Shown here: in pieces, positions 1-64,000 of the stretch
Position numbering within the stretch: position 1 is the stretch's first letter
Layout: the number at the start of each line of letters is the position of its first letter
Assembly: GCF_008369195.1 (NCBI RefSeq)
Contig: NZ_VOBC01000002.1
Location: forward strand, 124,001 to 188,000
Length of the DNA: 64,000 nucleotides
DNA from: Sporosarcina sp. ANT_H38
GTDB taxonomy: Bacteria; Bacillota; Bacilli; Bacillales_A; Planococcaceae
Direction of reading: 5' to 3'
Position numbers and translations under genes: made by a program
Notes under the pieces: model-generated
What the model was told of the DNA's origin: nothing
Seen by the model: the letters and a program-made list of their open reading frames with translations, nothing else
Database searches by the model: none

Positions 1-1
1 A

Positions 2-487
2 TATATAGCTAAAATTTTTAGTCCTCTTGTCCTGGTCACTTTGTTGGTCTATCTTATAACGGTTATTTGGGTCGAAAAAAATCCATTCTTGGACAGAAAT
101 TTCCTGATAGCATTTAACGGAATACTCCTTGGTGTTTTGGCTGTTAACATATTTTCAATTACCGAAAGCGGCACAGACGAGAAAAAGAACATTTCTGATT
201 ATATAAATTTCGCCCTAATTGTTTTAGCTCTTGTCATTGACAGTGTAGCTTTGTCAGCCATAGTTTTTAGACTTTCTTCTTTTGGGATTACACCAAACAG
301 ACTTGCTGTTTTAGGTGTAAACATACTTATCTGGGGAAACCTTATTTGGATTATGATCTCCTATATGCGTTTTCTACAAAACAAGACCGGACCTTCACCC
401 ATCCAAGATGCGGTTACTAAGTATTTGCCAGTCTACGTACTTTGGGCGGCTTTCGTTACATTTACTTTTCCTTTCATTTTTAATTAG
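2..487 (+). CDS. C-terminal part of a multi-pass membrane protein, possibly DUF4153-like (cut by window edge)
   Basis: The frame is open from base 2, so the gene starts upstream and only about 161 C-terminal residues are visible. Five hydrophobic helices are separated by short loops, including a charged loop (ESGTDEKKN) and the segment FRLSSFGITPNR between helices 3 and 4. That segment and the helix layout resemble the C-terminal half of DUF4153-type membrane proteins, but this is from memory of the family and is tentative. A strong terminator follows 40 bases after the stop. No substrate or role can be stated. Confidence 0.6.
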   Translation, partial: YIAKIFSPLVLVTLLVYLITVIWVEKNPFLDRNFLIAFNGILLGVLAVNIFSITESGTDEKKNISDYINFALIVLALVIDSVALSAIVFRLSSFGITPNRLAVLGVNILIWGNLIWIMISYMRFLQNKTGPSPIQDAVTKYLPVYVLWAAFVTFTFPFIFN

Positions 488-526
488 AAAGGCTTTATTA
501 ATGTAACGGTTGCTGATCTTCCTTAT

Positions 527-580
527 AAAAGCCAAAAATGAACAAGTTTCTATTCAAAACTTGTTCATTTCCGGCTTTTT
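527..580 (+). terminator. Rho-independent terminator
   Basis: AAAAGCC and TGAACAAGTTT pair with AAACTTGTTCA and GGCTTTTT around a short loop. The stem is followed by a T run and sits just after the membrane-protein stop at 487. Confidence 0.85.
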
Positions 581-624
581 ATTTTCCTAAAAAAACTCTA
601 TTGTTACATGATAAAACAAATACC

Positions 625-656
625 TTATTGAACTAACCTGCTCCTTTAGTTGAACA
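625..656. repeat. Cassette-type palindromic repeat, copy 1
   Basis: TTGAACTAAC is followed by about 7 bases and then TTTAGTTGAA. This is one of at least six variants of the same palindrome found between the small genes up to 4.65 kb. It lies downstream of the XRE regulator gene. Confidence 0.65.
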
Positions 657-769
657 AGGAATTTGATCGCTGAACAAGGTTATATGCTGCATGCACCCCT
701 AAGACATAACACGCTTTCAGGGGCATTCGAAATTAAATAAAAGAGATAAATCTTTATAGGCTTTCCGAT

Positions 770-1222
770 TTATTTTGTTTTAAATTTTTCAGATAAAGTT
801 TCGCTCCCAATTGCTCCAATAATTGAAGTAATAAATGGAATTGCCATGTACAGTATTGATCCTTGGAAGAACGTAATATCAAAGTTCAAAAATTTATTTC
901 CAATTGCTATAAAAATTTTGGCAGCTACTAGAAATAAGCCCATGACTAGAAGTATGTCAAAGAATAGTTTTAATCTTGGATAAGCTAATTGCTTCCCATC
1001 TTCAATGATTTTTTCCTTCAAATGATCATCTCCTTTCAATAATTCATCGATTGTAATGTCAAAAACTTCACTTAGTTTAATTAGCGATTCAATACCGGGA
1101 TAACCTTCTCCACGTTCCCATTTTGAGATCGATTGTCTACTAATGTTAAGTAATTCACCAAGCTGTTGTTGCGACATTTCATGTTTTAGACGTTCTTCTT
1201 TAATTTTTTTTTGGAAATACAT
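770..1222 (-). CDS. XRE-family transcriptional regulator with C-terminal membrane segments
   Basis: A 150-residue protein. Residues about 6-60 form a Cro/C1-type helix-turn-helix (ERLKHEMSQQQLGELL, then ISRQSISKWERG), which implies DNA binding. The C-terminal half has two hydrophobic helices (FDILLVMGLFLVAAKIF and MAIPFITSIIGAIGS), so the regulator is probably membrane tethered. This form is common for small Bacillales regulators linked to membrane or stress genes. The start at 1222 was chosen because AGGAG lies 8 bases upstream; an in-frame start at 1288 has no such site. The target genes are unknown. The gene is flanked on both sides by palindromic repeats and no partner gene is visible. 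Confidence 0.8.
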   Translation of the reverse strand: MYFQKKIKEERLKHEMSQQQLGELLNISRQSISKWERGEGYPGIESLIKLSEVFDITIDELLKGDDHLKEKIIEDGKQLAYPRLKLFFDILLVMGLFLVAAKIFIAIGNKFLNFDITFFQGSILYMAIPFITSIIGAIGSETLSEKFKTK

Positions 1223-1678
1223 TTCTTCAACTCCTAACCCAAATATACTTGTGTCTCTATCTAAACGTAAAGAACCGTGCAGTAGCAACTATGTAAACTA
1301 ATAGTTGCGTAATAAAAGAGACAAATCTTTATAAGTTTTCACGGAAGTATTTACCTTCATTACGCAATAAGCATCAATCCATTTTATCATTACGTATAAA
1401 TGTTTCTGTAAATTCATTCATGTATTCGTTCATTTCCTTATATCAAGTCCAATGTAGATAATGGTGTCCTTAGTTACATTACTTAATTGAGTTAAAATTG
1501 TAATTATTTCTTTTTTGCTGAACGGATATTCTATACACACCAGCTTTACATAACGCCAGTTCACGGCAGTATTTAGCTTTACTACTCAATAAGAAAAGGC
1601 TGCCCTGTAAGACAGCCAATACTTAACTATAGCAACCGTTAGTTTAAGAAGGAAATTAAAAAAGCATAATATAACCTG
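1223..1678. other. Gene-free stretch with hairpins
   Basis: The stretch holds an inverted repeat GCAACTAT/ATAGTTGC at 1285-1308. At about 1313 it has a second copy of the AAAAGAGA[TC]AAATCTTTATA sequence also present at about 739. The cassette repeat lies at 1586-1652. No convincing open frame was seen on either strand. Confidence 0.5.
1586..1652. repeat. Cassette-type palindromic repeat, copy 2
   Basis: It contains the internal hairpin GGCTGCCCTGTAAGACAGCC followed by AACCGTTAGTTTAAGAAG, the same order of parts as the copies at 2779 and 3545. It lies immediately downstream of the membrane-protein gene that ends at 1679. Confidence 0.6.
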
Positions 1679-2026
1679 TTAACAATTTAAGAATTCATTT
1701 TGTTTACGATTTTTAGAAATAACTCCGAATTTAGCAATTAAAAGAACCAGTAAAAATATAAAGCAACTAAAACCAGTATTATCACTTGTAAGTATATTTG
1801 ACTGGATAAGTTGCATCGCAAGTAAAACGTTTAATATATAAGAAAAGAGAAAACCCAAAAATGAAATACACGTTACATAATTGCCGAATAACGTCCTTCT
1901 GTAATTAGATACATCTGTTTTATTAGCGTTTTGGATAGTCAAAGTATGTTGGATTTGTCTAACTAGACCGTATGCGAAACCGATAATTAAAAACACAACT
2001 ACTACATAACCAATTACATCATCCAT
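1679..2026 (-). CDS. Small membrane protein of unknown function
   Basis: A 115-residue protein with three predicted membrane helices: residues about 4-22, 49-70 and 84-104. A polar loop lies between the first two and the C-terminal tail is basic. I do not recognise the family. A GGGGGG stretch about 5 bases before the ATG can serve as ribosome site, and the bases just upstream (TCAACTATCGGGGGGC) resemble half of the cassette palindrome. If so, the repeat abuts the start codon. A complete repeat follows the stop. The gene behaves as a self-contained unit between repeats. Confidence 0.6.
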   Translation of the reverse strand: MDDVIGYVVVVFLIIGFAYGLVRQIQHTLTIQNANKTDVSNYRRTLFGNYVTCISFLGFLFSYILNVLLAMQLIQSNILTSDNTGFSCFIFLLVLLIAKFGVISKNRKQNEFLNC

Positions 2027-2067
2027 TTATGCCCCCCGATAGTTGAGTAATCTCGATTAACTACTAA

Positions 2068-2712
2068 TTAAAATTCTTTACTCCACTCATCATCCTCCAA
2101 CCATACACCATTTTCAGCGACATAACCGACAATAACAGTACCCTGTTGCAGTTTGTCTTCACTTTTCAAATAAGATATAAACTCATTAAAGAGTTTTTCA
2201 TCTTCCTCTCTCTTTTTTCGGGGAAAATTAAAACGAATAATAGGTGCAACGCTAAAATCCCTATAACTCCCTGGATTAGCAGAATTAATATCCAATTCTT
2301 CCCCTATTGTGTCATCATAAAAGACGTCAAAGTCAGTGGTTTCTCCGAAATTACCTTTAATATAAGGGCGTATTTCATTTTCTAAATCATCTGCCCATTT
2401 ATTAGCGGTGTAAGTGTCCACCATTTTATCTTTACCTTCGTTATAGTAAACATAAAATGTTATTTTATTTTTCTTATCCCGTACCTTGGCACCGTATTCA
2501 AAATTATAGTGCTCCAAAGAACCATGCAAAATACCATATATCTCGAAGTTATCATTAAGTTTTTCTTCTAAATATTCCTCCGCTTGGATTTTCACCTTTT
2601 CTTCCTTTTCTTTATCTGGCTTCATACTCTGAAGAAAAGAAAATACAAGTATAGCTATTCCTAATATAATCACTCCGACAACAATAAGTGTTACTTTTAA
2701 AAATTTGTTCAC
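2068..2712 (-). CDS. Membrane-anchored extracytoplasmic protein, YfjL-like form
   Basis: A 214-residue protein starting with GTG at 2712 after GAGGGAAAG. Residues 5-28 form one hydrophobic helix preceded by lysines, giving an N-in anchor. The rest is a charged soluble domain predicted to lie outside. The layout (anchor, then a segment such as EEYLEEKLNDNFEIY, then KVRDKKN) is like the small YfjL-like lipoprotein or membrane proteins of Bacillus; I am only moderately sure. There is no lipobox cysteine. The function is unknown. The next gene upstream lies beyond a repeat, so co-transcription is not implied. Confidence 0.6.
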   Translation of the reverse strand: MNKFLKVTLIVVGVIILGIAILVFSFLQSMKPDKEKEEKVKIQAEEYLEEKLNDNFEIYGILHGSLEHYNFEYGAKVRDKKNKITFYVYYNEGKDKMVDTYTANKWADDLENEIRPYIKGNFGETTDFDVFYDDTIGEELDINSANPGSYRDFSVAPIIRFNFPRKKREEDEKLFNEFISYLKSEDKLQQGTVIVGYVAENGVWLEDDEWSKEF

Positions 2713-2778
2713 AACTTTCCCTCATTCCCTTTTAAATTCTCCATAAAAACGCAAGATCTTTATTGAAGTATTCCGCGC

Positions 2779-2850
2779 CTTTAGTTTAAGAAGAAATGAG
2801 TCCCTAAGCAGCTCAATGATCTTCAAGTAAAGCACCCGTTAGTTGAAAAA
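2779..2850. repeat. Cassette-type palindromic repeat, copy 3
   Basis: TTTAGTTTAAGAAG, then a CCTAAGCAGC segment, then CTTCAAGTAAAGCACCCGTT and AGTTGAA. It lies directly downstream of the HAD phosphatase gene. The last part, AAGCACCCGTTAG, is identical in the copy near 3600. Confidence 0.7.
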
Positions 2851-2871
2851 GCGTTAGGACTCATTAAGGCT

Positions 2872-3426
2872 TTATTGCCCAATATCTTGTAATATCCAAT
2901 TAACAGCGTCAAGAATATCGTCGGCTATAAAGTCGGGTTCAACCTCTTCCCATTGATGACGAAATGACGATAGTGACCCTTCTCCCCATCCCGTTTTAAC
3001 CAATACATTTTTAGTACCTGCTTTGTGTCCAGCAAGCATATCAGAACCACCAGTATCACCGACAACATAACAATCTTTAAGTAGTAAATTGTGGTCATCT
3101 TCTGCATTTAATAGTAACCCGATGTTTGGTTTCTGGCATTCGCAACCATCATCAGGCTTGTGTGGACAATAATAAATTCCATCTAGAAAAGCTGAATGTA
3201 ACGCTAATTCTTCTTCCATTCTCTTGAATCCTTCTTTTAATTCCTCTTCAGTAAAATAGCCTCTGCCTACTCTTGTTTGGTTTGTAAATAGAAATACTTT
3301 TATTCCTACTTCGTTCAAGGTTCTTATGGCTTTGGGGGCAAAATCATACATTGTAAACTCAAATGGATGTATACCTCCACCTGTACCGCCAATTGTCCCA
3401 TCTCGATCTAAAAACACAGCTTTCAT
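2872..3426 (-). CDS. HAD-IIIA phosphatase, HisB/GmhB-like
   Basis: A 184-residue protein with the full HAD phosphatase set. Motif I is DRDGT (Asp7 nucleophile, Asp9 acid/base). Motif II is TNQ at 48-50. A zinc-binding cluster is Cys87-x-His89 with Cys95-x-Cys97. Lys99 stands for motif III, and GD at 123-124 plus Asp129 for motif IV. The zinc loop is typical of D-glycero-D-manno-heptose 1,7-bisphosphate 7-phosphatases and histidinol-phosphate phosphatases. No heptose or histidine genes are nearby, so the substrate is uncertain. Length fits the family. GAGGGAG lies 8 bases before the ATG. The gene sits alone between two palindromic repeats. Confidence 0.88.
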   Translation of the reverse strand: MKAVFLDRDGTIGGTGGGIHPFEFTMYDFAPKAIRTLNEVGIKVFLFTNQTRVGRGYFTEEELKEGFKRMEEELALHSAFLDGIYYCPHKPDDGCECQKPNIGLLLNAEDDHNLLLKDCYVVGDTGGSDMLAGHKAGTKNVLVKTGWGEGSLSSFRHQWEEVEPDFIADDILDAVNWILQDIGQ

Positions 3427-3517
3427 CTCAATTACTCCCTCGTATTACTCTATAATTTCAATGTTGTCCCTTTGGTTTGGAATTACTTACTAATTTACTG
3501 TACTTAATTAACCCGCC

Positions 3518-3616
3518 TCTTTACTTCTTGAACTAACCTGCCCTGTTAGTTCAAGAAGTAAAAAGAGCCGCCTAAGCAGCCCTGTTGTTCGACTAAAGCA
3601 CCCGTTAGATCAAGAA
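3518..3616. repeat. Cassette-type palindromic repeat, copy 4 (best preserved)
   Basis: Bases 3520-3537 and 3545-3562 form an 18-bp perfect inverted repeat (TTTACTTCTTGAACTAAC on the left) around a 7-base loop. They are followed by GAGCCGCCTAAGCAGCC and then GACTAAAGCACCCGTTAG. It lies directly downstream of the VOC gene. Confidence 0.8.
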
Positions 3617-3630
3617 TAAAATAGTTCTTT

Positions 3631-4050
3631 CTATTGCGTGATAAGATATTTTTCTTTGAAAAGTGGACTTAATTCACTCCACACATCAAATTTATTACCA
3701 TCTAAATCAAAGAAAACAAAGTTCCTACCAGAGTGTCCTCTGTTTTCAATTTCTCCAGCTCTTATTTCTTTATCGGTAAAATCTCTATGAATTGCCTCTA
3801 ATGCAGTTAGTCCATTAACTTCAAATGTTATAGAAAAACGTTCTATTCCATAACAATCATAGAAGTTAGAACTTTGACTTTCTTTAGATTTAACAAGAAA
3901 AATACTTTGGTTTGCAAAATTAAGAATTGCTTTGTCTTCGTCTTTATAGCTTAACTCTGCCCCCAATTTGTTTACATACCATTCATAAGAATTTTTCACA
4001 TTAGTTACCGGAATATAAATAGTTCCTACCCTTAGCAGCTTTTCGCTCAT
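3631..4050 (-). CDS. VOC-superfamily protein (glyoxalase/bleomycin-resistance fold)
   Basis: A 139-residue protein with two beta-alpha-beta-beta-beta modules. The first begins RVGTIYIPVTNVKNSYEWY with the typical 'V.D...W' strand-helix start. The second ends FVFFDLDGNKFDVWSE, where D-x-DGN and the final Glu match the metal-binding strand seen in VOC dioxygenases, glyoxalases and antibiotic-binding proteins. The substrate cannot be told from sequence. AAGGAG lies 8 bases before the ATG. It is an isolated gene bounded on both sides by cassette-type repeats, as expected of a transferable single gene. Confidence 0.85.
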   Translation of the reverse strand: MSEKLLRVGTIYIPVTNVKNSYEWYVNKLGAELSYKDEDKAILNFANQSIFLVKSKESQSSNFYDCYGIERFSITFEVNGLTALEAIHRDFTDKEIRAGEIENRGHSGRNFVFFDLDGNKFDVWSELSPLFKEKYLITQ

Positions 4051-4082
4051 TCTATCGACTCCTTCTAATCTCCATTTTTTCT

Positions 4083-4112
4083 TATTGAACTAAACTGCCC
4101 CATTAGTTGAAG
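4083..4112. repeat. Cassette-type palindromic repeat, copy 5
   Basis: TTGAACTAAACTGCCCCATT is followed by AGTTGAAG. It lies between the VOC gene and the anchored-protein gene. Confidence 0.65.
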
Positions 4113-4122
4113 TAAGGTCAAT

Positions 4123-4575
4123 TTATTTTACTTCTACTGAGAAGGCATACATCCCATCTCCTTGCTTCCAATCAGATAGTACACTATATACATACACACC
4201 TTTTTCTAGAGGAACCACAATTGAGCCATTTTTCACTTCAACTTTTTGTTTATTGTCTTCATCTACCCATTGCTCTACCTTCATTGTTCCAGCAATGGGT
4301 TTTTTCTTGAATTCAATTTTTATTTTTTCATTCGGTGATACAACTGTCGGTTTATACCTACTTGCCATATCAAACAGACTTGTATAAGCCTTATCTACAC
4401 ACTGAGCTGAAAGTAGCCTCTTCCAACAATATGAACCTTGTGTAGTAGGAATATCAACATCTCCTATTGTTACGTTTGGTGTAGGTGGTTCTGAACGAAA
4501 CGGTTCAAAAATAAATATTCCTATCATAATCAGTCCAATAATAATTAATACAGAAATCTTTTTAATTGTACTCAC
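4123..4575 (-). CDS. Membrane-anchored secreted protein of unknown function
   Basis: About 150 residues with an N-terminal hydrophobic helix (ISVLIIIGLIMIGIFIF) followed by an outside domain. The domain has two cysteines close together (SYCWKRLLSAQCVDKA), perhaps a disulfide, and a C-terminal beta-rich part. An upstream in-frame TTG at 4629 would start inside the palindromic repeat and has no ribosome site. The GTG at 4575 with AAAGGGG next to it, or an ATT codon 9 bases later with better spacing, is more likely. The family looks like small Bacillus hypothetical proteins; the function is unknown. Confidence 0.55.
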   Translation of the reverse strand: MSTIKKISVLIIIGLIMIGIFIFEPFRSEPPTPNVTIGDVDIPTTQGSYCWKRLLSAQCVDKAYTSLFDMASRYKPTVVSPNEKIKIEFKKKPIAGTMKVEQWVDEDNKQKVEVKNGSIVVPLEKGVYVYSVLSDWKQGDGMYAFSVEVK

Positions 4576-4623
4576 CCCTTTTTTTATAGTAGTCGTTAAT
4601 ATTGAATGAAAGTAACAATTCTT

Positions 4624-4648
4624 CTTCAACTAACCCCGTTAGTTGAAG
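4624..4648. repeat. Cassette-type palindromic repeat, copy 6
   Basis: CTTCAACTAAC, three bases, GTTAGTTGAAG. This is a perfect 11-bp inverted repeat at the right edge of the small-gene array. Confidence 0.7.
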
Positions 4649-4716
4649 TACATTCCTTCACAAACTTATTCGAATTTTAACATAAATATCCAGTTGATGT
4701 GAAACTTATTTTATTA

Positions 4717-5070
4717 GATGCATAATCTTTGCTAAAAGTATGCAAGGAACACTTTGTACAAAGTACTAGAGTGCACGAAATTGCATCTTCGGGCACTTAC
4801 ACTTTCTATAGAAATTCATCTATTCTTTTCTTCCAAAACAAACGCATTTTTCACTTGAACATTGTAGGAACGCGACAGGAAAACATTCGCAACAGTGTTA
4901 ATGAAAAGAGTGTGGCTAGAGTGACGGAGTCACTTCTAGCCACACTAGGCCCCCTCTGGGGAGGAATGAATTGCAATTCCTCCTTAAATCTATAATGAAT
5001 AGTTAGCCGAAAGCGGTCCGAAAATAGTCCATTGAAAATGGAAGTTATCATACCATTCTCACCCCTGTTA
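4717..5070. repeat. Hairpin-rich dispersed element (~330-400 bp family), copy 1
   Basis: It shares long stretches with copies at 24251 and 31231, for example GCAAGGAAC, ATCTTCGGGCACTTACA, GCATTTTTCACTTGAACATT, GGAACGCGACAGG and TAGCCGAAAGCGGTCC. It contains a hairpin at 4909-4946 (AGTGTGGCTAGA / CTAGCCACACT) and a second stem at about 4957-4983. Small open frames inside it on both strands are side effects of the repeat. Confidence 0.8.
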
Positions 5071-5092
5071 TATGCGAATAAGGGGTTAATCA

Positions 5093-5126
5093 TCAGAGTA
5101 GCTCCGCACGCAGATACCTGAAATTA
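5093..5126. repeat. Fragment of the GGTACCTGAAATT palindromic element
   Basis: CCGCACGCAGATACCTGAAATTA matches the right end of the ~150-bp palindromic repeat family described at 57689. Only this end is present. Confidence 0.5.
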
Positions 5127-5135
5127 CCATAATCC

Positions 5136-5176
5136 AAAAAAGCACAAATGCTGATTTAACAGCATTTGTGCTTTTT
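5136..5176 (-). terminator. Terminator of the oxidoreductase gene
   Basis: AAAAAGCACAAATGCTG pairs with CAGCATTTGTGCTTTTT. The stem is flanked by A and T runs, so it works in both directions, and lies 35 bases after the gene end. Confidence 0.88.
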
Positions 5177-5210
5177 AAGTTTTTTTCTATTCCTCTAAAA
5201 TACTCTCTTT

Positions 5211-6323
5211 TTAATCTTCAATTGGAAACCATCCAGGTGCATGGACAATTCTTTGCCAAAGAGGATCTGGAACGACAAGACGAGCTTGAGCGTCTTTCTT
5301 GAGTTTCACTTCAATTGTAGACTCTTTTCCTTGCTTAACTTTTTCGACCCAATCCGGCTCAATAATGAGACCTCGTCCGAGAGCAATCATTGAAACACCA
5401 CTTTGGATAGCTTTTAACGCATCGTCTGCTGTGTAGATTGAACCTACACCTATTACTGGAACACTTTCCCCAACTCTCTCCTGAATAATTTCAAGGCGAG
5501 AACGGGAATCTTCAACACCGCGTCTTGGAGTTGACCAGAATTCCATTAAGGACACATGAAGGTAATCAAGCTCTTTGCTAGCCAAAACGTCCACTAATGC
5601 AAAGGTATCTGCCATTGTGATTCCAGGTGTTTCAGGTTCCTCTGGTGAGAATCTATAGCCAACGAGGAATGGTTCTTTTGCATGCTCAGCCACTACTTTT
5701 TTCACTTCATCGACAACGGCAATTGGGAATGTTAGTCTTTTTTCCAAACTGCCACCGTATTGATCTTCACGTCGGTTTGAATGTGGTGAAAAGAACTGTT
5801 GAATTAAATAGCCATTAGCTCCATGTAATTCAATCCCATCAAATCCAGCTTCGATTGCTCTCCGTGTAGACTCGCCAAAATCACGAATAATTGATTTGAT
5901 TTCTGTCTCAGTCAATGCGCGAGGACCCTGTTCTGCCGAAACAGCACTAGCACTTACAATATCTCCATCTGGCACTAATTCTGGTGGACACAAACTGCCG
6001 CAATGGACAATTTGCAGGACCGCTTTTGCGCCTTGTTCTTTAATTGTAGACGCTATTCTGCGTAAGCTTGGGATCATCTCATCACGATCACTTCCAAATT
6101 CATCATGAAATCCTTTGCCGTTAGGTGTGACATAAGCACAAGCTGTTACAACCATTCCGACTCCTTTTGAGCGGCGACTATAATAGGCTATTTCCTCATC
6201 TGTAACTGTACCGTCTGGATTTGAAGACCAATTGGTCATTGGTGCCATAACCACACGATTATCTAATTGAATGCCGCTTCGTAAGGTGATTTTCTGGAAT
6301 AGTGGGGCGTATTTTGGATTCAT
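5211..6323 (-). CDS. NADH:flavin oxidoreductase, old yellow enzyme family
   Basis: A 370-residue single-domain TIM-barrel flavoenzyme expected to reduce activated C=C bonds with NAD(P)H. Family marks in order: VMAPMTNW near residue 25, ELHGANGYLIQQFFSPHSN with the active-site His, then REDQYGGS binding FMN phosphate, and GVGSIYTADDA plus ALGRGLI near the C-terminus. It is closest in form to the B. subtilis YqiG group; the natural substrate is unknown. The start at 6323 has GAGGAG 10 bases upstream. The gene is transcribed alone and followed by a strong terminator. Confidence 0.9.
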   Translation of the reverse strand: MNPKYAPLFQKITLRSGIQLDNRVVMAPMTNWSSNPDGTVTDEEIAYYSRRSKGVGMVVTACAYVTPNGKGFHDEFGSDRDEMIPSLRRIASTIKEQGAKAVLQIVHCGSLCPPELVPDGDIVSASAVSAEQGPRALTETEIKSIIRDFGESTRRAIEAGFDGIELHGANGYLIQQFFSPHSNRREDQYGGSLEKRLTFPIAVVDEVKKVVAEHAKEPFLVGYRFSPEEPETPGITMADTFALVDVLASKELDYLHVSLMEFWSTPRRGVEDSRSRLEIIQERVGESVPVIGVGSIYTADDALKAIQSGVSMIALGRGLIIEPDWVEKVKQGKESTIEVKLKKDAQARLVVPDPLWQRIVHAPGWFPIED

Positions 6324-6753
6324 GTTAGTAATTCTCCTCAATCGTAAATTTGATAGTATTCATCACTAGCGTTGCAGTAATTGAAAACAAAAAGTCTATA
6401 TAATGGTTTGTACAGGTAGTTCCTGTTCATCTAATAAAAAGGATCTTTGCTTGGACAAGAATACACCAAAAACTTTATTTGGTAAAAGGATTGGTCCTTT
6501 TGATTTTGATGAACTTAGAAAATGCGTCAAATTACAAAGACAGGATCATTAAACAAAAAAGTTGACGAGGTAACCTTTTGTGCTGGAAGGAAAGCCTCTA
6601 TGCGATGGCGGATGCACTTGCAGACGATAACTTACAAACTACACTAGGGTCTCTGTATTACGATAAAGCACAGTTACCTGAAAATAAATATCACAAACCA
6701 TGTATCCCTCCTCTTACTTTCACTCTATATAGTAGTTGAAAGGAGGTGATAAC
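6324..6753. other. Gene-free stretch ending in a retained promoter-like motif
   Basis: No intact gene was seen. TGTATCC at 6701 and CTATATA at 6725 match the promoter-like motif found before the DUF1659 and HTH genes at 36.4 and 40.6 kb, at the same 24-base offset. Confidence 0.4.
6701..6731 (+). promoter_or_regulatory. Putative sigma-factor-specific promoter (copy before decayed DUF1659 gene)
   Basis: TGTATCC, 17 bases, CTATATA. The spacing is identical to the sites at 36356 and 40553. It lies 23 bases before the ATG of the decayed gene and before its AGGAGGTGAT ribosome site. Confidence 0.5.
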
Positions 6754-6977
6754 ATGGCAGCGACAATCAAATCTCAACAGGCGGTCGACTGAGTTTACTT
6801 CGACGGTTGATTGACAGAGAACGGAAAGCTCATACATAAATCAAAGACGTACCGCAATACCAAGGAAAATGCACCAGCGGAGAACTTGTACAAAGCGCTG
6901 GAGCAACTTGCCCAGCTATCGGCGCTATCCCCTTCATCGCAATCGATATCGTGGAAACATCAAGCCTGATTGACTAA
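6754..6977 (+). pseudogene. Decayed copy of the DUF1659 gene
   Basis: It aligns over its whole length with the intact DUF1659 gene at 36410. The start, ribosome site and end (ATT GAC TAA) are conserved, and the segment for RKAKTYRN...ENAPAENLYKALEQL is easily recognised. It is dead: codon 13 and codon 19 are TGA, and a 2-base gain near 6930 shifts the frame. The promoter-like motif upstream is kept. This points to an old duplication of the 36-kb module. Confidence 0.85.
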
Positions 6978-7045
6978 TTAGAAAAGCACAATGCGCCTGC
7001 ATAGCACCGACAATCGCTGAAAGACTTGAAGATAAAGGAGTTCCT

Positions 7046-7125
7046 TGCCTTTATGAGCAATAAGGAAGGCAGTCTAAAAACTCCGCGTCCTGCGGCAACA
7101 ACTGCATGACTTACATCCTGTAGGC
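7046..7125. repeat. Bacillales-type intergenic repeat fragment
   Basis: GGAAGGCAGTC, CGCGTCCTGCGGCAA, then GCATGAC[TC]TACATCCTGTA match 40243-40340 with small gaps. Such sequences are widespread between genes in Bacillus relatives. Confidence 0.55.
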
Positions 7126-7163
7126 CAAAGCGACTCAAAGGGCTGGCTCCCGAAGTCTAGACA

Positions 7164-7199
7164 AAAAGACCAGACATTTACCTATTTGTCTGGTCTTTC
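7164..7199 (-). terminator. Bidirectional terminator hairpin, GACCAGACA type
   Basis: AAAGACCAGACA pairs with TGTCTGGTCTTT. The same central hairpin occurs inside the ~150-bp palindromic elements at 15.1, 49.7 and 58.1 kb. Here it ends the small membrane-protein gene. Confidence 0.75.
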
Positions 7200-7238
7200 T
7201 TCTATTAATAATTATTGTGTTAAGAGAATGGGAATAGA

Positions 7239-7463
7239 TTATACCAATTTCAGATAACCCATTACCAATGCTGTAATGGCAAGGAGATAGAGAATCGCCT
7301 GTAAATATTGGCGGTTTTTTATTTCAATACTGATGTTGATTAAGCCGATGATACAGATGGATATCACCATAATAATCCAGGTGAACATACCTGCGATAAA
7401 GATAAACTCCAACACTGTCAAGAACCCTACAACCAGAAATAAAATAGGGAATATATTTTTCAT
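7239..7463 (-). CDS. Small two-helix membrane protein
   Basis: A 74-residue protein with hydrophobic helices at about residues 5-36 (probably two close helices) and a final helix near 52-70 (LYLLAITALVMGYL). A short polar stretch with lysine lies between them. The start at 7463 is fixed by AAAGGAG seven bases upstream. The longer frame to 7565 has no such site. I do not recognise it. It ends in a strong hairpin terminator. Confidence 0.55.
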   Translation of the reverse strand: MKNIFPILFLVVGFLTVLEFIFIAGMFTWIIMVISICIIGLINISIEIKNRQYLQAILYLLAITALVMGYLKLV

Positions 7464-7685
7464 AACTGAACTCCTTTCGTTACTTTGAAATGAACCGGAT
7501 TTTGATTGGGTTGAACAAAGGCACACAATAGGTATACCCTGAATGGCTTCGAAAAAAACGTACAATGAAATTGGGAATGTCCGCTACTTTATAATACGCT
7601 ATTTCTAAAAGATTGTTGTTTTAAAAGGTTAGGCAAATATATGTTCTTGATAAATCAATCTCTCCTCACTATTTGTTAATAAAAA

Positions 7686-7823
7686 TCATTGTGAAAACAG
7701 CCAAATGATACTATCCTGTTTAGTGAATTCTTTCAAATTGCTTGGATCCTGATTATAAACTTCATTGTTTCTCCTCACACAGCGCTCAATTGTCATCACT
7801 TTATTTAAGATTACTTCATTATT
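7686..7823 (-). pseudogene. Truncated HepT-like (DUF86) gene
   Basis: Codons from GTG 7823 read VNNEVILNKVMTIERC, then about ten residues, then DPSNLKEFTKQDSII. This strongly resembles the first third of HepT ribonuclease toxins of MntA/HepT systems ('IERC..R...Y.....L.DYTKQDSI'). After DSII the frame becomes WLFSQ and stops, so the R-x4-6-H catalytic part is missing. A good ribosome site (GGGGG, 8 bases) remains. No MntA nucleotidyltransferase is adjacent, so this is a remnant rather than a working toxin-antitoxin pair. Confidence 0.6.
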
Positions 7824-7874
7824 CACCCAAAATACCCCCTCTCTCTTCAATTTCTTGAAGGATTTAATATATAC

Positions 7875-7908
7875 AAAAAAAGCTAGGCCAATATTGGTAT
7901 GGCTAGCT
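7875..7908 (-). terminator. Terminator of the acyl-CoA dehydrogenase gene
   Basis: AGCTAG pairs with CTAGCT around a loop containing CCAATATTGG. A T run follows on the minus strand. Confidence 0.6.
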
Positions 7909-7947
7909 GCTTGTTTTACAGTATACAATTATAGTGAACTATAAACG

Positions 7948-9111
7948 TTAGTTTGTCTCGGCTTCTTTGATGGCCGTTTGCGCTAATTTAGCAATCGTCA
8001 TATCGTCCATCGGTGGATTATGTAGGCCAGCCCTTACATCTCGATAATACCTTTGTAGCGGATTTGACATTTGAAGACTTTTGGCTCCGACTAATCGCAT
8101 TGCTTTATCAACAATCGTAATTGCTGAATTTGTGACTATATGCTTGGCAGCAGCCAGTTCATTTGTTATCCGTTCGCGACGTGAATCATCATCTACAGCA
8201 TCCGCCACACTGTACAGGAAGTGTCTCGCTTTCATCAGTTCTAAGTCCATTTGTCCTATTAAATTCTGGACATTTGGCAATTGACTAATTGACCCATTTA
8301 AACTATTTGGAGAGTACTCTACTGCAAATTTCACCGCATAGTCACGAGCCGCTTGTGCAATGCCTAGGTAACACGCAGGAATATGCAGAATCCAGCCATT
8401 CACATTATTGCCCCTAGGACCCTGATTAAATTCAACAAAGTTTTCTTCCTTAACTTCAACATTATCTAACACTAAATCATGACTTTCTGTTCCCCTCATC
8501 GCAATAACGTCCCATGTTTCTTTAATAGATAACCCTTTTGAATCTCGTTCAACTAAGAAGAATCCGATGCCCTCTTTCTCTTCGATCCATGCAGATACTA
8601 GAAAATGTGTTAACACGGGTGACATCGTTGTAAAGTTTTTTTGCCCCGTAATAACCCACTTGTTATCTCGTTTCACCGCATTCGTTCCAGGACGTCCACC
8701 ACGAGTTGGGCTACCCGTTTGCGCTTCACTGACTGCTCTATTTACTAATGCCCCATTCAAAACTTCTTGTGCAAATGATGCCAGAACCTCTTCACTCCAC
8801 AGCTTATTCCCATATAATTCCCCAATAACACCTTGGTGCCATCCTATTGCTAAGCCTGTAGCTCCGTCAAAACTAGCAATCGTTTCTTGGAAAAGAACCA
8901 TGTCATGCACGCTAATACCGCCGCCACCATATTCTTTTGATAAGGTTAGTTTCGTATAACCCAAGTCCACAAGCGTTTTTATATTTTCTTTTGGAAATTG
9001 AACCCGTTCATCGTTTTCTTTCGAATGACTCTTGAAGGCATCCTCATGACTCGTTAGTTTTTCAAGCCATTCCTTTTGAAATGCATTTTCAATAAATAAC
9101 TTTTTTGACAT
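7948..9111 (-). CDS. Acyl-CoA dehydrogenase family flavoprotein (YdbM-like)
   Basis: A 387-residue protein. The N-terminal helical domain contains LGYTKLTLSKEYGGGG. The middle beta domain carries SEAQTGSPTRGG and WVITGQKNFTTMSP, the FAD-binding signature of this family. The C-terminal four-helix domain ends RYYRDVRAGLHNPPMDD. The overall form matches the YdbM/monooxygenase-like branch (also seen in sulfur-acquisition flavoproteins) better than classical fatty acid dehydrogenases, and no catalytic Glu can be assigned safely. The start at 9111 has GGGAGTG 6 bases upstream. It is a single gene with its own terminator. The substrate is unknown. Confidence 0.82.
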   Translation of the reverse strand: MSKKLFIENAFQKEWLEKLTSHEDAFKSHSKENDERVQFPKENIKTLVDLGYTKLTLSKEYGGGGISVHDMVLFQETIASFDGATGLAIGWHQGVIGELYGNKLWSEEVLASFAQEVLNGALVNRAVSEAQTGSPTRGGRPGTNAVKRDNKWVITGQKNFTTMSPVLTHFLVSAWIEEKEGIGFFLVERDSKGLSIKETWDVIAMRGTESHDLVLDNVEVKEENFVEFNQGPRGNNVNGWILHIPACYLGIAQAARDYAVKFAVEYSPNSLNGSISQLPNVQNLIGQMDLELMKARHFLYSVADAVDDDSRRERITNELAAAKHIVTNSAITIVDKAMRLVGAKSLQMSNPLQRYYRDVRAGLHNPPMDDMTIAKLAQTAIKEAETN

Positions 9112-9262
9112 GCTCGACACTCCCTTATTTAATTGATTAATCAACACTTTCAATGTATTAAGCTAGTATATCTTTCTAATGTCTACTTCACAACTAGGAA
9201 TACATATGATAACGTATGAAATACCCTGTTTCATTCAGAAAATTCAAGAAGGTGTTGGGGAT

Positions 9263-9385
9263 TTGATAGCGTTAAAAAATATAAAAAAGAGTTTAATAAG
9301 AATCCGGTGCTCCACGGCATTAATGTAACGGTGAATAAAGGCGATGTGCTAGTAATTGTCGGTCCAAGTGGATCAGGAAGAAGTT
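9263..9385 (+). pseudogene. N-terminal scrap of an ABC transporter ATPase gene
   Basis: After a one-base loss near 9292 is allowed for, the sequence reads IALKNIKKSFNKNPVLHGIN, then KGDVLVIVGPSGSG. This is the start of a polar amino-acid-type ABC ATPase up to Walker A, where Lys has become Arg. It then joins abruptly to an unrelated scrap at 9386. Frameshift and truncation show it is dead. Confidence 0.75.
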
Positions 9386-9495
9386 GAGTAGCCTTCTGAC
9401 AGTAACCCTCAAATTAGCAATTTCTGAGACCGAAGTCTTTCCGTCTAAAGCTATGAGTTCTAAAGATAGCAAAAGAACGTCTCTTCCGGAAATGC
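9386..9495 (+). pseudogene. Internal scrap of a paralogue of the HTH gene at 40606
   Basis: GCCTTCTG[AT]CAGTAA, ACCGAAG, CTAAAGC and AAAAGAACGTCTC[TC]TCCGG line up in order with 40962-41077, the linker part of the HTH gene. No frame is kept. With the dead DUF1659 copy at 6754 this is the second trace of the 36-42 kb module in the left arm. Confidence 0.65.
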
Positions 9496-9499
9496 TGGA

Positions 9500-9526
9500 T
9501 ATCCCACGATCAGATACCTAAAATTC
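9500..9526. repeat. Fragment of the GGTACCTGAAATT palindromic element
   Basis: CACGATCAGATACCTAAAATTC matches the right end of the family. Confidence 0.4.
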
Positions 9527-9535
9527 AAATCATAA

Positions 9536-9574
9536 CTATCCCCCTCCATATCGAAATGCCATGAAGGGGGATAG
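9536..9574. terminator. Hairpin downstream of the M14 peptidase gene
   Basis: CTATCCCCCT pairs with AGGGGGATAG, and CAT with ATG inside. It is a likely terminator, although the T run on the minus strand is weak. Confidence 0.5.
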
Positions 9575-9627
9575 TGTCTTATAATACGCAATGCCGTAAT
9601 TGTGGAAAGTTATGACTTACTTATTAT

Positions 9628-10671
9628 TTATTCATCAGAAGGACGTGTTTGTTGCGTAGCCAGTGTATCCCAGAAACTAATGTCCTTGTTTTCAATAGAA
9701 CGGTCTGCTATCGCACGCACCGTTGCATCAAGCGTCGTGATTGTTTGTTTAATCAAGTAGCCATTACTTTTCTGTCCTAAAATCGCAGACTCGGCATAGT
9801 GATCCGACATGCCGCGCATCTCAAACAGAAGTGTGGAAATACCATATTCCACCGCGATTCCATTACGGCTAATCGTTTCGGCTGAACCTCCATCATATTT
9901 GCCGAGATGGCCCCAGCCCGTTGAATCCACGGCATCAAACACAACTGCACCAAGTTGTTTAGATTTCAGCAATACATCCGGACTGACATTCGGTGTTGTC
10001 GGGTAGAGAATGGAGCCTGACACTAGCTTTCCATCACGCTCACTTTGGGTGCCTTGATGGTGCAAATCAATCATATAGTCTATATCATAAGCACGCATTA
10101 CATTGTCATGAAGCGCTTTCGTTTCAGGTTGAATTTTCGTTACGTGATCCCGGTTCAAATCTACCCCTAGCGCATTGTAACGAGTTAAATTGCGTCCCCC
10201 GCTAGCGATATAATCATCAAGGGAAAAGTCGACATCTCCCATTGCGCCGTCTGCATTGAGCATTGGCACAATCAAGATATTCACCCCATCAACGACACCT
10301 TTCATCTTACCTGTACCGAGGTGTTTGATGAACTCGAGTGCCCCTTCCGTCGTCAGCTGCTCGTTTCCATGCTGCTGTGTAAGGAAAAGGATTGTTGGAT
10401 TTTCAGGATTCTTCATATACTTTACAAGATACAAATCCCTTCCTTTAACGCTTTGACCAATTACTTCAAGTTTCATATCTTTTTGTTTTGCTTCCTGCTG
10501 CTTAAGATTATCTACCATTTCGTCATACGTGTGTAAAATGGACGTATTTATTGTTTCATTACCGCCATAGTTTGGCCCGTTTCCAACAGCCTCTGCAATA
10601 GGCGATGCGAACGGTGATGTGCTTAATACCATTGCTCCTGCAAGCGTAAATGCGAGTATTGATTTTTTCAT
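9628..10671 (-). CDS. Secreted M14-family zinc carboxypeptidase (1)
   Basis: A 347-residue protein with a signal peptide (residues 1-28, cut after IAEA). The metallocarboxypeptidase zinc site is HGNE (His101, Glu104) plus His204/205 in DLHHQG. DLNRD at 171-175 gives the substrate-binding Asn-Arg, and Glu284 in LLFEMRG is the catalytic base. It should trim C-terminal residues from peptides outside the cell. GGGAGAG lies upstream of the ATG. It sits 55 bases after a second M14 gene and an M28 gene on the same strand, so the three probably act together on extracellular peptide. Its signal peptide is nearly the same as that of the M28 protein. Confidence 0.9.
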   Translation of the reverse strand: MKKSILAFTLAGAMVLSTSPFASPIAEAVGNGPNYGGNETINTSILHTYDEMVDNLKQQEAKQKDMKLEVIGQSVKGRDLYLVKYMKNPENPTILFLTQQHGNEQLTTEGALEFIKHLGTGKMKGVVDGVNILIVPMLNADGAMGDVDFSLDDYIASGGRNLTRYNALGVDLNRDHVTKIQPETKALHDNVMRAYDIDYMIDLHHQGTQSERDGKLVSGSILYPTTPNVSPDVLLKSKQLGAVVFDAVDSTGWGHLGKYDGGSAETISRNGIAVEYGISTLLFEMRGMSDHYAESAILGQKSNGYLIKQTITTLDATVRAIADRSIENKDISFWDTLATQQTRPSDE

Positions 10672-10726
10672 TCTACTCTCTCCCTTTTCTAATGCGTTTT
10701 ATTGTTTACGATTATAATTTTCCAGT

Positions 10727-11923
10727 TCAGTTCGTAGGTCTGTTAGAAGTCAATGGGATTTTCTCATAGTCTTCAGGGTTTAAACTTTCGACAGAGCCGT
10801 CAGCAACTGCATGGATAATACCACTAAGACCTCTTTCAACGGCTTTTACGAGTTGCCCTTTTTTCTTCTGCCCCATTGTCTGTGTTTGGCCAGCCACTTC
10901 AAATAGTACAGTGCCGCTGCCATTCAGAGCGAATGTGCCCAATGCTGTCCCAGGAAGGTCGAGCCCCTGCGAATAAAGCGTAATATTCTTGAATGGCGAA
11001 TCGCCGAATGACTGTAATTCATTATAGGCAGCAAGGTTTAATTGTCTTGAGTAATCATAGTTGTAATCATCTTTATACTGCCCATATTTTGCACCCGCCG
11101 AAGTATTCGGGTCCGGAACAAATTGTGCTGACAAGGATAATGTTACTTCATCGGCAGTGCCTTCAACATAGTACATTCCTTGATGATGTAGGTCGACAAA
11201 GACATCTACTTTTCCATGCTCCTCTTGTAACGATTTGTATACATCGCGTACGGTTTGCGCTTCAGGTGTTATAAACCACCCCGGTGAACTTGAGTTACCT
11301 GGAAAATCTTTTGCCTGCGGGACATAGTTTAGATCCGGATTGAAGTCTCGATTCACGTCAAATCCTGGATTTTTACTATAGTCATACATTTGGCTAATGC
11401 CACGGTTCATATAGTTCCAAGCAGGAGCTGCTTCACTTAACTGTGGAAAGTTGGCAAGCATCTCTTCCCAAGTCATGTCGTTCCGTCTTTTGTCCATCTC
11501 TGACGCATCAGGATTCATTTTTGGCAGAAAGACGAGTGTTACTTCATCACGAATCTTCTTTGATTCAGGTGAATTACTGGACCCTATTGACTTGAGCAAA
11601 TTGAGGACCGCTTCAGTCCCAGTCTTTTCATTCCCATGAATTTCGCTCTCGATTAAGATAACCTTCTTGCCTGTCCCAACGGTCGCTTTGTAAATATCCC
11701 GGCCTCTATTAGATTTACCGACGACCTCTACAACGACATTCCCCTTGCTAGATTTCTCAATTTGCTGAAGCGTCTTTTGCATCTCAGCATAATCCGTGAA
11801 TCCCGAGATGGAATTGTTATGATGCCATTCTTGATTGTCCGTTTTTTCCGTCGCATACGCAGGAACAGCGAGACTTGCGCATAGCGTCAGAATGACAACC
11901 GTACTAGTGATTTTTTTCCTCAT
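10727..11923 (-). CDS. Secreted M14-family zinc carboxypeptidase (2)
   Basis: A 398-residue protein with a signal peptide ending PAYA (residues 1-24). The zinc site is HGNE (His96, Glu99) and DLHHQG (His246/247). DVNRD is at 189-193 and the catalytic Glu342 is in VLFEVAG. It is longer than its neighbour because of insertions between 140-190 and 255-300. The shared motif set shows a related enzyme rather than a recent duplicate. GGGGAG lies 10 bases before the ATG. It is the middle gene of the peptidase cluster, 56 bases from each neighbour, consistent with one transcript. Confidence 0.9.
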   Translation of the reverse strand: MRKKITSTVVILTLCASLAVPAYATEKTDNQEWHHNNSISGFTDYAEMQKTLQQIEKSSKGNVVVEVVGKSNRGRDIYKATVGTGKKVILIESEIHGNEKTGTEAVLNLLKSIGSSNSPESKKIRDEVTLVFLPKMNPDASEMDKRRNDMTWEEMLANFPQLSEAAPAWNYMNRGISQMYDYSKNPGFDVNRDFNPDLNYVPQAKDFPGNSSSPGWFITPEAQTVRDVYKSLQEEHGKVDVFVDLHHQGMYYVEGTADEVTLSLSAQFVPDPNTSAGAKYGQYKDDYNYDYSRQLNLAAYNELQSFGDSPFKNITLYSQGLDLPGTALGTFALNGSGTVLFEVAGQTQTMGQKKKGQLVKAVERGLSGIIHAVADGSVESLNPEDYEKIPLTSNRPTN

Positions 11924-11979
11924 ACACTAAACACTCCCCTTTGTAATTTCTTCCAGCATTTCACTCCCAATAAATCTAC

Positions 11980-13425
11980 TTACCTCTTCAACCCCGGCAC
12001 ATCTTTCCGCACGACATCAAACACACCCGCTCCGATAATTTCTAAAGCAGATTGCATGCGTTCAGCGGAAATATTATCAGCAATTGTATCCTGCGGTGTG
12101 TGATACACTTTTTCAATATGGTAAACTAGTGGGTCCCAGCTATCGATCCCCATCCAAATGAACAGTGCTGCAGGAATACCTGCATTATGGAATGGAACAT
12201 GGTCACTAGATCCAAATTTGCCTGGTAAAATATCAGAATTACCTAACCGAGCGCCCGCCGCTACAGTCGCGTTAGTTGCAAGATTCGTACTGCCATCTAC
12301 AGTCATCGCGTAAAGGTTTGTAGCCGCTTCGTATTTTGTTGCAACCATATCCGGATTAAAGACGACTTCGATATTAGCTCTTTCCGCTTGGGTTAATTGT
12401 TCTACATAATGCTTCGCCCCTAGCAAGCCCCGTTCTTCTGATCCAAAGGCAATAAACTTGAGGTCCTTGTCTGTGTTATATCCTTTGAAAACGCGTGCTA
12501 ACTCAAGCATTAAGCCTACGCCAGATGCGTTATCATTAGCCCCAGGTGCACCAACAACACTATCCATATGTGCACTTAACAACACTTCTTTTCCATCCCC
12601 ATTTTTACTCTTCGCTTTTTTCGTTCCAATTACATTCACAGATTGCAAGTTCGAATGGCGTTTTGCAGTTAATCCAATCGTGACGGTTTCTTTAGCCAAC
12701 CGTTCTTTTAACCATTCACCCTGGATATAAGCTGCTCCGAACACTGGGATATCAACTGCTTTTGTCAGGTTCGGATTAAATGTCGAACCATAGTTTCCAC
12801 GACTTCCACCAACACTATGAAGAATGACACCCTCTGCTCCAGCATTGATTGCATTCTCAACTTGCAAACGGTAGTTAGCTGTCGAACTTGCCTGCTTCAC
12901 TAATACGACCTTCCCTGCAGTATTCTCTGGAAAGTCACTTGCCTTTGTTCCATCTTCGACGTAGATGACTTCTGAATTCACTGGCACATCACTTACTTTG
13001 CCATTCGCGGCTGCCCCCATTTGCCATGAAGATCCATCGGCAAACGAAACGTCCGCTATTAATTGATCCGCAACAGGGAAATATTGATACTCGATCTCAT
13101 ATCCATAGCCTTTTAATGTATTCGCTACATAATCAGCAGCTTGTTTTTCAGCTTCAAGTCCGCCGGGTCTTGGACCAATTGTTTCTGACAAGTATCTGAC
13201 ATGTTCAATCGCCCTTTGCGCTTCGACCCTTTTTACAACTTTATTATCATGTGCGGCATCGGAATTTCCGTTATTTGCAGTTATCGTGTAACTAATCGGT
13301 GTTTTATCAATTGGTGCAGCAATCACCGACGAAAACGGAGATGAGCTAAGTACCATAGCACCGGCAAGTGTAAACGATAGTAACGTTCTCTTCATCCTAA
13401 TTTGATTAATGCCAATCTTTCTCAT
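11980..13425 (-). CDS. Secreted M28-family aminopeptidase with PA domain
   Basis: A 481-residue protein with a signal peptide (about residues 1-38), a protease-associated insert at about 150-240, and a di-zinc M28 catalytic domain. Metal ligands and catalytic residues are His286 and Asp288 (SAHMDS), Asp298 (GANDNASG), Glu330/331 (SEERG), Asp359 (NPDM) and His442 (YHTPQDT). It should remove N-terminal residues from peptides, complementing the two carboxypeptidases downstream. The start at 13425 follows GGGGAGAG by 6 bases; an upstream GTG-type start at 13446 is less likely. Another good internal ATG begins MKRTLLSF and would give a more typical signal peptide. Confidence 0.9.
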   Translation of the reverse strand: MRKIGINQIRMKRTLLSFTLAGAMVLSSSPFSSVIAAPIDKTPISYTITANNGNSDAAHDNKVVKRVEAQRAIEHVRYLSETIGPRPGGLEAEKQAADYVANTLKGYGYEIEYQYFPVADQLIADVSFADGSSWQMGAAANGKVSDVPVNSEVIYVEDGTKASDFPENTAGKVVLVKQASSTANYRLQVENAINAGAEGVILHSVGGSRGNYGSTFNPNLTKAVDIPVFGAAYIQGEWLKERLAKETVTIGLTAKRHSNLQSVNVIGTKKAKSKNGDGKEVLLSAHMDSVVGAPGANDNASGVGLMLELARVFKGYNTDKDLKFIAFGSEERGLLGAKHYVEQLTQAERANIEVVFNPDMVATKYEAATNLYAMTVDGSTNLATNATVAAGARLGNSDILPGKFGSSDHVPFHNAGIPAALFIWMGIDSWDPLVYHIEKVYHTPQDTIADNISAERMQSALEIIGAGVFDVVRKDVPGLKR

Positions 13426-13451
13426 AAAAATCTCTCCCCTAGCCATTTTTA

Positions 13452-13601
13452 TTAGTACAAGACCTTAACCTCGTTCATTGTTTTCCCTATTTTCCGATGC
13501 TGCAACTGCAATCCTCGACTCAAATACTTGTCCAGCATTACATTGATGCTAGATGTAACAACTAAAGTAGACAGCATGACTATACTAAACTTATTTTTCA
13601 T
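13452..13601 (-). pseudogene. Short frame with signal-peptide-like start, probable gene remnant
   Basis: The 49-residue frame begins MKNKFSIVMLSTLVVTSS, a typical secretion signal, then continues LDKYLSRG and ends after 25 more residues with no recognisable domain. The ribosome site is poor (AGGAG 15 bases away). It is placed just upstream of the secreted peptidase cluster and may be the head of a lost secreted protein. Confidence 0.3.
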
Positions 13602-13867
13602 CTTAATTCGAGCGCACTCCTATCATCTGAATATTTTAACTACTAAAAGATGATATTCCCGCTCTCACTTGCCAATCCCTTCCACAAAAATAAAAACAGT
13701 TACAACCACATAGCTTTTAACACAAGAAGAGTTCATAAGGATTACACACTGTACATGTAATTTGAACTAGACTTAAGTTATCCAATTAACTCTTCACTAA
13801 TGTATACTTAGAACTATTATAATAATCTGCCTCCTGCTATGTTCCCGATATATGCATTGAAAAGATA

Positions 13868-14180
13868 CCTATGTGAATCAATTTCATAATAGGATTATCA
13901 AACGGGAAAAACGAACAATGTTGATTTCCGCTTCAGATGGACGCTTTCCGCGGGCACGGCTTCAGCCAATCGAACAGCGCAGGGTTCGATTTGTAATAAT
14001 TTCTGCGCCTTTCGCAGAAATTTTACATCCACTGCTCCCAACGCTTCGCTTTTGGTCGCAAAAGCCGTCCTACGTGACGTCTCTTCCTGCGGGGTCTTCA
14101 GCTCGCGCTGTTCCCGCAGGAGTCGCCATCTTCCGCTACAATCAACGAGAGTAGTCCGTGAAATTGATTCATGTAAAGTT
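13868..14180. repeat. GCGGAAAGCG/CCCGCAGGAG intergenic repeat, copy 1 (with insert)
   Basis: It runs from TTTCATAATAGGATTAT through GTTGATTTCCGCTTCAG, TTTCCGCGGGCACGGCTTC, CCTGCGGGGTCTTCAGCTC and GGAGTCGCCATCTTCCGC to TTGATTCAT. It is nearly identical to 45950-46215 in inverted orientation. About 115 bases in the middle (from 13972) are different and contain their own hairpin (TTTCTGCG/CGCAGAAA). An open frame across it is not a gene. Confidence 0.85.
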
Positions 14181-14452
14181 CTGATTAAAAATTAAATTGG
14201 AAGGCAATTGTTTTGAATCCATTTTTATGAGGCTTGACCAAAGAACAGCTGTTTCAAGCACCGCTGTTCGATTTCCCACCTTTATTTTCCTTGAATATAG
14301 TAATCACGTAATTGTTTATTGTTTTTTTAATAGGCAAATTAAGTTTGCAATTCCACTTTTTTTGCCTCAGCTAACAGTTGTAATACTTCGCATTCACGTT
14401 TCGTGAGTAAATGGAAATTGCAGTCCTTATACGTTCACTCCCATTTGTTTTA
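14181..14452. other. Gene-free stretch
   Basis: No supported feature was seen. A 69-codon open frame exists on the plus strand but has no ribosome site and no recognisable protein. Confidence 0.4.
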
Positions 14453-14482
14453 AAACAAAAAAGAGTTCCGATTAAGAACTCT
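14453..14482 (-). terminator. Terminator overlapping the end of the small membrane-protein gene
   Basis: AGAGTTC pairs with GAACTCT around a 7-base loop. TTTTTTGTTTT follows on the minus strand. The stem begins inside the last codons of the gene. Confidence 0.8.
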
Positions 14483-14684
14483 CACTTTCTAATCTGCTAA
14501 TTTTCGTTTCCAATTGTTTAATTTCCATTTTCAATTCATTCACGTTAGCATCTGTTATATTTAACAAGCCGAATAGCATTATTGTCATTCCACCTAGATA
14601 GTGTAATAACTCTCCTCCATTAAATAGCGCCATTAGTACAATTACAAATCCGAAAAAACCAAATAAATTCCCAAATCCCCTCAT
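14472..14684 (-). CDS. Small membrane protein with C-terminal coiled coil
   Basis: A 70-residue protein with two hydrophobic helices at about residues 3-22 and 28-44, and a glycine-rich start (MRGFGNLFGFFGF). The tail MEIKQLETKISRLESE has leucine/isoleucine heptads typical of a short coiled coil, so it may form oligomers. AAGGGGG lies 7 bases before the ATG. I do not recognise the family. It stands alone with its own terminator. Confidence 0.6.
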   Translation of the reverse strand: MRGFGNLFGFFGFVIVLMALFNGGELLHYLGGMTIMLFGLLNITDANVNELKMEIKQLETKISRLESESS

Positions 14685-15041
14685 AACTAATCCCCCTTCA
14701 AGTTCAATTAATCACCCTTTTTAGACTAGAACTTTACTATCGAATTACTTACTTTCATCAAAAACGTCTACCACACTCTATCTCTTTTCTATGGTGCCGT
14801 TATCAATAGCACTTTGAATCTATATCATTTACGCGTATGAGGTAGTTTTTTGACTGGATCCTTTTGCTACATCCTTATACCACTACTCAACACATGTGGT
14901 AAACGATAAAATAAAGTGAGTTAATGTACGAATTGAATCGTTCTACTATATGTATGCACTACTTATGAGAAAGTAAGCTTTTAACTAGCAAATACATAAA
15001 AGATAATGACACCGACAAACGTAGTGAGGAAGTTAGTAAGG
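14685..15041. other. Gene-free stretch
   Basis: No gene or clear structure was seen before the palindromic element that starts at 15042. Confidence 0.4.
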
Positions 15042-15188
15042 GGTACCTGTGCTTGATACATCAGCAAACAATTCATAACCCAAAATAAATATCTAAAAAG
15101 ACCAGACAGTCGCCATTTTGTCTGGTCTTCTTTCTATTATTTTTCATTTGTAGTGTATTTTCTAATTCTTCCCATGCACAGGAAACCG
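15042..15188. repeat. ~150-bp palindromic element, GACCAGACA-centre type
   Basis: Its left end is GGTACCTGTGCTTGA, inside is AACAATTCA, and the central hairpin is AAGACCAGACA / TTGTCTGGTCTT at about 15095-15129. The right end is degenerate (CCATGCACAGGAAACC). The hairpin may also end the sortase transcript. Confidence 0.7.
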
Positions 15189-15253
15189 GCATTTAAAATC
15201 GGAATTATTTCCACATCTATGCACCGCTAGTAGGCACCGGTTTTAGTAGGATT

Positions 15254-15820
15254 TCACATCGGTTTCGCATAAACAATATACCGTTTTGGCGCATTTCCAA
15301 TATACCCAAATGGATAACATGTGGATAAAGTCAGCATTTCATCTGGAGCTGTAGAACGAATAACTGTTGTATCATTTTCATCTACAATTTCCGTATCCAC
15401 AACGGCATATGTAAAGGTGCCATGCTGCATTTCAACAATGATTGAATCTCCATTTTGTAATTTGTCCAATCCCGTAAACACGGTGTCCCGGTGCCCGGAT
15501 AACAGAATTTGATCTTTTTGTCCGGGATACACAGTGCTTGTATAGTGACCAACGCCTTGCTTCAAAGCATCCTCATCCGTCCCTTCCACAATCGGAAGCT
15601 CTTTATCGATTTTAGGAATTTGCAGGATACCGATTGTTTCACCGTTCTGAAAAGATAGTTCAGGCTGGAGTGACTGTACTTTTGGTTGTTCTTCCAAATA
15701 ATCCTTGGCCTGAGATAGTGCAACTTTTTCCGACTGCTGTGTGGACTTTAGCTGCACACTGGCGTAGCCAATGAATAACAGTCCAATCGCCAGCAAAATC
15801 ATTGCCATTTTCCCCAACAA
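15254..15820 (-). CDS. Class D-like sortase
   Basis: A 188-residue transpeptidase with one N-terminal membrane helix (residues 4-22) and an outside catalytic domain. The triad is His110 (LSGHRDT), Cys168 (TLSTCYP) and Arg180 (PKRYIVY). It is expected to cut an LPxT-type signal and join the protein to cell wall or to other subunits. The likely substrate is the neighbouring protein ending in LPATS. AGGAG is followed by TTG codons 10-13 bases on, and one of these is the start. It is the last gene of the TasA/SipW operon, which ties the sortase to fibre or matrix anchoring. Confidence 0.9.
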   Translation of the reverse strand: MLGKMAMILLAIGLLFIGYASVQLKSTQQSEKVALSQAKDYLEEQPKVQSLQPELSFQNGETIGILQIPKIDKELPIVEGTDEDALKQGVGHYTSTVYPGQKDQILLSGHRDTVFTGLDKLQNGDSIIVEMQHGTFTYAVVDTEIVDENDTTVIRSTAPDEMLTLSTCYPFGYIGNAPKRYIVYAKPM

Positions 15821-15966
15821 TACGCATCAACTCCTGCAAAAAAAGTATTCACTGTATAGCTACTAAAGGATGTCACAGATTTTTAGGGGAGCTTAGGTAG
15901 GCAACCTAAGCACGCCGAGGTGTAATTAATACGTCTATTATTCATCGCAGTCTTCACGAAAAATGG

Positions 15967-16008
15967 AAAAGCTGCCAAGGCATGATAAGCCATGCATAGG
16001 CAGCTTTT
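15967..16008. terminator. Hairpin between the wall-protein and sortase genes
   Basis: AAAAGCTGCC pairs with GGCAGCTTTT around a loop that itself holds GGCATG/CATGC. It may weaken read-through from the wall-protein gene into the sortase gene. Confidence 0.65.
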
Positions 16009-16045
16009 CAAAAGTTTCTTTGTAACCAATGAGTCATTCAAGTGT

Positions 16046-16969
16046 CTATCGAGCTAACTTCATCCTTCTGAAATGTCTGATGATCATCAATACAATTCCC
16101 CCCGCCACAAGTATAGAACCAACTAACATCAGATTAAATATATTTGTCGACGTGGCAGGCAAGCTGAATCCGGGTGATGTTGGACCGCCGCTGTCGATCT
16201 GTCCTTTTATCATGACTTGATCTGCAGAGCTATCGTTTTCTTCATCCCCTGGGTTTTCGCTGCCTTCATCACCTGGATTATCGCTTTCTCCATTCCCTGG
16301 GTTATTGCTTTCTCCATCACCTGGGTTTTCGCTGCCTTCATCACCTGGATTATCGCTTTCTCCATCACCTGGGTTATTGCTTCCTCCATCACCAGGGTTT
16401 TCGCTTCCTCCGTCACCAGGGTTATTGCTTCCTCCGTCCCCAGGGTTATTGTTTCCTCCATCACCAGGGTTTTCGCTGCCTCCATCACCTGGATTATCGC
16501 TTCCTTCCACCGTAAAAGAGAAAACAAATGCCGACGTAAGCCCTTGAAAATCATTCCCAAGATGCTCTGGGAAACGAATAGTAATGTCTAGATTTTCCTC
16601 GGTTCCACTTGTGAGTGTTCTTGCTGGCAGAGATTTAAATGCAGCCAATTTTCCCTGATACAATTCCTTGTCGCCAGCTTTTATTTCCAACAGCAGCTCG
16701 TTGAATAGCTTTTTTTCTCCACTGTTTTGTACATGCATTTGGTAGTCAAAATCTTTGCTACCGGAATTTTTGACTGTAATGGTCCGGGGCGCCCAGTCGC
16801 CAGGCTTCATATTACTGATAGCAAATAATACATCTTTTGGTGAAATGCTGATGTCTATCTCTTTCTTATTCGCGTCGTTTTTACCATCAGCAAATACGCT
16901 CGTTATGGGAAAGAAACTCATTACGCCTATCAATAAAAGAAACGGAAAAATCCGAAACAGTTTGCTCAT
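16046..16969 (-). CDS. LPXTG-type cell-wall protein with camelysin/TasA-like N-terminal domain and NPGDGG repeats
   Basis: A 307-residue protein. A signal peptide (residues 1-27) precedes a domain of about 125 residues with ISNMKPGDWAPRTITVKNSG, close in pattern to the NIKPGDW segment of the TasA-like protein encoded upstream. A spacer follows of about 11 imperfect repeats of type S[ED]NPGDGG. Then come LPATS (270-274), a hydrophobic helix and the basic tail RHFRRMKLAR. This is a complete sortase signal with Ser in place of Gly. It probably anchors or caps a TasA-like fibre on the wall, with the sortase encoded next. The repeat spacer produces long but meaningless open frames on the other strand. 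Confidence 0.87.
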   Translation of the reverse strand: MSKLFRIFPFLLLIGVMSFFPITSVFADGKNDANKKEIDISISPKDVLFAISNMKPGDWAPRTITVKNSGSKDFDYQMHVQNSGEKKLFNELLLEIKAGDKELYQGKLAAFKSLPARTLTSGTEENLDITIRFPEHLGNDFQGLTSAFVFSFTVEGSDNPGDGGSENPGDGGNNNPGDGGSNNPGDGGSENPGDGGSNNPGDGESDNPGDEGSENPGDGESNNPGNGESDNPGDEGSENPGDEENDSSADQVMIKGQIDSGGPTSPGFSLPATSTNIFNLMLVGSILVAGGIVLMIIRHFRRMKLAR

Positions 16970-17002
16970 GGTAATGCCTCCTTACATATCTTAGCGGTCG
17001 TT

Positions 17003-17632
17003 TTAAGTAGAACTTTTTCCGCCATCTTCTCCTACTATATCTGCTTGCTTTTTTTGAGGTAATTCGATTGCAGATAGTGCTCTCCAAATCGTAAATCCCG
17101 AGTAGATAAGCAGTAGGAATCCAGGTATTAACAGCAAAAGTGCACCATTCTTCGACTGAGTGAAGTTAATGAAGTATCCTACGTAAGGCACTGTATAACC
17201 GGTGTACTTGGCTACCACATTGGCAGACTGAACTGGATTCATGTCCCCTGCATTATTGTTGTCGCCTTTTGTCCGATAAAGTACGGAGTCTCCACTTTTG
17301 ACCACCTCTGTAATCCTGTGTGTAATTAAAATGCCTTCTTCTTCTTGGAATGTGATGACGTCGCCTTTTTTAAAATTAGTTTTATCTACTGCCTGTTTTA
17401 CGGCAATGAGTGAGCCTGTTTGAATTCCCGGCTCCATGGACCCCGACAGAACTGTTTTAATTTGGTAACCGAAAAGCTGCGGCTCCCCGCCTGAGACTTT
17501 TGTGACGACCACTATGGAAGCAACACTGATTAGCAGAATCATCAATATGCCGGAGATGATGTTATTTATCCACTTCATTATTTTCTGCTTATTCTCCACC
17601 TTCCGTTCTTTCTTCGCTTTCTGTTTCCTCAT
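17003..17632 (-). CDS. sipW: Signal peptidase I, SipW (ER-type)
   Basis: A 209-residue protein with a membrane helix at about 22-46, the catalytic serine Ser65 in SGSMEPG, His105 (LITHRI) in place of the usual bacterial lysine, and a second helix at about 165-187. The Ser-His type is the archaeal/ER-like signal peptidase that processes TasA and TapA in Bacillus. GAGGGGG lies 6 bases before the ATG at 17632, so the start is well supported even though it lies inside the TapA-like gene (44-base overlap). That overlap suggests translational coupling. Its substrates should be the TasA-like, TapA-like and perhaps the LPATS protein. Confidence 0.92.
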   Translation of the reverse strand: MRKQKAKKERKVENKQKIMKWINNIISGILMILLISVASIVVVTKVSGGEPQLFGYQIKTVLSGSMEPGIQTGSLIAVKQAVDKTNFKKGDVITFQEEEGILITHRITEVVKSGDSVLYRTKGDNNNAGDMNPVQSANVVAKYTGYTVPYVGYFINFTQSKNGALLLLIPGFLLLIYSGFTIWRALSAIELPQKKQADIVGEDGGKSST

Positions 17633-18476
17633 TTATATCCCCCTCAGCTTTCTCTGTGTTTTTTTCTTGTTTTACGGTATCATTCGTTTCATTGTCTATT
17701 TTCTCAACTGCTTTATCTTCAGCGGACTCCTTGCCGTCCGGCTGTTTTTGTTCGTCATCTCCAGGAATTTCCTGATCCTTCTCTGTGTTGGCATCCAGAT
17801 CTGCCTTATCCTCTAAATTCCCTGACTCAATCGACTCCTTATTTTCCTGATCATTCGTTTTTTCGTCTTCTATTGCTTTATCCTCTTCCTTTTCTACCTC
17901 AGGTACATCATCTTTGTCCCCGCAGTCAACCTTGATTTCCTCGCTTGTTACCTCATTCTTTTCGTTTTCTTCCTTAGATTTATCATCTTTGTTCCCACAG
18001 TCGACCTTGATTTCCTCGGTCGTTTCAGGATCCTTTTTGTTTTCTACTTTGGACTCATTATCTTTGTCAACGCAGTCGATCTCGATTTCCTCGCCCGTTA
18101 CAGAATCCTTCTCGTTTTCTTCCTTAGGTTTATCATCTTTGTCCTTGCTGTCGTTCTTGATTCCCTCGTCCGTTACAGAATCCTTTTCGTTTTCTCCCTT
18201 GGACTCTTTGTCATTGTCCTCGCCGTCGATCTTGATTTCCTCGCTCGTTACAGCATCCATTTCATTTTCCTCTTCTTCGCCGCAATAATTAACCGGAACT
18301 TCCCATATGGCAGTGATTATCTGGGAAACTTCCGACTGGCTGCTGAGATATGCGGACGTGTTAGACGACATATAACTGATGCCAAAGACAGATAAATAAC
18401 ATACTAGTGTTATCTTTAAACTTAAGTTAAGATTGCGGCTATTTTTCTTATTTCTACGCCTACGCTTGCTTTTCAA
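17589..18476 (-). CDS. tapA: TapA-like fibre assembly protein with acidic repeats
   Basis: About 295 residues. A basic start (KSKRRRRNKK) precedes one hydrophobic helix and TSAYLSSQSEVSQIITAIWEVP, the kind of N-terminus seen in TapA/YqxM proteins. The rest is strongly acidic and of low complexity. It includes five 25-residue repeats of type T[ST]EEIK[IV]D..DKD..SKEENEKD at about residues 75-205, followed by Glu/Asp/Lys-rich sequence. The start was set at TTG 18476 behind GGCGGGG. Position between tasA-like and sipW genes, not sequence of the acidic part, is the main reason for the name. The acidic tail has no obvious fold and may bind calcium or wall polymers. Confidence 0.68.
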   Translation of the reverse strand: MKSKRRRRNKKNSRNLNLSLKITLVCYLSVFGISYMSSNTSAYLSSQSEVSQIITAIWEVPVNYCGEEEENEMDAVTSEEIKIDGEDNDKESKGENEKDSVTDEGIKNDSKDKDDKPKEENEKDSVTGEEIEIDCVDKDNESKVENKKDPETTEEIKVDCGNKDDKSKEENEKNEVTSEEIKVDCGDKDDVPEVEKEEDKAIEDEKTNDQENKESIESGNLEDKADLDANTEKDQEIPGDDEQKQPDGKESAEDKAVEKIDNETNDTVKQEKNTEKAEGDINEETESEERTEGGE

Positions 18477-18604
18477 GCCAACCCCGCCTTTCAAAGTATT
18501 ATCGCTAGAATTTTCTTAAATATATTCCTCAAAACATAAAATAGAGTTATATGTTGAGAAATATATATAAGGAAGTGCGCCGGCGGTCTGATGAAATAGA
18601 ATAA

Positions 18605-18627
18605 GGGAGGAGAAGGGCTCTCCTCCC
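18605..18627 (-). terminator. Intra-operon attenuator after the tasA-like gene
   Basis: GGGAGGAGA pairs with TCTCCTCCC around a 5-base loop, between the tasA-like and tapA-like genes. It lacks a strong T run, so partial read-through would give more fibre subunit than accessory proteins. Confidence 0.5.
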
Positions 18628-18637
18628 GGTATATATG

Positions 18638-19234
18638 TTATTTCAATACACCTTTTGTCTGCTGTGCATCAAACTTCCATTTCAGCTCCAAATTAGCGCC
18701 TTGGTAAGCGTTTTGATCTTCATTATTGTCATTGAATCTAAACATTACGTGCAAATTATCCTTTGTACCAGCTTTGAGGCCGCTGTCTTCCCCACCTTGC
18801 CATCCAAACCATTTCGGTGATTCATTTTTAACAGCATCCGCTGACATATTTGCCAATTCGCTTAAAGTCATGGAATCAATCACATTACTAGGTCCAAGTA
18901 AACTGCTTTTATCTTCGTTTATCAGAAATTCCACTACAATGTGATCTCCAAAACCTCCTACTGATTCAGTAAATTCGGTAGTCAATAATACTTTGGAAAT
19001 ATCAAGGCTACCGTTGTTTTCCAATTTGAAATTACGATACATCCAGTCACCCGGCTTGATATTACTTACATCAATTATGGTTTCAGGATTTACTGCCAAA
19101 TCCAGCGTACCTGCAGCAAATGTGTTCACACTTGTTTCTACATCATTGAAATAAGCATAAGTTCCTCCGCCGATCATACTTACAGCCAATGCTCCAGTTG
19201 CGATACCCATTGCTAGCTTCTTTTTAATATTCAT
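18638..19234 (-). CDS. TasA/camelysin (CalY)-like fibre protein
   Basis: A 198-residue protein with a SipW-type signal (AVSMIGGGTYAYFND, cut after Ala27) and a beta-rich domain starting with AGTLDLAV and NIKPGDWMYRNFKLENNG, the signature of the TasA/CalY (peptidase M73/camelysin) family. Members form extracellular amyloid-like fibres in the biofilm matrix. It is the first gene of the operon tasA-like, tapA-like, sipW, LPATS protein, sortase. About 870 bases of gene-poor DNA upstream, and a divergent response regulator, suggest specific control. Confidence 0.9.
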   Translation of the reverse strand: MNIKKKLAMGIATGALAVSMIGGGTYAYFNDVETSVNTFAAGTLDLAVNPETIIDVSNIKPGDWMYRNFKLENNGSLDISKVLLTTEFTESVGGFGDHIVVEFLINEDKSSLLGPSNVIDSMTLSELANMSADAVKNESPKWFGWQGGEDSGLKAGTKDNLHVMFRFNDNNEDQNAYQGANLELKWKFDAQQTKGVLK

Positions 19235-19938
19235 TTTTAATTTCCTCCAATAGTTTGTATTTTTTTTAATGCGTGTGCTTTGTTTTTTCCTGCGTCCTGG
19301 AAGAAATTGTTTTCTTCTTCGACGTTGGCTAAGATTTTTCTTTTACTTGTGATCAGATAGATCAGATACCATGCACTACTTTCATAGCCCGGTAGCTGTC
19401 TTCAGTTTTTTGTTTTGCATAGTTTCTTAATTAGTAGCGATAAAAAAAAGTAAAATGGCAATCTTTTTCACACATATACATTTATAGTCTTACATTCCTC
19501 TTGTTATGCCAGCCATCCCCTTCCAAACACTTCGCTTTGTTTACTATGTCCAGTGGAACTACGTTCAGTATACCCAGACAGAAAAATTCCCTCGCCCCTC
19601 AAATGGGTGATTTTTTTGCATGTTGGCATTCTACTTTTGAATGATCCTTATAGTATACTTTCGTGCCATTCAATTTAACGTCTAGTTTGGTAGAATATTC
19701 TTATTAGTTCATTTATAGGTTACAAGAGATATGAAACGACGAAATAATCAACAAGTATGCAAAGAAAGTGCTCGCTGACTACGGATAACTGACATTTTTT
19801 TCAATGAATTATAAGTATACTGATAAGTATCCGTACTAGGCATTAGTTCTTATTTTGAAAATTATTGCCCTAAGCATTAACATTTGTCAGTATCGTCATA
19901 CTTTTGTGTATATTACAATTAAAAATACGTTCTTATAA
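19235..19938. other. Long upstream region of the fibre operon
   Basis: No gene was seen. The stretch is AT-rich with T runs and is the likely control region of the tasA-like operon. I could not assign a promoter safely. Confidence 0.35.
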
Positions 19939-20091
19939 GATGTGGTTTTCCCACAAATAATTAATGGTCAACCAGTTACAGCAATACGGAATTATGCGTT
20001 TCAGAGTTGGAGACTAGGAAATACATCCTTTATCTGGGCACCTTGGATGTATGGAGTCAGTGGTGCAACCGGCCTTATTTCGTTGGAGTGA
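19939..20091 (+). pseudogene. Short BspA/LRR_5-like fragment
   Basis: After a stop at 19936 the frame reads DVVFPQIINGQPVTAIRNYAF, like one repeat of BspA-type leucine-rich proteins ('viP..inG.pVt.Ig..AF'). It continues QSWRLGNTSFIWAPW and ends at TGA 20089, just before the response regulator. There is no ribosome site or clear start. It is probably a scrap of a surface protein. Confidence 0.35.
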
Positions 20092-20106
20092 GGGGGCTAT
20101 ATATTG

Positions 20107-20760
20107 ATGAAAATTGTAGTGGTGGATGATCAAACAATCATCCGTAAAGGGGTAATCTCTATTCTATCATCGCAAGATACGATGGAAGTATCTGGAGAGG
20201 CTGGCAACAAGCACGAAGCGCTTCTTCTGATTCAAAGAGAAAAACCGGATTTGACTATTGTTGATTTCCATTTGGGAAAAGAATCAGGATTAGATTTGAT
20301 TACTGAAGCGAGACAAATAGGTTGCACCTGCAAATTCGCCATCCTTACCTATTCAAAAGATCAGAAATCCTTCGAACGTGCAAAGGTAATGGATGTGGAC
20401 GGCTATATATCACTTGAATCACATCCCGAAGAAATCATTTATGCACTTCAAATGATCCAAAGAGGAAGGAAGTATTATGACCCAGACATAATAGACCTGC
20501 TGATGCAGGCACAAAAGAAGCCACGAATAGATAACAGCCGTATAGAGTTCCTTACCTCTAAGGAAAGAGAGGTATTACAAAAAATCGGAGTGGGATTTTC
20601 GAATAAACAAATAGCCGAGAACCTGTTCATCACAGAAAACACGGTAAAAAAGCATGTCAGCCAAGTCTTATCGAAGTTAAACCTAGGCGACCGTACGCAA
20701 GCGGCACTCTATGCGAATGAAACAGGTTTGGTGCAATATAAGTATGATCTGCTGGTTTAG
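20107..20760 (+). CDS. NarL/DegU-family response regulator
   Basis: A 217-residue protein. The receiver domain has acidic residues Asp7/Asp8 and phosphate acceptor Asp53 (IVDFHLG). The C-terminal LuxR-type helix-turn-helix (FLTSKEREVLQKIGVG ... NKQIAENLFITENTVKKHVS) binds DNA. GAGGGGG precedes the ATG by 10 bases. No histidine kinase gene is adjacent, so it is an orphan in this window. It is divergent from the tasA-like operon, which makes matrix control a reasonable but untested guess. Confidence 0.88.
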   Translation: MKIVVVDDQTIIRKGVISILSSQDTMEVSGEAGNKHEALLLIQREKPDLTIVDFHLGKESGLDLITEARQIGCTCKFAILTYSKDQKSFERAKVMDVDGYISLESHPEEIIYALQMIQRGRKYYDPDIIDLLMQAQKKPRIDNSRIEFLTSKEREVLQKIGVGFSNKQIAENLFITENTVKKHVSQVLSKLNLGDRTQAALYANETGLVQYKYDLLV

Positions 20761-21207
20761 TATCGGTTCTGAAACAATACAGACAAGCCACCTGTTGTGT
20801 TGTGAAATCATCTAGTAAATCCGTTAGTAGACTTACAAAAGAAATTAACAAGAAACAGCCAACGATTTCTCGAGATCGTTGGCTGTTTTTCTGGTTCAAT
20901 CTATTTTTCTTTCGGATGTAATTGTTTGGATGCCTTATAAATTCACAAAGAAAAACCCAACCAAAGTGAATATAGCTGAGCTTCTCCAACATTCTAGACA
21001 TATTACTCCTATACATGTAAACCCGGCTGATAAAAAGAATTGTACCCTGCAAGTATAAATGACGGATGCCAGTCACTCACATAACCAATTCCGCCACACT
21101 CCCCTCACTCAAATCTATTACATTGTAAGATGTACTTCCGTTTTCTTTTAAAAGGCACGCTGTACATAGTTGAATTACGGCAATCCAAATTTCCGAATAA
21201 AGAGACA
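20761..21207. other. Gene-free stretch
   Basis: Apart from the terminator at 20854-20890, nothing supported was seen. Short open frames on the minus strand lack ribosome sites. Confidence 0.4.
20854..20890 (+). terminator. Terminator of the response regulator gene
   Basis: ACAGCCAACGAT pairs with ATCGTTGGCTGT and TTTTT follows. Confidence 0.85.
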
Positions 21208-21243
21208 GCAAAAAGGCAACCAAATGTTGATATGGTTGCCTTC
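21208..21243 (-). terminator. Terminator of the BASS transporter gene
   Basis: AAGGCAACCA pairs with TGGTTGCCTT around a 10-base loop. An A run on the plus strand gives the T tract for the minus-strand transcript. Confidence 0.8.
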
Positions 21244-21294
21244 CTCTTATATCGCATGCAATTGTACCAAAAATCTATAAGGCTGTTCAATACG

Positions 21295-22266
21295 TTAATT
21301 TTTCAACGGTTCCAGTTTTTCTGCAACTACTTCTTCAGTTACTTCAGTTTTCTTACTCCACCATGTAGCGAGTAGTGAACCTGAAATATTATGCCATACA
21401 CTAAAGATGGCACTTGGCACAGCTGCAAGTGGCGAGAAGTGTGCTGCTGCTAATACCGCACCTAGCCCAGAGTTCTGCATTCCTACCTCAATGGCAATGG
21501 CTTTACGGTCGGCGTAATCCAATTTCATTAAGCGAGCAACCCCGAAGCCTAACAAATAGCCAAGAGAATTATGAAGAATTACAACAAGTAAGATGAGCAA
21601 TCCTGTTTCGGCAATTTTCTGCTGATTTCCACCAACAACCGCCGCGACAATTGCTACAATTGCTACAACAGAAACGAGCGGCATAGCTTTTACACTTTTC
21701 TCTACTTGATTGCGGAAAAGCCTTTTTGCAACGAGACCTAGGATAATAGGGATGAGAACAATTTTTACGACCGACAAAAACATGTCTCCTACTGAAACCG
21801 GTAGCCATTTGCTAGCTAGCAATAGGATCAAAGCAGGCGTCACAAATGGTGCCAATAACGTAGTGCAAGATGTGATCGCAACGGATAAAGCAACATTTCC
21901 TCGTGCTAAATAAGTCATGACGTTTGATGAAGTACCACCAGGGCAGCAACCAACAAGGATTACACCAGCAGCTACTTCAGGCGGTAACTTAAATGCTATT
22001 GCGAGTCCAAAAGCGATAAGCGGCATAATCGTAAATTGTGCAAGGACTCCAATAGCCACTTTTTTCGGCTGTTTTAATACTTCTTTAAAATCCTCCACCG
22101 ATAAAGTCATACCCATTCCGAACATAATAATTCCAAGCAAAATTGATATGTGGGGGGCAATCCACGTAAAACCATCCGGTATAAAAAATGCCAGCGTTGC
22201 AAATAACAATACCCAAACCGCGAAGGTATTGCCCGCAAACTGGCTGACCCTATCTAGCGTCTTCAT
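21295..22266 (-). CDS. Bile acid:sodium symporter (BASS) family transporter
   Basis: A 323-residue protein with nine to ten hydrophobic helices and the family marks VGCCPGGTSSNVMTYLARGN (sodium-binding region) and AIEVGMQNSGLGAVLA. Bacterial members such as YocS and PanS carry organic anions, including keto acids and pantoate-like compounds. The substrate here is unknown. The start at 22266 was preferred because AAGGAG lies 11 bases before it; the ATG at 22275 is only 2 bases from that site. It is transcribed alone with its own terminator. Confidence 0.87.
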   Translation of the reverse strand: MKTLDRVSQFAGNTFAVWVLLFATLAFFIPDGFTWIAPHISILLGIIMFGMGMTLSVEDFKEVLKQPKKVAIGVLAQFTIMPLIAFGLAIAFKLPPEVAAGVILVGCCPGGTSSNVMTYLARGNVALSVAITSCTTLLAPFVTPALILLLASKWLPVSVGDMFLSVVKIVLIPIILGLVAKRLFRNQVEKSVKAMPLVSVVAIVAIVAAVVGGNQQKIAETGLLILLVVILHNSLGYLLGFGVARLMKLDYADRKAIAIEVGMQNSGLGAVLAAAHFSPLAAVPSAIFSVWHNISGSLLATWWSKKTEVTEEVVAEKLEPLKN

Positions 22267-22512
22267 TCCTGACATCACTCCTTAAGTTATATAAAACAAC
22301 TATACAGTATTTAATGAATTTTACAATAACTTTAATCATAGTTTATTAAATAATTAAGATAATTCTAATTTCCAATAAATCATAGAAAAGCAGAATTGCT
22401 GTTGATTCCCCAAAAAACGAATGAAATACTAAAAGTTCAATTAAGCCCCGATGATTTGTTATTGTTTTAGTCGGTCAACAGCAAGGTTTCGGGCGTTCTA
22501 GTCAAAATCTCA

Positions 22513-22660
22513 AGCCTACCTGTCTGATACAAAAAACGAAAAATTCACATAACCGAATACACAAAAAAAAACCAGACATTCGCTATTTTGCCTGGTTTTC
22601 ATTCTAGTATTATAAAATTGTAATGTCTATTATGACCTACCCTGCGCATACCTACCTAAA
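22513..22660. repeat. ~150-bp palindromic element, CCAGACA-centre type (degenerate)
   Basis: Left CTACCTGTCTGATACAAAAA, central AAAACCAGACA / TGCCTGGTTTT, right CCCTGCGCATACCTACCTAA. The same parts are in the same order as the 58032 copy. The centre doubles as terminator for the EF-G-binding protein gene. Confidence 0.6.
22567..22600 (-). terminator. Terminator hairpin inside the palindromic element
   Basis: AAAACCAGACA pairs with TGCCTGGTTTT (one mismatch). A and T runs are on both sides. Confidence 0.65.
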
Positions 22661-22662
22661 AG

Positions 22663-23316
22663 TTATTTACGAAGAGATTCTTCTAAAAAGTACTTTAAAT
22701 AAGAAGCATCTGTCATATTTTTATTGCATTCACTACTATCTGCACAAATAAGGTTGCCGATAGATCGATAATAATCTGGATTATTTAGCTTTTTCTCCTT
22801 TGTTACGGTAGAAAAAAAGGTTACTTTACCCTGACAATGACAAATGGAGCAAATATTTTTCTTTATAGATGGTGAAAATGTACATTCAATACCAACTAAT
22901 CGATTCTCTAGTTCATAAACTACATACTTTTTATTTGATCTACTATCATTCCAACCTAAGTAAGTTAATCGTGTTAAATCCATAGTCGATAAATCAGGCA
23001 GCTTCAATTTCTTGCTCTTTGGAAATAACTTTTTTAGTTGCTGCTCAGATATGGTTGGGAAAGGTAACATATAGTTATCAATTTTCTTAAGAGCTTGTTC
23101 ATACGCTTCAACTGTTTTAAGTTTAGAAAAATCCAGAATGTTTTTTTGCTCAGCTGTCATATTTGGAATACAAGTAAGGATTTTTTCATTTGATATATCA
23201 TAAACAGCGGCTAACACACCTGCAGGTAAATGCTGCTTCGTACTATCTTTAATGTGTGCAACTTGTTTACTAATAAAATTGAACTGCTCGTTTTTAATAA
23301 ATCTTTCGGTCATCAT
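22663..23316 (-). CDS. FusB/FBP-type elongation factor G-binding protein
   Basis: A 217-residue protein with a helical N-terminal half (FIKNEQFNFISKQVAHIKDS) and a C-terminal treble-clef zinc domain: Cys156-x2-Cys159, then His160/Cys161, with Cys191 and Cys197. This matches EF-G-binding proteins of the FusB/FusC group and their chromosomal homologues, which free stalled EF-G from ribosomes and can give fusidic acid tolerance. Whether this one gives resistance cannot be told. AGGAGTG lies 4 bases before the first ATG. It is a single gene ended by the hairpin at 22567. Confidence 0.85.
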   Translation of the reverse strand: MMTERFIKNEQFNFISKQVAHIKDSTKQHLPAGVLAAVYDISNEKILTCIPNMTAEQKNILDFSKLKTVEAYEQALKKIDNYMLPFPTISEQQLKKLFPKSKKLKLPDLSTMDLTRLTYLGWNDSRSNKKYVVYELENRLVGIECTFSPSIKKNICSICHCQGKVTFFSTVTKEKKLNNPDYYRSIGNLICADSSECNKNMTDASYLKYFLEESLRK

Positions 23317-23462
23317 GTATCACTCCTAGATTTCAGCTATTGTCCTGGTACACTTATTTTAATATAAAAAGTAATGTTCTAATAGTGCTAGAATCAGTTA
23401 GAAACATTCTATACATAAACTACCCCCATGCAAATGTGGCCTAACATTTACATGGGGGGAGA

Positions 23463-23741
23463 TCAGTACTTATTATTTTTATGTGAGTAGACAATTTTTT
23501 TGATTGTTTCAACGGAAAGGTAATATTCCTGTGCTAGTTGCTCAATATAAGTTCCTTTTCTGAAAGCATCTCGAATAGCTGCATTACGATGGTCTAACCT
23601 CTGTCTGATACCACTAGAAGTTCCCCATTTTTGATAGTCATTTTCAGGCTTAGGAATATAAAGCGTTTCCCCTTGTACATATTTTTGAATTTCTAAAATT
23701 AGCTTTTCAGGTAAAACCTTCTGTGCGTTAATATACTTCAA
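23463..23741 (-). CDS. CD3324-family / Mor-like HTH protein
   Basis: A 92-residue protein. The N-terminal half is MKYINAQKVLPEKLILEIQK with YIPKPENDYQKWG, followed by RNAAIRDAFRKGTYIEQLAQ and EYYLSVETIKKIVY, a helix-turn-helix like the C-terminus of Mor/CD3324 proteins. It is probably a small DNA-binding regulator. It begins with TTG at 23741, with AAGGAG 10 bases upstream. No target is evident. It is separated from the EF-G-binding gene by about 145 bases. Confidence 0.75.
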   Translation of the reverse strand: MKYINAQKVLPEKLILEIQKYVQGETLYIPKPENDYQKWGTSSGIRQRLDHRNAAIRDAFRKGTYIEQLAQEYYLSVETIKKIVYSHKNNKY

Positions 23742-24020
23742 TTTTACTCGCTCCTTATTGTGAATTGGAATAAGGGAGCAAAGCCAATTGATCAGAAAAG
23801 CTTATTTAGCGATAAAATTAAATTTTACGCCCCATGCAAAGTATCGCCTTTCTTATTACTGGCTTTGCACGAGTGTGAGAAGTATCAGACAATCGTATAG
23901 GATTCTCCAACTATAAGCACCTCCTTAAAGAGTGGATTATTGAGTCGTTTTTACGCTTTGAAGTCCATTAGTTAGCTTCCATCATTAATTATATATCACG
24001 CCTATTGAATAACCGAAATT
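23742..24020. other. Gene-free stretch before a repeat cluster
   Basis: It holds a possible CACCTCCT site (minus-strand ribosome-site look-alike near 23920) but no frame behind it. Nothing else is supported. Confidence 0.35.
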
Positions 24021-24175
24021 AACCAGTACATAACTTGATCAGCGACTGGGAGCTACTTGTATAGTTTCGATTTTGGATTGCTTTGGATTGAATGTCTTCT
24101 AGTATGATTACCGAGATAGTTGGATGTGTTGTGATGCAACAAAGTCGCATCACAACACATTTTTTTCGGTAATCG
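24021..24175. repeat. Second dispersed element family, copy 1 (nested hairpins)
   Basis: CCAGTACATAACTTGATCAG, TTGATTGC-like and GAATGTCTTCTA segments match 29523-29660 in order. It contains a perfect stem, ATGTGTTGTGATGC / GCATCACAACACAT (24124-24160), inside a wider stem GATTACCGA / TCGGTAATC. Confidence 0.6.
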
Positions 24176-24250
24176 TATGATTGCCCTTCATCCGGCGCGC
24201 TCCAAATAAGGTTTTTGGGACGAAAGAATAGCTGGCTTTTCACCTGGAGA

Positions 24251-24655
24251 AAAGCCGCCAAAGATGCAATTTTGGCGGCTGATGCTTTCTCTATGGTTTT
24301 TTCTTATTTAATTTAAAGAAGTGTCACTTTCTACTAGGCAACACAAGCTTAGATGGATCATTTTCACTAAAAGTAAGCAAGGAACACATTGTACAAAGTA
24401 CAAAAGTGACCGAAATTGTATCTTCGGGCACTTACAATTGTTATAGAAAGTCATCTATTCTTTTCTTTCAAAACAACAGCATTTTTCACTTGAACATTGG
24501 AGGAACGCGACAGGCGACTATTAGCGACAGGATTACTGAAAAGAGCGTGACTAGAAGTGACGCTAGCCCCCCCCAGTAAATCTGTCATGAATAGTTAGCC
24601 GAAAGCGGTCCAAAAATGGTCCAGTGAAAATGGGGGTTATCAACCCCTTCTCACT
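24251..24655. repeat. Hairpin-rich dispersed element, copy 2
   Basis: It starts with the hairpin GCCGCCAAAGATGCAATTTT / GGCGGC and then follows the 31231 copy almost part for part, ending CCAGTGAAAATGGGGGTTAT. The long internal stem seen in the other copies is partly deleted here. Confidence 0.8.
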
Positions 24656-24718
24656 AGTACAATATTTCACGACAAATAGGACTCCCTCTATCCTATCCGC
24701 TTTTTTAGGATAACAATC

Positions 24719-27094
24719 TCAATGATCTCGGTTCACTAGATAATTCAACAAATGCTTCAAAAAAGTCGTATTACGTGGTATTTCTTGCAACGTTTCCATC
24801 GCAAAACAATAATGTTCCCACATCGCGTTTCTGGCACCGACAACACCTAAGATTGATACAAATGTCGTACTGTTGTTTTCAGCATCTTTTCCACTGGGTT
24901 TTCCGAGTACGTTCTGATCTCCTTCAACATCAAGCAGGTCGTCCTTAATCTGAAATGCAATGCCGGCATGACGGGCGAATTTTTTCAAAGCTTCCATTTC
25001 CAACTCCGTTGCCTTTGCGAGAATTGCAGGCATTAGGAGAGAAGCTTCAAATGCGATTCCAGTCTTATAAAAGCACATCGTATTCAATTGTTCCAGCGTC
25101 AATTGTTTGTCTCTGGACTCCAAGTCCATCGCCTGTCCCCTACACATATCCCCTACGATTTTGGACGAATATCCAATCAAGCTTAGCACCGTTTTCGGGT
25201 CGTACTGCTCAAGAGTTGTTTGTTCTTCAACCGCTTTTTGGGTCAGGAAAAGTCCAGTTAATTCAGCTGTGGCAATGTCATAGACCTGATGGAGGGTTTG
25301 ACGCCCTCTACGCGTTGGCGCATTATCCTGGGATGGCATATCGTCAAAAATGAGGGATGCCGTATGCATATATTCCAAGGATCTCAGAAGTGGTACGATG
25401 GACGACTGATTCAATCCATATTCGTTCACACCCATGACCCAAGTTATGATTGGCCTTAGTCGCTTTCCATCACTTTGCAGACTGTAATTTGCCGCTTCGA
25501 TTATCGGCTCTCTCATCAAAGAGGCATTCGCTATTTCGGAAATAGGTAGTACATCGTTGATCTGATTGCGTACAGTTTTGATCGTATCTAAAAAGTCTTC
25601 CTGCTCTTTCCGTTCACTTTTCAGATTCGTAATCATATGATCTCGCAGCAGTTTATCAAAGAAATCCACATCATCTGCTTTTCGAACCATACTTTGAATG
25701 ACTTTATTGAATTGAGGATTTCCGGAAGCAAATAAATGCATAACTTCGTTGTACTTTTTAGTTCCCATACGTTTTTTAAATCGTTTCAGCCCGTTTATTG
25801 CACGATCCAGTATCACCTCGCGCGTCTTGCTATCTGAGTTATAGACATTATGGATCAAATTAGAGATGACCGTCCAGTACAATTCAAAGGGATTTATGAG
25901 ATCCGCGCGCTTATCATGATACTTCATATAATAGGTATAGGGTGTTACTCTTCCTTCATTTAAGTCATCAAACATATCTGCAAAATCATCCGCTAGCTGA
26001 TTGTAAATGCCATATAAGAATGTTCGGTTGTCAAAGCCCTCATCCTCAGGAGCACTTATTACTGAACGGGTAATCAATCGTGAAGAAGAGGATTTTAAAA
26101 TGACAGGTATATAAAGCTCTTCATTGGTGTAATTCGCATTGGATAGATTCTTTACGCGATCCACTTCCTGTGCATTAAAAAACACATAGGACTGCTCGAA
26201 AAAACTTTTTCTTGTCTCTGGCTGCTGAAGGCCCTTAATATACTCAAAGGCATCACGGAGCTCCGAATGGATAAATCGAATGAGTTCCGCGTTTTTCCCA
26301 GTCCACTCTTCCCATTCAGGAACAGATCCTGCGATAAGTGTGGACCGTATTAAATCGGAATATCGTTTTTTCTCTTGAATTGATAACACGTTGGCATCCA
26401 GAAGGTCGTCAATGAATGGATACGTCAGACCATAGGAATACCCAAGCCTAATCGCTTCATCAAGTTTCCACATACGTTCTTCAGGCGTAATCTCAGCGTC
26501 CATTTCTTCAATCACATGCAGGATTACCCCTGCTATGATTTTAATAAGTTTTCGCTTGGCTTCCTCAGCATCCATCCCCTCTGGAATATGGGAGGTTACA
26601 GTCTTTAATTTGTCCAACACCCAGATCATGGTGGATTCAATGCCTTCCTTCTGGGCAAGCCGGTACATTCCAGCCATGCTAAACGTCTCCAATTTGCTTC
26701 CAGGATTTGATTGAGTTAGGTGATTTTTTAAATTCTCAACTGTACGTCGAACCCTGGTCTGTGTGTCAGGTGAGTCCAAGGCTTTGCCCAGATCTCGCAT
26801 GTAAATATAGGAAATACTCCGATCCAAGTAATTATCTAGTTTACCTGTGTAATTCAACCATTGGATATAACTGTGATATCCCTTGGAATCAGCTCCTCCC
26901 TTTCCACGCGAAAAAATAGATAAGAACGGGAGAGGATGAATATGGTGCTGCTTCCATGCCTTTATATCTTTTATCAAAACAGGGACAACCATTTTTTGCA
27001 CGAGCTGTTCAGAAAGTGATTTAAAATAATGAGCAGCCTTCTGCTCAGCCAACCGATAGCGTGCATCGGCATTTTTTTTAAACTTCTCATTCAT
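24719..27094 (-). CDS. Fusion of two class I isoprenoid synthase domains
   Basis: A 791-residue protein (numbering here from an upstream TTG, three residues longer). The C-terminal part (about 500-794) is a complete trans-prenyl diphosphate synthase. It has GKRLRP at 546, first Asp-rich motif DDMPSQD at 587-593, RRGRQTLH, and second motif DDLLD at 721-725 followed by LGKPSGKD. The N-terminal half (about 60-480) also looks like an all-helical class I synthase. DDLLD is at 232-236, and 140 residues on comes DDFADMFDDLNEGRVTP at 372-388. So it may make a prenyl diphosphate and then use or cyclise it. No squalene, carotenoid or ComX genes are adjacent. The start at 27094 has AGAGG 11 bases upstream. 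It is transcribed alone. Confidence 0.75.
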   Translation of the reverse strand: MNEKFKKNADARYRLAEQKAAHYFKSLSEQLVQKMVVPVLIKDIKAWKQHHIHPLPFLSIFSRGKGGADSKGYHSYIQWLNYTGKLDNYLDRSISYIYMRDLGKALDSPDTQTRVRRTVENLKNHLTQSNPGSKLETFSMAGMYRLAQKEGIESTMIWVLDKLKTVTSHIPEGMDAEEAKRKLIKIIAGVILHVIEEMDAEITPEERMWKLDEAIRLGYSYGLTYPFIDDLLDANVLSIQEKKRYSDLIRSTLIAGSVPEWEEWTGKNAELIRFIHSELRDAFEYIKGLQQPETRKSFFEQSYVFFNAQEVDRVKNLSNANYTNEELYIPVILKSSSSRLITRSVISAPEDEGFDNRTFLYGIYNQLADDFADMFDDLNEGRVTPYTYYMKYHDKRADLINPFELYWTVISNLIHNVYNSDSKTREVILDRAINGLKRFKKRMGTKKYNEVMHLFASGNPQFNKVIQSMVRKADDVDFFDKLLRDHMITNLKSERKEQEDFLDTIKTVRNQINDVLPISEIANASLMREPIIEAANYSLQSDGKRLRPIITWVMGVNEYGLNQSSIVPLLRSLEYMHTASLIFDDMPSQDNAPTRRGRQTLHQVYDIATAELTGLFLTQKAVEEQTTLEQYDPKTVLSLIGYSSKIVGDMCRGQAMDLESRDKQLTLEQLNTMCFYKTGIAFEASLLMPAILAKATELEMEALKKFARHAGIAFQIKDDLLDVEGDQNVLGKPSGKDAENNSTTFVSILGVVGARNAMWEHYCFAMETLQEIPRNTTFLKHLLNYLVNRDH

Positions 27095-27529
27095 ATGAAT
27101 CAATACCTCTACTTAAAGTTTTCATATATATATGTATGCAATATTGGTCAAATCAATGTTACTAACCTAAACACTATCCCAAACTTTTAACAAAAACTAA
27201 ATTTATTTTATTCAAGAAAACGATACACAGACTGAAAAATAGTGTTTGTGCATCAAACGAAGACAAGCAACTCAGACGAGTTAGTCATACAGCTGATTTT
27301 GATTGCTTTATTATCAAATTGTAGCGTATACGCCAAGTTTTTTCATGCGCAGGCACCTGAAATTAAGATAGTTCTACATAAGGAGTAATACGTATATAGA
27401 TACAATGAAGCACATTGGTTACAACCCCAAAACTAAATCAACATAAAGTATTTCTTTATTGAAATGAACAATGGCGCACTCACGATAACGAGATTTACCA
27501 ATCGTTAATGAATCGAGGAGGTTAGACAG
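27095..27529. other. Intergenic region between divergent genes
   Basis: It carries the promoter regions of the synthase (minus) and dehydrogenase (plus) genes and a palindromic element at about 27241-27366. No promoter could be assigned safely. Confidence 0.35.
27241..27366. repeat. ~150-bp palindromic element, degenerate copy
   Basis: Left GTTTGTGCATCAAACGAAGA, right TTCATGCGCAGGCACCTGAAA. Its middle, CAGCTGATTTTGATTGC, resembles the element family at 29523, so the copy may be mixed. Confidence 0.5.
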
Positions 27530-28483
27530 TTGAGGGCAGCTATTTACGAATCCTATGGTACTCCTGAAGTCCTGGAAATAAAAAATGTCGAACTACCATC
27601 CATCAAGGATGATGATAGGGTATTGATAAGAGTGCATAATGCTTCGGTCAATGCATTTGACTATTTGCACCGAAAGGGCTATTTGCCTACTAGGTTACAG
27701 AATGGTCTTACAAAGCCCAAAACGCTACTATTGGGCTTAGACGTCTCGGGTACTGTTGAAGCGGTCGGCAAAAATGTACATAAATTTAAGGTTGGCGATC
27801 ATGTTTTTGGGAGTTGTCTCGGATCCCATGCAGAATATGTCTGCCCTCGTCAGAGTTTACTGAGTCTAATGCCGAAGAACACAACCTTTGCGGAGGCAGC
27901 TGCTGTACCTTGTGCTGCTCAAACTGCATTGCAAGCATTGCGAGATGTAGCACAGATAAAGCAAGGCCAAAGCGTCTTGATCTATGGTGCATCAGGTGGC
28001 GTTGGGCACTTTGCTGTTCAGCTTGCTAGATACTTTGGGGCTGATGTAACCGCAGTTTGTAGTACTTCGAATCTACAGTGGGTTAAAGATCTTGGAGCAC
28101 ATTACGTGATAGATTATACCAAGGAAAATTTTGCGGATAACGGTAAAAAGTATGATGTCATTCTGGATGCGGTTGGTAAGCGGACTTTCTTCAGTTGTTT
28201 GCGTTCTCTAACCGAGAAGGGTGTTTATATTACAGAACACCTACTCTACCCCAAGTATCATCCAATTCAATTGATGATAAGCCCTTTGATTAGTAAGAAG
28301 AAAGCGAAGGTGCATCTTGCAAAACCTACTGACAGAGATTTGGACTTTTTACGCGGGCTTATGGAGGAAGAAATAATAAAACCTGTTATTGAGAAGTGCT
28401 ATCCTTTGGATCAGATCGTAGAGGCTCACAGGCATGTTGAAAGTGGGCGAACAAAAGGGAAGATTGTACTTGAAACAAACTAA
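27530..28483 (+). CDS. Zinc-free medium-chain dehydrogenase/reductase (quinone oxidoreductase-like)
   Basis: A 317-residue protein with a GroES-like N-terminal domain (RVHNASVNAFDYLHRKG, LLLGLDVSGTV, VGDHVFG) and a Rossmann domain with SVLIYGASGGVGHFAVQLA. The zinc-ligand cysteines of alcohol dehydrogenases are absent, which places it with the NAD(P)H-dependent quinone oxidoreductase or enoyl reductase branch. The start is TTG at 27530 behind GAGGAGG with 8-base spacing. The substrate is unknown. It is a single gene on the plus strand. Confidence 0.87.
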   Translation: MRAAIYESYGTPEVLEIKNVELPSIKDDDRVLIRVHNASVNAFDYLHRKGYLPTRLQNGLTKPKTLLLGLDVSGTVEAVGKNVHKFKVGDHVFGSCLGSHAEYVCPRQSLLSLMPKNTTFAEAAAVPCAAQTALQALRDVAQIKQGQSVLIYGASGGVGHFAVQLARYFGADVTAVCSTSNLQWVKDLGAHYVIDYTKENFADNGKKYDVILDAVGKRTFFSCLRSLTEKGVYITEHLLYPKYHPIQLMISPLISKKKAKVHLAKPTDRDLDFLRGLMEEEIIKPVIEKCYPLDQIVEAHRHVESGRTKGKIVLETN

Positions 28484-28696
28484 ATATCCCTATGCCACGG
28501 ACTAACGTTGTCCTTCGACTGCGCCTGATTGAACGGTTGAATAAGGGTCAGGATCGCAATCTGGCCCTCATCTCCGCCTCAGCGCTGGACGGCAGGCATG
28601 CTTATCTTCGCTGCATTGGCACCCCTCGCGTCCCAGTTTTGAAACAATTCTAAGCTGTTCCCCCACCCCTGACAAACATTCCATTTGAGAAGAATC

Positions 28697-29416
28697 CTAA
28701 GATCCAAAAATAGCTAAATACTGATTTTGCAAAACAAATCGATTATCTTTCCATCCTAAAGTGTTCAAAATATATCCTAAAGAATCTGCATTATATCTTC
28801 CAGCAATTTTTTGATAGGCTAAAAGCTCATAAACTCCATTTGAATCAAAATCTATTGGATATAAGCCACTCAAAGGGTTCACAAAACCAGTTATCGGACT
28901 TTTTAGTTTCCCATTGTCATCATATATTTCAGCTAAATACTCAGCACCTTTTGTAGATATATCGATAATGTACTTTTTATTATTTGCCTTGCTAACAACT
29001 TCAACTTTGTAGTTGTCTTGATAAGTAACATCATATTGGTATCGATCATTATAAATAGTAAAATCAAAAAGTAATTTTGCTTTATTACCAACAAAGGAAA
29101 CAACATAATAGTACATAATTCCACCACTACCACCTGTAGCAATACTTATTAAAATATCAGCTACACCATCCCCAGTAAAATCACCCAAGAATAAGGAAGG
29201 ATTATACCCTACATTTTCACGAAGTGGGATATTTGTTACCACGCCAGTTCTTCCATCCTTAACGTGAAGGGTTATATTTTGAGTAAATGGACTATCTGGA
29301 GTCTTTATTCCAGTTAAATAGACATAATCAGCTACTCCATCTCCGGTTACATCTCCCTGAGCAAACGCAACAATACTGGGCTGACTCATAGTAGCCTTAG
29401 AATAATATACATCCAT
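28697..29416 (-). CDS. VCBS/FG-GAP repeat protein
   Basis: A 239-residue protein with two clear calcium-binding-type FG-GAP/VCBS motifs, GDVTGDGVADYVYL (residues 22-35) and GDFTGDGVADILIS (about 78-91). A third, weaker one (PIDFDSNGVYELL) is near 187-199. Such repeats form beta-propeller blades. There is no signal peptide or anchor, which is unusual for the family, though small Bacillus proteins of this size and layout are known. AGGGG lies before the ATG. The function is unknown. Confidence 0.75.
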   Translation of the reverse strand: MDVYYSKATMSQPSIVAFAQGDVTGDGVADYVYLTGIKTPDSPFTQNITLHVKDGRTGVVTNIPLRENVGYNPSLFLGDFTGDGVADILISIATGGSGGIMYYYVVSFVGNKAKLLFDFTIYNDRYQYDVTYQDNYKVEVVSKANNKKYIIDISTKGAEYLAEIYDDNGKLKSPITGFVNPLSGLYPIDFDSNGVYELLAYQKIAGRYNADSLGYILNTLGWKDNRFVLQNQYLAIFGS

Positions 29417-29522
29417 AACATTCCCCTTTTCAATATGACTTTAATTATCTCTATCCTATGGCTTAATAGAGTGATTGCTACTCGTTGTGTAACATTTCAC
29501 ATGTGTTGATGAACCAAAACCT

Positions 29523-29660
29523 TCCAGTAAATAACTTAATCAGACACTAGTCGCAACGTGTACAGCTGCTTTTTGATTGCCGTGGATTAAACATCTTCTA
29601 TACCATTATCGAGATATCTTGATGTGTATGGATGCGACTTTGTCGCGCTCAAAATGCATA
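29523..29660. repeat. Second dispersed element family, copy 2
   Basis: CCAGTAAATAACTTAATCAG, TTTTTGATTGC, GGATTAAACATCTTCTA, CGAGATA and GATGTGT match the copy at 24021 in order. Confidence 0.55.
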
Positions 29661-29682
29661 AGTCCATGAAGTGTTAAAGCTT

Positions 29683-29731
29683 AGTGTTGTGTGCCTGTGC
29701 AACAAAAAACAATCACGTACAGGTACCTGAA
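29683..29731. repeat. Minimal copy of the palindromic element
   Basis: GTGCCTGTGCAACAAAAAAC is followed within 20 bases by GTACAGGTACCTGAAATT. Both ends are present and the middle is gone. Confidence 0.55.
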
Positions 29732-29755
29732 ATTTTTTCCAGAATCTAAAATTAG

Positions 29756-29780
29756 GTTTTATTATTTGAAAGCGGGGTAT
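29756..29780 (+). promoter_or_regulatory. SigB-type promoter of the YsnF-like gene
   Basis: GTTT, 15 bases, GGGTAT fits the general stress sigma-B consensus. It lies 57 bases before the ATG of the stress protein gene, matching the known stress control of that family. Confidence 0.65.
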
Positions 29781-29836
29781 TTCAAATACTATCACCAACA
29801 CTATAAAAATAATAAAAATCATAGGAGGAAATTGAT

Positions 29837-30742
29837 ATGGCTGATAAAAAATATGTAGGCACATTCCAAAATGAAACTGAGGTTTTAAATAAGATTTACG
29901 AGTTAAAAACACAGGGGTATTCTGATAATGACATTTACATAGTGACAAATGATACGGATAAACTATCGATTGTACGTGGAGAAACAGATGTCGATCTTCG
30001 CACACCGAAAGGTAACCTGAAGGACAAATTCATAGCTTTCCTCACCGGAGATGAATCCGTCAAAGGTGAATTCACTAACATGGGGTTCACTGAAGAAGAA
30101 TCCAACCGCTATTTCAATGAAGTCAAAGCTGGTGGAATTCTGCTTTACGTAGACCCAGAATACGGAAATCTCTATGAAAATACTGGGACGGAACATCAAG
30201 CCGGGTATACAGATCCGAACATCGGCTCAAATCTTGTCGTGGATAATTATGATAATATGAATATAGCTATGGATGCAGAACGGGAAGAACGTCTGCAACT
30301 GCATGAAGAGAAGCTCAAAGTCGACAAAGAACGCTATCAGGCGGGCGAAGTAAACGTCACTAAGCATGTTGTAGAAGATACACAAACGGTTGAAGTACCC
30401 GTTACGCGGGAAGAAGTCTATATTGAACGACGCGCCGTAACTGAAGAGACTGCTGCTGGAGAAGTGTTTGATGATGGCGAAAACATTCATATTCCCGTCA
30501 TGGAAGAACGAATTGAAGTGACAAAACGTCCTGTTGTCAAAGAAGAAATCATCGTTGGCAAGCGCGAAGTCCATGACACGGAAACGGTCAGTGAAAGAGT
30601 GCGTCGTGAAGAAGCGGATATCGACCGGACGGATGATGTATTGAATGCACAAGAGAGAGCAGCCATTGATCCATTGGAACCGAATCGATTTGAGCGTAAT
30701 GAATTAAAAGACACCCCTTCGAGCAATCGTAATCGATTTTAA
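29837..30742 (+). CDS. YsnF/AvaK-type general stress protein
   Basis: A 301-residue protein. The N-terminal part (about 1-110) resembles the YflT/GS17M stress domain (YVGTFQNETEVLNKIYELKT, later FTEEESNRYFNEVKAG). The C-terminal part (about 175-280) is the DUF2382/YsnF domain of repeated VTREEVYIERR-like segments. Members are induced by general stress; the molecular role is unknown. AGGAGG precedes the ATG. The SigB-type promoter and the terminator at 30756 define a one-gene unit. Confidence 0.88.
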   Translation: MADKKYVGTFQNETEVLNKIYELKTQGYSDNDIYIVTNDTDKLSIVRGETDVDLRTPKGNLKDKFIAFLTGDESVKGEFTNMGFTEEESNRYFNEVKAGGILLYVDPEYGNLYENTGTEHQAGYTDPNIGSNLVVDNYDNMNIAMDAEREERLQLHEEKLKVDKERYQAGEVNVTKHVVEDTQTVEVPVTREEVYIERRAVTEETAAGEVFDDGENIHIPVMEERIEVTKRPVVKEEIIVGKREVHDTETVSERVRREEADIDRTDDVLNAQERAAIDPLEPNRFERNELKDTPSSNRNRF

Positions 30743-30755
30743 TAGTTTAAAAAGA

Positions 30756-30799
30756 AGCTTGCATAAGTAGACATTCTGCTTAAGCAAGCTCCTTTTTTT
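30756..30799 (+). terminator. Terminator of the YsnF-like gene
   Basis: AGCTTGC pairs with GCAAGCT, TAAG pairs with CTTA inside, and TTTTTTT follows. Confidence 0.8.
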
Positions 30800-30811
30800 G
30801 AGTGAATTAGT

Positions 30812-31044
30812 TTGTGTGCTTGTGCAACAATTACTAATTCCTCCGAGATAACCTCCGCTGAAGAAGAGTGAGAGCTACCTAACACTAAACTTTTCACTCA
30901 ATAGCTGAATCGCTGTTTCGGATAAAACCGCTGCTCCGCCTCCTTCTCTCCCCTCTTGCTTCTCCCTTTCACGTTACAGCGTTTTGTAGTGCTGAAAGTG
31001 CAATCAACAGCATTAGAACCATCGATTCACCTTAATTCGTTATC
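30812..31044. other. Gene-free stretch with a repeat fragment
   Basis: It begins with TGTGTGCTTGTGCAACAA, a left-end fragment of the palindromic element family. Nothing else is supported. Confidence 0.35.
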
Positions 31045-31241
31045 TTATTTGACGATTAGTGTATCGTGTAATCTTTCCTCTTCTTTCGATTCTGGAGAAT
31101 AATGTACATAGTAAATTGCCGTTGGAATGTCTTTAGATTCCTTGAGATGGGCAATGAATTGGTTAAATTTTTCTCCCATTACTATCTTTTCTTCATTTCG
31201 TTTCGACAGTTCTAGATTGATTTCAGGATTGGCGGCTGATG
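31045..31241 (-). pseudogene. C-terminal gene remnant cut by a dispersed element
   Basis: On the minus strand the frame reads INLELSKRNEEKIVMGE, KFNQFIAHLKESKDIPTA, IYYVHYSPESKEEERLHDT and stops at 31045. The composition is clearly protein-like. No start or ribosome site exists, and the frame is interrupted upstream exactly where the hairpin-rich element begins (31231). I do not recognise the family. Confidence 0.5.
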
Positions 31242-31612
31242 CTGTCTCTATGTCTCTTTCTTATTTACTTTAATGAAGAATCTCTATCTATAAGACAACA
31301 CAAACTTACATGCATAATCTTTACTAAAAGTAAGCAAGGAACCCATTGTACAACGTACAACAGTGCCCGAAATTGCATCTTCGGGCACTTACACACTCCA
31401 TAGAATGCCATCTATTTTCCTCTTCCACAACAACCGCATTTTTCACTTCAACATTGTAGGAACGCGACAGGCAACTAGTCGAAACAGTATTACTGAAAAA
31501 AGTGTGGCTAGACGTGACGAAGTCACGTCTAGCCACACTTTGACCTCTCAGTAAATGTGTCACGTATAATTAGCCGAAAGCAACCCGAAAATAGTCCAGT
31601 GAAAATGGTGCT
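31231..31612. repeat. Hairpin-rich dispersed element, copy 3
   Basis: It runs from GGCGGCTGATGCTGTCTC to CCAGTGAAAATGG and matches the 24251 copy throughout. It contains the hairpin AGTGCCCGAAATTGCATCTT / CGGGCACT and an 18-bp perfect stem at 31501-31539 (AGTGTGGCTAGACGTGAC). Confidence 0.85.
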
Positions 31613-31714
31613 GCACTAGATCTAAAACCCGTCTCATGAAAGTATTCCAGATTGTAATTGAACAACACCAGACTTTCATAGAACTCTCTCCAGCAACCCT
31701 ATTTCATTAAAAAG

Positions 31715-32368
31715 TTATGAATTAAAATCATATATCTGACCTTTAATCAGATATGCCGCACTCTCAGCTATATTTGTAATATGGTCTGCTGTTCTCTCAA
31801 GATAACGATTTACAAACAATAACTGGACAAGCTGATTTGTTTCTTCTGGATGTTCACTTAGATATGCAGTCAGTTTCTTATAGTTTTCACGACTACATTG
31901 ATCCACTTCATCCTCTAAGTCCCCAACTTCTTTAGCAAGTACCATACTTTCCTCTAAAAAAGATTGAAGTGCTTTTCGGAGCATCTCAATTGATAGTTCA
32001 TTCATCTTCTCTACATGTGTAAGTTCTAGTAAAGAGGTCGTCTGACCAATCTTAATGGTTGATTTTGCAATATTTACGGCGAAATCCGCAACCCGTTCAA
32101 TTTCAGATGAAATTTTTAGTACACCAATAATCTCGCGTAAATCCCTCGAAATAGGCGCTTCTTTTGCCATGATCCAAATTGCAAACTGGTTAATATCCAT
32201 TTCAAGTTTATCAATTGCTGTATCGCCCTCTATGGTTTTAATAGCAAGCTCAACATCTTGTGTTTTCAAGGCTTTCACTGCTCTTTCTAGAGCAGTAATG
32301 GATAGCTTACCCATTTCGGTGATTTTAGTTTTTAATTCCTCTAAGTTTTTCTCGAAGTTTTCACGCAT
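31715..32368 (-). CDS. phoU: Phosphate-transport regulator PhoU
   Basis: A 217-residue, all-helical protein of two three-helix bundles. Each carries the PhoU metal-binding pattern, seen as EIERVADFAVNIA near residue 90 and RYLERTADHITNIAE near 190. PhoU links the Pst transporter to PhoR signalling and limits phosphate uptake. It is the last gene of the pstS-pstC-pstA-pstB-phoU operon, 19 bases after pstB. A strong GGGGGG-type ribosome site precedes the ATG. Confidence 0.94.
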   Translation of the reverse strand: MRENFEKNLEELKTKITEMGKLSITALERAVKALKTQDVELAIKTIEGDTAIDKLEMDINQFAIWIMAKEAPISRDLREIIGVLKISSEIERVADFAVNIAKSTIKIGQTTSLLELTHVEKMNELSIEMLRKALQSFLEESMVLAKEVGDLEDEVDQCSRENYKKLTAYLSEHPEETNQLVQLLFVNRYLERTADHITNIAESAAYLIKGQIYDFNS

Positions 32369-32387
32369 ACCCCTTTATTCCCCCCTA

Positions 32388-33221
32388 TTATCCAAATCGA
32401 CCTGTCACATAATCTTCTGTTCTTTGATCCTTAGGCGTAGAGAAAATTGTATCTGTATCATCGTACTCAACAACTTCTCCGTTTAAGAAAAAGGCTGTTT
32501 TATCCGAAATTCGTGCAGCTTGTTGCATGTTATGAGTAACAATAACAATTGTATACTCTTTTTTCAACTTTGAGATAAGTTCTTCAACTTTCAACGTAGA
32601 AATCGGGTCGAGTGCGGAAGTAGGCTCGTCCATTAAGATCACATCTGGTTTCATCGCAATGGCACGTGCGATACAAACACGTTGTTGCTGACCACCAGAC
32701 AAACCAAGTGCTGATGTTTTAAGACGGTCTTTGACCTCTTCCCAAATTGCAGCCCCGCGTAAACTCTCTTCCACTAGTATATTTAATTCTTTTTTATTCG
32801 TTATGCCTTGCCCTCTTGGACCATAGGCAACATTATCGTAAATGCTCATTGGGAATAAATTCGGTTTTTGAAATACCATTCCCACTTTTGTCCGCAATTT
32901 GATGACATCACTTGAACTATAAATTCTCTCCTGATCAATGACAACTTCACCTGTAATTTTCACACCATCAATTAAATCATTCATTCGGTTTAATGTTCGT
33001 AAAAAAGTGGATTTGCCACAACCTGAAGGTCCGATTAAAGCAGTAACCTCATTTGCACGAATAGCAAGATCGACACCGAACAGCGCCTGTTTCTCACCAT
33101 AGAATAAATTCAAATCCGTTACATTAATTTTCGATATACCTACTTTGGGTTGCTCCATATGCACAATTACCTTTCCTACTTGATTTTGTTTGATCGTTGG
33201 TTCCATTACTGCTGTACTCAT
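32388..33221 (-). CDS. pstB: Phosphate ABC transporter ATP-binding protein PstB
   Basis: About 277 residues with Walker [11 protein letters not shown]-loop [10 protein letters not shown], signature LSGGQQQR, Walker [13 protein letters not shown] and the switch histidine THNM. The LFP after the Q-loop and the short Q-loop-to-signature distance are typical of PstB. It powers phosphate import with PstA and PstC. The start at 33221 has AAGGAG 9 bases upstream; a TTG two codons earlier is also possible. Confidence 0.96.
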
Positions 33222-33234
33222 TGACAACGACTCC

Positions 33235-34062
33235 TTATTTGTTGGATCCTTTGTTTAATTTTTTCGATATATATGTTGCCGAAAGGTTGATGATTAAAAT
33301 AATAAAGATTAGAACAATACCCACTGCTGCAGCAAGTTCAATGTCTCCCGATTCTTGTGTCACTAAGTAGGAATGAACCGTTAACGTTCGAGCCGATGAA
33401 AAGATCCCCCCTGGCATGGCAGCAACAGTTCCTGCAGTTAAGAAGATGGCAGCTGACTCACCAACAATCCGTCCAACAGAAAGGATGATACCAGACAAAA
33501 TCCCCGGCATAGCATTAGGCAAAATCACCTTATATAAGGTTTGCAGCTTCGTTGTTCCAAGCGCTAACGAACCTTCACGATATGCAGCCGGTACTGTTTT
33601 TAAGGCTTCTTCGGTTGTGCGGATGATGACAGGCAAAACAATAATCGATAATGTTAATGAAGCCGCAATAATCGACATCCCTAACTTTAAGGTCGTTACA
33701 AAGAATACTGCCCCAAACAAACCGTAAATAATCGAGGGTATTCCTGTTAAACTCTCTGTTGCAAAACGTATGATTTTTACCAATCGTCCTTGCTTCGCAT
33801 ATTCTTGCAAGTAAACGGCCGCTAATATCCCAATAGGTGTTGCAATGATCAACGAAATAACAATTGTGTAGATCGTTGTTACAATCATTGGCCAAATACC
33901 ACCGCCGCCAGTTGGTGAATAATCGCCAAAGATGAATTCAAAACTGATTAAACGAAAGCCTTTATAAAAGATGAATCCAACAATCATGACGAGGACAGCA
34001 ACCGATATGAAAGCGGATAACCATAAAAGTCCAAGTAACAAGTTATCTTTAAATTGTCTCAT
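33235..34062 (-). CDS. pstA: Phosphate ABC transporter permease PstA
   Basis: A 275-residue inner-membrane protein with six predicted helices and the permease loop [18 protein letters not shown] (EAA motif) that contacts PstB. Its start at 34062 comes right after the pstC stop (AACTAACATG), and its ribosome site AAGGGTG lies within the pstC end, so translation is coupled. It pairs with PstC to form the phosphate channel. Confidence 0.95.
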
Positions 34063-34063
34063 G

Positions 34064-34978
34064 TTAGTTGCCACCCTTCGCACTGATTCTGGCCAATACA
34101 AAATTCAAAATTAATATAAAGGAGAACAACACAATTCCCGTTGCAAATAACATTTCCTGATGTGTACCAAATGCATAACCCATTTCTAAAGCAACATTTG
34201 TCGTCAATGGACGAACACTATCTGTTAGGCTCGTCGGGACAATTAAACTATTACCAGCCACTAAAATAACTGCCATCGTTTCCCCAATGGCTCTCCCTAA
34301 CCCTAAGACGACTGCCGTCATAATTCCTGATTTAGCAGCTGGTACAATGACTTTAAAAATGGTCCCAATATGAGATACGCCAAGTGCTAATGATCCTTCA
34401 CGATAGGTTTGAGGGACAGCACGAATCGCCGTCTCTGCCACAGTCACAATTGTGGGCAACATCATGATTGCTAACACAAGAATAACAGCTAATAAGCTTT
34501 GTCCTTTCACTAAACCGAACGTATCCTGTAGAAAAGGAACAATAATTGCAAGTCCAAATACACCATATAATACAGATGGGATACCCGCTAGCAACTGAAT
34601 AGCTGGTGATATAATTTTAGCTACCCGTTTAGAGGCAATTTCTGCTAAGAAAATAGCTGTAAATAAACCAATAGGAACCCCAAGAATCAATGCGCCAATT
34701 GTTGCGTAAATGGATGCAACAATCATTGGGAATATACCGAATTTATCTTCACTCGGGATCCAATCAGAACCAAAGATGAAATCTATAAAGCTATAGCCCT
34801 CTGCTACAAAGGGATGAGCTCCTTTATAAAATACAAATCCAATGATTAACAATAAAGTGATGACTGAAAGAAGTGCGCACAGCAAGAATATTCTTGAAGA
34901 CACCTTCTCTAACATATACTTCCTTTTATTTGCTTTACCGATTGCTACGGACTGCTTGTTAGTTGTTGGGATAGACAC
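34064..34978 (-). CDS. pstC: Phosphate ABC transporter permease PstC
   Basis: A 304-residue permease with six helices after an N-terminal cytoplasmic stretch of about 25 residues. It has the EAA loop [19 protein letters not shown]. It starts with GTG at 34978, eight bases after GGAGG. It lies 46 bases downstream of pstS and is the partner of PstA in phosphate import. Confidence 0.95.
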   Translation of the reverse strand: MSIPTTNKQSVAIGKANKRKYMLEKVSSRIFLLCALLSVITLLLIIGFVFYKGAHPFVAEGYSFIDFIFGSDWIPSEDKFGIFPMIVASIYATIGALILGVPIGLFTAIFLAEIASKRVAKIISPAIQLLAGIPSVLYGVFGLAIIVPFLQDTFGLVKGQSLLAVILVLAIMMLPTIVTVAETAIRAVPQTYREGSLALGVSHIGTIFKVIVPAAKSGIMTAVVLGLGRAIGETMAVILVAGNSLIVPTSLTDSVRPLTTNVALEMGYAFGTHQEMLFATGIVLFSFILILNFVLARISAKGGN

Positions 34979-35024
34979 ACTTTATTCCTCCAAAATCACG
35001 CTCAGAATTATGTTTTTGTCATTT

Positions 35025-35867
35025 TTATTTTATAGGAATGGCTCCTGCTTCTGCTGCAATGAGTTGTCCATCTTCACTTAAGATGAAATCTATAAATTGT
35101 TGACCAGCTTCTGTTAACTGGCCTTCTTTATGCACAAATAAGAAGGGTCTAGACAAATTGTATTGTTTTTTCAGAACATTTTCTGCTGTTGCTGCTACGC
35201 CATTAATATCGATTGTCGAAATGGACTCATCAATATATTCAAATGAAACAAAGCCCACTGCATGCTTATTGTTCCCTACTGTTGTTTTAATATTACCGTT
35301 ACCACTTGCGATAATTGCGTTCCTTATTAATTCGCCAGAGCTGTAATCGACAATTTCTTGGAAAGCATCACGCGAACCTGAACCATCCTCACGAGAGACA
35401 ACAACAATTTCCAAATCATCTCCACCAAGTTCTTTCCAGTTCGTCACTTTACCTGTAAAAATCTTCTTTACTTCCTCTATCGTTAGATCTTTTACTTTAT
35501 TAGTTGGATGCGTCACTACGACAATGCCGTCATAAGCAATAACGATTTCTTTCAATCCACTGGCTCGTTCTTCTTCCTTTAAATCACGCGAAGACATACC
35601 GATTTCAGACACACCACTGATTGCATTGGTAATCCCTGCAGATGAACCAATTTGGTTGATTTCAATCTTCGTATTGTCTTGCTCTGAATAGGCGTGAGCC
35701 AATTTTTCAGCAAGCGGCCCAACAGAGGTTGATCCTGAAATAGAAACTGTGGCGCCACTACCTTTTGACGCTTTTTCGTTAGGTTCCTCATTGCTTGTAC
35801 ATGCGGATAGTACAGCAACTAGAGACAGCATTAAAATTGCCGTTTTCACTCTTTTCAAACTGATCAT
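35025..35867 (-). CDS. pstS: Phosphate-binding lipoprotein PstS
   Basis: A 280-residue lipoprotein with lipobox LSAC (Cys23). The periplasmic-binding fold shows SGSTSVGPLAEKLA and SREDGSGSRDAF, the two loops that grip phosphate. It captures phosphate outside the membrane for PstCA. It is the first gene of the pst operon, with AGGAGG 6 bases before the ATG and PHO boxes at 35939-35977 upstream. Confidence 0.95.
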   Translation of the reverse strand: MISLKRVKTAILMLSLVAVLSACTSNEEPNEKASKGSGATVSISGSTSVGPLAEKLAHAYSEQDNTKIEINQIGSSAGITNAISGVSEIGMSSRDLKEEERASGLKEIVIAYDGIVVVTHPTNKVKDLTIEEVKKIFTGKVTNWKELGGDDLEIVVVSREDGSGSRDAFQEIVDYSSGELIRNAIIASGNGNIKTTVGNNKHAVGFVSFEYIDESISTIDINGVAATAENVLKKQYNLSRPFLFVHKEGQLTEAGQQFIDFILSEDGQLIAAEAGAIPIK

Positions 35868-35938
35868 TTGTGACCTCCTAGAAATAGGGTAGGAACTTTT
35901 CTTGTCGTATCTTGTCTACTACTAGAATAAATGCCGAG

Positions 35939-35977
35939 TGTAAATTTTCAACAGGTATTTTGTAAAGGCTTTGTAAA
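35939..35977 (-). promoter_or_regulatory. PHO box array for PhoP upstream of pstS
   Basis: On the minus strand TTTACA occurs at 35972-35977, 35961-35966 and 35939-35944, with a degenerate unit between the last two. All are on an exact 11-base period. This is the direct-repeat arrangement bound by PhoP in Bacillus, about 70-110 bases before the pstS start. Confidence 0.75.
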
Positions 35978-36221
35978 TTTCATTAATAACAACATGCTTT
36001 GTATTAAAAATTGTAAATAATTCCTGATTGACAGGCTGATTTAGGATGTGTTGAAATTGAAACTTTATACTTTCTACTTATTTCACAACAAAAAATAGCC
36101 TTGGACTAAGAGAACCCTACACGATTACCGTTAGTTGTCCGTTGCTCCCCTATAATGGTCGAGGTAAAAGTGCTCTTATTTATTTAAATGAAAGAATAGA
36201 TGCTTCTCTATCTTTTTTCAA

Positions 36222-36262
36222 AGCGCCCGAAGATACAATTTCGGGCGCTACACCCTCTTCTA
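36222..36262. repeat. Hairpin module related to the dispersed element
   Basis: AAAGCGCCCGAAGATACAAT then TTCGGGCGCT. The loop (GAAGATACAATTTC) is conserved with the hairpins at 24251 and 31370 while the stem bases differ, so pairing is kept. Confidence 0.55.
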
Positions 36263-36355
36263 TGATTTGCCCATTGCATTTTACATAAAGACACATCTAT
36301 GAAAACGTGATACTTTCGGTCTTTTTCAAACGAATATAAATTATTTCATGAAAAA

Positions 36356-36386
36356 TGTCTCCTTTCCTTCCCTAACTCTCTATATA
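36356..36386 (+). promoter_or_regulatory. Putative sigma-factor-specific promoter of the DUF1659 gene
   Basis: TGTCTCC, 17 bases, CTATATA, 23 bases before the ATG. The same motif and spacing occur at 6701 and 40553. Confidence 0.6.
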
Positions 36387-36409
36387 AGGGGTAAGAGGAG
36401 GTGATACAC

Positions 36410-36631
36410 ATGGCAGCAACAATCGAATTTCAACAAGCAGCTGGTAAGGTTTTCTTCGACGGCGGTTTGACTGAGGGCGGCAAGCTTATCCGTAAAGCGA
36501 AGACGTACCGCAACATCAAGGAAAATGCACCAGCTGAGAACTTGTACAAAGCGCTGGAACAACTTGGTCGGCTTTCAACTCTGCCGTTCATCGGAGCGGA
36601 TATCGTGGAAACATCGAGTTTGATTGACTAA
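36410..36631 (+). CDS. DUF1659 protein
   Basis: A 73-residue protein with the DUF1659 pattern: a beta-rich start (AATIEFQQAAGKVFF), then GKLIRKAKTYRNIKENAPAE and a helix ENLYKALEQLG. No function is known for the family. It is regularly found next to DUF2922 and YvrJ genes in Bacillales, as here. AGGAGGTGAT lies before the ATG at 36410; an ATA/ATT-type start 9 bases earlier is unnecessary. It is the first gene of the group and has the promoter-like motif at 36356. A dead copy is at 6754. Confidence 0.88.
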   Translation: MAATIEFQQAAGKVFFDGGLTEGGKLIRKAKTYRNIKENAPAENLYKALEQLGRLSTLPFIGADIVETSSLID

Positions 36632-36683
36632 TTGGAAAAGCGCACTCAGCCACACAGTCTGAATAGAAAAGGAGGGATGAAAA

Positions 36684-36902
36684 ATGGCTAAAACACTACA
36701 ATTGAATTTCAGCACAGCAAGTGGAAAAAAGGTGACTCTGACGGTGGATGAACCCCGTGCAGACTTGACACCGCAAAGCATCGAAACTGCGATGCAGGAG
36801 ATCATTGACGCGAATGTATTCGAAATAAATGGCGCACCACTTGCAACAGTTGTTGGCGCTCGCGTTATTGAACGCAATGTAACAGAACTTGTAAACGGCT
36901 AA
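36684..36902 (+). CDS. DUF2922 protein
   Basis: A 72-residue protein with the DUF2922 pattern TLQLNFSTASGKKVTLTVDE, then SIETAMQEIIDANVFEINGA and a C-terminal strand-rich segment with ARVIERNV. The function is unknown. It follows the DUF1659 gene by 52 bases with AAAGGAGGG before the ATG, so the two are co-transcribed up to the terminator at 36911. Confidence 0.88.
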   Translation: MAKTLQLNFSTASGKKVTLTVDEPRADLTPQSIETAMQEIIDANVFEINGAPLATVVGARVIERNVTELVNG

Positions 36903-36910
36903 CGATAAAC

Positions 36911-36953
36911 AAAGACCGGTTCACCAGTTTACGAACTGGCGACCGGTCTTTTT
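36911..36953 (+). terminator. Terminator after the DUF1659-DUF2922 pair
   Basis: AAAGACCGGT, then CCAGTT / AACTGG, then ACCGGTCTTT and TTT. Confidence 0.85.
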
Positions 36954-37058
36954 GAAATACTAGAAAGTATATGTTTTTCAACTTGGAGCAGTGCCTTATG
37001 CCTGTCGCCCCTACCAAGGCGCTTGCGCTTTTTTTATTGTAAGAGAGGAGGAAACGAG

Positions 37059-37187
37059 ATGGAACAATGGATGAGTCTCATACAGGAAGTCGGTTTCCCG
37101 ATATTCGTATCATTCTATCTTTTGCACCGGCTCGAAACAAAACTCGTCGCAATCCATGATGTGTTAGTTACATTAAAAATGCAGTGA
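37059..37187 (+). CDS. yvrJ: YvrJ-family small membrane protein
   Basis: A 42-residue protein that begins MEQWMSLIQEVGFPIFVSFY and ends LETKLVAIHDVLVTLKMQ. It has one hydrophobic helix with a short amphipathic tail, the YvrJ pattern. In size and layout it is like BhlA/UviB-type holin-like proteins, but that link is only by form. AGAGGAGG precedes the ATG. It lies between DUF2922 and the M23 peptidase gene. Confidence 0.8.
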   Translation: MEQWMSLIQEVGFPIFVSFYLLHRLETKLVAIHDVLVTLKMQ

Positions 37188-37290
37188 ATTTTAATCCATC
37201 TTTACTCGTCGGAAATTCCAGACGGATAACTCACTAGCGTTGCATAGCTGCGTTCTAAGCGTACCTACTTTGGAGAAAGGAGGGGAATTA

Positions 37291-37923
37291 ATGTTTAGTA
37301 AACCATGCGATGGTCGTGTCACATCACCTTTCGGTTACCGGATCCATCCGATTAGTCATTTACGAGCGATGCACTGGGGTGTGGATTACGCAAATACGTC
37401 ATCAAACAATACAATCGTTGCTGCAGCTGCTGGGAACGTTACTTTTGCTAAGTCTAAAAATGGGTATGGAAACACAGTAATGATTGTCCACTCCATAGGT
37501 GGACAGACGTTTGAAACCGTCTATGCACATCTACAGTCCTTCGGTGTGAAAGTCGGACAGACAGTGAAACAAGGCGAACCTATTGGCGTGAAAGGGTCGA
37601 CTGGAAAAAGTACAGGGATCCACCTTCATTTCGAGCTCCACACCGGTCGTTGGAATAACAAGTTTACGAATGCAGTTGATCCGTTACATTATGTTGTGGA
37701 TCCGAAAGTGAAGCAGCTACAAAGCTTGCTCGTCAAAGCAGGTTACAAAATAGCTATGGATGGACTAAACGGGCCCGCTACAACGTCTGCAGTGAAGTCG
37801 TTTCAGCAAGCTTCCGGTCTTGTTGTGGACGGAATTATAGGAAAGTTGACGACAGCTGCACTTGAAAAGATAGCGAAGGGTAAAGTAGTCCAAGTCTCGA
37901 ATCCAAAATCCGAGGTGCAGTAA
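37291..37923 (+). CDS. M23 (LytM-type) endopeptidase with C-terminal peptidoglycan-binding domain, no signal peptide
   Basis: A 210-residue enzyme. The LytM zinc site is His28 and Asp32 (MHWGVDYA), with His80 (YAHL) and His111/His113 (IHLHFE). It is expected to cut peptide bridges in peptidoglycan. Residues about 139-195 form a PG_binding_1 domain (VKQLQSLLVKAGYKI ... AVKSFQQASGLVVDG). AAAGGAGGGG fixes the start at 37291. The mature domain begins at once (MFSKPCDGRVTSPFGYR), so there is no secretion signal. Export would need lysis or a holin-like path, as for phage endolysins. It is followed by a perfect terminator hairpin. Confidence 0.9.
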   Translation: MFSKPCDGRVTSPFGYRIHPISHLRAMHWGVDYANTSSNNTIVAAAAGNVTFAKSKNGYGNTVMIVHSIGGQTFETVYAHLQSFGVKVGQTVKQGEPIGVKGSTGKSTGIHLHFELHTGRWNNKFTNAVDPLHYVVDPKVKQLQSLLVKAGYKIAMDGLNGPATTSAVKSFQQASGLVVDGIIGKLTTAALEKIAKGKVVQVSNPKSEVQ

Positions 37924-37926
37924 GCA

Positions 37927-37966
37927 AAGAGCCCAATTTCTCATTTTTATGAGAAATTGGGCTCTT
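37927..37966. terminator. Bidirectional terminator after the M23 gene
   Basis: AAGAGCCCAATTTCTC pairs perfectly with GAGAAATTGGGCTCTT. Confidence 0.85.
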
Positions 37967-37983
37967 ACGAGTGCGTCTAGGAC

Positions 37984-38095
37984 TAGTTCGTTGGACAGTT
38001 CCGGAGGTTGTTGGACACTTTACGAAATTCGTTGGACAGCTCGGCATTGTTGGACACTTTACGATATTCGTTGGACAGCTCGATTGTACTAAATG
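37984..38095. repeat. Short tandem/interspersed repeat TTCGTTGGACAG / TTGTTGGACACTTTACGA
   Basis: TTCGTTGGACAG occurs three times and TTGTTGGACACTTTACGA twice, alternating about every 20 bases. It is non-coding. Similar TTGGACA strings are common between genes in these bacteria. Confidence 0.6.
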
Positions 38096-38383
38096 TCGTC
38101 ATGACTGTATTAGATAAATGGCATTCAATAATCTATCGAATCCCCTCTGCTTCCAGTCTGTCCTTTGCCACCAAATGGATTTCCAAACGCATCACTTCAC
38201 TTTTACAGGTAGTTTACAGGTTGAAAAATCGTGTACGGAAAATGAGACTCGGTTACAGTCCCAATTATATACGCTCGTTCTCATTTCAATAGAAGACGAC
38301 ATGATGAGCAACATATATACTGTCACCAACTATGTATTTACCATCGTGAGTTTTAGTTTCAAACGCTTTCATTCTTTCGTTTC

Positions 38384-38869
38384 TCACACTCTCATCGGTG
38401 TTCCGATTGTCCTATATTCAATCTTACCTTTTAGTTTGTAAGCTTTTTGTACCCTTAAATCGAATGCGGATCTACTTATATCAATGATCTGGGTACTGCC
38501 GTCACTAAAGATGATCTTTGTTCTGTTCCCACCAATATCGAAATAATCCTTAATATGATGTAATGCAAACCACATACAGTCCCCATTATAGGGTGACTTA
38601 CTTGGAATCCAATAAATACCGAGCTTTTCATTTACAATCACGGGGGGCATGTGACCATTTCCTAAAATCATATTAGCCCCATCTGTTGCGCCCCTAAGAC
38701 TAGAACCGTAATAACGCAAATTATAATCCATTAGTAAAGTAGGTGCCAAGTCTACATCGAACGACCCGTTGACATCCCTCACAATCGCTCGCAAACAGCC
38801 AGATTCATCATATCTAGGTAAAAACGAAATCGTGTCATAATCGAGTACAAAGTTATTTGTATGTAGCAT
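38384..38869 (-). CDS. comK: Competence transcription factor ComK
   Basis: A 161-residue ComK-family protein: YDTISFLPRYD at the start, then LRYYGSSLRGA (compare 'CRFFGSSYAGR' in B. subtilis ComK), MPPVIVNEKLGIYWIPSKSP and CMWFALHHIKDY. It ends shortly after TIGTPMRV, about 30 residues shorter than B. subtilis ComK, which has a C-terminal tail involved in MecA control. GGGAG lies 8 bases before the ATG. ComK switches on DNA-uptake genes. It lies convergent with the M23 gene and upstream of the divergently placed sigma-factor gene. Confidence 0.88.
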   Translation of the reverse strand: MLHTNNFVLDYDTISFLPRYDESGCLRAIVRDVNGSFDVDLAPTLLMDYNLRYYGSSLRGATDGANMILGNGHMPPVIVNEKLGIYWIPSKSPYNGDCMWFALHHIKDYFDIGGNRTKIIFSDGSTQIIDISRSAFDLRVQKAYKLKGKIEYRTIGTPMRV

Positions 38870-39335
38870 ATTCCCAGCTCCCTTTTTATCTTCTTCCTAT
38901 CGATTTTTCATAAAAGGGAGTATACTAACTATAGGTTGGTATACTCCAATCTGCTCCCCCGAGTCAGTCTTCCACGACTATAGTGACTCGGGGTTTTCCT
39001 TGATATGCTTCCACTTCACACTTTACTCACCTCCTTTGTGGCGCAGCCAAGCGACTAGCGCTTCAATATTTTCTTATCATTCGCCATTTTTTTCGATAGA
39101 TTCAATGATAAAACCCCGAATGTCAGTCCTTTTTTAGGATCAAGCTGCCATTACACTCAGATTCAATAGTACTCCTGAACCAGAAATGATATTTTTTTGT
39201 GTCATTTATCCTATTATATACCAAAGTCTATTCAATTGTCTAACTATTCCCATAATCTTCAGTCACTTCCGTCAATAAGGTATTAATGAAAAATTCTAAC
39301 CCTCCTAGACTGATAATACGTGTAAAGCACGTAGA
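38870..39335. other. Gene-free, hairpin-rich region between comK and the sigma-factor gene
   Basis: It contains an inverted repeat GGAGTATAC / GTATACTCC at about 38918-38948 and the terminator-like stem at 38956. No protein frame is convincing. A small RNA is possible but not shown. Confidence 0.4.
38956..38997 (+). terminator. Terminator-like hairpin
   Basis: CCCCGAGTCA pairs with TGACTCGGGG and TTTT follows. No gene on the plus strand ends here, so it may end a small transcript or one from beyond 38.4 kb. Confidence 0.55.
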
Positions 39336-39377
39336 CTAAAAACCCCGCATCAGACGCGTCTGATGCGGGGTTTTTAG
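39336..39377. terminator. Perfect 42-base palindromic terminator
   Basis: CTAAAAACCCCGCATCAGAC pairs with its exact complement with no loop beyond the centre. It is flanked by A5 and T5, so it acts in both directions. No gene ends nearby on either strand, which again hints at an unseen transcript. Confidence 0.75.
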
Positions 39378-39619
39378 CACTATTCACTTGTCGATTATTA
39401 CTTTTAGTCGTCAAACAAATTTTGATTAATAGTTCCATCGCAAAATCATTTGATAATTAAACAATTACCATGTAATTCATCATCTTTCATCCACCAATTT
39501 ATCATCTATTGCTAGTTTAAACTACCAAAACACTCATTGGATTCCCTTTTTCGATTGAACTACGATGGTCTTACCCGGGAATACAAAAGCATCGTGCACG
39601 GTCTTGGAAGGCCGCTCAA

Positions 39620-40102
39620 ATGACAAATTTTGAAGATGTTTTGGCGCAGTATGAACCAATGATCTCTGCATCTATCCGTAAATTGAACATTTACCGCGAT
39701 CATGATAGTTTCAGACAAGCAGGCAGAGTCGCATTATGGCATGCGTGGACACGTTTTGACGAAACCAAAGGGGATTTTACGCCGTTTGCCTATCGAAGTA
39801 TTCGAGGTGTGATGCTGGACGAAGTGAAAAAAGAAAGTCGATTCGAAGAGAACATCGCTCAGGTGGAAGAAGAACTCCTCCTAGATGAAACCGAAATCAA
39901 ATTCGATATTTATTTTGGAGAGAACAATGAACTTGAAGCAGTGTTGGCTATATTGTCCCCTACTGAACGGGAAATAATCCAATTGTTGTTCTTCAACGAC
40001 CTCTCGCTTGCCGAATGCGCTGAAAGAATAGGCACTTCTGTTCTAGCACTCAAGCAACGAAAGCGGCGAATCCTCGTCAAATTAAGAAGGAAATTAGTAT
40101 AG
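39620..40102 (+). CDS. Small sigma-70-family sigma factor
   Basis: A 160-residue protein with only sigma region 2 (FRQAGRVALWHAWTRFDETK, then FTPFAYRSIRGVMLDEVK, matching 2.2-2.4) and region 4 (LSPTEREIIQLLFFNDLSLAE, CAERIGTSVLALKQRKRRI). There is no region 3 or anti-sigma neighbour. In size and layout it is like the group V/TcdR-UviA-type and phage-derived sigma factors. TTGGAAGG lies 8 bases before the ATG. It is the likely reader of the TGT[C/A]TCC...CTATATA motif found before neighbouring genes. That is inference from position, since no such motif precedes its own gene. Confidence 0.85.
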   Translation: MTNFEDVLAQYEPMISASIRKLNIYRDHDSFRQAGRVALWHAWTRFDETKGDFTPFAYRSIRGVMLDEVKKESRFEENIAQVEEELLLDETEIKFDIYFGENNELEAVLAILSPTEREIIQLLFFNDLSLAECAERIGTSVLALKQRKRRILVKLRRKLV

Positions 40103-40340
40103 AAAAGCGGAAGGCGCCGCCCAGCTCCGACAGGCATAAGACGATTTACGAAGAGGGCGTCCTTCAGCCCTAGCAGTAAAACGACTTATGACCCGAGGAG
40201 TTGGCGCCTGTAGCTGGATCACATAGAAAAGCGAAAGGCGCCGAGAAAAGGAAGGCAGTCAAAGATCGTCGCGTCCTGCGGCAATTAGGAGGGATGCAGT
40301 TCAATCCCTCCCCACTGCATGACCTACATCCTGTAGGCCT
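40103..40340. repeat. Bacillales GGCGCC-type intergenic repeats
   Basis: AAAAGCGGAAGGCGCCGCCC ... GGCGCCTGTAGCTGG forms one element. AAAAGCGAAAGGCGCCGAG with GTCCTGCGGCAA and CTACATCCTGTAGG forms a second, related to 7046-7125. Both types are common between genes in Bacillus relatives. Confidence 0.65.
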
Positions 40341-40357
40341 CCGCATAAGACAAAAAT

Positions 40358-40392
40358 AAGAGGCAACCTAAAGTTGATTGGGTTGCCTCTTC
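40358..40392. terminator. Terminator hairpin
   Basis: AAGAGGCAACC pairs with GGTTGCCTCTT. It probably ends the sigma-factor transcript. Confidence 0.75.
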
Positions 40393-40552
40393 TCTTTACG
40401 TTTATGAGACTTCCCAGTTTTCAGGACAACCTTTAACTACTCTTTTCACTTTCAACTTCCTTATTATTTGTCTGTTTAAATGAGTCCAGGCAACAAAATC
40501 CCAATATGCTAGCCATCATCTAAAAAAATAAAAAAATCTTTTTCCACAAAAA

Positions 40553-40583
40553 TGTCTCCTTTACCCCACTTTTCTTCTATATA
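40553..40583 (+). promoter_or_regulatory. Putative sigma-factor-specific promoter of the HTH gene
   Basis: TGTCTCC, 17 bases, CTATATA, 22 bases before the ATG at 40606. Same motif and spacing as 6701 and 36356. Confidence 0.6.
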
Positions 40584-40605
40584 AAGAATAAAGGGGATAT
40601 TCTCA

Positions 40606-41412
40606 ATGACAACTTACCTATCCGAATACGCACACTTCACAAACAAACGCGATTTAGACGTAGCAACAAGGCAGCACGTACTCGCACACTGGAACGCTAT
40701 GAACCAAACTGAGCGGGCTGTTCTTGATATGATCCGTCGTTACTCCGTTAAATACGGCGCTGCACACTTAAAACACGAAACAATCGGAAAGGCTATCAAG
40801 AAATCCAACGCAACTGTACGACGCGCAATTCGCAAATTAGAAAAGCTCGAAATCATCGAACGCATTCACTACATCCGCCCCGTAATGAGCGGTCTAGGCG
40901 CTAACATTTACGTCATTAAACCTACTAATGACCAGTCGAATTTGAACACTCCGGAGAAAGCTGAGAAGCCTTCTGTCAGTAAGGTAGAACCCGTTCATTC
41001 AGCAACCGAAGCTTCTCTTTCTAAAGCGATAAATACTAAAGATATTAAAAGAACGTCTCCTCCGGAAATCGTGCCTACTACGCTTTTCGGTAAGATGAAA
41101 TCTTTTCTTTCTTCAACAATCGGAGAATGCAAATTAGCACGCAATTTTTACGGTGTCTACCGCCACCAGTCCCTGCAAATGCTGAAATTTAGTATCCATG
41201 AAGACAAAGGAGAGCTATTCGAACAATTGGGCATGCAAGCCCTTCGTATTTCGATTCAAACAACCAAACGGAAAAAAATCGGGAATCTGCCAGGCTATTA
41301 TGCAGGCGTCTTGCGCGAACTCATCACCAAGGCATTATTCAGCGATGCTTTTATGGATTATGATGTGGCTGTTGAGGAGTTTTACTTACCAGTTGGAAGG
41401 AATTCAGTGTGA
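40606..41412 (+). CDS. Helix-turn-helix protein, phage/plasmid replication-like
   Basis: A 268-residue protein. Residues about 30-105 form a winged helix (ERAVLDMIRRYSVKYGAAHL, then TIGKAIKKSNATVRRAIRKLEKL), as in plasmid and phage initiation proteins. A Ser/Pro/Lys-rich linker follows (about 108-155), then a helical C-terminal domain with ARNFYGVYRHQSLQML and NLPGYYAGVLRELI. I do not know its role; DNA replication or gene control of a mobile element is likely. AAAGGGG precedes the ATG. A scrap of a paralogue is at 9386. The next frame downstream is also phage-like. Confidence 0.7.
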   Translation: MTTYLSEYAHFTNKRDLDVATRQHVLAHWNAMNQTERAVLDMIRRYSVKYGAAHLKHETIGKAIKKSNATVRRAIRKLEKLEIIERIHYIRPVMSGLGANIYVIKPTNDQSNLNTPEKAEKPSVSKVEPVHSATEASLSKAINTKDIKRTSPPEIVPTTLFGKMKSFLSSTIGECKLARNFYGVYRHQSLQMLKFSIHEDKGELFEQLGMQALRISIQTTKRKKIGNLPGYYAGVLRELITKALFSDAFMDYDVAVEEFYLPVGRNSV

Positions 41413-41494
41413 GGATTAAGTTTCTAGCAGGCCTATCAACCCCCTGGTCAGGGATGATAGCAACTATATCATTTCGACCTTTGGGTATAATCGG

Positions 41495-41989
41495 ATGAAC
41501 ATGGACAAGACAAAATGGTACCGCATTAATTATACAAAGCTGCACTATCAGGCGGTGCAACATGCGCCATCGACGACTGTAAATTCAGCTCAAGAGGAAG
41601 TGCGAATTGCCCCCTCTACAGCAGGCAAAATGCCCCTAGCAATAACCAAAAAGAATAAGAGTATTAAAAAAGACCTTGTCGAGAACGATCTCGACATTGT
41701 GTCTGTCATTGATTATTTGAATGACAAAGCGTGCAAGCAATTTAAAGCGTCTTCGAAGGTGACTGCACGATTGGGAAAGGGCGTTTCAGTGGCGGATTGT
41801 AAAAAAGTCATTGACACGATAGCTAAGAACTGGCTGGATGATCCACATTGGCAGAAGTATTTACGCCCTTCCACGTTAGTCAATGCGACGAACTCCGAAA
41901 ATTATTTGGAAGAATCGAGGGCCAGTGACTTGCCAGAAAACAGTCCGCCAAAGCCCCTCGAATTAGACTTCAGCAAAGAGAAGGCGTAA
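41495..41989 (+). pseudogene. Phage replisome organiser fragment (Phg_2220_C-type domain)
   Basis: The 164-residue frame starts FGYNRMNMDKTKWYRINYTK, a stretch normally found in the middle of DnaD-like phage replication proteins. Its C-terminal domain is VIDYLNDKACKQFKASSK ... GVSVADCKKVIDTIAKNWL ... KYLRPSTLVN, the conserved phage C-terminal domain. There is no ribosome site and the frame upstream is closed by TAA at 41417, so the N-terminal DNA-binding part is missing. It is best read as a remnant of a prophage replication gene. Confidence 0.7.
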
Positions 41990-42242
41990 CAGATGAGGTG
42001 TCATGAACTGATTGAAAAAAGTGTGTAAGGAACGATGTTGGCGAAGAATTATTTAATCGTCGATGGTGATGTGTAATGCAGACTAGAAGTACAGGCCTTT
42101 GCAATTAATTTGTACAAAGTTATTGCATGGGAATCTCATGTAAATAAAAAAAGGACTTACTAGACATCCAGGGCAACCTCTACTGTTAACGTGCGAACTC
42201 AAAACAGATGGAGGTTAAGGAAGGATGCAAACAGTGCTAATT
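41990..42242. other. Gene-free stretch
   Basis: No supported feature was seen; the sequence looks like decayed coding DNA. Confidence 0.35.
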
Positions 42243-42376
42243 GTGTGGGTGCCTATGAAACAAAAAATAAAAAACCAATAGAGATTAGATAATCAGGTAC
42301 CTATCTAATCTCCAGTTCATAAATATGAAATTGTAGTGAATTATCGTTTTTTTTGTGCACAGGATACCTAAAATTA
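42243..42376. repeat. ~150-bp palindromic element, GATTAGATA-centre type
   Basis: Centre AGATTAGATA / TATCTAATCT; right side ATGAAATTGTAGTGAATTAT and GTGCACAGGATACCTAAAAT. Confidence 0.7.
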
Positions 42377-42395
42377 TTTAATGTACCGTCAACGT

Positions 42396-42665
42396 TCACA
42401 CTACACTACTTAAACTTCGTCTCCATTTGCGTCCATCCCTACGATGCGTTGGTGGTATGTGGTGGTAATAGACAAATGGAAGATCCATGTCCTTGACGCT
42501 ATCTACATAAGTCCCATTTACATAGGTAAGGTCACCTTTTCTAGAAAGCGCTTTTTCAAGATCTTCGTCAACAATTGTAATCGTCCCACTATCCCTCTTT
42601 CTCAGATTATCGATCAATTCTTGAGTATCTTTATTGTTGCCCAATATAATAAAAGCTCTCATCAT
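42396..42665 (-). CDS. Small protein of unknown function
   Basis: An 89-residue, soluble, charged protein. Its start RAFIILGNNKDTQELIDNL and the later TITIVDEDLEKAL look like the first strands and helix of a Rossmann-type fold, and it ends in a basic stretch (HRRDGRKWRRS). I do not recognise a family. GTGGGG lies about 10 bases before the first ATG. It lies alone in a region full of palindromic elements. Confidence 0.45.
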   Translation of the reverse strand: MMRAFIILGNNKDTQELIDNLRKRDSGTITIVDEDLEKALSRKGDLTYVNGTYVDSVKDMDLPFVYYHHIPPTHRRDGRKWRRSLSSVV

Positions 42666-42830
42666 ACATATAACCCCACTTCTCTTTTTTTTAATAACAC
42701 CATCTTTAAGTACAGAAAGCTAGACATGTTTCTAATTACTCGTACATAATTCAGAAACTGATGCACATGCTCCCTATAAGTCTATAGTATCATAAATTCA
42801 GAATAAATAAACATTAATAACTAATTATTT

Positions 42831-42972
42831 GGTTGCCTGTGCAGCAAACAACGAAGAACAATTGGAAAAAAGTAGAAAAATACAAATAAGATTAGATATT
42901 GAAGTAAATACCTAATCCACGCCTAATAAATATGCAATTCTTAAGGATTGTCGGAATTGATACCTGAAATTA
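42831..42972. repeat. ~150-bp palindromic element, GATTAGATATT-centre type
   Basis: Left GCCTGTGCAGCAAACAACG, centre GATTAGATATT / AAATACCTAATC, right degenerate (GATACCTGAAATT). Confidence 0.7.
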
Positions 42973-43246
42973 ATTTACTACTACATTGTCTAGCCCTTTC
43001 TCCGAACATGTCCACAACGGCTGCAACGATCAGAGTAGTAACTCATCCGATGATAGCCTGACAACTTACATCTCCATTTCCCAAACCATTTTCCGATGAT
43101 AATCCCTCCTCATGTATAACAAAGAAAAACTGTAATCCATTTGGTATTAATTCCTTTATTATACATACATTATGCTTTATTACCTACTAAATATTTTTAT
43201 TTTCTATTTTTTATATGTAAATATATATTTTGACCTATATCGCAAG

Positions 43247-43402
43247 TTGGTATTTGTGGGACAAACAACAACGATTAATTCACAATATTTCATTAAATCT
43301 CAAAAAAGATTAGATATTGTAGGAAATACCTAATCCACTCCTTATAAATTTGCAATCGTAGTGAATTATTGGAATAGTATCGTGCGAAGGTACCTGCATT
43401 TT
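43247..43402. repeat. ~150-bp palindromic element, GATTAGATATT-centre type
   Basis: Left TTGGTATTTGTGGGACAAAC, same centre as the copy at 42831, right ATCGTGCGAAGGTACCTGCA. Confidence 0.7.
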
Positions 43403-43429
43403 AGGCATCGCTTTTTAATACTCAAAAAT

Positions 43430-43552
43430 CGGTAACCGCGCAACAAATTATTCACATTATCGAATAAAAATGCAAATAAGATTAGATATTATACTAAATA
43501 CATAATTATCACCTTATAAATATGTAATTGTAGTGAATTTGCGGAATAGAGT
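43430..43552. repeat. ~150-bp palindromic element, GATTAGATATT-centre type, right end lost
   Basis: Left CGGTAACCGCGCAACAAATT, centre GATTAGATATTATACTAAAT (stem partly decayed), right ATGTAATTGTAGTGAATTTG and then no GGTACC end. It stops just before the arcC promoter region. Confidence 0.6.
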
Positions 43553-43708
43553 CATTAACAAGCACTTGACACTATTTAATTATTGAAATCCCGTATATAA
43601 TCAAGACTATGAAGGTTCCATTGTCTATGAGCTTGAATTTGAGCTACTGGGCAGATGAGCACACAAACGCAGATAGAATAATACATACGCATTATAGGAG
43701 GAACACAG

Positions 43709-44659
43709 GTGAGTGGAGTAACAATTGTTGCCATCGGCGGAAACGCGTTGGTTAAAGGGAATGGCTTTAATTCAATTCAAGATCAATATGAAGTAGTGCA
43801 AAAAACGGTTATTAATATTGCTGATATGGTGGAAGAAGGCTTTAAAGTTGTCGTTACACACGGAAATGGACCACAGGTAGGTTTCGGTCTTCGAAGGTCT
43901 GAAATTGCACTTGAACAAGAAGGAATGCCTTTAATCCCGCTCGTTAATTGTGTAGCGGATACACAAGGCGGGATTGGCTATCAAATTCAACAGGCATTAA
44001 CAAATGAATTTGCAAGAAGAGGTATTGATAAAAAAGTTGCTACTCTTCTAACTCAGGTTGAAGTAAGTTCAGATGATCCGGACTTTAAAAATCCAACAAA
44101 ACCTGTGGGATCATTTTATACATTTGAACAATCTGAACGAATGAAGGCAACACATCCGGAATGGAAATTTATTGAGGACTCCGGAAGAGGATACCGGCGT
44201 GTGGTACCATCCCCTAAACCAATTAATATACTTGAAAAGGATGCTATTAAGTCCCTCATTGACTCAAATTTTGTTGTTATTGCAGTGGGTGGTGGTGGAA
44301 TCCCTGTCGTGCAGCGGGAAGATCATACATATGAAGGCATAGATGCAGTTATCGATAAAGACTTTGCGACAAGTCTTTTAGCGAAACAAATTAACGCAGA
44401 TACGTTAATTATTACAACGGGTGTTTCAAGGGTCTGTATTAACTTTGGTAAACCCAACCAAAAAGAATTGGAAGTAATTACAATTCCACAGACAAAGCAA
44501 TATGTCCTTGAAAACCATTTTCCTGAAGGGACTATGTTGCCTAAAATAGAGGCAAGTTTAAGCTTTTTAGAGGAGAGCGGGATGAGAGTTATCATTACGA
44601 ATACCGAAAGTTTAAAAGACGCAATCAATGAAAAAGCAGGGACACATATCATTAAATGA
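43709..44659 (+). CDS. arcC: Carbamate kinase
   Basis: A 316-residue amino-acid-kinase-family enzyme: TIVAIGGNALVKG at the start (phosphate loop), VVVTHGNGPQVGFGLRRSE, VVPSPKPINILEKDAI, FVVIAVGGGGIPVVQ, and DAVIDKDFATSLLA binding nucleotide. It makes ATP from carbamoyl phosphate and ADP. GGAGGAACACAG precedes the GTG start. No arginine deiminase or ornithine carbamoyltransferase is present. Instead a ureide-type amidohydrolase follows after 24 bases, so the carbamoyl group probably comes from ureide breakdown. Confidence 0.93.
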   Translation: MSGVTIVAIGGNALVKGNGFNSIQDQYEVVQKTVINIADMVEEGFKVVVTHGNGPQVGFGLRRSEIALEQEGMPLIPLVNCVADTQGGIGYQIQQALTNEFARRGIDKKVATLLTQVEVSSDDPDFKNPTKPVGSFYTFEQSERMKATHPEWKFIEDSGRGYRRVVPSPKPINILEKDAIKSLIDSNFVVIAVGGGGIPVVQREDHTYEGIDAVIDKDFATSLLAKQINADTLIITTGVSRVCINFGKPNQKELEVITIPQTKQYVLENHFPEGTMLPKIEASLSFLEESGMRVIITNTESLKDAINEKAGTHIIK

Positions 44660-44683
44660 GTGCTTTAATAGGGGGTTACAGGC

Positions 44684-45919
44684 ATGGATAGAAGAAAAAG
44701 ATTTGAAGCATTATTTGCTACTATAAATCAATACAATACAGGTGATAAGGGAATTACAAGAATTGCTTACTCCAACGAGGAGCAAACATGTACCCATGCT
44801 TTTATGCGGATGTGCAAGGCTGAAAATCTTGAAATTCGCATGGATTCTTGTGGAAATGTTATTGCCAGACGGCAAGGAAAGATTGAAGGGCTCCCTCCTG
44901 TTGCCATGGGCTCACATTTAGACACCGTCTACCAGGGCGGGAAATACGATGGTGTGCTAGGCGTCACAGCTGCATTGGAAGTGATCAAACGCCTAAATGA
45001 AAAAAAGATTGAAACAAACCATCCGATTGAAGTGATTTCATTTGCGTGCGAAGAATCATCCCGTTTTGGTGTATCCACAGTTGGAAGTAAAGCGATGACA
45101 GGGCTATTTGATAAAGAGAAATATCGACATTTAAAAGACAAAGATGGCATTACATTAGAAGATGCACTCTCTTATTGTGCACTTGATATTAATGGTATCG
45201 ATCAGGCAAGTCGAGTGAATGAAGAATTCAAAGCTTTTTTTGAATTGCATATCGAGCAAGGTCCAGTATTAGTCAATAATCATAAAAAAATCGGTATTGT
45301 TACAGGAATTGCCGCGCCGCTTAGGCTAATCGTTAGAATAACAGGTAAAGCATCGCATTCAGGCACGACTCCGATGAATATGAGAAAAGATGCGCTTCTT
45401 GGGGCAGCAGAAATTGCCTTGGAACTTGAGAAAGTTGCGAAGGCAGAGGAAGACTTTGGTACTGTCGCTACATTAGGCGTTATGGAAGTATTCAATGGGG
45501 CTATGAACGTCGTGCCAGGAGATGTGGAATTGAAAATTGATATGAGATCCACTTCGTTACAATCAAGGCAACGCGTGCAAGATCATTTAGTGCAAACGAT
45601 CGCTTCCATTAAAGAGAATAGAAAGCTTGAAATAGAAAGTATTGAAATTAGTTCTGAGGACCCTGTACTTCTAACCCCAGAAATTAATAATGCGCTAGAA
45701 ATGGTTTGTAAGGACAAGAATATCCCCTATCAACTCATGCAGAGTGGGGCTGGCCATGATGCCATGAACATGACCCGGTTATGTCCTGTAGGGCTTCTTT
45801 TTGTTCCATCCGTAGACGGAATCAGTCACCATCCAAATGAATACACAGCGATTGAAGATATCTTAATCGGAATTGACGTATTGGAAGAGGCAGTTCTTCG
45901 TTTTGCAGTAGTCGAGTAA
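44684..45919 (+). CDS. M20-type Zn-dependent amidohydrolase (allantoate / N-carbamoyl-L-amino-acid hydrolase)
   Basis: A 411-residue enzyme of the AllC/HyuC group. Metal ligands appear in GSHLDTVYQGGKYDGVLG (His and Asp), ACEESSRFG (Glu pair), FFELHIEQGPVL (His) and ISHHPNEYT (C-terminal His). The lid/dimerisation domain has ITGKASHSGTTPM. It hydrolyses the ureido group of allantoate or carbamoyl amino acids, releasing ammonia and CO2 or equivalents. It is co-transcribed with carbamate kinase. The nearby purine nucleoside phosphorylase operon favours a purine/ureide role, but hydantoin-derived substrates remain possible. Confidence 0.87.
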   Translation: MDRRKRFEALFATINQYNTGDKGITRIAYSNEEQTCTHAFMRMCKAENLEIRMDSCGNVIARRQGKIEGLPPVAMGSHLDTVYQGGKYDGVLGVTAALEVIKRLNEKKIETNHPIEVISFACEESSRFGVSTVGSKAMTGLFDKEKYRHLKDKDGITLEDALSYCALDINGIDQASRVNEEFKAFFELHIEQGPVLVNNHKKIGIVTGIAAPLRLIVRITGKASHSGTTPMNMRKDALLGAAEIALELEKVAKAEEDFGTVATLGVMEVFNGAMNVVPGDVELKIDMRSTSLQSRQRVQDHLVQTIASIKENRKLEIESIEISSEDPVLLTPEINNALEMVCKDKNIPYQLMQSGAGHDAMNMTRLCPVGLLFVPSVDGISHHPNEYTAIEDILIGIDVLEEAVLRFAVVE

Positions 45920-45949
45920 GCAACCTGGTAATTGTGAAATCGATTCAAT

Positions 45950-46215
45950 TGAATCAATTTCACAATTACTTATTTCATGTATAAAGACGAACTATATAAT
46001 TCATCTACCAATTCATTGTCCGTCAATTTTACGAACTACTCTCGTTGATTGTAGCGGAAGATGGCGACTCCTGCGGGAACAGCGCGAGCTGAAGACCCCG
46101 CAGGAGTGAAACGACGAGGAGGCTGAAGCCGTGCCCGCGGAAAGCGTCCATCTGAAGCGGAAATCAACATTGTTCGTTTTTCCCGTTTAATAATCCTATT
46201 ATGAAATAGATTCAA
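45950..46215. repeat. GCGGAAAGCG/CCCGCAGGAG intergenic repeat, copy 2 (inverted to copy 1)
   Basis: It contains TTGATTGTAGCGGAAGATGG, GAGCTGAAGACCCCGCAGGA, GCCCGCGGAAAGCGTCC and ATAATCCTATTATGAAAT. This is the reverse complement of 13868-14180 without the 115-base insert. Confidence 0.85.
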
Positions 46216-46276
46216 TTATATAAAAATTAAAAGAAGATTAGATATTGAAGTAAATACCTAATCCACGCCTTATGAA
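46216..46276. repeat. Truncated palindromic element, GATTAGATATT-centre type
   Basis: AAGATTAGATATTGAAGTAA followed by ATACCTAATCCACGCCTTAT. Only the centre remains, next to the inverted repeat and the GntR terminator. Confidence 0.6.
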
Positions 46277-46278
46277 GA

Positions 46279-46310
46279 AAGGGTACCGACTATTGAATCG
46301 GTACCCTTCC
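46279..46310 (-). terminator. Terminator of the deoD-MFS-GntR operon
   Basis: GGGTACCGA pairs with TCGGTACCC around a 7-base loop, 40 bases after the GntR stop. Confidence 0.65.
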
Positions 46311-46350
46311 ATTGTTACGTTATGAAATTTGGATGTATTGTCCCTCGTCA

Positions 46351-47091
46351 CTACTTTGAAGCGTTGATGCGAAGTCGACTGAATCGCTTTGGAATGTAAA
46401 ATTTGTTATAAACTAGCGGGTATTTTTCATTCAAATAGACGCTTTCAACGATGAGGTCACAATGTTCTTCGTCAAAAATCCGGTACTTTTGTGTAGGTGC
46501 ATTACCTGCAGTCGAACGCTTGATAGCTATCGTAGCATGGTTTGCAATCCTATACACGTCATCTTCCAAAACGTTCAGCAGTTGCTTTTCGTCCTGTAAA
46601 TCTAAGCCAAGCTCAGACACAGTTTCGATCGCCATAAATGTAAACGCATAGGCGACTACTCTTTCTTCACTCTTATACCAACGCTCAATTGCAACGACTG
46701 CAGACATTTTCCTTTTCAGTACTTTCTGGGTATAATCACTTTCCAAATCAAGCCGGAAACTAAACTCTACTTCATCAATCGTTTCGCTATGGCATTTATG
46801 AATAGGGTTTCCCAAAGACTCTAAACCAGGCTGCACAGACTCATTCTTAGACTTGGTGATGAAATTCCCTTTTCCATGGATATTCTTCACCAATCCATCA
46901 TCTTGTAATAGAGCCAAAGATTGTCGTAAAGTCATTCTGCTTACGCCTAACAGTTTTGCCAATTCAGGTTCTGAAGGCAATTGACTCTCCGCTGGAAATA
47001 CCCCATCCATGATCATTTTATATAATTTATCATAGACCTTAATAGAAAGTGGTTTTTTTAGATTTTGACTATTCTTTATATTGCCTTCCAT
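46351..47091 (-). CDS. GntR/HutC-family regulator with UTRA domain
   Basis: A 246-residue protein. The N-terminal winged helix has SIKVYDKLYKMIMDGVFPAE, LPSEPELAKLLGVSRMTLRQ and the wing LVKNIHGKGNFI. The C-terminal UTRA ligand domain includes VVAIERWYKSEERVVAYAF and ends LVYNKFYIPKRFSRL. It is a ligand-controlled repressor, probably of its own operon. It lies 25 bases after the MFS transporter gene, which follows deoD. Its ligand may therefore be a nucleoside or a breakdown product. Confidence 0.87.
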   Translation of the reverse strand: MEGNIKNSQNLKKPLSIKVYDKLYKMIMDGVFPAESQLPSEPELAKLLGVSRMTLRQSLALLQDDGLVKNIHGKGNFITKSKNESVQPGLESLGNPIHKCHSETIDEVEFSFRLDLESDYTQKVLKRKMSAVVAIERWYKSEERVVAYAFTFMAIETVSELGLDLQDEKQLLNVLEDDVYRIANHATIAIKRSTAGNAPTQKYRIFDEEHCDLIVESVYLNEKYPLVYNKFYIPKRFSRLRINASK

Positions 47092-47116
47092 TTTGAATCA
47101 CACTCACTTAACTTTA

Positions 47117-48502
47117 TTAGCCTAATTTGACTTTACGAGCCACTAAAAGCCAGTATACCATTAAAGAGACAAGTGAAATGAATGTAAGTATAAATAGGAT
47201 GTTACTGTAAAGGCTTGCACTACCCTCGCCTATAAAACCTAGCATATTCTGTTGCAGCGATTTATTATCCATCATTGCAGCTACGTATGCTATTCCAATC
47301 GAAGCGGCAATATTCAAGCACAAGTTATAAAATCCGAGTGCCGTCCCCGACTGCTCCTTAGATATTGTACCTATCAACATATCTAGCATAGGTGCATACA
47401 TAAGAGCAAATGAACCGGAGAATAAAATCATAGAGAAAACAAATACCCAAACGGATGTCTCAACAAACAAACCACCCAATAGTAAACTAGTTGCAATTAA
47501 TGAAATGGCAAGCATGATACATTGTTTACTTCCAAGAACTTTTGCAATTTTACCCGACATTGCGCCGATTAAAGTTGCAATCAGATAAGCTGGAATGAAT
47601 AACAGGGAGATCTTATCTAATTTCAGACCATAGATGGATTCAATCAAAAATGGGAACATGAAAATATAAGCGAGTTGGATTGTGTATATGATAAATGCTA
47701 CCGCAAACACGGATAGCATCCGCTTATTTTTAAAGAACGAAATTTGGATGAATGCTTTATTACTTTTACTGATGAACAGCAAGAAGAGAACGAGGGATAA
47801 AATGAATAGACCGAAATACAACCAGCTAAACTTCGTTACATAAATGATTAAAGTAGCGGCAACAGCGGCGATTAAGAGTAATCCAATTACATCCACTTTA
47901 AAGCCTTTCGATTTTTCCTTTGGAAGGTATTTCAAAATAAATGGCAATATTAACAGTGTCAATAAAGGAATGAGAAATAGCGTGGTCCAATTTAAATAAG
48001 TAGACACATATCCGCCAGTCAACGTTCCTATAACAAGTGCAATCGAATAGGCGCTTGTACTAAAACCTAAAAACATCTTCTGTTCTTCTTTAGGCATATT
48101 TTTTGCAACAAAAATGATATACAACGTTTCAGTCGCCGCCAAACCAGCGGACTGTATAATCCTTGATACAACAACAAGTGCAAATGAATGTTGGAAGATA
48201 AAGCCCAAAATTGAACCCGCACAAATAAGTAGAATACCGGCGATCAATAAAGTCCGTACACTAATCGTATCCGAAAGTGTTGCATATACGACCGCCCCTA
48301 TGCCAATAACAAGTCCAGCCAATGTCACTTGCCAACTGACAGTCGTAGATGAAAGTCCAAAGTCATTAGCAAGATCGATAGAAATTATTTTAAACGAGTT
48401 ATCGATGATTAGTGAGAATACAAACAGAAACAATATTACAGGAACAGCTTTTCTACTATTGATCAAATGTGTATTGGTTGTATCTTGAGCTACCTTAGCC
48501 AT
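47117..48502 (-). CDS. MFS transporter, 14-helix DHA2-type
   Basis: A 461-residue protein with about 14 hydrophobic segments. Motif A-like YATLSDTISVRTLLIAGI is between helices 2 and 3, and the motif C-like segment is ALVIGTLTGGYVSTYLNWTT. It resembles the Bacillus drug:H+ antiporter DHA2 group. Placement between deoD and a GntR regulator suggests nucleoside or related efflux/uptake rather than general drug export. GTGGAG precedes the ATG. Confidence 0.83.
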   Translation of the reverse strand: MAKVAQDTTNTHLINSRKAVPVILFLFVFSLIIDNSFKIISIDLANDFGLSSTTVSWQVTLAGLVIGIGAVVYATLSDTISVRTLLIAGILLICAGSILGFIFQHSFALVVVSRIIQSAGLAATETLYIIFVAKNMPKEEQKMFLGFSTSAYSIALVIGTLTGGYVSTYLNWTTLFLIPLLTLLILPFILKYLPKEKSKGFKVDVIGLLLIAAVAATLIIYVTKFSWLYFGLFILSLVLFLLFISKSNKAFIQISFFKNKRMLSVFAVAFIIYTIQLAYIFMFPFLIESIYGLKLDKISLLFIPAYLIATLIGAMSGKIAKVLGSKQCIMLAISLIATSLLLGGLFVETSVWVFVFSMILFSGSFALMYAPMLDMLIGTISKEQSGTALGFYNLCLNIAASIGIAYVAAMMDNKSLQQNMLGFIGEGSASLYSNILFILTFISLVSLMVYWLLVARKVKLG

Positions 48503-48581
48503 TTCTCCACGTCCTCACAAACTTAAATTTCACTGCGGTGTTCTCTCCTATATAAATACAACAAATGACTAGTTCTACTTA

Positions 48582-48614
48582 TTGCGAAGGCGCCTTAACA
48601 GGTCTAGCCTTCGC
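48582..48614. other. Hairpin between deoD and the MFS gene
   Basis: GCGAAGGC pairs with GCCTTCGC in the 184-base gap. There is no T run, so it may be a processing or attenuation site. Confidence 0.4.
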
Positions 48615-48686
48615 TAAAGTAGATCCTTTATCTCAACTACGATAGTCTTTACTCAGACAAAGGAACAGATAGTGGATGTCCCAGAC

Positions 48687-49406
48687 TTACGCGAGTTCCA
48701 AAGCGATTTCCATCATTTTTGTAAATGCGGTTTCTCTTTCTTTTGTCGTCGTTTGTTCATCTTTAAAGATTAAATCACTTACCGTTAATATACATAACGC
48801 GTTAACGCCGCCATGTGCAGCATTCATATAAAGGCCAGCTGCTTCCATCTCGGCAACAAGGATGCCCATTTCACTCCATTTGTGTAATGCCGTGGAATCT
48901 GCATTGTAAAACATATCGCTGGAAAGTACATTTCCAATTTTAACGGCATAGCCTTTTTCATCTGCTACTTTCTTCGCTTTTTCTAGCAATGTGAATGAAG
49001 CAATATTAGAATAATGTCCTGGTAAATTAAATTGGCTTACATAATTAGAATCTGTTGATGCTCCCATAGCGAAAACGATGTCGTATAACTTTAAATCATC
49101 TTGGATGGCTCCAGCAGAACCGATGCGAATAAGATTCTTCACGCCGAAAACGTGGATTAGCTCCCATGAGTATAGGCTCATACTAGGTGTACCCATCCCT
49201 GTTCCCATGACTGAAATCCGCTTCCCGTTGAATGTGCCTGTATAGCCCAACATGTTTCGTACTGAGTTAAACTGCACAACATCCTCAAGGTAATTGTCTG
49301 CAATGAATTTCGCCCTTAATGGATCTCCTGGTAAAAGGATTGTCTCCGCAATCTCTACCCCGTTCGGTTGAATATGTGGTGTTTGTTTAAATTCTGAAGT
49401 TGTCAT
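48687..49406 (-). CDS. deoD: Purine-nucleoside phosphorylase DeoD
   Basis: A 239-residue hexameric-type (NP-I) phosphorylase: AETILLPGDPLRAKFIA at the phosphate site, VMGTGMGTPSMSLYSWEL, IRIGSAGAI, and VAEMEAAGLYMNAA with SDLIFKDEQTT at the ribose/base site. It splits purine (deoxy)nucleosides with phosphate to base and ribose-1-phosphate. GAGGAGAATGTAAA precedes the ATG. It is the first gene of the deoD-MFS-GntR operon. Confidence 0.94.
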   Translation of the reverse strand: MTTSEFKQTPHIQPNGVEIAETILLPGDPLRAKFIADNYLEDVVQFNSVRNMLGYTGTFNGKRISVMGTGMGTPSMSLYSWELIHVFGVKNLIRIGSAGAIQDDLKLYDIVFAMGASTDSNYVSQFNLPGHYSNIASFTLLEKAKKVADEKGYAVKIGNVLSSDMFYNADSTALHKWSEMGILVAEMEAAGLYMNAAHGGVNALCILTVSDLIFKDEQTTTKERETAFTKMMEIALELA

Positions 49407-49523
49407 TTTACATTCTCCTCATAGTTTAATATTAGTGTGTTTCAGTTACCATCTACTACCGCAAACATTGAATACGCTTTCATAAAATGTCAAAAATGAG
49501 TACCATAAGTATTTAATCTAAAA

Positions 49524-49560
49524 TAGACGACGATGTATAGTTGTCTAATAAGTTGTCTAA
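49524..49560. promoter_or_regulatory. Candidate GntR operator upstream of deoD
   Basis: AGTTGTCTAA occurs at 49539 and 49551, 12 bases apart, and TAGACGAC at 49524 forms an inverted partner (TAGAC.AC / GTTGTCTA). Position 120-155 bases before the deoD start fits a repressor or activator site. This rests on symmetry alone. Confidence 0.35.
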
Positions 49561-49689
49561 ATACTTCATAAGGCAATACTATCACTTGATTTTAATTCTG
49601 ACAAGAGAAATAATTCTTTCACGTGTAGGTGCTTTTTTCTAACAGGGACACACATAAGCCGATTATAGAGAAAGACTCATAGTGAAACA

Positions 49690-49805
49690 TTCCTGTGCTT
49701 GACACAACGGTAAACAATTCACACTCCTGATTGAACATACAAAAAAACCAGACAATCACCAATTTGTCTGGTCTCGACTCTATTACTATGCAATCAGTCG
49801 TTTTT
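49690..49805. repeat. ~150-bp palindromic element, CCAGACA-centre type
   Basis: TGTGCTTGACACAACGGTAA, AACAATTCACACTCCTGATT and AACCAGACAATCACCAATTT are almost identical to 58032. The right end is degenerate. It ends the GGDEF-EAL transcript. Confidence 0.7.
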
Positions 49806-49881
49806 TTGTTGGTATAGAACCATTTATATATGCTTCATCTCAAGTATGTATTCTAAATTGTATCGTTCGCATCGCCATTGG

Positions 49882-52278
49882 TCAGTCCCCGACTGAAAGC
49901 CATTTTTCTTTGAAATCGAGTGCTGGGAGTGGGCGGCTGAAGAAATAGCCTTGCGCGTAATCACAGCCAATCTCATCCAAGAAATGATATTCTTCTTGTC
50001 CTTCTAGACCTTCAGCTATGACTTTCAAATCGAGTTCTTTTGCTATCGCTATAATCGTTTTAACAATGGCTTTGTTCTCATCGTCTCGATTCATTCCAAT
50101 CACAAATGATTTATCGATTTTCAATGAATCAAGTGGATATTTTTTCAGATAGCTGAGCGATGAGTATCCTGTTCCAAAGTCATCCATAGATAGACTTATA
50201 CCCAGTTTTTTTAATGCATCTAACTTTTCAATCATCGCCTCTGCATACATCGCAATACTTTCAGTAATCTCTAACTCAATATAGGTCGCACCAAGTGCAG
50301 TGTTCTCAATAGCGTTTTTCACCTTCTCTAAAAAAGTTGGATCGAGTAACTGCCTCATAGATACATTAACACTCACTTTTAATGGCCTATATCCTTCTTT
50401 TTGCCAACAAGCATTTTGTTCAAGTGCTGTATTCAGTACCCAGTGACCTATTGGAATAATCATTCCTGTCTCTTCTGCAATTGAAATAAATTCATCCGGA
50501 GGAACTTGTCCAAGTGTTTCGTTATTCCAGCGTATAAGAGATTCCATCCCTATGATTTCATTTGTTTTCAGATCCATAATAGGCTGATAATAAAGTTCAA
50601 ATTCTTCATTATCTAGAGCGGTTCGTAATTGTTTTTCAATCATCATTTTCCTGTAAAATACTTGATGCATTTCTGATGTAAACAATTGAAAGTTATTTTT
50701 CCCTCTTTCTTTCACATAGTACATTGCAGTATCTGCATGTTTTATTAAGGTATTAGCGTCATCCCCATCATTTGGAAAGATGCTAATTCCAATACTAGGT
50801 GTAATGAAGTAATCACTACCAGCGATTATAAAGCTGTTTCCGAATTCCCCTATTAATTCTTTGGCAAAAGCTTCACTATCAGTCGCATTATAATGTGGAA
50901 GTAAAATGGTGAATTCATCTCCACCGAGACGATAAATCTCTGCACCCTTATGGCTTTTCTTTAGTAAGTTTTCAATACGTCTCGATACTTCTACTAATAA
51001 GAGATCACCGACATCATGTCCGAGAGTATCATTGATGTATTTAAATCGGTCTAAATCGAGAAACATAATTGCATTCTGACTTGCCTCGGTTTTAGCTTTT
51101 TCTAGAAAGTTAGTTAAATTCTCATTGAACACTCTTCGATTTGGTAACCCTGTTAAAGCATCATGATTGGCTTGGAACTTGATTTCATCTTCATATTGCT
51201 TTCGTTCCGTAATGTCTGTTGAAACAGCAAGTAGCGCTGAGCTATCATTTATATTGATAGGTACTTTGATAGTCTGTACCCATAGTACTTCTCCTGATGC
51301 GGCTGTAACGGACTCCTCTCTCATGAAGCGTTTTTCTGGTAACTTGAATAAATCATTCTCTTGATTGGGCGTCTTTTTCCCTACAAACTTGTCTTTTTGT
51401 ATGTCATAGTCAGTTTTCCCGATCATATCTTGAATGTCCCTTCCCATTAACTGAGCATATGATTGATTCATAAGGGTATAACGGCCATTTTCGTCTTGAG
51501 CATAGATGTAGTTTGGATTTAAATCAATGACTTGGAATAAAAACTTTTTTTGCTCAGAGAGCTTCTTATTCATGTTGTTTACGATATCAAGATGCATTCG
51601 GCTCGAAAGGATTAATATGGAAAGAGCATATACTAGCAATGCAATTGAACTTGGGAACAATCTTGTCGATGGAAGCATATTTAAGGTGCCTATTGCATAT
51701 CCAATTGACGAAAAGACACTAAAATAAACTAAAAATGATCGTATACTCTTATTTTGTACATTTAGACTAATCAACAAACAGATAGTCATACTAACTATAA
51801 AAAGAATAACATTAGAATTAAAAATCCATGATAGCTCTCCATAAACAGGAAAGTAAAATGTATTTGAACCAATTTGCATCAGTTCTAATCCACTGATCCC
51901 TTTATGACTCCATCCGCTTATGTAAACAAGAAAGGCCAACCCATAGAATAATAGAACGGTAGTACGATTTACAAAAAGACGCCACTTCTTTTTTAGATCA
52001 TTTGGCAATATTTCATGAACAATTGTATACCCTATATAGAAAATCGTTGGCGTAATCATAATAGAGCCAAACCGAAAGAGCTTGAAAAAGATTTCAATGG
52101 TCTCTTCTTTAAACAGATCAGACGAATACAAAAATGCAACATCTAATTGCCAGAATGCTATCATTAGAAGAAATAAAAAAATAATTTTTGATAGTTTATT
52201 TTTTTCAAATAAAACTAATAGCGTAATTCCAACACATATAGGAATAAAAGACAATAAAATAAAAAAAATAAAAAACAT
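49882..52278 (-). CDS. Membrane PAS-GGDEF-EAL protein (c-di-GMP synthesis and breakdown)
   Basis: A 798-residue protein. About seven hydrophobic helices (residues 1-230) form a sensor. A PAS domain follows (VIDLNPNYIYAQDENGRYTL ... LLAVSTDITERK, about 245-365). The GGDEF domain (about 370-530) has an intact RLGGDEFTIL site. The EAL domain (about 545-795) has ESL in place of EAL (GMESLIRW) but keeps NVSMRQL, DDFGTGYSS and KIDKSF. Both activities are therefore plausible. AGGAGG is before the ATG. The ketosynthase-like gene lies only 12 bases upstream, so the pair is co-transcribed. Confidence 0.9.
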   Translation of the reverse strand: MFFIFFILLSFIPICVGITLLVLFEKNKLSKIIFLFLLMIAFWQLDVAFLYSSDLFKEETIEIFFKLFRFGSIMITPTIFYIGYTIVHEILPNDLKKKWRLFVNRTTVLLFYGLAFLVYISGWSHKGISGLELMQIGSNTFYFPVYGELSWIFNSNVILFIVSMTICLLISLNVQNKSIRSFLVYFSVFSSIGYAIGTLNMLPSTRLFPSSIALLVYALSILILSSRMHLDIVNNMNKKLSEQKKFLFQVIDLNPNYIYAQDENGRYTLMNQSYAQLMGRDIQDMIGKTDYDIQKDKFVGKKTPNQENDLFKLPEKRFMREESVTAASGEVLWVQTIKVPININDSSALLAVSTDITERKQYEDEIKFQANHDALTGLPNRRVFNENLTNFLEKAKTEASQNAIMFLDLDRFKYINDTLGHDVGDLLLVEVSRRIENLLKKSHKGAEIYRLGGDEFTILLPHYNATDSEAFAKELIGEFGNSFIIAGSDYFITPSIGISIFPNDGDDANTLIKHADTAMYYVKERGKNNFQLFTSEMHQVFYRKMMIEKQLRTALDNEEFELYYQPIMDLKTNEIIGMESLIRWNNETLGQVPPDEFISIAEETGMIIPIGHWVLNTALEQNACWQKEGYRPLKVSVNVSMRQLLDPTFLEKVKNAIENTALGATYIELEITESIAMYAEAMIEKLDALKKLGISLSMDDFGTGYSSLSYLKKYPLDSLKIDKSFVIGMNRDDENKAIVKTIIAIAKELDLKVIAEGLEGQEEYHFLDEIGCDYAQGYFFSRPLPALDFKEKWLSVGD

Positions 52279-52290
52279 GTAATGTGCCTC

Positions 52291-53469
52291 CTATGTATGT
52301 GTCAGTAATAGACAAGCATTATTCCCGCTACTCCCATGACTAGTTATGCATACAGACTCAACAGTTTGATGCCTTGTTTCATAAACAATTGGTACGTCTT
52401 CAAATCCATTCCCTTTTGTTTTAATTGTAGGAGGGATAAAGCCGTATTCCATTGACAGCAGGGATGAAATGATTTGCATTGCTCCCATTGCACCAAATGT
52501 ATGTCCAATCATTCCTTTTATTGAAGTGATTGGAACGTCCGTACCAAAGGTTTCCATAAGGATAAATCGTTCAATCTGATCATTTGTTTGTATACCAAGT
52601 GCCTGACTGTTTACATAGCTTGGTTTAGTATTTCCAACGGCTTCTTGAAAAACTCTGAGCATATGTCTACCAGTTTCATCATAGCCTAATAGTTTTTGCC
52701 CTTCATTTCTTGAAATCACACGTTCAATTTCCCCATATATCTTTTGTTCGCGCGCTTGTGCAGATTGTCTCCGCTCTAGAACGATTACACCAGCCCCCTC
52801 GGCTAAAACAAAGCCTCGATGCTTCGTTGAAAATGGGACTCCAGCTTGATCGATAGAGGTCTCCGTTGAGAGTGATCTTATTTTTTTAAAGCCATTGATT
52901 GTCCATTGGCCTAAAGGGGCATCTGTTCCTCCTACTATGCAAGCATCTACAGTCCCATTCTCAAGTAGGAGTTTTCCCATCAATACTGCATCAATACTGG
53001 CAGTGCATCCTGTTGTTAATGTGAAGGCAGGCCCACAAGAACCAATCGCCTCAGCAATAGAACCTGAGACTGTGTGCGAATCAGCAAATGAAACCCCCTG
53101 AATTGGGGTTTTTTTAAAATCAAAAAAATCAGTAGAGTATTGTTCAATTTCAAGAATTGCGCCAGCAGATGTTCCTATAATTACAGCAACACGTTGTGGC
53201 TTAAAATAATCTAAATTCGACATGTTAGATGCATCCATTGCAGCAGCAATCGCCATTCTTACAAAACGCGGATATCGTTTGTAATTTTTTCCATTTATCT
53301 CAAGAAAATCTTCTTCTATCAAACCCGCAACGATAGTAGTGTGAGGTTGACTTTCATTTTTTATAATGCTCTGTGTACAGATACCTTTATCTAATACATT
53401 TAAAAAACTAATTTTATCACAAACACCAGGAGCTTTAATGCCATACCCCGTTATTACGATATCGTCCAA
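52291..53469 (-). CDS. Beta-ketoacyl-ACP synthase-like protein lacking the first active-site His
   Basis: A 392-residue thiolase-fold KAS II/FabF-like protein. The nucleophile Cys155 is in LTTGCTASID. Lys318 and His323 are in SIKGMIGHTFGAMGA. Where FabF has N-A-H-G-T, this protein has NSQALGIQTND, so Gln289 replaces the first catalytic His. C-terminal GSSGNNACLLL is the usual KAS glycine-rich loop. Loss of one His should impair malonyl decarboxylation, so it may be a transferase, a regulator or a chain-length-factor-like partner. No ACP or other fatty-acid genes are near. The start is TTG at 53469 after AAGGTGATG. It shares an operon with the GGDEF-EAL gene. Confidence 0.85.
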   Translation of the reverse strand: MDDIVITGYGIKAPGVCDKISFLNVLDKGICTQSIIKNESQPHTTIVAGLIEEDFLEINGKNYKRYPRFVRMAIAAAMDASNMSNLDYFKPQRVAVIIGTSAGAILEIEQYSTDFFDFKKTPIQGVSFADSHTVSGSIAEAIGSCGPAFTLTTGCTASIDAVLMGKLLLENGTVDACIVGGTDAPLGQWTINGFKKIRSLSTETSIDQAGVPFSTKHRGFVLAEGAGVIVLERRQSAQAREQKIYGEIERVISRNEGQKLLGYDETGRHMLRVFQEAVGNTKPSYVNSQALGIQTNDQIERFILMETFGTDVPITSIKGMIGHTFGAMGAMQIISSLLSMEYGFIPPTIKTKGNGFEDVPIVYETRHQTVESVCITSHGSSGNNACLLLTHT

Positions 53470-53669
53470 TTACATCACCTTCAAATTTCGACTTTATTTT
53501 ATTATATACGACACAATTACGAGAGTCTATGTTCCTAAGCCTTAAGACTCACTAAGGTAATGCATATTTAGATACCTACTGTCTGGCACCCTATAAAACA
53601 GGGGATAATAACCAATTTATGTTTTTATTCAGATGGGTAAAAAGACTTGAATTGGAGATGACTACTTGT

Positions 53670-53822
53670 GTGTCTGTCTGTGCAACAAACAACGACGAAC
53701 AATTCAATCAATCGCATAAAAATTCTAATAACATTAGATATTGAAGTAAATACTTAATCCATGCCTTATAAATATGTAATTGTAGTGTATTGTTGGAATA
53801 GTGTCATGCACAGGTACCTAAC
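53670..53822. repeat. ~150-bp palindromic element, TTAGATATT-centre type
   Basis: Left TGTCTGTGCAACAAACAACG, centre ATTAGATATT / AAATACTTAATC, right GTGTCATGCACAGGTACCTA. Both ends are well kept. Confidence 0.75.
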
Positions 53823-53869
53823 TTATATTGATTGCTTTTCTTCCAGCAGATTTAATGGCGATAATTGGA

Positions 53870-53915
53870 TTGAAAATAAAAAAATCTCCAGCCATGTTTC
53901 GGCCAGAGGACTCCT
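53870..53915 (-). terminator. Probable terminator of the AAA+ gene
   Basis: On the minus strand CTGGCC pairs with GGCTGG (with G-U pairs) around GAAACAT and is followed by AGATTTTTTTATTTT. Confidence 0.55.
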
Positions 53916-53939
53916 TTTATTCACTCCCCGAATTGTCTG

Positions 53940-54013
53940 ACTAGCGCCTGAATTGTGTGGTGCACAGGTATCGTTTTTAATCAGAATAGTACCACGCACA
54001 TGCACCTAAAATT
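53940..54013. repeat. Degenerate palindromic element ends
   Basis: TGTGTGGTGCACAGGTATCG and, 40 bases on, CACGCACATGCACCTAAAAT. Two right-end-like pieces overlap the end of the AAA+ transcript. Confidence 0.4.
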
Positions 54014-54027
54014 AAACAACAAATCAT

Positions 54028-57000
54028 TCAACTCTCCAACAAAACTAAATCATCCTTCGTAATTTCTTTTTCGAGCGCAAGCCTATTTTGTTTATTGCTC
54101 GCCACAGCCATTCGATAATCGACTTTACGCGTCATTTCTTTCGCTATTTTTTTAGCAAGACCGGCATTTCCGAAATGACTATCTCTACGCGCATAAATCT
54201 CTTCATAGTGACGAATTAATGCACTCTTTGCTTCATCTGTTATGCCGTACCCTTTACTATAGAGGTCGGTAATCTCCATTAATTCCTTTGGTGTATAATC
54301 TTCAAAATGGAACGTTAGTCCGAAACGTCGACGGAGTCCGGGGTTGCTGTCTAAGAAACGATTCATATCTTTTTCGTACCCTGCGGCAATTAATAGGAAC
54401 TCGCCTTGTCGATCGGACATTTTTTTCAGCAACACTTCCACTGCTTTTTTCCCGAAGTCATTCTCTCCACCACTCGCAAGTGTGTACGCTTCATCAATAA
54501 ACAACGCACTACCCATCGCTCGTTCAATCAGCCCGGCTGTCAGCTTCTCCGTTTCACCAATATGACTACCGACTAAATCGCTGCGATCTACTTCAATCAG
54601 ATCGCCTCGTTCTAATAATCCAAGCGCTTGATAAATACCAGCGAGCACACGACCGACCTCGGTTTTACCTGTCCCTGGTTTACCAATCAACAGCGTGTGG
54701 TTCATCAATTTCTCTGTAGAATGATTTTCTCGTTTGTAGTATCTCATTAATTCAATCATTTTATCTATTTCAGCCTTCACAGAACCAAGGCCGATAAACT
54801 GATGGAGTTCTGCACGTTTATGGGCGAGTAGTACTTCATCGATTGGAACTTCGTACGTCTTCACTCCACGCTCTTGTACCGCTTGTACAACGTCTTGTTC
54901 TTCAAACGTCGTCAATACCTTTTCCGTCCACTCTTCACGCGGAAGTTTCGCAATTCTCATCGACTGAGCAAGCCCGATTTGATCGTATAGTATACGTGCC
55001 ATTCGAGCGTTACTAAATGTTTCATCACGCATACGATAACGTTCCACGAACTCCTCATAAACTGCTTGTTTGGCAGCAGGAGTAAGCACATAGCTTCCTT
55101 CACACTGGCTTAAGAAGATTTGAAGCAACTGATCTGGTGTATAGTCTTGAAAGTGAATCTTTTCAGTAAAACGATCTTTCAATCCCGGATTAGACGCTAG
55201 GAAACTGTTCATTTCTTCGGTATAGCCTGCCGCGATGACAATGAATTCACCGCGAGAATTTTCCATTGCAGGAAGCAACGTTTCAATTACTTTTTTACCG
55301 AAATCATTACTAGAATTGCCCCCTGCTACAAGCGTATACGCTTCGTCTATAAAGAGGACACCACCCATAGCTGCCTTAATAATTACTTTCGTTCGTTCTT
55401 CTGATTCACCAACATGCGTTCCAACGAGATCTTCCCGCTTCACTTCAGTTACGTGGCCTGTCTTTAATAAACCTAGTTCCTTAAAAATATTTCCTATAAG
55501 CCGAGCGACTGTCGTTTTACCAGTACCCGGATTACCTTGAAAGACCATATGAGGCGCTACCATCGGATTAGCTTTCATTCCACGCTCTAATTTGAATTGA
55601 TTAATGTCGCTTACGTTTTTAAACTCCTGGATTTTGTTCTTCACATCTTCCAGTCCAATAAACCCGTTCAAACCATTCATGAAAACATCCATCTGATCAG
55701 TAGGTGATGAATCTACAGTAGAGGAATGTCCAGCACTGCCGCCTAATTTACTAGTGATTGGTGGAACCTGCAAGTCCGTATCAGTGAGCACAGGAACACT
55801 GTCATCCCATCGAACTAAATCTCCTGCTTGGTTGTTCTCAAAAGAACAGTCGTTAAGAACCGGAACCGAACGCTCGAGTCTCAGTCCAGCCTTCTTTCCA
55901 TTCATCACTTGCACCCCAGTGAATACAGCATCCGAACAATCTTGCAAGATGATTTGATCATCTTGATGACCATGTACTCGAGTTACCGTCACTTCAGTAC
56001 GCTCCACCTGACTCAAGACGATTCCTGACGATTTACCGTCATAGATTTCACACTCCGTTATAAAGACTTCTGCAGATTCCGTTGCTCTAATTTGTGGCTT
56101 TTTATGATTGAACAAAATTGACCGTTCTAATGAAATAACTACTTCAGGACCTGCAAGTATGCCGTTCTTATCGCCACTCGATATTTTACAATCGGTAATT
56201 TCTGCTTTCGCCGCAGCACTGAGTAAAACGTTGGATCCCTTATGACCGAAGATGATGCAATTGGCTGCCGTCAACTCGGATTCTTTCACAACTATCCCTG
56301 CACTATCCCCACTCTTTACTGCGGTATTCGACAGAATTACTTCCGATTGTTCAGAAGCAGAAATCTGTACACCACTATGATGGCTAATAAGTGAATCCGA
56401 AATAGTCACTTGACTACTTGTCACGTAAATTCCTTTATTGTTTCCACTCTCAATTTCACAACCCAGAATCGTGAACACGCTTTGAGTAAACGCAGAGAGT
56501 TGCGTCATCTGATTGTACTTCACTTCAGATTCGATGAGTGTACACGTGGAATTTCCGGACACAATTCCTCTAGACTCACCCGAAAGGATCTGTGTTTTTG
56601 TAATCGCGAGTTTGCTTTGTTTGTTACAGGAAATTTGGTCTCCTTTTTGGTTTTTAAACTGTGAGTCGGATAGCTCAACTGATGAACCACTGACGTTCAT
56701 TCCTTCAGCCTCACCATTTTCAAACGTACTTGCCTCGACTTCGATATGGGATCCATTCGTAAATGCTACATGCTCCAAACTTTGGTTTTTAAAGACACAA
56801 TTTTTCAGGACACCCTTAGATTGATCACAATAGATTCCTTGGACATGTCCAAAATAAAAATTCGTACTTTCTACGTCCATAGAACTGTCTTGTTCCAAAC
56901 GAAGTTGAACCCCGCGATTTCCGATGAATGAACTTTGGGTGATTGTTGCCCGACTCGTTTCATACAAGCAAAGGCCTTCTTCTTGCCCACTTAAAATCCC

Positions 57001-57522
57001 GGAATTCGTTACCGCTACTTCTCCTCCCGCGCGCACACTAATTTGCGCAGACTTGATCGTGTCTTCTACTATGCATTCGAACAAAGCCAAACGCCCTAAT
57101 ACCTCAATCCCTTGTATGTTTTTTTGAAAGATCGAATGCTCTGCGGATACTTTTGCAGCTGCATCAACTCGCATTGCAACTCCTTGAATCTCAGAGAAAA
57201 GACAGTGGTGAAGCGTTACATCTCCTGATTCGATATGTAAACCATAGTCCACTGGACCAGTGCCTCCTCCAATACTGATCGATTCGATACGCACTTCTTC
57301 CGTTGTCGCGATACGAACACTTCCTGGTAGACGAACTGATCTCGCTTCACCTTCTGAACTTCGAAGAACGAGCAGCTTATCGATTGTTACATGTTCATCA
57401 TAAACACCTTCATCAACTTCCACTGTATCTCCTGGTAGAGCTGCCTCTACTGCAACCTGAATGGTTTTGTAGTTGGATCCTTCACGCTGAGACACTTGAA
57501 TAATTGCCACGTATCTTCCCAC
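54028..57522 (-). CDS. Giant beta-helix protein with two CbxX/CfqX-type AAA+ ATPase domains
   Basis: A 1164-residue protein. Residues about 10-600 are a right-handed parallel beta-helix of some 22-residue turns, with recurring patterns such as SGESRGIVSGNSTCTLIES and SGNNKGIYVTSSQVTISDS. AAA+ domain 1 has Walker A GNPGTGKTT (663-671), Walker B VLFIDEAY (Asp726, Glu727) and sensor/arginine segment SNPGLKDRF. AAA+ domain 2 has GKPGTGKTE (947-955), ALFIDEAY (Asp1010, Glu1011) and SNPGLRRRF. Both belong to the CbxX/CfqX/SpoVK/EccA group. It has no signal or membrane helix. The first GTG is at 57522; a second GTG at 57510 with GGGAAG 4 bases upstream may be the true start. It is transcribed alone. 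Confidence 0.85.
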   Translation of the reverse strand: MGRYVAIIQVSQREGSNYKTIQVAVEAALPGDTVEVDEGVYDEHVTIDKLLVLRSSEGEARSVRLPGSVRIATTEEVRIESISIGGGTGPVDYGLHIESGDVTLHHCLFSEIQGVAMRVDAAAKVSAEHSIFQKNIQGIEVLGRLALFECIVEDTIKSAQISVRAGGEVAVTNSGILSGQEEGLCLYETSRATITQSSFIGNRGVQLRLEQDSSMDVESTNFYFGHVQGIYCDQSKGVLKNCVFKNQSLEHVAFTNGSHIEVEASTFENGEAEGMNVSGSSVELSDSQFKNQKGDQISCNKQSKLAITKTQILSGESRGIVSGNSTCTLIESEVKYNQMTQLSAFTQSVFTILGCEIESGNNKGIYVTSSQVTISDSLISHHSGVQISASEQSEVILSNTAVKSGDSAGIVVKESELTAANCIIFGHKGSNVLLSAAAKAEITDCKISSGDKNGILAGPEVVISLERSILFNHKKPQIRATESAEVFITECEIYDGKSSGIVLSQVERTEVTVTRVHGHQDDQIILQDCSDAVFTGVQVMNGKKAGLRLERSVPVLNDCSFENNQAGDLVRWDDSVPVLTDTDLQVPPITSKLGGSAGHSSTVDSSPTDQMDVFMNGLNGFIGLEDVKNKIQEFKNVSDINQFKLERGMKANPMVAPHMVFQGNPGTGKTTVARLIGNIFKELGLLKTGHVTEVKREDLVGTHVGESEERTKVIIKAAMGGVLFIDEAYTLVAGGNSSNDFGKKVIETLLPAMENSRGEFIVIAAGYTEEMNSFLASNPGLKDRFTEKIHFQDYTPDQLLQIFLSQCEGSYVLTPAAKQAVYEEFVERYRMRDETFSNARMARILYDQIGLAQSMRIAKLPREEWTEKVLTTFEEQDVVQAVQERGVKTYEVPIDEVLLAHKRAELHQFIGLGSVKAEIDKMIELMRYYKRENHSTEKLMNHTLLIGKPGTGKTEVGRVLAGIYQALGLLERGDLIEVDRSDLVGSHIGETEKLTAGLIERAMGSALFIDEAYTLASGGENDFGKKAVEVLLKKMSDRQGEFLLIAAGYEKDMNRFLDSNPGLRRRFGLTFHFEDYTPKELMEITDLYSKGYGITDEAKSALIRHYEEIYARRDSHFGNAGLAKKIAKEMTRKVDYRMAVASNKQNRLALEKEITKDDLVLLES

Positions 57523-57688
57523 TTTCTATTAGTAAATTCAATTGATTTCTATACTTTGTATTTTTCTAAACACAATTATACGAATGAGTTCTATCATCAG
57601 TTAAGTATACTAGTAAGCCTAGGGACAGAGTAAAGAACTGCTTGTGAACAAGAGTAGATAGCAAAATTTTAAGGTAAACTTTAAAATC
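57523..57688. other. Upstream region of the AAA+ gene
   Basis: AT-rich, and it must hold the promoter of the beta-helix/AAA+ gene. No site could be assigned. Confidence 0.35.
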
Positions 57689-57838
57689 GGTACCTGTGCA
57701 AGAAACAACGACAAACAATTCAAATAATTAAATGAAAATGCAAAAAAGAGTAGATATTATAGTAAATACCTAATCGAAGACTTATAAATATATAATTGTG
57801 GTGAATTGTCAATATAGCATCTTGCGCAGGTACCTGAC
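57689..57838. repeat. ~150-bp palindromic element, complete reference copy
   Basis: Terminal inverted repeats are GGTACCTGTGCAAGA and TCTTGCGCAGGTACC. Inside are AACAATTCA and TGAATTGT, and the centre is AGTAGATATT / AAATACCTAATC. The whole unit can fold as one long hairpin. Confidence 0.85.
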
Positions 57839-58031
57839 ACTATACAGCAGACAACCCATTGGTGGCCCATCTTTACGAACGCTTTCATACACATCTATTG
57901 AGACAAAAGAATCGGTACCTATTATGTTAAATAGATAGTTGGCAAATGAAAAAAACATTGTTTTCAGGGGTTAGGAGAAGTAACAATCACTGAACTTCCG
58001 ATATACAATCCCCACCAAATAGTGAAAGCCA

Positions 58032-58177
58032 ACTGTGCTTGACACTACGGTAAACAATTCACACTCCTGATTAAACATAAAAAACCAGACAATCACCAAT
58101 TTGTCTGGTCTAGATTCTATTATTATGCGATTGTAATGAATTAACTAAGTAGTTTCTTGCACAAGTACCTAAAATTA
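58032..58177. repeat. ~150-bp palindromic element, CCAGACA-centre type
   Basis: Left ACTGTGCTTGACACTACGGT, centre AAAACCAGACA / TTGTCTGGTCT, right GATTGTAATGAATT and TTGCACAAGTACCTAAAATT. Its centre lies just downstream of the polysaccharide operon and may end it. Confidence 0.8.
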
Positions 58178-58243
58178 GCTACCGTCTGTAAATAACCGAT
58201 TTTCGTATAGAGCACTTCATCTCAGCGCTCCGTTTTTACCGAA

Positions 58244-59524
58244 TTAAAATGAATTCATTTTTACTTCAGAGGCCTTTTTCAAGTTTCCAAAGTTCACATA
58301 CCTAATTTCGTCACTATTAATACTCACACAGTTGCGAGTATCCAACACAAGCGGTTGTTTCGATTTTCTCAAAATCACTTCTTCATCCAAATTCTTGAAT
58401 TCATTATGATCTGTCAACACTAGAATACATTCCGAATCCTCAATCGCTTCTTCGAACGACAATATCTTGAATTTCACTTGTTCTTGACTCACATGTGGAT
58501 CATGGACACCAAGAGTATATCCTTCTTCCAATAACTTCTCTACAATCTCCATTGCGGGGCTTTCACGAACGTCGTCTATATTACCTTTGTATGTAAGCCC
58601 CAAAACAGCAATCTTTGAATTACTATTATTCACACGCTTACCAACCTGCTCTACCACAAAGTCAGGCATAGAATTGTTTATCGCCCTTGCTTTAGCAATC
58701 AACTGGGATTCATCTGGTGCTTTTTCGATGATGAAGTATGGATCTACTGCCAAACAGTGACCCCCTACACCAGGTCCTGGCAGATGCAAGTTTACACGCG
58801 GGTGCTCGTTAGCGAGTCCTATAACTTCGAGCGCATCGATTCCCAGCTTTTCAGAAATCTTCACCAACTCATTTGCCAATGCGATGTTCACATCACGGTA
58901 AGTGTTCTCCATCAACTTGGACATCTCTGCACTCAAAGATGAAGTTCGAAGTAAATCACCTTTTACAAAAGTTGCGTACACTTCAATGGCTTTGTCTGTC
59001 GAAGCGTCATTAACACCTCCGACAATTCGGTTGTTTTCAACTAGTTCTATTAGGATTCTTCCTGGTAAAACACGTTCTGGACAGTGAGCCAAGAAGATAT
59101 CCTCCCCAACCCTCCAACTAGCTTCCTCGAACAACGGTGCTACTACGTCATTGATTGTCCTTGGAGGTATCGTTGACTCTACAATGACTAAATTACCTTT
59201 CTGAACTTTACCAAGCACAGATTTTGTAGCCTGAACTAAATACTCAAGATTTGCGGTATTATCCTTGTTATGAGGTGTTGGTACAGCGATGATGAAGCAA
59301 TCTGCACCTTCTACCTCAGTAGAAGCTCGCAAATTCCCGCACTCTACTGCCTTCTCGACCATTTCCTGCAAACCGATTTCTTCAATATGTATTTGGCCTT
59401 TATTAATCATATCTACAGCTTTTTGATTGACGTCTACTCCATGCACTTGCCACCCGTTATTTGCAAACATCGCTGCTGTCGGTAGGCCGATATAACCTAA
59501 TCCGACCACACATAGTTTTTTCAT
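58244..59524 (-). CDS. wecC: UDP-N-acetyl-D-mannosamine dehydrogenase (WecC-type)
   Basis: A 426-residue nucleotide-sugar dehydrogenase: CVVGLGYIGLPTAAMFAN (NAD site), GVDVNQKAVDMINKGQIHI, AVPTPH, ESTIPPRT, and the catalytic cysteine in GPGVGGHCLAVDPYFI, with LTYKGNIDDVRESPA in the C-terminal domain. The RGxIH-like and GGHCL patterns fit UDP-ManNAc/UDP-GlcNAc 6-dehydrogenases better than UDP-glucose dehydrogenase. Product: a uronic acid sugar for surface polymer. The start at 59524 gives the usual MKK start; a weaker upstream TTG-type start is at 59566. It is the last gene of the operon. Confidence 0.87.
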   Translation of the reverse strand: MKKLCVVGLGYIGLPTAAMFANNGWQVHGVDVNQKAVDMINKGQIHIEEIGLQEMVEKAVECGNLRASTEVEGADCFIIAVPTPHNKDNTANLEYLVQATKSVLGKVQKGNLVIVESTIPPRTINDVVAPLFEEASWRVGEDIFLAHCPERVLPGRILIELVENNRIVGGVNDASTDKAIEVYATFVKGDLLRTSSLSAEMSKLMENTYRDVNIALANELVKISEKLGIDALEVIGLANEHPRVNLHLPGPGVGGHCLAVDPYFIIEKAPDESQLIAKARAINNSMPDFVVEQVGKRVNNSNSKIAVLGLTYKGNIDDVRESPAMEIVEKLLEEGYTLGVHDPHVSQEQVKFKILSFEEAIEDSECILVLTDHNEFKNLDEEVILRKSKQPLVLDTRNCVSINSDEIRYVNFGNLKKASEVKMNSF

Positions 59525-59566
59525 ACTTTTCACATCTCTTCTACTAATAATTTTGCCTATCAACAC

Positions 59567-60577
59567 TTAAACCGAATACTGCTCTTCAAAATAATTCTCA
59601 TAATCCCCGCAAATAATTTGCTCCCACCATGCTTTGTTATCAAGATACCATTGAATCGTTTGGGCAATTCCAGTTTCAAATGTATAGGTTGGTTTCCAGC
59701 CTAACTGTTCCAATTTCGTTGGATCAATTGCATAACGTTTATCGTGGCCTAGGCGATCAGCAACAAATTCTATTAGCTCTTCTGATTTCCCTAAAGTACT
59801 AATAATTGTTTTCACAACTTCTAAATTTGTGCGTTCATTGTGTCCACCTATATTATACACATCACCATTAGCACCTTCATGTAGCACTAAATCAATCGCC
59901 GTACAGTGATCTAATACATGTAACCAGTCACGAATGTTTTTACCATCACCATACACAGGGACTTTTTGTTTATTCAAAACTCTCGAAATCGTTAAAGGAA
60001 TCAACTTCTCAGGGAAGTGGTATGGCCCATAATTATTCGAACAACGCGTAATATTAACAGGTAAACCATATGTCTCATGATAAGCACGTACTAGTAAATC
60101 AGATGATGCTTTACTTGCACTGTATGGACTATTCGGCTGTATAGGTGTATCTTCAGTGAAAAATGTTGTAGGATCAAAATCAAGCTCTCCATATACTTCG
60201 TCAGTTGAGACATGTACAAATTTTGAAACGCCGATTTTTTTTGATGCCTCAAGTAATACCTGTGTCCCCAATATATTGGTCTGAACAAAAATCCCTGGAT
60301 TTGTAATTGAACGATCAACATGACTTTCTGCAGCGAAATGAACGACATAGTCGAATTTTTCTTTCTCAAATAGGGAGTTTATAACTTCACGGTCTGCAAT
60401 ATCCGCTTTAACAAAATGATAATTAACCTTTTGCTCAATTTCACGATGTTTCGTTAAATCTCCAGCATATGTTAGTAAATCTAAATTATAAATATCATAC
60501 TGAGGATATTTATCTACCATGTATTGCACAAAATTCCCACCGATAAATCCTGCTCCGCCGGTCACTAAAATATTCAT
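59567..60577 (-). CDS. rmlB: dTDP-glucose 4,6-dehydratase
   Basis: A 336-residue SDR enzyme: [12 protein letters not shown] at the start, STDEVYG with catalytic Asp/Glu pair, the active-site YSASK (YxxxK), and [18 protein letters not shown], the RmlB signature. It converts dTDP-glucose to dTDP-4-keto-6-deoxyglucose. Its ATG overlaps the rmlA stop by four bases (ATGA), so translation is coupled. rmlC and rmlD are not in the window, so the final sugar may be L-rhamnose (if they lie elsewhere) or another 6-deoxyhexose. Confidence 0.95.
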
Positions 60578-61470
60578 GGATTTATATTCACCTCATTTTT
60601 CTTTGGAGATTCAGCAATTTCTTTTAAATACTGTCCGTACTCAGTTTTTAATAAGGGACTAGCTAGTTTTTTTAATTGTTCTTGATTAATATAGCCTCTA
60701 CGGAAAGCTATCTCTTCAATACAAGAGATATAAAGTCCTTGGCGCTTTTGTACAGCTTCAACAAAATTCGAAGCTTCAAGGAGAGACTCATGTGTACCTG
60801 TATCCAGCCATGCTAAACCACGTCCTGCGAGCTGAACAGTTAGTGTACCTCTCTCAAGATAATGATTAATTACTGAGGTGATTTCCTTTTCTCCTCTAGC
60901 AGATGGTATAACTTGTTTTGCTATGCTTACTACATTATTATCAAAGAAATATAAACCTGGAACGGCATAAGAAGACTTTGGCTTTTCTGGCTTTTCCTCT
61001 ATTGAAATTGCCTTTAAATTATCATCAACTTCGACAACGCCGTAGGCTCGTGGATCTTTAACAAAGCATCCGAAGATTGTCGCACCTTCTTCTAATTTAG
61101 CGGCATCCATAAGACGATTCCCAAAGTTTGAACCATAAAAGATATTATCACCTAAAACTAATGCTACAGAAGAATCACCAATAAACTCTTCACCAACTAT
61201 AAATGCTTCAGCTAAGCCATTAGGCTGCTCTTGTATAGCGTATTCAAAAGACATTCCAATATCACTACCATCACCAAGCAGTTCTTCAAAAACCAAAACG
61301 TCCCTAGGTGTTGAGATTATCAAGACCTCTTTTATTCCCGCTAACATTAAAACAGACAACGGATAATAAATCATTGGTTTATCATAAATAGGTAGAATTT
61401 GTTTCGATATAGCCTTTGTTAAAGGGTAAAGACGAGTACCAGAACCCCCAGCTAATATAATTCCTTTCAT
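60574..61470 (-). CDS. rmlA: Glucose-1-phosphate thymidylyltransferase
   Basis: A 298-residue enzyme: [20 protein letters not shown] binding nucleotide, [27 protein letters not shown] and [15 protein letters not shown]. It makes dTDP-glucose from dTTP and glucose-1-phosphate. GGAGCAGATATT precedes the ATG. It overlaps rmlB and follows the flippase gene after 33 bases, so it is one operon. Confidence 0.95.
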
Positions 61471-61503
61471 AATATCTGCTCCTTTTAAATACTAATTCTA
61501 AAT

Positions 61504-62760
61504 TTAAATCCCCTTAAACTGTCTCATCAAATACCAGTATCCCAATACCGAAGTAAATAAAAACACAACTACCGTTGAGATAGCAGCCCCTATCGAACCA
61601 TAATCTGATATTAATATGATATTAAGAATAACATTTAACACGCCTGTAATAACAGATAGATACAACCCGAATTTCACCTTTTTCATCATTACCAGTATAT
61701 TACCTATTGGAATTCTAAAAGATGCAGCAATAAAGTAACCGATTGACAGAATAATGAAAGGAATAACAGCATCTTTATATTCTTCGCCAAAAGCTACTTC
61801 AATAATCTGCTTCGAAAATACAACTAAAAAAACAGTAATCAACGCATTAAATATAACTAAATACTTTGTTAACTTAATGAAATTACATTTAATCCATTTC
61901 ATATTATTATTATTTCGAGCAAAATAAGGGTAGATAAACACCATGATAGACATTGGAATAAAGTTCAACGCAAAAGGTATCAAAGTAGCTGTCTTATAAG
62001 ACGCGATTGTCGATACATCAGCAATTATAAGTCCGATAATAAAAATATCTATGACATATAACATTTGAGCGATAGAGTTATTGAACGATTGCGCCAATGA
62101 AAACTTAAGAAATTCCATTTTATCTTGATATATTAATTTTCCTGATTTGAATACATCTTTTGTTACATCTTTAAGAATTACTATGCCTATTAAGATAGTC
62201 AACAAATAAGCAAAGTATCTAAATAAAACAACACCCAGCGCTTGGAATAATAAAGCACCTATCACTGAAAACACAAAAACTAATGCTGTGTTTGTTGTTG
62301 TTAACAGTGAAAAGTCTTTATTCCTTAATGAAGTTCTAAAGTAAATCTGAATGCTCTCCATAATAAACATTATTAAAGGCAAAGCACACATAGCAACAAT
62401 TATCGGTCTTGCCTCTTCAAACTGAACAGGGCCAAATATACCAAAAAGAACAAAGACTATAGAAACAATTATATTAAAAAAAGATCCCAGCTTTAAACCA
62501 AATTTAAAATATTCGTTTCGCCTGCTTTGTACATCTGATTCACTTCCAAATTGCAACATCCCTGCAGTCGCACCTAAGGCATTAAATAAAAGGAATATCA
62601 TCAATAAGTTTTGTGCGTAACTGAAAACTCCAAACTCTTCTTTTGAAAGAAGTCGGACTAAAAATATACTACTTGCAAATCCAATAATTTTATTAATAAC
62701 ATTTGCACCAAAAATATGAAAGAAACCTTTCTGGATCAATTTCCTAATCTTATCTTTCAT
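61504..62760 (-). CDS. Wzx-type polysaccharide flippase
   Basis: A 418-residue protein with 12 or more membrane helices of the polysaccharide transport (MATE/MOP) superfamily: FGANVINKIIGFASSIFLVR, SKEEFGVFSYAQNL, and a YWYLMRQF end. It should flip lipid-linked oligosaccharide to the outer face. The start at 62760 overlaps the end of the asparagine-synthase-like gene by 11 bases, giving translational coupling. It is too divergent from named Wzx proteins for substrate prediction. Confidence 0.87.
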   Translation of the reverse strand: MKDKIRKLIQKGFFHIFGANVINKIIGFASSIFLVRLLSKEEFGVFSYAQNLLMIFLLFNALGATAGMLQFGSESDVQSRRNEYFKFGLKLGSFFNIIVSIVFVLFGIFGPVQFEEARPIIVAMCALPLIMFIMESIQIYFRTSLRNKDFSLLTTTNTALVFVFSVIGALLFQALGVVLFRYFAYLLTILIGIVILKDVTKDVFKSGKLIYQDKMEFLKFSLAQSFNNSIAQMLYVIDIFIIGLIIADVSTIASYKTATLIPFALNFIPMSIMVFIYPYFARNNNNMKWIKCNFIKLTKYLVIFNALITVFLVVFSKQIIEVAFGEEYKDAVIPFIILSIGYFIAASFRIPIGNILVMMKKVKFGLYLSVITGVLNVILNIILISDYGSIGAAISTVVVFLFTSVLGYWYLMRQFKGI

Positions 62761-64000
62761 TATCTTCACCAAAGTATATTTTTAATACAGCTAATAATGT
62801 TAGAACTTGGTTCTTTTCTATATTTGTACCATTTCGGAATAAAAGCTCACAATCTTCTTTAAGTTCGCTATAAGAATTTAATCTTTCAATATTGCTTTTA
62901 TAATATGATTCAATAAACTCTTTTAAATCACTGTTTGTTTCATACCAATAGTCTAATGGGTTCATGTGTTGTTTTGATGCTATTTCCGATTTTTTTATCC
63001 CCATTCGTTTTAGTAAAAAATTGAAACTCATACTTGGAACTCTTTTCACCGGAACTTCTCTACCCAAGATGTTAATAAGTGGGTCTGTTATTTTCGCATT
63101 TATTTTCTCCCATGCATAATTAGCCGATTGAGGATACCTCGCTAATATCCATTTTTTATAAATGTAATGTTTATATCTATATTTAACAGGAATTTTAAGA
63201 CAATAATCCATAAAATCTACATCACAAAAAGGTGAATAAGTTTCAGTGTGTTCCTGAGCAACAAGAAGCCCCTGGTTCGCACCATTAAAGCCTCTTGCAT
63301 AAAATTTATAAATTTCTTCATTCTCGTAAGCTGTTTTTATCTCCGGTATTTTATTGGAGATGATTTTCGAATATGCACCTTCACTAGGATCATAGTCTTT
63401 TGACTCCTTTAAAGAATTATAAAAAGTCCCTATGACAACGTCACCCAACATGCCCGTATGAACTAAACCCATTTTACTGAAATCAATTAGGTCTAAACAA
63501 CTTTTTCCATGGGCAAGCCCATAATATAGTGCATTTCCGTATGACATCTTCACTACATTATCAATATCCTTCAAAAATATACCGTTGTCTAAGGACTTAA
63601 ATATCCATTCGTGCTTTAGATCACTAGCGATTTTTTTAGGTATAGTCTCATCTAAATAATCCGATTGTGAAAAAGTATAGTTAATGATATTCTCACTATA
63701 CCCCATGTCATAAGCGACCCATGTTGTCATCCTTGAATCTAATCCACCACTTAAAGCCACTAAATGTTTGTATCCATATTCCTTGTCTTTTTCAAACGCT
63801 CTTGATACCGCTTGTCTAAATAACCTATCAATATTTTCAATGATTTCAGATTCAGATTCCTTATCATTTGGGGTGTTATCTAACTCATAATACTTTATAA
63901 TTTGATAACCATTTTGATTTGACAATATATAATGGCCAGGTAGAAGTTTATGAAACTCTTTAAATAAAGTCTGATCTTCTAGCATGAAACCAAATGTCAA
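62750..64000 (-). CDS. Asparagine synthase-like amidotransferase (cut by window edge)
   Basis: The visible 416 residues cover the end of the N-terminal domain and the whole C-terminal synthetase domain, with the PP-loop LSGGLDSRM that binds ATP. PGHYILSNQNGYQIIKYYE marks the domain junction. Inside polysaccharide clusters such proteins are thought to amidate uronic acids or attach amino groups rather than make asparagine. This fits the WecC-type dehydrogenase in the same operon. The N-terminal glutaminase Cys is outside the window, so glutamine use cannot be checked. Confidence 0.82.
   Translation of the reverse strand: MTFGFMLEDQTLFKEFHKLLPGHYILSNQNGYQIIKYYELDNTPNDKESESEIIENIDRLFRQAVSRAFEKDKEYGYKHLVALSGGLDSRMTTWVAYDMGYSENIINYTFSQSDYLDETIPKKIASDLKHEWIFKSLDNGIFLKDIDNVVKMSYGNALYYGLAHGKSCLDLIDFSKMGLVHTGMLGDVVIGTFYNSLKESKDYDPSEGAYSKIISNKIPEIKTAYENEEIYKFYARGFNGANQGLLVAQEHTETYSPFCDVDFMDYCLKIPVKYRYKHYIYKKWILARYPQSANYAWEKINAKITDPLINILGREVPVKRVPSMSFNFLLKRMGIKKSEIASKQHMNPLDYWYETNSDLKEFIESYYKSNIERLNSYSELKEDCELLFRNGTNIEKNQVLTLLAVLKIYFGEDNER

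Follow-up and report, generated by a model that had tools for sequence, protein, structure and literature searches.

A candidate bifunctional isoprenoid synthase of Bacillota, with a class I-like domain fused ahead of a prenyl diphosphate synthase

The window studied here, a stretch of 64,000 nucleotides from the 4.63 Mb genome of Sporosarcina sp. ANT_H38 (G000, C2:124001-188000), encodes on its reverse strand a two-domain isoprenoid synthase (24719..27094; 791 residues plus stop), which we regard, with somewhat better than even confidence, as a bacterial bifunctional enzyme whose C-terminal domain makes a diphosphate of C20 or more and whose N-terminal domain turns that diphosphate into a terpene. 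The N-terminal domain (residues 1-490; 25625..27094, reverse strand) is all-helical, belongs to no Pfam family and is predicted to adopt a class I terpene/isoprenoid synthase-like fold; the C-terminal domain (residues 496-791; 24722..25609, reverse strand) is a trans-prenyl diphosphate synthase of family PF00348. This is the domain order that a previous, sequence-only reading had proposed. The reading frame gives 791 residues from the ATG at 27094 and 794 from a TTG at 27103, and the motif numbers of the sequence-only reading (232 and 372) are three higher than ours (229 and 369) because they were counted from the TTG. Within its opening 25 codons, at 27030-27047 (reverse strand), the gene contains a terminator-like hairpin with TTATTTTAAA after it; the scanned region held six terminator-like sites against 2.0 expected, and a promoter scan gave no signal (seven sites against 7.9 expected).

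In the mechanism we propose, the C-terminal domain would condense IPP with allylic starters to an all-trans diphosphate of at least C20, GGPP being the likeliest, and the N-terminal domain, holding a Mg cluster through D229/D230/D233 and D369/D373/D377, would ionise this diphosphate and release a terpene hydrocarbon or alcohol, while the fusion would keep the intermediate out of the FPP and heptaprenyl pathways of housekeeping metabolism. That the N-terminal domain is catalytic and takes the product of the prenyl synthase, with the chain length and kind of product proposed, is what we infer from the evidence below.

The assignment of the C-terminal half is secure, its PF00348 match scoring 175.9 bits against a cut-off of 27, as the sequence-only reading had anticipated. 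Conservation was assessed over 87 homologues, close relatives included, comprising the gene of the window, 79 of the 80 fetched loci and L024-L030; L118, whose frame is cut at 659 residues, was left out. The FARM (DDMPSQD, residues 584-590; 25325..25345), the KT pair (677-678; 25061..25066) and the SARM (DDLLD, 718-722; 24929..24943), all on the reverse strand, are accompanied by the GKRxRP and RR residues of trans-prenyl diphosphate synthases, and all of these are conserved: D584, D585, D718, D719 and D722, like K544, R547, R595, R596, K677 and T678, occur in 87/87 sequences, and R545 and D590 in 86/87 each. The fifth residue before the FARM, Ala579, is alanine in 86 of the 87 and glycine in one, and from it a chain length of C20 or more may be inferred. 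The domain is 34% identical over 265 residues to the host genome's own IspA-like protein.

The N-terminal domain has its own pair of Asp-rich motifs, D229-D230-L-L-D233 (26396..26410, reverse strand) and DDFADMFDD (369-377; 25964..25990, reverse strand), so that all four motifs named from the sequence exist, and the 140 residues between this pair are the usual class I spacing. The metal-site aspartates proved to be conserved in the orthologues, D229, D230, D233, D369, D370, D373 and D377 each being present in 87/87, with D376 in 67/87; given this invariance, the Asp motifs of both halves are not due to chance. Between the two motifs lies a helix, K334-S-S-S-S-R339-L-I-T-R343 (26066..26095, reverse strand), in which R339 is found in 87/87 homologues and K334 and R343 are invariant in an alignment of 60 sequences; K334 aligns with the lysine of the EKGG motif of an unfused family described below and, through EKGG, with K677 of the prenyl synthase domain. 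Pairwise distances in the N- and C-terminal domains correlate (r = 0.80 over 3741 pairs, related pairs not being independent), and the two domains have been inherited together.

Structure prediction, which had been recommended as a check, gave for the N-terminal half a model with an alpha-helical class I isoprenoid fold. Among the Foldseek matches listed for this model, TMq is highest for 6loo and 5yo8 (0.39 and 0.37). One match from the VIA listing, 8kih, is described by its title as a type I diterpene synthase lacking the NSE triad; judging by that title, lack of the triad alone is no bar to terpene synthase function. In squalene synthase both metal motifs are rich in aspartate, as are both in the N-terminal domain, and human squalene synthase (3weh) ranks fourth in the Foldseek search (E 9.9e-3, prob 1.00), which would favour a class I enzyme acting on two substrates, by head-to-head condensation or otherwise, akin to squalene or phytoene synthase and yielding a C40 or similar linear dimer. 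We consider this unlikely, since the 50 VIA matches listed for the domain are all terpene synthases, since the Pfam scan found no PF00494 match inside the N-terminal domain of the window, and since no conserved redox or desaturase partner adjoins the gene. The VIA listing does not speak against families beyond those 50 matches, and the absence of squalene synthases from it carries no weight. The only PF00494 match of the whole protein is weak (E 0.024) and falls at residues 644-726, in the prenyl synthase half.

Pfam assigned the N-terminal domain of the window to no terpene synthase family, nor to any other family at E ≤ 0.1, and among the N-terminal domains of 60 relatives one matched PF19086 (E 0.015). 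Several other weak matches were treated as chance: PDC10_C at residues 162-198 (E 0.03, whole protein), a family of the gliding machinery at 408-477 (E 0.0095-0.015, where the cut-off is 100 bits) and AvrM-A (PF18241) in eight of the 60 relatives (best 7.1e-4). The stretch LDNYLDRS (86-93) resembles the DYLDNLCDRS of DUF2600, yet kinship with that family was dropped because profile comparison gave an hhalign probability of 0.4 and because D87 and D91 vary, being kept in 76/87 and 72/87 homologues, respectively. PF10776 had no match in the host genome, the fused gene included.

Distant relatives of the domain occur unfused in Clostridia. A search seeded with one distant match (L031), and limited by candidate length such that fusions of about 790 residues lay outside its range, gave 3243 proteins at E ≤ 1e-3, of which the top 120 (P0121-P0240) are 402-466 residues long and have no Pfam domains, and some members of the family bear the NCBI name 'class 1 isoprenoid biosynthesis enzyme'. 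In an alignment of 28 of the 120, YPYxDNxxD and LQxxDDLxD are invariant, and D165, N166, D169 and D292, D293, D296 are kept; further loci of the family are L121, L122 and L124. The surroundings of two unfused relatives, L127 and L128, were read, and no prenyl synthase adjoins either. Profile comparison of the fused N-terminal domain with the unfused family gave an hhalign probability of 94.1 (E 1.2e-7, positions 222-391), and 93.8 (E 1.8e-7) when repeated with 60 sequences. In reciprocal tests, whose E values apply to small test sets, the N-domain HMM recovered 118 of the 120 unfused proteins at 1e-3 (controls: 0/120 shuffled, 0/120 reversed and 0/18 DUF2600), and the unfused-family HMM recovered 87/87 fused proteins (0/87 shuffled and 0/87 reversed); at E ≤ 1 the controls admitted one shuffled and ten reversed sequences in the unfused set, and two shuffled and 20 reversed in the fused set. 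Judged by its motifs, the fused N-terminal domain is a branch separate from the unfused clostridial family.

The relation of the domain to prenyl synthases themselves is fainter. The unfused profile aligns in register with the prenyl synthase domain over the Lys...DDxxD region (prob 23.5, E 8.7e-4) and a weak PF00348 match (E ≤ 0.1; 3.2e-4 at best) is present in 30 of 60 N-terminal halves; the N-terminal half may be a class I domain descended from prenyl synthases. The same two observations would favour a tandem enzyme, whose N-terminal domain would also elongate chains as a prenyl diphosphate synthase. This we think very improbable: when ten N-terminal domains were scanned singly, the seven that matched PF00348 all fell below the cut-off and did so in two registers (280-381 or 188-270), the AvrM-A matches, to a family that looks unrelated, are of similar size, and none of the 28 unfused relatives matches PF00348 at E ≤ 0.1. 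In prenyl synthases an Arg pair after the FARM binds diphosphates, and no such pair follows the DDLLD at 229-233. Direct comparison of the two halves is also null (BLASTP E 0.42; hhalign prob 0.4), and the same figures give no support to an internal duplication, with the N-terminal half derived from the C-terminal one.

Non-catalytic partners exist for heptaprenyl and geranyl diphosphate synthases. The N-terminal domain might, in the manner of the small subunits of heterodimeric synthases, be a non-catalytic or regulatory domain that sets chain length or product release in an enzyme making GGPP or a longer diphosphate; the polyprenyl synthetase or geranylgeranyl pyrophosphate synthase names given by the sources agree with this, as does the finding that no conserved downstream gene to use a special product was seen in 80 loci. 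We nevertheless hold a non-catalytic role to be improbable, because invariance of seven motif aspartates in 87/87 homologues would be unexpected in a dead domain and because the distant unfused family, too, keeps its motif residues in the 28 aligned members.

The bifunctional synthase that we favour stands alone in the window, among symporter-like, FBP and Mor-like genes and a divergent zinc alcohol dehydrogenase gene. The eight nearby open reading frames scanned against Pfam comprise a member of the sodium/bile-acid-symporter family, FBP, the Mor-like protein, the zinc alcohol dehydrogenase, FG-GAP, YflT/DUF2382, a LuxR-type response regulator and camelysin. The region 17589-19234 (reverse strand) holds the camelysin-type gene (PF12389) and, following it, an open reading frame of imperfect acidic repeats (KGENEKDSVTDEGIK-like). 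ComQ is likewise a PF00348-type protein of Bacilli, and a ComQ-like role, the isoprenylation of a pheromone peptide, was therefore weighed; the sequence-only reading had doubted it for want of an adjacent comX or comP, and indeed no comX/comP-like gene is present among the eight scanned neighbours. With the two-domain make-up and the lack of any conserved neighbour, this leaves such a role scarcely credible. The neighbour survey covered 80 loci with up to 10 kb per side, several being much shorter, and found no conserved neighbour among open reading frames of at least 70 residues, a limit that genes for short peptides would escape: the commonest family, ABC ATPases by sequence, occurs at 25/80 loci and within 1.5 kb at five, and the best families within 1.5 kb reach 7/80. 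In a Neobacillus/Bacillus subgroup (L047, L052, L055, L058, L061 and L065), a repeat protein of 264-272 residues with TDQxFxxLxxAGVT units is encoded 83-178 bp downstream of the fused gene on the same strand.

The host genome has a squalene-hopene-type cyclase gene (L130, G000:C1:897920-898870) and no DUF2600 enzyme to make tetraprenyl-beta-curcumene. The idea that the fused gene's product feeds this type of cyclase was rejected, there being no clear co-occurrence across the genus: of its 61 surveyed genomes, seven show a strong cyclase match (E < 1e-90), but only four of the seven also carry the fused gene intact, and among the 24 genomes in which the fused gene is intact, 20 have no such match. 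DUF2600 occurs in eight of the 61, three of them with the fused gene; PF00494 is present in 57, so its co-occurrence is uninformative.

The sequence-only reading called the layout unusual in bacteria; the match to the fungal layout stands, but the gene is no one-off. Residues 1-480 match 1369 database proteins at E ≤ 0.001, with the closest named homologues in Sporosarcina, and one scan of genome contigs, in which two patterns were used and one gene may count twice, found 402 stretches encoding relatives. The best 80 of the 402 were fetched, and 79 are full-length fusions, the exception being the decayed copy L118 of Paenibacillus rigui. The Bacillota genera that carry the fused gene are mostly spore-formers. 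Matches occur in 26 of the 61 genomes surveyed within the genus; in 24 the frame is open over at least 786 residues, and the other two hold decayed copies, one with six internal stops (G023:C1:542650-544143) and one a 44-residue remnant (G003:C8:45482-45616). In a sample spread evenly across the phylum, nine of 398 genomes match, one by the unfused L031 and eight by fused genes, namely the host's own, six of family f3 and one (G183) from outside the class. A quick tree, with SH-aLRT support only, groups family f3 with Paenibacillus and clusters four copies labelled Clostridium or Clostridia with that of G183 (support 92, below the star threshold). This cluster sits inside the Bacillaceae/Caryophanaceae part, a fully supported branch separating the main Paenibacillus group, and its position suggests horizontal transfer of these copies (L025, L049, L053, L086 and L091). 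Patchy presence, decay and possible transfer together resemble accessory metabolism. One record labelled Arthrobacter beigongshangensis (L045) bears a Sporosarcina-type copy; the label is probably outdated, since P0031, from another source, names Sporosarcina beigongshangi.

Taken more broadly, we see an even chance that a separate lineage of bifunctional terpene synthases has arisen in Bacillota, independently of the fungal chimeras, and makes di- or sesterterpenes from C5 units by joining a GGPP-type synthase to an as yet uncharacterised class I domain, one whose second motif is Asp-only and whose superfamily counts thousands of Firmicutes proteins still unassigned. On this reading, the fused genes now go unrecognised among proteins labelled polyprenyl synthetase. 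If the proposal is correct, a layout described in PMC8307374 as exclusive to fungi has a bacterial counterpart of separate origin, which spans Bacilli and some Clostridia under database names of ordinary prenyl synthases. The N-terminal domain would then be a functional handle on the large unfused clostridial family, and expression of one gene could reveal that family's role, because the fused gene supplies the likely substrate in the same polypeptide. Among the open-licence PMC papers that our searches listed, judged by titles and the openings of abstracts together with passages of PMC8307374, PMC12654598 and PMC12105684, we recognised none describing a bacterial fusion of a terpene synthase with a prenyl synthase.

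Of known systems, type II (CrtE/IspA-like) prenyl diphosphate synthases differ from the present protein, in which the synthase is fused behind a 490-residue domain. The class IB large terpene synthases of Bacillus (YtpB/DUF2600; 6loo and 5yo8) share the class I fold predicted for the N-terminal domain, but they are unfused and have no detectable sequence kinship with it, as the profile and HMM comparisons above indicate. The unfused clostridial family shows distant homology over residues ~176-420, with YP-x-x-D[DN]xxD and LxDDxxDxxxD motifs and a conserved lysine in common; it differs in having DNxxD as its first motif and GG after the lysine, where the fused protein has DDLLD and KSSSSR. The fungal chimeric terpene synthases (PTTS), which PMC8307374 describes as having an N-terminal terpene synthase domain and a C-terminal prenyl synthase domain, and as occurring only in fungi, resemble the present protein in domain order, in forming one polypeptide (~700 residues, against 791 here) and in the DDxxD of the first domain. 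The likeness noted from the sequence therefore holds for architecture but not for family: the present protein is bacterial, has a long extra N-terminal region and no Pfam terpene synthase match, and carries DDFADMFDD (369-377) in place of the NSE/DTE triad given in that source, with D369, D373 and D377 invariant and hence no N/S/E ligands in its second motif. With the triad absent and almost no sequence kinship found, the fungal chimeras serve as a model for function rather than as the family to which the bacterial protein belongs.
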